This document shows, one piece after another, positions 1 to 10,674 of a stretch of DNA of 10,674 nucleotides; the first letter of the stretch is position 1; each line of letters begins with the position of its first letter. The notes under the pieces were generated by a model, which saw only the letters and a program-made list of their open reading frames with translations, made no database searches and had not been told where the DNA came from. The translations under genes were made by a program, and so were the position numbers. Source of the stretch: an uncultured Actinomycetes bacterium (lineage in GTDB: Bacteria; Actinomycetota; Thermoleophilia; Solirubrobacterales; Thermoleophilaceae); contig CAMLNW010000083.1 in assembly GCA_946481495.1 (NCBI GenBank), positions 1-10,674 on the forward strand, read 5' to 3'.

Positions 1-1
1 C

Positions 2-58
2 CTGAGGGGTGACGAGCCCGAAACCGTCGATTTCCTCGCCGAGCTGGCACGCGGGTAG
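2..58 (+). CDS. C-terminal tail of an upstream gene (unidentified)
   Basis: The frame beginning at base 2 reads LRGDEPETVDFLAELARG and stops at TAG 56-58. The residue mix (acidic, helical, Leu/Ala-rich) looks like a genuine protein C-terminus, and the stop falls four bases before the most likely hisS start. This is partial: only 18 codons are present, too few to name a family. In many actinobacteria a metallo-beta-lactamase-fold hydrolase or a stringent-response gene lies upstream of hisS, but nothing here lets me choose. Its main value is that it argues against starting hisS at base 9, which would give a 50-bp overlap. Confidence 0.55.
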   Translation: MRGDEPETVDFLAELARG

Positions 59-62
59 CTCC

Positions 63-1310
63 GTGGCCGGCGGCGGCAAGCTCCAGGCCCCCCGGGGCAC
101 CTTCGACGTGCTGCCCGACGACGCGCAGCGCAGGCGCGAGCTCTACCGCCGCGCCGGCTCGACGCTCGGCCGCTACGGCTACCGGCCGTTTGAGACGCCG
201 GTCTTCGAGGACACCGACCTGTTCGCGCGCGGGGTGGGGGAGTCGACCGACATCGTCCGCAAGGAGATGTTCACCTTCGAGGATCGCGGCGGCCGTTCGC
301 TGACGCTGCGCCCGGAGGGCACCGCGGGTGTCGCGCGCGCCTACGTCGAGCACGGGATGCACAAGCTGCCGCAGCCGGTGAAGCTCTGGTACTGGGGCCC
401 GTTCTTCCGCCACGAGCGCGCCCAGGCCGGCCGCTACCGCCAGTTCGCACAGGTGGGAACGGAGGCGCTCGGTTCCGACGATCCGTCGCTCGACGCCGAG
501 TCGATCCTGCTGCTCGCCGAGCTGCTCGAGGCGGCCGGGGTCCGCGAGACCCGGCTGCGCCTGGCGAGCCTCGGCTCGCTCGACGCGCGCGCGGTCTACC
601 TGGACAAGCTGCGCGGCTACCTGCGCGAGCACGAGGGCGAGCTGTCGGAGGACGTGCGCGGGCGGATCGACGCCAACCCGCTGCGCGCCTTCGACGCCGA
701 CCACGAGGGGACGCGCGCCGTGATGGCGAACGCGCCGCGGCTGCTCGACAACCTCTCGTCCGAGGATGCCGATCACTTTGCCGAGGTGCGCGCGCTGCTC
801 GACGGCGCCGGCGTCTCCTACGACGTCGACCCGACGCTGGTCCGCGGCCTCGACTACTACACGCGCACCGTGTTCGAGTTCGAGAGCTCGAAGCTCGGCG
901 CGCAGAGCGGAGTCGGCGGCGGCGGCCGCTACGACGGCCTCGTCGAGCAGCTCGGCGGGCCGGCGACGCCGGGCGTCGGCTGGGCGGCTGGGATCGAGCG
1001 GATCCTGCTGGCGTCCGAGGGCAACCTCGGCGGTTTCCCGCAGCCGGTGTTCGTCGCGATCGCCGACGGCGGCGACCGGCGCGCCGCGTTCGCGCTCGTG
1101 ACGGCGCTGCGTGAGGCGGGGATCCGCACCGAGCTGGAGCAGGCGGGCCGCTCGTTGAAGGGCCAGTTCAAGCACGCCGATCGGCTCGGCGCGAAGGCCG
1201 TGGCGATCGTTGGCGACGAGATCGAGTGGAAAGACATGGGAACGGGGGAGCAGCGACCGGTGACGAACATCCAGGAGGCGGTACGGATCGCCGTGGGGCT
1301 CGACGCATGA
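63..1310 (+). CDS. hisS: Histidyl-tRNA synthetase (HisRS)
   Basis: A class II aminoacyl-tRNA synthetase that charges tRNA-His with histidine in the cytoplasm. From GTG 63 the product is 415 aa, normal for bacterial HisRS, and opens with the family's usual LQAPRGTFDVLP stretch near residue 7. Visible elements are motif 1 around T45 (TPVFEDTDLF), the LRPEGT ATP/histidine-site segment (R83, E85), motif 2 with RYRQF at 124-128, the histidine-specific LVRGLDYYTRT segment (R261, Y265, Y266), the GGGGRYDGL loop at about 285-293 and motif 3 (GVGWAAGIERILL). A C-terminal anticodon-binding domain ends the protein. A GTG at base 9 would add 18 low-complexity residues and overlap the upstream gene by 50 bp. 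GTG 63, four bases after that gene's stop, is preferred even though its Shine-Dalgarno (GGGTAG) is weak. The stop overlaps the aspS start, so the two synthetases are probably co-transcribed. Confidence 0.96.
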   Translation: MAGGGKLQAPRGTFDVLPDDAQRRRELYRRAGSTLGRYGYRPFETPVFEDTDLFARGVGESTDIVRKEMFTFEDRGGRSLTLRPEGTAGVARAYVEHGMHKLPQPVKLWYWGPFFRHERAQAGRYRQFAQVGTEALGSDDPSLDAESILLLAELLEAAGVRETRLRLASLGSLDARAVYLDKLRGYLREHEGELSEDVRGRIDANPLRAFDADHEGTRAVMANAPRLLDNLSSEDADHFAEVRALLDGAGVSYDVDPTLVRGLDYYTRTVFEFESSKLGAQSGVGGGGRYDGLVEQLGGPATPGVGWAAGIERILLASEGNLGGFPQPVFVAIADGGDRRAAFALVTALREAGIRTELEQAGRSLKGQFKHADRLGAKAVAIVGDEIEWKDMGTGEQRPVTNIQEAVRIAVGLDA

Positions 1311-3082
1311 GCACCGAGACCTTCGAGAACCGCTTTCGCAACGCGTGGTGCGGTTTGGCCCGCGCCGAGCAGGTCGGCCAGGAGCTGCGCGTGGCCGGCT
1401 GGGTCCACCGCCGCCGCGACCACGGCGGCCTGATCTTCATCGACTTGCGCGATCGCGAGGGACTGCTGCAGCTCGTCTTCCACCCGACGACGGCGCCGGA
1501 GGCCCACGAAGCAGCCCACAAGCTGCGCTCCGAGGACGTCATTACGGCCACCGGCAAGCTCGTCGAGCGTGAGGCCGGCACCGTCAACCCGGATCTGCCG
1601 ACCGGCGCGGTCGAGCTCGAGGTCACGTCGTTCGAGCTGCTCGCCGACGCCGAGACGCCGCCCTTCCAGATCGACGAGGACGACAAGGTCGGCGAGGAGC
1701 TGCGGCTGCGCTACCGCTACCTCGACCTGCGCCGCGAGCAGATGGCCGAGGCGATCCGACTGCGCCACCAGGTGACGGCCGCGATCCGCCGTCACCTCGA
1801 CGAGCGCGGCTTCCTCGACATCGAGACGCCGATCCTGACCCGCTCGACGCCGGAGGGCGCGCGCGACCACCTCGTGCCGAGCCGCAACCAACCCGGCTCG
1901 TTCTTTGCGCTGCCGCAGTCGCCGCAGCTGTTCAAGCAGCTGCTGATGATCTCCGGCTTCGAGCGCTACTACCAGGTCGCCCGCTGCTTCCGCGACGAGG
2001 ACACGCGTGCCGATCGCCAGCCGGAGTTCACCCAGCTCGACATCGAGCTGTCGTTCGTCGAGGAGGACGACGTGATCGCGCTCGTCGACGGTCTGATCCC
2101 GGAGCTGTTGAAGATCGGCGGGATCGACGTCGCCACGCCGATCGAGCGGATGCCTTACGACGAGGCGCTGCTGCGCTACGGCAGCGACCGGCCTGACCGC
2201 CGCATCCCGATCGAGATCGCTGATCTCGGCGAGGTCTTCGCCAGCTCGGAGTTCAAGGTGTTCAGCGGCGCGCTCGGCTCGGGCGGCGTCGTCCGTGGGC
2301 TCAGCGCGTCCGGTGAGTTCCCGCGCAGCCGCTTCGACGCGCTGACCGAGCAGGCCCAGCAGCACGGCGCCAAGGGGCTCGTCTGGGGAGTCGTCGAGGA
2401 CGACGGCAGCTGGCGCTCGCCGGTCGCGAAGTTCCTCACCGACGACGAGATCGCCGGCCTGATCGCGGCCACCGGCGCCGCGCCGGGCGACGCGATCCTC
2501 GTCGTTGCTGACGACCCGTCGATCGCCGCGCACGTGCTCGGCGAGCTGCGGCTCGCCGTCGGCGTGCCGGACGAGAGCCGCCACGACCTGCTCTGGATCG
2601 TCGACTTCCCGATGTTCGGCTGGAACGAGGACGAGCGCCGCTGGGACGCGCTGCACCATCCGTTCACCGCGCCGAGCGGCGATCTCGACGGCGATCCCGG
2701 CGAGTGGCGCAGCCGCGCCTACGACCTCGTCTGGAACGGCACCGAGATCGGTGGCGGCTCGATCCGCATCAACACCCCGGCCGTCCAGTCGCGCGTCTTC
2801 GAGGCGCTCGGCCTCGACGCCGACGAGGCGCAGGAGCGCTTCGGCTTCCTGCTCGACGCGCTCACCTACGGCGCGCCGCCGCACGGTGGCATCGCGTTCG
2901 GCATCGACAGGATCGTCGCGTTGCTCGCCGGCCGCGACTCGATCCGCGACACGATCGCCTTTCCGAAGACCGCCAGCGGCGCCGATCCGCTGACCGGGGC
3001 GCCGTCGCCGGTCGACCAGCGCCAGCTCGACGAGCTCGGCTTGCGGCTCAAGCCTGGCGTCATCTCCACGCCGCCCGCCTGA
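1307..3082 (+). CDS. aspS: Aspartyl-tRNA synthetase, bacterial type, probably non-discriminating (AspRS)
   Basis: A class IIb synthetase that attaches aspartate to tRNA-Asp. The product is 591 aa, the usual bacterial length. Domains in order are an N-terminal OB-fold anticodon-binding domain (about 15-125), the catalytic core with motif 1 near 168 (GFLDIETPIL) and motif 2 near 228 (FRDEDTRADRQPEFTQLD), the bacterial GAD insertion at about 285-430, and motif 3 near 527-540 (GGIAFGIDRIVALL). The loop RRRDHGG gives H39 and the segment EAGTVNP gives G91. In studied AspRSs, His and Gly at these places mark non-discriminating enzymes that also make Asp-tRNA-Asn, which GatCAB then amidates. Discriminating E. 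coli AspRS has Leu and Lys there. The chosen ATG (1307) overlaps the hisS TGA as ATGA and has a GGGG Shine-Dalgarno about 8 bases upstream. Longer starts inside hisS add unnatural Arg/Gly-rich sequence and are rejected. Confidence 0.96.
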   Translation: MSTETFENRFRNAWCGLARAEQVGQELRVAGWVHRRRDHGGLIFIDLRDREGLLQLVFHPTTAPEAHEAAHKLRSEDVITATGKLVEREAGTVNPDLPTGAVELEVTSFELLADAETPPFQIDEDDKVGEELRLRYRYLDLRREQMAEAIRLRHQVTAAIRRHLDERGFLDIETPILTRSTPEGARDHLVPSRNQPGSFFALPQSPQLFKQLLMISGFERYYQVARCFRDEDTRADRQPEFTQLDIELSFVEEDDVIALVDGLIPELLKIGGIDVATPIERMPYDEALLRYGSDRPDRRIPIEIADLGEVFASSEFKVFSGALGSGGVVRGLSASGEFPRSRFDALTEQAQQHGAKGLVWGVVEDDGSWRSPVAKFLTDDEIAGLIAATGAAPGDAILVVADDPSIAAHVLGELRLAVGVPDESRHDLLWIVDFPMFGWNEDERRWDALHHPFTAPSGDLDGDPGEWRSRAYDLVWNGTEIGGGSIRINTPAVQSRVFEALGLDADEAQERFGFLLDALTYGAPPHGGIAFGIDRIVALLAGRDSIRDTIAFPKTASGADPLTGAPSPVDQRQLDELGLRLKPGVISTPPA

Positions 3083-3096
3083 GCACGTTCAGCCAA

Positions 3097-3128
3097 TTGC
3101 CACAGGGTTGGCCTGGTGGTGGTAGTGT
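3097..3128 (+). promoter_or_regulatory. Candidate promoter for the rod RNA (-10 TAGTGT)
   Basis: TAGTGT at 3123-3128 fits the actinobacterial -10 consensus TANNNT. With 6-7 bases of spacing, transcription would begin at 3135-3136, exactly where the long closing helix of the structured RNA begins. TTGCCA at 3097-3102 resembles a -35 hexamer, but the 20-base spacer is longer than ideal. The -10 is more credible than the -35. The region overlaps the candidate aspS terminator hairpin. Confidence 0.4.
3100..3119 (+). terminator. Candidate terminator hairpin after aspS
   Basis: Seventeen bases after the aspS stop, CCACAGG (3100-3106) pairs with CCTGgTGG (3112-3119). This gives a 7-bp GC-rich stem with one bulged G and a 5-base loop GTTGG. 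No T-tract follows, so it is not a textbook intrinsic terminator, though actinobacterial terminators often lack one. It could end hisS-aspS transcription and insulate the downstream RNA, or be part of a promoter region. Confidence 0.35.
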
Positions 3129-3135
3129 CGGACTC

Positions 3136-3300
3136 AGCCCTAGCTTGTGCGCCAGCCGGCCCACATGTTGAGCCAACACCAACGGGATGGGTGTCCGGCT
3201 CGGGGCGTGACAGGCGCTCTGCCGCAAGTCGCGTCTCGGAGGACGCCCACGGTGCCAATATCAGGCCCAACCCGGTCGCCGGCAGCGGCAAGCTGGGGTT
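3136..3300 (+). ncRNA. Putative rod-shaped structured RNA, 6S RNA (SsrS)-like
   Basis: The 165 bases fold by hand into a single symmetric rod whose apical loop (3216-3220) is at its exact centre. The closing arm pairs 3136-3148 with 3288-3300 (13 bp, 3 G-U), 3150-3152 with 3285-3287, 3155-3160 with 3278-3283, 3161-3162 with 3274-3275, and 3167-3174 with 3264-3271 (7 of 8). A central bubble of 14 nt (3175-3188) faces 15 nt (3249-3263). The terminal arm pairs 3189-3196 with 3241-3248 (8 bp), 3200-3211 with 3228-3239 (12 bp, 4 G-U), and 3213-3215 with 3221-3223. Length, lack of branching and a central bubble match 6S RNA, which mimics an open promoter and sequesters housekeeping RNA polymerase. 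From memory, E. coli 6S also has TGAGCC where the 5' closing arm meets the bubble, as at 3169-3174 here (TGAGCC). Alternatives are a structured mnmA leader or an unrelated lineage-specific RNA. The pairing is seen; the 6S identity is inferred. Confidence 0.55.
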
Positions 3301-3338
3301 AATTGCGTCAAGCCCGCTCTTGCCTCTCCGGCATCTCG

Positions 3339-3344
3339 TAGAGT
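3339..3344 (+). promoter_or_regulatory. Candidate -10 box for a leaderless mnmA-operon transcript
   Basis: TAGAGT (TANNNT) ends seven bases before ATG 3352, so transcription would start at or next to the A of the start codon. This is the arrangement typical of leaderless actinobacterial mRNAs. No convincing -35 sits at the right distance: TTGCCT at 3320-3325 gives only a 13-base spacer. The alternative is that mnmA is read from an upstream promoter through the structured RNA. Confidence 0.4.
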
Positions 3345-3351
3345 GGGTTCG

Positions 3352-4845
3352 ATGCGTAGTACGGAGCTGTCCCATTCGCTGATCGAGCAGCACCTGAGCC
3401 AGCCCTACGGGCGCGGCGCGCTGGCCGATGCGCCACATACGGGCGCCGCCGGCGGGGCTGCTTGCGGCGATCTCGTCCGGATCTCGGTCCGGGTCGAGGG
3501 CGATCGGGTCGTCGAGACGGGCTTCGAGGCGTCTGGCTGTGCCGCCGTACGGGCTGCGGGCAGCGCGACCGCCGAGCTGGTGGAGGGGATGCCCGCGCTG
3601 ACCGCGGCTCTCGTGTCTCCGGAGGTCGTCGCCAAGGAACTGGGTGGCCTGGCGCCGAGTCACATGCACGCCGCCGAGCTGACCTGCGACGCGCTGCACC
3701 GCGCGCTCGGCTCGGCCGCGCGCGCGGGTGACATCGAGATCGCACCGTCGCGGACGCGCACCCGCACGCTGGTCGCGATGAGCGGCGGGGTCGACAGCGC
3801 GGCCGCCGCCCAGCTCGCACTCGACGCGGGCGACGATGTCGTCGCTGTGACACTCGAGCTGTGGTCGGACCCGGCCGGCGATGGCGAGCAGAGCTGCTGC
3901 TCGCCGCAGGCGGTGCGCGGCGCGCGCGGGCTCGCGCAGCGGATGGGCATCCCGCACTTCACGCTCGACCTGCGCGACCGCTTCCGCGGCGACGTCGTCG
4001 ACGATTTCCTCGCCGGCTACGCCGGCGGCGCCACGCCGAATCCGTGCGTCCGCTGCAACGGTCTCGTCCGCTTCGACTCGATGGTCGAGCTCGCCGACCG
4101 GCTCGGCGCCGCCAAGCTGACGACCGGTCACTACGCGCGGATCGAGCAGGACGACGTCGGACCGGTGATCCGTGCGGCGGTCGATCCGCGCAAGGATCAG
4201 AGCTACGTGCTCGCCCGCGTTACCACCGACACCCTGCGCAAGATCGGCTTCCCGCTCGGTGGCTACGCCAAGCCCGAGGTCCGCGAGCTGGCACGTCGCG
4301 CCGGCTTGCCGGTCGCCGACAAGCCGGAGAGCCAGGACCTCTGCTTCCTCGCCGGTACCGGCCAGCAGGCATTCGTGGAGCGCCACGGCAGCGACGAGAT
4401 GCAGGACGCGGCCGGGGATATCGTCGACAGCGAGGGGCACGTGCTCGGCCACCACGACGGCCACCACCGCTTCACCGTCGGGCAGCGGCGCGGCATCCGG
4501 GTCGCCGCCGATCAGCCGCTCTACGTGCTTGCCAAGGACGCGAATCGGAACCGGATCGTCGTCGGCCCGCGCGAGCAGCTCGCGACGACGACGGTCGCGC
4601 TCGGCGCCGGTCGGCTGCACCGGCCTTCGGATCGGATCGACGCAGTTCGGCTGCGCTATCAGGGGGCCGTGCTCGGCTGCACGGTCGACGCCGAGCTCGA
4701 CCCCGGCGACCACCAGGGCCTGACGATCGAGCTCGAGCGTGAGGTCGCGGCCCCGGCGCCAGGCCAGGTCGCCTGCCTGATGCATGGCGAGCATGTGATC
4801 GGCTGGGCGCTGATCGCCGAGCCAGAGGTTCCCCATGAGCGCTGA
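3352..4845 (+). CDS. mnmA: IscU/NifU-like domain fused to tRNA 2-thiouridylase MnmA
   Basis: The product is 497 aa against about 360-380 for ordinary MnmA. The extra N-terminal ~125 residues resemble an IscU/NifU/SufU Fe-S scaffold: ACGD with C38, and SGCAA with C63. The place where scaffolds have their third ligand Cys reads HMHAAELTC, so that position is Ala107 and a Cys appears later at C112. From about 135 on it is MnmA, which activates U34 of Glu, Gln and Lys tRNAs with ATP and inserts sulphur. The PP-loop SGGVDS lies at 144-149, followed by an SCCS segment, C232 and C235 in PNPCVRCN, TGHYAR, and the second catalytic Cys C331 in SQDLCFL. The CxxC plus distal Cys arrangement is that of thiolases proposed to carry a [4Fe-4S] cluster. 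ATG 3352 is preferred over GTG 3343 because of the -10 box. The gene overlaps the next one by 11 bp. The MnmA part is certain; the scaffold function is inferred. Confidence 0.93.
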   Translation: MRSTELSHSLIEQHLSQPYGRGALADAPHTGAAGGAACGDLVRISVRVEGDRVVETGFEASGCAAVRAAGSATAELVEGMPALTAALVSPEVVAKELGGLAPSHMHAAELTCDALHRALGSAARAGDIEIAPSRTRTRTLVAMSGGVDSAAAAQLALDAGDDVVAVTLELWSDPAGDGEQSCCSPQAVRGARGLAQRMGIPHFTLDLRDRFRGDVVDDFLAGYAGGATPNPCVRCNGLVRFDSMVELADRLGAAKLTTGHYARIEQDDVGPVIRAAVDPRKDQSYVLARVTTDTLRKIGFPLGGYAKPEVRELARRAGLPVADKPESQDLCFLAGTGQQAFVERHGSDEMQDAAGDIVDSEGHVLGHHDGHHRFTVGQRRGIRVAADQPLYVLAKDANRNRIVVGPREQLATTTVALGAGRLHRPSDRIDAVRLRYQGAVLGCTVDAELDPGDHQGLTIELEREVAAPAPGQVACLMHGEHVIGWALIAEPEVPHER

Positions 4846-5245
4846 TACCGGTCGCGATTTCGACCAAGTCGAGATCGAGGCACCGCTCGATCTCGCCTTC
4901 CAGAGCGTTGTCCGACTGGTCGTCGGCGGCATCGCCGAGCAGGCGAACTTCGGCTTCGAGGCGATGGATGATCTCCAGCTGGCGATCGAGCGGCTGCTCG
5001 CCGAGACCGGTAGCGACGGTCGCGTCAAGTTCTCGTTCGAGCTCAGCGACGGGGCGGTTCGCGCGCGGATCGGACCGCTGCGCGAGAGCGGGCTCACCGC
5101 TGCGCTGCAAGAGACCAACGGCGACGCCGGCGCGCTGTCGTTGGCGCGGATCCTGTCGGCGGTCGTAGATTCGTTCGGTGTCGAGCCGTCGACAGACGGC
5201 CAGATCGTGGTGAGGCTGGAGAAGCTGGGAACGCCACGCCCGTGA
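4835..5245 (+). CDS. RsbW-like HATPase-fold protein, probable anti-sigma factor
   Basis: A 136-aa cytoplasmic protein with no signal peptide or membrane segment. Its layout follows the RsbW/SpoIIAB family: beta-alpha start (IEAPLDLAFQSVVRLVVGGIA), a long helix FGFEAMDDLQLAIERLL, beta strands VKFSFEL and VRARIGPL, and a terminal strand QIVVRLEKLG. In active kinases of this family the helix has ExxxN (Mg-ATP binding). Here E52 is present but the Asn place is Ala56, and no DxGxG box is visible, so ATP binding or kinase activity may be lost. The start ATG has a good Shine-Dalgarno AGAGGT (4824-4829) and lies 11 bp inside mnmA. Its stop overlaps the sigma-factor GTG (GTGA). Direct coupling to a SigB/F/G-type sigma gene is the main evidence for an anti-sigma role. 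No RsbV-type antagonist is in the window. Specific partner and signal are unknown. Confidence 0.75.
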   Translation: MSADTGRDFDQVEIEAPLDLAFQSVVRLVVGGIAEQANFGFEAMDDLQLAIERLLAETGSDGRVKFSFELSDGAVRARIGPLRESGLTAALQETNGDAGALSLARILSAVVDSFGVEPSTDGQIVVRLEKLGTPRP

Positions 5246-6006
5246 GCGACTACAGCCAGGCTGGGCGTGCCGCACGACAGCGCGAGGACCGCGAACTGCT
5301 GCGCCGCTACCACGCGGATGGCGACCCCTCGGCGCGAGAGCAGCTGATCGCGCGCCACCTACCGCTGGTCCGCTCGCTGGCACGCCGCTACGCCGGTCGC
5401 GGCGAGCCGCTCGAGGACATCGAGCAGGTCGGGTCGATCGGCCTGATCAAGGCGATCGACCGTTTCGACATCGAGCGTGAGGTATCGCTGGCGACCTATG
5501 CGACGCCGAACATCGTCGGCGAGATCAAGCGCCACTTCCGTGACAAGGGCTGGGCGATTCGCGTGCCGCGCTCGCTGCAGGAGCTCAACGCGAAGATGTC
5601 GGGCGCGATCGACGACCTGACCGCGCGGCTCGGACACTCGCCGAGCGTCGGTGAGATCGCCGAGTCGCTCGGGACGACCAACGAGGAGGTGCTCGAGGCG
5701 CTCGAGGTCGGTTCTGCTTACACGGCGCTGTCGCTCGACGCCGGTCCGGCGGGCAGCGACGACGACAGCGACCCGATGGAGACGATCGGCGGCGAGGACG
5801 CCGAGTTCGACCGCAGCGAGGACCGCGCGACGCTCGGCCCGGCGCTCGCCCAGTTGCCAGCCCGCGAGCGCGAGATCCTGCGCATGCGCTTCGAAGAAGG
5901 ACTGCCGCAGACCCAGATCGCGGAGCGTGTCGGTCTGTCGCAGATGCACGTCTCGCGCCTGATCCGCCGCTCACTGGCGACGATGCGCGCCGAGTTGGAT
6001 GAGTAG
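5242..6006 (+). CDS. RNA polymerase sigma factor, SigB/SigF/SigG subfamily
   Basis: A 254-aa group 3 sigma-70 factor that directs RNA polymerase to an alternative (stress or differentiation) promoter set. Region 2 spans roughly 18-110, with LPLVRSLARRYAGRG, the core-binding EDIEQVGSIGLIKAIDRF segment, and a region 2.4 that includes EIKRHFRDKGWAIRVPR. Region 3 is at about 110-175 (LGHSPSVGEIAESLG) and region 4 at about 200-254 (LPAREREILRMRF then the helix-turn-helix TQIAERVGLSQMHVSRLIRR). An acidic linker (about 170-195, rich in D and E) joins regions 3 and 4. The GTG start overlaps the anti-sigma stop as GTGA, the common translationally coupled anti-sigma/sigma order. The stop lies 8 bp inside the next gene. 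The sequence cannot say whether it is SigB, SigF or a lineage-specific relative, so no symbol is given. Confidence 0.93.
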   Translation: MSDYSQAGRAARQREDRELLRRYHADGDPSAREQLIARHLPLVRSLARRYAGRGEPLEDIEQVGSIGLIKAIDRFDIEREVSLATYATPNIVGEIKRHFRDKGWAIRVPRSLQELNAKMSGAIDDLTARLGHSPSVGEIAESLGTTNEEVLEALEVGSAYTALSLDAGPAGSDDDSDPMETIGGEDAEFDRSEDRATLGPALAQLPAREREILRMRFEEGLPQTQIAERVGLSQMHVSRLIRRSLATMRAELDE

Positions 6007-7555
6007 CGCGCGGCTCGGCGGCGTCCTGGCGTCGGCGCTGGTCCTGCTGGCGGCCGCCGGCTGCAGCGACGACGCCGATCCACGCGTCGACGCCGGCGCC
6101 GGTGGCTCGGTCGTCGTCGCCGAGGCGAACGCTCCTGGCTCGCTCGATCCCGCGCTGGTCACGACGCCAGTCGCCCGCCGCGCGGCTTGGCTCGCCTACA
6201 CGCCGCCGCTGACCTACCGGCGTAGCGAGGGCGAGGACGGCACCGATCTCGTGCCGGGGCTTGTCGAGGAGATGCCCGAGACGTCAGACGACGGGCGCAG
6301 CTACAGCTTCCGGCTGCAACCCGGTCTGCGCTACTCGAACGCGATGGTCGTGCGCGCGAGCGACTTCGAGCGCGCGGTCGCCCGCTCGCTACGGCTCTCG
6401 CCGCACGGTCTCACGCTCTGGGGCGACATCGTCGGGGCACGCGCCTACGCTCACGGCAAGGGCGATTCGACCGATATCCGCGGCATCGCCGTCAACGACC
6501 GCACCGGCCGGGTGCGGATCGAGCTCGAGAACCCGGACCGGCTGTTCCGCTACTCGCTGGCGTCGCTTGCCGCAGCGCCGGTACCGCGTGGCACGCCGCT
6601 GCGCGACCTGTCGGAGCGGCCGCCGCCCGGCGTTGGGCCCTACCGCGTCGCGCAGGTGCGGCGCGGGGGAGACGTTGTGCTCGAGCGCCGCCGCGACTGG
6701 CGGCTACCCGGCGTCCCCGCCGGCAACGCCCAGGAGATCGTGACGCGGACGATTCCCGACCAGGAGGCGCGAGTCGATGCCGTTCGCGACGGTCGCGCGG
6801 ACCTCGTCGAGGGCGAGTCGCCGGTGCGCATGCTGCCCGACATCCGGTCGAGCTACAAGGCCCGCTACGCGGAGTACCCGACGCTGAGCACGCTCTACGT
6901 CGCGATCGATGCCAGCCGCGCGCCGTTCCGCGACGGCGACGTCCGCCGTGCGCTCAGCTACGCGCTCGACACGCGCGTCCTGGCCCAGCTCCACGACGGC
7001 TTCATGCAGCCGACCTGCAACATGCTGCCGCCGGCGATCGCGGGTCACCAGACGCTCGACCCGTGTCCGTTCGGGGACCGCGACGGCGACGCTGATCTCG
7101 TCGAGGCGAGTCGGCTCGTTGAGGAGGCGGGCGCGACTGGCGCCAATGTGCGCGTCGCCGACGGCAGTGAGGAGCGCGGTCGCCGCCTGGCCCGTTACCT
7201 GGCAGCGACGTTGCGCAAGATCGGGCTGTCGGCGCGCGTGGTGCCCACGCGCGGCGACACACAGGTCGCCTTTGCCGCGTCGGCGCCGGCGATCCCCCAT
7301 CCGGCGCGCTATCTCGACGGCGTCGACGATCCGGTGCTGTCGGCCCGTGTCGAGCTGCTCGAGCAGGAGCATGATCCCGAGGACGCCGAGCAGGAGTGGG
7401 CGGGCGTCGACGCAGACGTCGTCGGCCGGGCCTATGGGGCGCCATATGGCGTAGCGACCGCCGGCGTGCTGGCTTCCGAACGGCTCGACATGCAACGTTG
7501 CGCCCGCTTTCACCCGGTCGTCGGGATGGACTATTCGAGCGTCTGCCTACGCTAG
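5999..7555 (+). CDS. Divergent ABC transporter substrate-binding lipoprotein (family 5), SBP1
   Basis: A 518-aa exported lipoprotein. A short basic N-terminus is followed by hydrophobic VLASALVLLAAAGC with the lipid-attachment Cys at C22, though the lipobox is slightly atypical with Ala at -3. The body matches the peptide/nickel/oligopeptide-binding family (SBP_bac_5): GSLDPAL, PPLTYRR, YSFRLQPGLRYSNA, PPPGVGPY, DVRRALSYALDTRVLA. It is a paralogue of the next gene, with shared Cys pairs C340/C356 (CPFGD) and C501/C516 near the C-terminus that may form disulphides. Compared with that copy it lacks the NWFADFPHP and NNGNYGNVDD segments, being about 30 residues shorter there, and is richer in Arg. 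The ligand site may therefore be altered. It overlaps the sigma gene by 8 bp and precedes a 95-bp gap with inverted repeats, so it belongs to the sigma operon and not clearly to the transporter unit. Function as importer subunit, sensor or decaying copy is open. Confidence 0.85.
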   Translation: MSSARLGGVLASALVLLAAAGCSDDADPRVDAGAGGSVVVAEANAPGSLDPALVTTPVARRAAWLAYTPPLTYRRSEGEDGTDLVPGLVEEMPETSDDGRSYSFRLQPGLRYSNAMVVRASDFERAVARSLRLSPHGLTLWGDIVGARAYAHGKGDSTDIRGIAVNDRTGRVRIELENPDRLFRYSLASLAAAPVPRGTPLRDLSERPPPGVGPYRVAQVRRGGDVVLERRRDWRLPGVPAGNAQEIVTRTIPDQEARVDAVRDGRADLVEGESPVRMLPDIRSSYKARYAEYPTLSTLYVAIDASRAPFRDGDVRRALSYALDTRVLAQLHDGFMQPTCNMLPPAIAGHQTLDPCPFGDRDGDADLVEASRLVEEAGATGANVRVADGSEERGRRLARYLAATLRKIGLSARVVPTRGDTQVAFAASAPAIPHPARYLDGVDDPVLSARVELLEQEHDPEDAEQEWAGVDADVVGRAYGAPYGVATAGVLASERLDMQRCARFHPVVGMDYSSVCLR

Positions 7556-7563
7556 GAGCCTGT

Positions 7564-7604
7564 CCAAAAGGTCTAATTGTGGTCTGACCAACTGACCATT
7601 TTGG
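7564..7604 (+). repeat. Imperfect inverted repeat between SBP1 and SBP2
   Basis: CCAAAAGGTC (7564-7573) is complementary to GACCaTTTTGG (7594-7604), giving 10 bp with one bulged A and a 20-base interval that holds a second palindrome. It starts 9 bases after the SBP1 stop. As RNA it would make a hairpin whose 3' arm contains TTTT, so it may be a terminator or attenuator of the sigma operon. As DNA it could be part of an operator for SBP2. The AT-rich base composition stands out from the surrounding genes. Confidence 0.5.
7580..7590. promoter_or_regulatory. Perfect palindrome TGGTCTGACCA, candidate operator
   Basis: TGGTC-T-GACCA is an 11-base perfect palindrome lying inside the larger inverted repeat. 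With a one-base centre it cannot form a tight RNA hairpin, so a dimeric DNA-binding protein site is likelier. The TGGTC-N-GACCA pattern resembles operators of FadR-subfamily GntR regulators. No such regulator gene is in the window, and the site is 61 bases upstream of the SBP2 start, a sensible place for transporter control. Confidence 0.4.
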
Positions 7605-7650
7605 CAGGGCGCGCTAAAGGTTTGGCCCGCTAGCAGTCGAAAAGCATCAA

Positions 7651-9297
7651 ATGACTGCAACGAGGAGCTTTTTGACGGCTGTGGCGCTGGCCTTCGTGAC
7701 CGCCACCGCGATCGGCTGCGGCAGCAGCTCTGACAGCGATCAGGCGTCCGCGGGCAAGCAGGGCGGGTCGATCACGATCGCCCAGGGCTCGCAGCCGGAC
7801 TCGCTCGATCCGGCCGTCGCCTACACGTCGAACTCATGGGAGCCGCTCTGGCTCGTCTACACAGCCCCACTGACCTACCGTCGCGCTGAGGGTGCCGAGG
7901 GCTCCGAGCTGATCCCGGGCGTCGCCACCGCGCTGCCCAAGATCTCGGCAGACGGCAAGACCTACAGCTTCAAGATTCGCAAGGGCCTGAAGTACTCCGA
8001 CGGATCGCCCGTCGCCGCCAACGACTTCGAGCACGCGATCAAGCGCGTCTTGAACCTCGAGTCCGGTGGCACCTATCTCTTCGAGGGGATCGAGGGTGCG
8101 ACCGAGTACATCGAGGCCGGCGACGCCGACGGTGACATCAGCGGCATCACCGCAGACGACAAGACCGGTGAGGTCACGATCGAGCTGACCGCCGCCGACG
8201 GCAGCTTCAGCAACGTGCTCGCGACGACCTTCGCCGGCTTCGTCCCGGCCGACACGCCGTTCGAGAACATGACCAAGGACCCGCCGCCCGGTGTCGGTCC
8301 GTACAAGATCACCAAGTCGGTGCCAAACCGCGAGTTCGTGATGGAGAAGGTCCCCGGCTTCGACATCCCCGACATCCCGAAGGGCAACGTCGACACGATC
8401 ACCACCGAGATCGTCAAGTCGCCGGCGCGCCAGGCCCAGGATGTGATCGCCGGCGATCTCGACTACATGCAAGACGCGCCGCCGACCGATCTCACCGCTG
8501 AGATCAAGGCGCGTTACTCCGATCGCTACAAGGAGTGGCCGACGCTCTCGGTCAACTACTTCTTCCTCAACCAGGCGCTGCCGCCGTTCGACGACGAGAA
8601 GGTCCGCGAGGCGGTAAACGTCGCGATCGACTCGACCGCGATCGCGCGGCTGTTCGGCGGCCGGCTGAGCGGAACCTGCAACCTGATCCCAGCCGGCATT
8701 CCCGGCCACGCCGAGCGCGACTGCCCGTTCGGCGACCCGAACGGGCCGGGCGACACGGCGAAGGCCAAGCAGCTGATCGAGGAGGCGGGCGCGACCGGCG
8801 AGAAGGTCACCGTCTACGCCAACAACGACACCAACCGGCCGCAGATCGGCGAGTACTACACCGGGCTGCTCAACGAGATCGGTCTCGACGCCGACCTGCG
8901 CGTCGTCGACGGAGCCGTGTACCTGAGCACGATCGGCAACGCCAAGACCAAGGCCCAGACCGGCCTCGCGAACTGGTTCGCGGACTTCCCGCACCCAGCT
9001 ACGTTCATGCAGCAGGTCGACGGCACGACTATCCAGCCGACCAACAACGGCAACTACGGCAACGTCGACGACGCGGAGATCAACAAGGAGATCGCCGCGC
9101 TGCTGCCCGAGACCGATCTCCCGGCGGTCGCTGACCGCTGGGCGGCGCTCGACGAGCGGGTCGTCGACAAGTCTTACATCGCCCCTTATGGGTCCGAGGA
9201 GCTGACTACCTTCTTGTCCGACCGGATGGACTTCGAGAACTGCTCGATCGTCCATCCGCTGTACGGAAACGACTACTCGAGCTTCTGCCTGAAATAG
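7651..9297 (+). CDS. ABC transporter substrate-binding lipoprotein (family 5, peptide type), SBP2
   Basis: A 548-aa extracytoplasmic lipoprotein that would capture peptides or a related solute and deliver it to the membrane permeases. The signal peptide is residues 1-22 with the lipid Cys at C23 (TAIGCGSSSDSD), followed by a Ser/Asp-rich linker. Family 5 marks are GSITIAQGSQPDSLDPA, APLTYRR, YSFKIRKGLKYSDGSPVAANDF, PPPGVGPYKI, VREAVNVAIDSTAIA, NWFADFPHPATF and NNGNYGNVDDAEIN, so the ligand-site segments missing from SBP1 are intact. Cys C343/C358 and C531/C546 are shared with SBP1. The ATG has only a weak purine-rich GAAAAG six bases upstream. Immediately downstream are DppC- and DppB-type permeases, so this copy is the likely working binding protein. 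Ligand identity cannot be read from the sequence: peptide, nickel, opine or sugar-peptide are all possible in this family. Confidence 0.93.
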   Translation: MTATRSFLTAVALAFVTATAIGCGSSSDSDQASAGKQGGSITIAQGSQPDSLDPAVAYTSNSWEPLWLVYTAPLTYRRAEGAEGSELIPGVATALPKISADGKTYSFKIRKGLKYSDGSPVAANDFEHAIKRVLNLESGGTYLFEGIEGATEYIEAGDADGDISGITADDKTGEVTIELTAADGSFSNVLATTFAGFVPADTPFENMTKDPPPGVGPYKITKSVPNREFVMEKVPGFDIPDIPKGNVDTITTEIVKSPARQAQDVIAGDLDYMQDAPPTDLTAEIKARYSDRYKEWPTLSVNYFFLNQALPPFDDEKVREAVNVAIDSTAIARLFGGRLSGTCNLIPAGIPGHAERDCPFGDPNGPGDTAKAKQLIEEAGATGEKVTVYANNDTNRPQIGEYYTGLLNEIGLDADLRVVDGAVYLSTIGNAKTKAQTGLANWFADFPHPATFMQQVDGTTIQPTNNGNYGNVDDAEINKEIAALLPETDLPAVADRWAALDERVVDKSYIAPYGSEELTTFLSDRMDFENCSIVHPLYGNDYSSFCLK

Positions 9298-10283
9298 CCG
9301 ACACCGCGCGTGCAGGGCAGAGCCCATGGCGGCTTGCCCTGCGGCGCCTACGGCGCGATCGGATCTCGTTCGCGTTCGGTGCGCTATTCGTGGTGCTCGT
9401 GCTCGGCGCGCTGGCGGCGCCGTTGTGGGCAAGCGCGGTTGCCGACCGCGAGCCGAACCGGACCAACGAGACGGGTCAGATCGAGGTTGATGGCAAGCCC
9501 GTCAACGTTGTCTCGCTCGACGGCGTGCCGATCGGCCCGCAGTGGCGCGGCGAGTACTTCCTCGGCGCCGACGCCAACGGCCGCGACGTGATGGTGCGCC
9601 TGCTCTACGGCGCCCGCAACTCGCTGCTGATCGGACTGGCAGCGGCCTTGCTGACGACGATCCTCGCAACGATCGTCGGGCTCGTCGCCGGCTACTTCGG
9701 CCGCTGGGTCGACGCGGTCGCGCGTTCGACGCTCGATGTCATCTGGGCGTTCCCGGTGATCCTGCTCGGCGTGGCGCTTGGGACGTCGCTGGCGGTCGGC
9801 GGCTTGAAGATCGGGCCGTTCGAGCTCGAGGCCGGTTCGATGGCGATCTCGATCCTCGTGATCGCGGTCGTCTACGTGCCGTACATGGCGCGGCCGATCC
9901 GCGGCGAGGTGCTGGCGCTGCGCGAGCGCGAGTTCGTCGAGGCGGCGCGTGCCCAGGGCGTCGGGCCGCTGCGGATGATGGTCGGCGAGCTACTGCCGAA
10001 CCTGACCTCGACGATCATCGTCTTCGCGCCGCTGATGGTCGCCAACGCGATCCTGCTCGAGGCGGCGCTGTCGTTCCTCGGCGTCGGCGTCGTGCCGCCC
10101 GACCCGTCCTGGGGCAACATGATCGACGCCGGCGTCGAGCGGCTCGTGACGGCGCCGCATCTGGCGATCGCGCCGGGATTGATGCTTGTGCTGACGGTGC
10201 TGGCTCTCAATGTCTTCGGCGACGGCGTGCGCGATGCCTTCGACCCGCGTTCGAGCGCGGCGTGGGGGACACGGCGGCCATGA
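9285..10283 (+). CDS. DppC/OppC-type ABC transporter permease, probable CTG start
   Basis: An inner-membrane subunit of a peptide/nickel-type ABC importer. Six hydrophobic segments are visible: FAFGALFVVLVLGALAAPLW, LLIGLAAALLTTILATIVGL, VIWAFPVILLGVALGTSLAV, MAISILVIAVVYVPYMA, TIIVFAPLMVANAILLEAAL, and LAIAPGLMLVLTVLALNVF. The EAA loop begins at E219 (EAARAQGVGPLRM...ELLP) and would contact the ATPase. The first conventional start, GTG 9390, cuts TM1 in half. The same frame is open upstream and reads the family-typical basic N-terminus SPWRLALRRLRRDR, with only CTG 9285 or CTG 9339 as possible starts. From CTG 9285 the product is 332 aa and overlaps SBP2 by 13 bp. No strong Shine-Dalgarno is seen there. 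The stop overlaps the next gene as ATGA. The family is certain; the start is uncertain. Confidence 0.9.
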   Translation: MPEIADTARAGQSPWRLALRRLRRDRISFAFGALFVVLVLGALAAPLWASAVADREPNRTNETGQIEVDGKPVNVVSLDGVPIGPQWRGEYFLGADANGRDVMVRLLYGARNSLLIGLAAALLTTILATIVGLVAGYFGRWVDAVARSTLDVIWAFPVILLGVALGTSLAVGGLKIGPFELEAGSMAISILVIAVVYVPYMARPIRGEVLALREREFVEAARAQGVGPLRMMVGELLPNLTSTIIVFAPLMVANAILLEAALSFLGVGVVPPDPSWGNMIDAGVERLVTAPHLAIAPGLMLVLTVLALNVFGDGVRDAFDPRSSAAWGTRRP

Positions 10284-10674
10284 CCGGCTTCATCGCGCGC
10301 AGGCTCGCCCAGATGGTCGTCGTGCTGTTCGCGGTCTCGGTGCTGACGTTCCTGATCTTCAACGTGATCCCGAACGGCGACCCGGCGGCGCGGATGGCCG
10401 GCAAGTCGCCGACCGAGAGCCAGGTCGAGGCGATCCGTGCCGAGTGGGGCTTCGACGAACCGCTGCCGGTTCAGTACGTCAAGACGATGGAGCAGGTGCT
10501 CGGCGGCAGCGCGATCTCCTACTTCACCCAGCTCAACGTCAACGAGGAGATCGTGCGCGGCCTGCCGGCGACGCTGTCACTGGCGATCGGCGCGGCGATC
10601 CTCTGGATGGTCATGGGCATCGCGCTCGTGCTGGACGATCTCTGGACCGAGCTCCGCGAGAAGCACGCGCCGCT
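10280..10674 (+). CDS. DppB/OppB-type ABC transporter permease, N-terminal part
   Basis: ATG 10280 overlaps the dppC-like stop (ATGA) and opens with MTGFIARRLAQMVVVLFAVS, the usual first membrane helix of DppB. NVIPNGDPAARMAGKSPT and an extracytoplasmic stretch come next, then a second helix LPATLSLAIGAAILWMVMGI beginning near residue 95. It runs off the window after about 131 codons. DppB normally pairs with DppC, although dppB usually comes first and the order here is reversed. After about residue 115 the reading becomes VLDDLWTELREKHAPL, which is hydrophilic and unlike the small-residue turn expected after this helix. The final ~45 bases may therefore be a junction, an error or a contig-end artefact. 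Confidence 0.85.
   Translation, partial: MTGFIARRLAQMVVVLFAVSVLTFLIFNVIPNGDPAARMAGKSPTESQVEAIRAEWGFDEPLPVQYVKTMEQVLGGSAISYFTQLNVNEEIVRGLPATLSLAIGAAILWMVMGIALVLDDLWTELREKHAP

Follow-up and report, generated by a model that had tools for sequence, protein, structure and literature searches.

6S RNA mimics an open promoter, holding RNA polymerase in check. The gene for the 6S-1 RNA of Bacillus subtilis (bsrA) is flanked by aspS on its 5' side and by yrvM on its 3' side, as described in passages of PMC11077062, and rarA lies close to it according to a section of PMC8414754. The phylum Actinobacteria has been regarded as an exception: in their passages on this point, papers of 2022 and 2024 describe it as lacking 6S RNA, one Streptomyces candidate apart, this exception being noted in a passage of PMC11077062. 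Ms1 is regarded as a likely 6S variant in a part of PMC6582537. A streptomycete small RNA found at a 6S-1-like synteny fails to bind polymerase (passages of PMC9130861), which counts against a 6S reading of the locus described here. Thermoleophilia are placed as a deep-rooting lineage of Actinobacteria in a section of PMC6544083. No literature linking 6S RNA to Thermoleophilia or to Rubrobacter came up in a search, an earlier listing being possible in Wehner et al. 2014 or in the Rfam full set; the papers listed for 6S RNA together with rsbW concern Staphylococcus and Synechocystis.

Here, we analysed a stretch of 10,674 nucleotides from an uncultured member of Thermoleophilia, hereafter referred to as the window. 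Segment 3134-3303 on the forward strand is very probably a gene for 6S RNA that has an extended -10 promoter to itself and is located directly after aspS. An earlier note had proposed a 6S RNA at this place, and the assignment has held up: it is carried by a match to the RF00013 family, a fold far better than that of shuffled sequences, a conserved structure with compensatory changes and strong covariation, and a conserved promoter element and place. Its function as 6S RNA, its expression and its binding to polymerase are inferred from the sequence. The RNA belongs to a known family and comes from a phylum reported to be without it.

The RNA gene and its neighbours

The features of the locus, all on the forward strand, are the following.

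1226-3082, +, aspS, aspartate--tRNA ligase, the upstream neighbour (NCBIfam NF001750, 801.7 bits, residues 36-609); the true start is probably later than 1226
3120-3128, +, extended -10 promoter element TGGTAGTGT, with the hexamer TAGTGT at 3123-3128
3134-3303, +, very probable 6S RNA (ssrS-like) gene, matched by RF00013 and by our own models R1 and R2; likely start 3135/3136
3136-3159, +, closing arm, 5' side, paired with 3278-3300 (fold, and helices 1 and 2 of alignment A5)
3170-3178, +, predicted pRNA template GAGCCAACA at the bubble edge, with the start opposite C3177
3189-3248, +, apical arm with end loop (fold, and helices 5-7 of A5)
3278-3300, +, closing arm, 3' side (fold, and helices 1 and 2 of A5)
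3343-4845, +, MnmA with a NifU-like N-terminal domain (PF01592, residues 14-122; PF03054, residues 141-337; NF001138)
4835-5245, +, RsbW-like protein, whose relatives are named anti-sigma regulatory factor; a Pfam search of this protein gave no match
5242-6006, +, SigB/F/G-type sigma factor (TIGR02980, 273.5 bits)

The gap in which the earlier note had seen a 6S-like rod extends from the aspS stop at 3082 to mnmA at 3343. The outermost pair in the fold of 3134-3303 is 3136/3300, in agreement with the ends it had given to the rod. The comparison with Rfam that it had proposed gave a match of RF00013 to 3134-3303 (+) over the whole model (positions 1-187 of 187), with 46.8 bits and an E-value of 5.1e-7, a small margin of 0.4 bits above the cut-off of 46.4. 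Eight Rfam matches were listed for the window at E-values up to 5, and none besides 6S reached its own cut-off. Two covariance models were also built. R1 was made from 22 copies, with the window among the training rows, and scored the window at 104.3 bits; R2 was trained on 20 copies, drawn from two families in the order and excluding the window, and gave the window 92.3 bits. For the copies supplied from further families in the class, R2 scores were 53-105 bits. An antisense reading was ruled out, as R1 scored 104.3 bits on the forward strand versus 13.1 bits on the opposite one; matches of R1 and R2 on the opposite strand exist because the rod is nearly symmetric, and the strand of the gene is fixed by the -10 box.

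The MnmA protein (tRNA 2-thiouridylase) encoded by 3343-4845 has a NifU/IscU-like domain at its N-terminus, residues 14-122. Many MnmA matches in relatives likewise start near residue 9-16, and a NifU-MnmA fusion seems, from these sequences, to be conserved in the order and beyond. Behind the sigma factor, segment 5999-10283 encodes two family-5 substrate-binding proteins and an Opp/Dpp-type permease. Among 120 homologues listed for the RsbW-like protein (4835-5245), three bear the name Thermoleophilaceae bacterium.

Fold, promoter and predicted pRNA template

The minimum free energy (MFE) of segment 3136-3300 is -91.5 kcal/mol, with a mean of -72.9 for dinucleotide shuffles, a z-score of -4.45 and no shuffle out of 200 folding as well. 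The opposite strand has a z-score of -1.94, and 5 of its 200 shuffles were as good. The window MFE has 60 pairs, and not about 54 as had been counted earlier, and the description of one unbranched rod is an idealisation because the single-sequence fold has two small local hairpins in the central region. Compared with the nearest genome, whose RNA is 82% identical, 49 of these 60 pairs are unchanged, 6 have one-sided changes, 5 have compensatory changes and none is broken. Two more genomes of the same genus break 9 and 12 of these pairs, respectively, so parts of the single-sequence MFE are not conserved. The nearest genome has about 800 nt of extra sequence between aspS and the 6S RNA (L162:2101-2900), in which short motifs recur, CCAACGCCAGGACCCGCGGG and GGCAAACG-like.

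The conserved core of the rod comprises the closing arm, a central region with the bubble, and the apical arm, in a structure of 43 pairs. In a plain MAFFT alignment of 20 copies (A3), from which the structure was itself predicted, 21 of 43 pairs show double changes, with pairing in 93.3% of cells. Alignment A5, with 55 copies from the whole class, the window included, leans towards the structure because it was fitted to it; in A5, double changes occur in 32 of 43 pairs and 91.5% of cells pair. The closing arm, helices 1 and 2, has double changes in 14 of 20 pairs, and in the apical arm the paired share of cells is 95% for helix 5, 84% for helix 6 and 88% for helix 7. The covariation score of A5 is 0.473, versus 0.179 +/- 0.007 in shuffles (0 of 500 as high) and at most 0.12 with the partners slid, so that the conservation in relatives which the earlier note had named as a check is present. 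At the site where GAGCC is paired with GGTTC in most relatives, the window has an A-C mismatch, and 8 of the 55 rows of A5 are unpaired there. A fortuitous pairing of GC-rich DNA, which the 67% G+C of the region might suggest, is refuted by the dinucleotide shuffles and by covariation beyond 500 shuffles and slid controls, and has practically no probability left. The earlier judgement that the rod goes beyond what a high GC content gives is borne out by the same folding energies.

A TANNNT -10 box had also been pointed out upstream of the rod. This hexamer, TAGTGT at 3123-3128, leaves 7 nt before position 3136, and such a box was recovered in every copy compared: in 55 of 55, TANNNT ends 3-6 nt ahead of the RNA match, versus 1.2% of random positions in the same loci, and the extended form TGnTANNNT is found in 41 of 55, versus 0.2%. 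Since a strict sigma-70 scan of 2950-3450 gave no -35/-10 pair, only an (extended) -10 element is supported. The promoter also bears on whether the rod could instead act in cis within the aspS-mnmA stretch, as a terminator, an attenuator or an mnmA leader. The distance from the 6S gene to mnmA is only about 40-50 nt, and several relatives have T-rich sequence after the 3' end; against this, the RNA has its own -10 element in all 55 copies, its link to aspS is kept while the downstream gene differs, and a terminator scan of the window found none. We consider a cis-acting element very unlikely.

The motif TGAGCC, noticed earlier beside the bubble, is located at 3169-3174, at the edge of the bubble, which is the site of pRNA templates. 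Among 124 phylum matches, 105 have CCnnCA in nt 21-75, versus 12% of letter shuffles, which ignore relatedness. The predicted pRNA, GUUGGCUCAA, has GG at positions 4/5, AA at 9/10 and A at -1, and these positions are described as hallmarks of 6S-derived pRNAs in a passage of PMC8414754. GG at 4/5 or 5/6 with an A before the start is what distinguishes a pRNA template, and in the window both are present as sequence hallmarks. Synthesis would probably begin opposite C3177, reading 5'-GUUGGCUCAACAUGUGGG, and the pRNA would begin with GUUGGCUC.

Distribution and gene order

Among 61 relatives, RF00013 matched 21 and left 40 without a match. R1 found the RNA in 36 of the 61: in 24 of 31 genomes of the window's own family (f1), 12 of 12 of f3, and none of the 13 and 5 genomes, respectively, of f2 and f4, which are families of the same order. 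Of the 25 relatives without an R1 match, seven belong to f1, and in two of these, G014 and G025, a contig end truncates the RNA. A 6S relic was sought in f2 and f4. The best match of R2 without filters in 16 loci had 17.9 bits over 39 nt, nothing convincing, and Rfam gave nothing at an E-value of 0.1 in 8 loci. Because both searches came out in this way, a loss of 6S RNA within the order, in f2 and f4, appears likely from the sequences searched. In eight loci of these families (L133, L139, L144, L151, L154, L156, L159 and L160), aspS is kept near mnmA, and no 6S RNA was found between the two genes.

In the class, RF00013 matched 115 of 199 genomes (86 over the cut-off), and in the phylum as a whole it matched 129 of 396 (90 over the cut-off). 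The Rfam cut-off hides many copies, as 39 of the 129 phylum matches fall below it. There is one match per genome, except in G494 and G497, which have two each; the second in G497 covers model positions 59-133 only, and contamination is possible for these double matches (8% in G494). One of the groups with matches, Eggerthellaceae, was named through protein homologues. In another, Aquicultor-like group, Candidatus Aquicultor appears in two of the 120 homologue rows listed; other rows are named Actinobacteria, and one row at 82% is named Firmicutes. A plain alignment of 31 copies below the cut-off shows strongly conserved blocks, and RNAalifold recovers only 23 pairs from it, 7 of them with double changes. 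In the 6S candidates below the cut-off (L288, L292-L305 and L307-L325), the CACCCACCT..AGGTGGGTTCAT hairpin and the 5' bubble edge are conserved. One group of these candidates adjoins an Eggerthellaceae-type rarA on the opposite strand.

RbpA (PF13397) matched 41 of the 396 phylum genomes, 37 of them strongly. RF00013 and RbpA were found together in G074 only, where the RbpA match is partial, and all 37 genomes whose RbpA match is strong gave no RF00013 match. We take RbpA to mark the class that contains Streptomyces and Mycobacterium, where Ms1 is known, and a Corynebacterium control supports its use as such a marker. This association with RbpA comes mostly from a single clade and counts as no independent evidence. 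It touches the reading of the window RNA as an Ms1-type RNA, which we consider unlikely: RF00013 stays unmatched in all 37 genomes of what is presumably the Ms1-bearing class, and the window has a full-length RF00013 match, pRNA-template hallmarks and a place after aspS as in the 6S-1 of Firmicutes. Ms1 binds core polymerase and not the sigma-A holoenzyme; the window RNA matches the 6S model and has a 6S-1-like synteny. What speaks for Ms1 is that it is a polymerase-binding RNA known from this phylum and structurally related to 6S (passages of PMC9130861), and that the window RNA, like Ms1 of mycobacteria and Streptomyces, is a 6S-like rod of the same phylum.

The place of the 6S RNA after aspS recurs in the phylum. 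Of the 124 phylum matches whose flanks were fetched, 75 have an upstream aspS in the same orientation, and in 66 it is within 400 nt; by score, this holds for 72 of 87 matches over the Rfam cut-off versus 3 of 37 below it. The downstream side varies: mnmA may follow at once or several hundred bases further on, or the neighbour may be a RarA-like gene. In a scan of genome contigs for mnmA covering 80 loci, only one also had an aspS match that passed the filter. Since aspS lies upstream both in these matches and at B. subtilis 6S-1, the link between aspS and 6S RNA looks, from gene order, older than the split of Actinomycetota and Bacillota.

The sigma-factor neighbour and comparison with known systems

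The SigB/F/G-type gene of the window starts 1.9 kb past the RNA, behind mnmA and the RsbW-like gene. In f1, such a gene follows mnmA in 18 of the 19 loci that reach past mnmA, and the 19th shows only rsbW; none was found in f2, f3 and f4 in 11 loci with 1.5 kb past mnmA. An intermediate reading, in which the rsbW-sigF neighbour was limited to the window's family and incidental, rested on these flanks of 1.5 kb. It was reversed by longer flanks, and a sigF match in G195 contradicts it as well: of 60 loci outside f1 that were read for up to about 6 kb downstream, 19 (7 of 20 and 12 of 40) carry a SigB/F/G gene on the same strand, and these 19 belong to eight families (f6, f7, f12, f20, f26, f48, f73 and f78). 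The earlier note had called a sigma-factor operon beside a 6S RNA notable, and this recurrence supports it. A RsbW-like gene precedes sigF in 13 of the 19 positive loci, found by tblastn in 10 and as open frames in L326, L329 and L330; the frame in L330 resembles RsbW at an E-value of 9e-18, below the NCBIfam cut-off. The SigB/F/G gene is absent near the RNA in all 8 loci of f5 and in the single locus of f8.

In a search of 25 genomes with TIGR02980 at an E-value of 1e-50, the gene lies 1.2-5.7 kb from the RNA in 19 positive genomes and is the sole such gene in 14 of these. It lies at 7.9 kb in G294, copies away from the RNA are found in G138, G048 and G036, and at this threshold none was found in G075 and G253. 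The chance that a single gene in a genome of 2-3 Mb falls in such a stretch is about 1 in 1000, but the linked loci depend on one another through descent. The linkage may be an old inherited gene block or a functional pairing. The Aquicultor-like locus L330:1-5251 carries a 6S RNA, a RsbW-like gene, a SigB/F/G-type sigma factor, an AI-2E-type transporter and a frame that, by eye, looks like alaS, a block that we take to be reminiscent of the aspS-alaS region of B. subtilis.

In the mechanism that we propose, a transcript of about 165 nt would fold into a mimic of an open promoter and, as growth slows, bind the form of polymerase that contains the housekeeping sigma factor. It would be released once polymerase uses the bubble strand as the template for a short pRNA. 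Because the housekeeping holoenzyme would be held by the RNA, alternative sigma factors would be favoured, for example the SigB/F/G-type one encoded 1.9 kb downstream. More tentatively, a single stretch of chromosome may then encode the two halves of a polymerase switch, namely an RNA that sequesters the housekeeping holoenzyme and an alternative sigma factor that gains from this. The neighbouring gene makes such a linked sigma switch a testable idea.

A broader history can be put forward only tentatively, with somewhat less than even confidence. 6S RNA may be ancestral in Actinomycetota, located after aspS before the split from Bacillota and accompanied by the rsbW-sigF module in deep-branching classes; the RbpA-bearing class would have lost it, and Ms1 would have taken over. 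If deep-branching classes kept 6S RNA at the place known from Bacillus, one would ask at what point, and for what reason, a single class exchanged an RNA that binds the holoenzyme for Ms1, which binds the core enzyme; this exchange is testable in cultured relatives.

The window RNA resembles 6S RNA/SsrS (RF00013) in its length, in its order of closing arm, bubble and apical arm, in GAGCC at the bubble edge and in the full-length model match. It differs from known members in its Thermoleophilia lineage, in a score barely over the cut-off, and in an extended -10 element without a -35 recognised by the scan. To our knowledge, no SigB/F/G-type gene lies at bsrA of B. subtilis, whereas the window has one 1.9 kb downstream. 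Like B. subtilis 6S-1 RNA, the window RNA is found directly after aspS, and, as with rarA near 6S-1, a RarA-like motif lies near 24 of the 124 phylum matches, downstream on the same strand in 15 and upstream on the opposite strand in 9. However, the next gene downstream is yrvM in B. subtilis and mnmA in the window.
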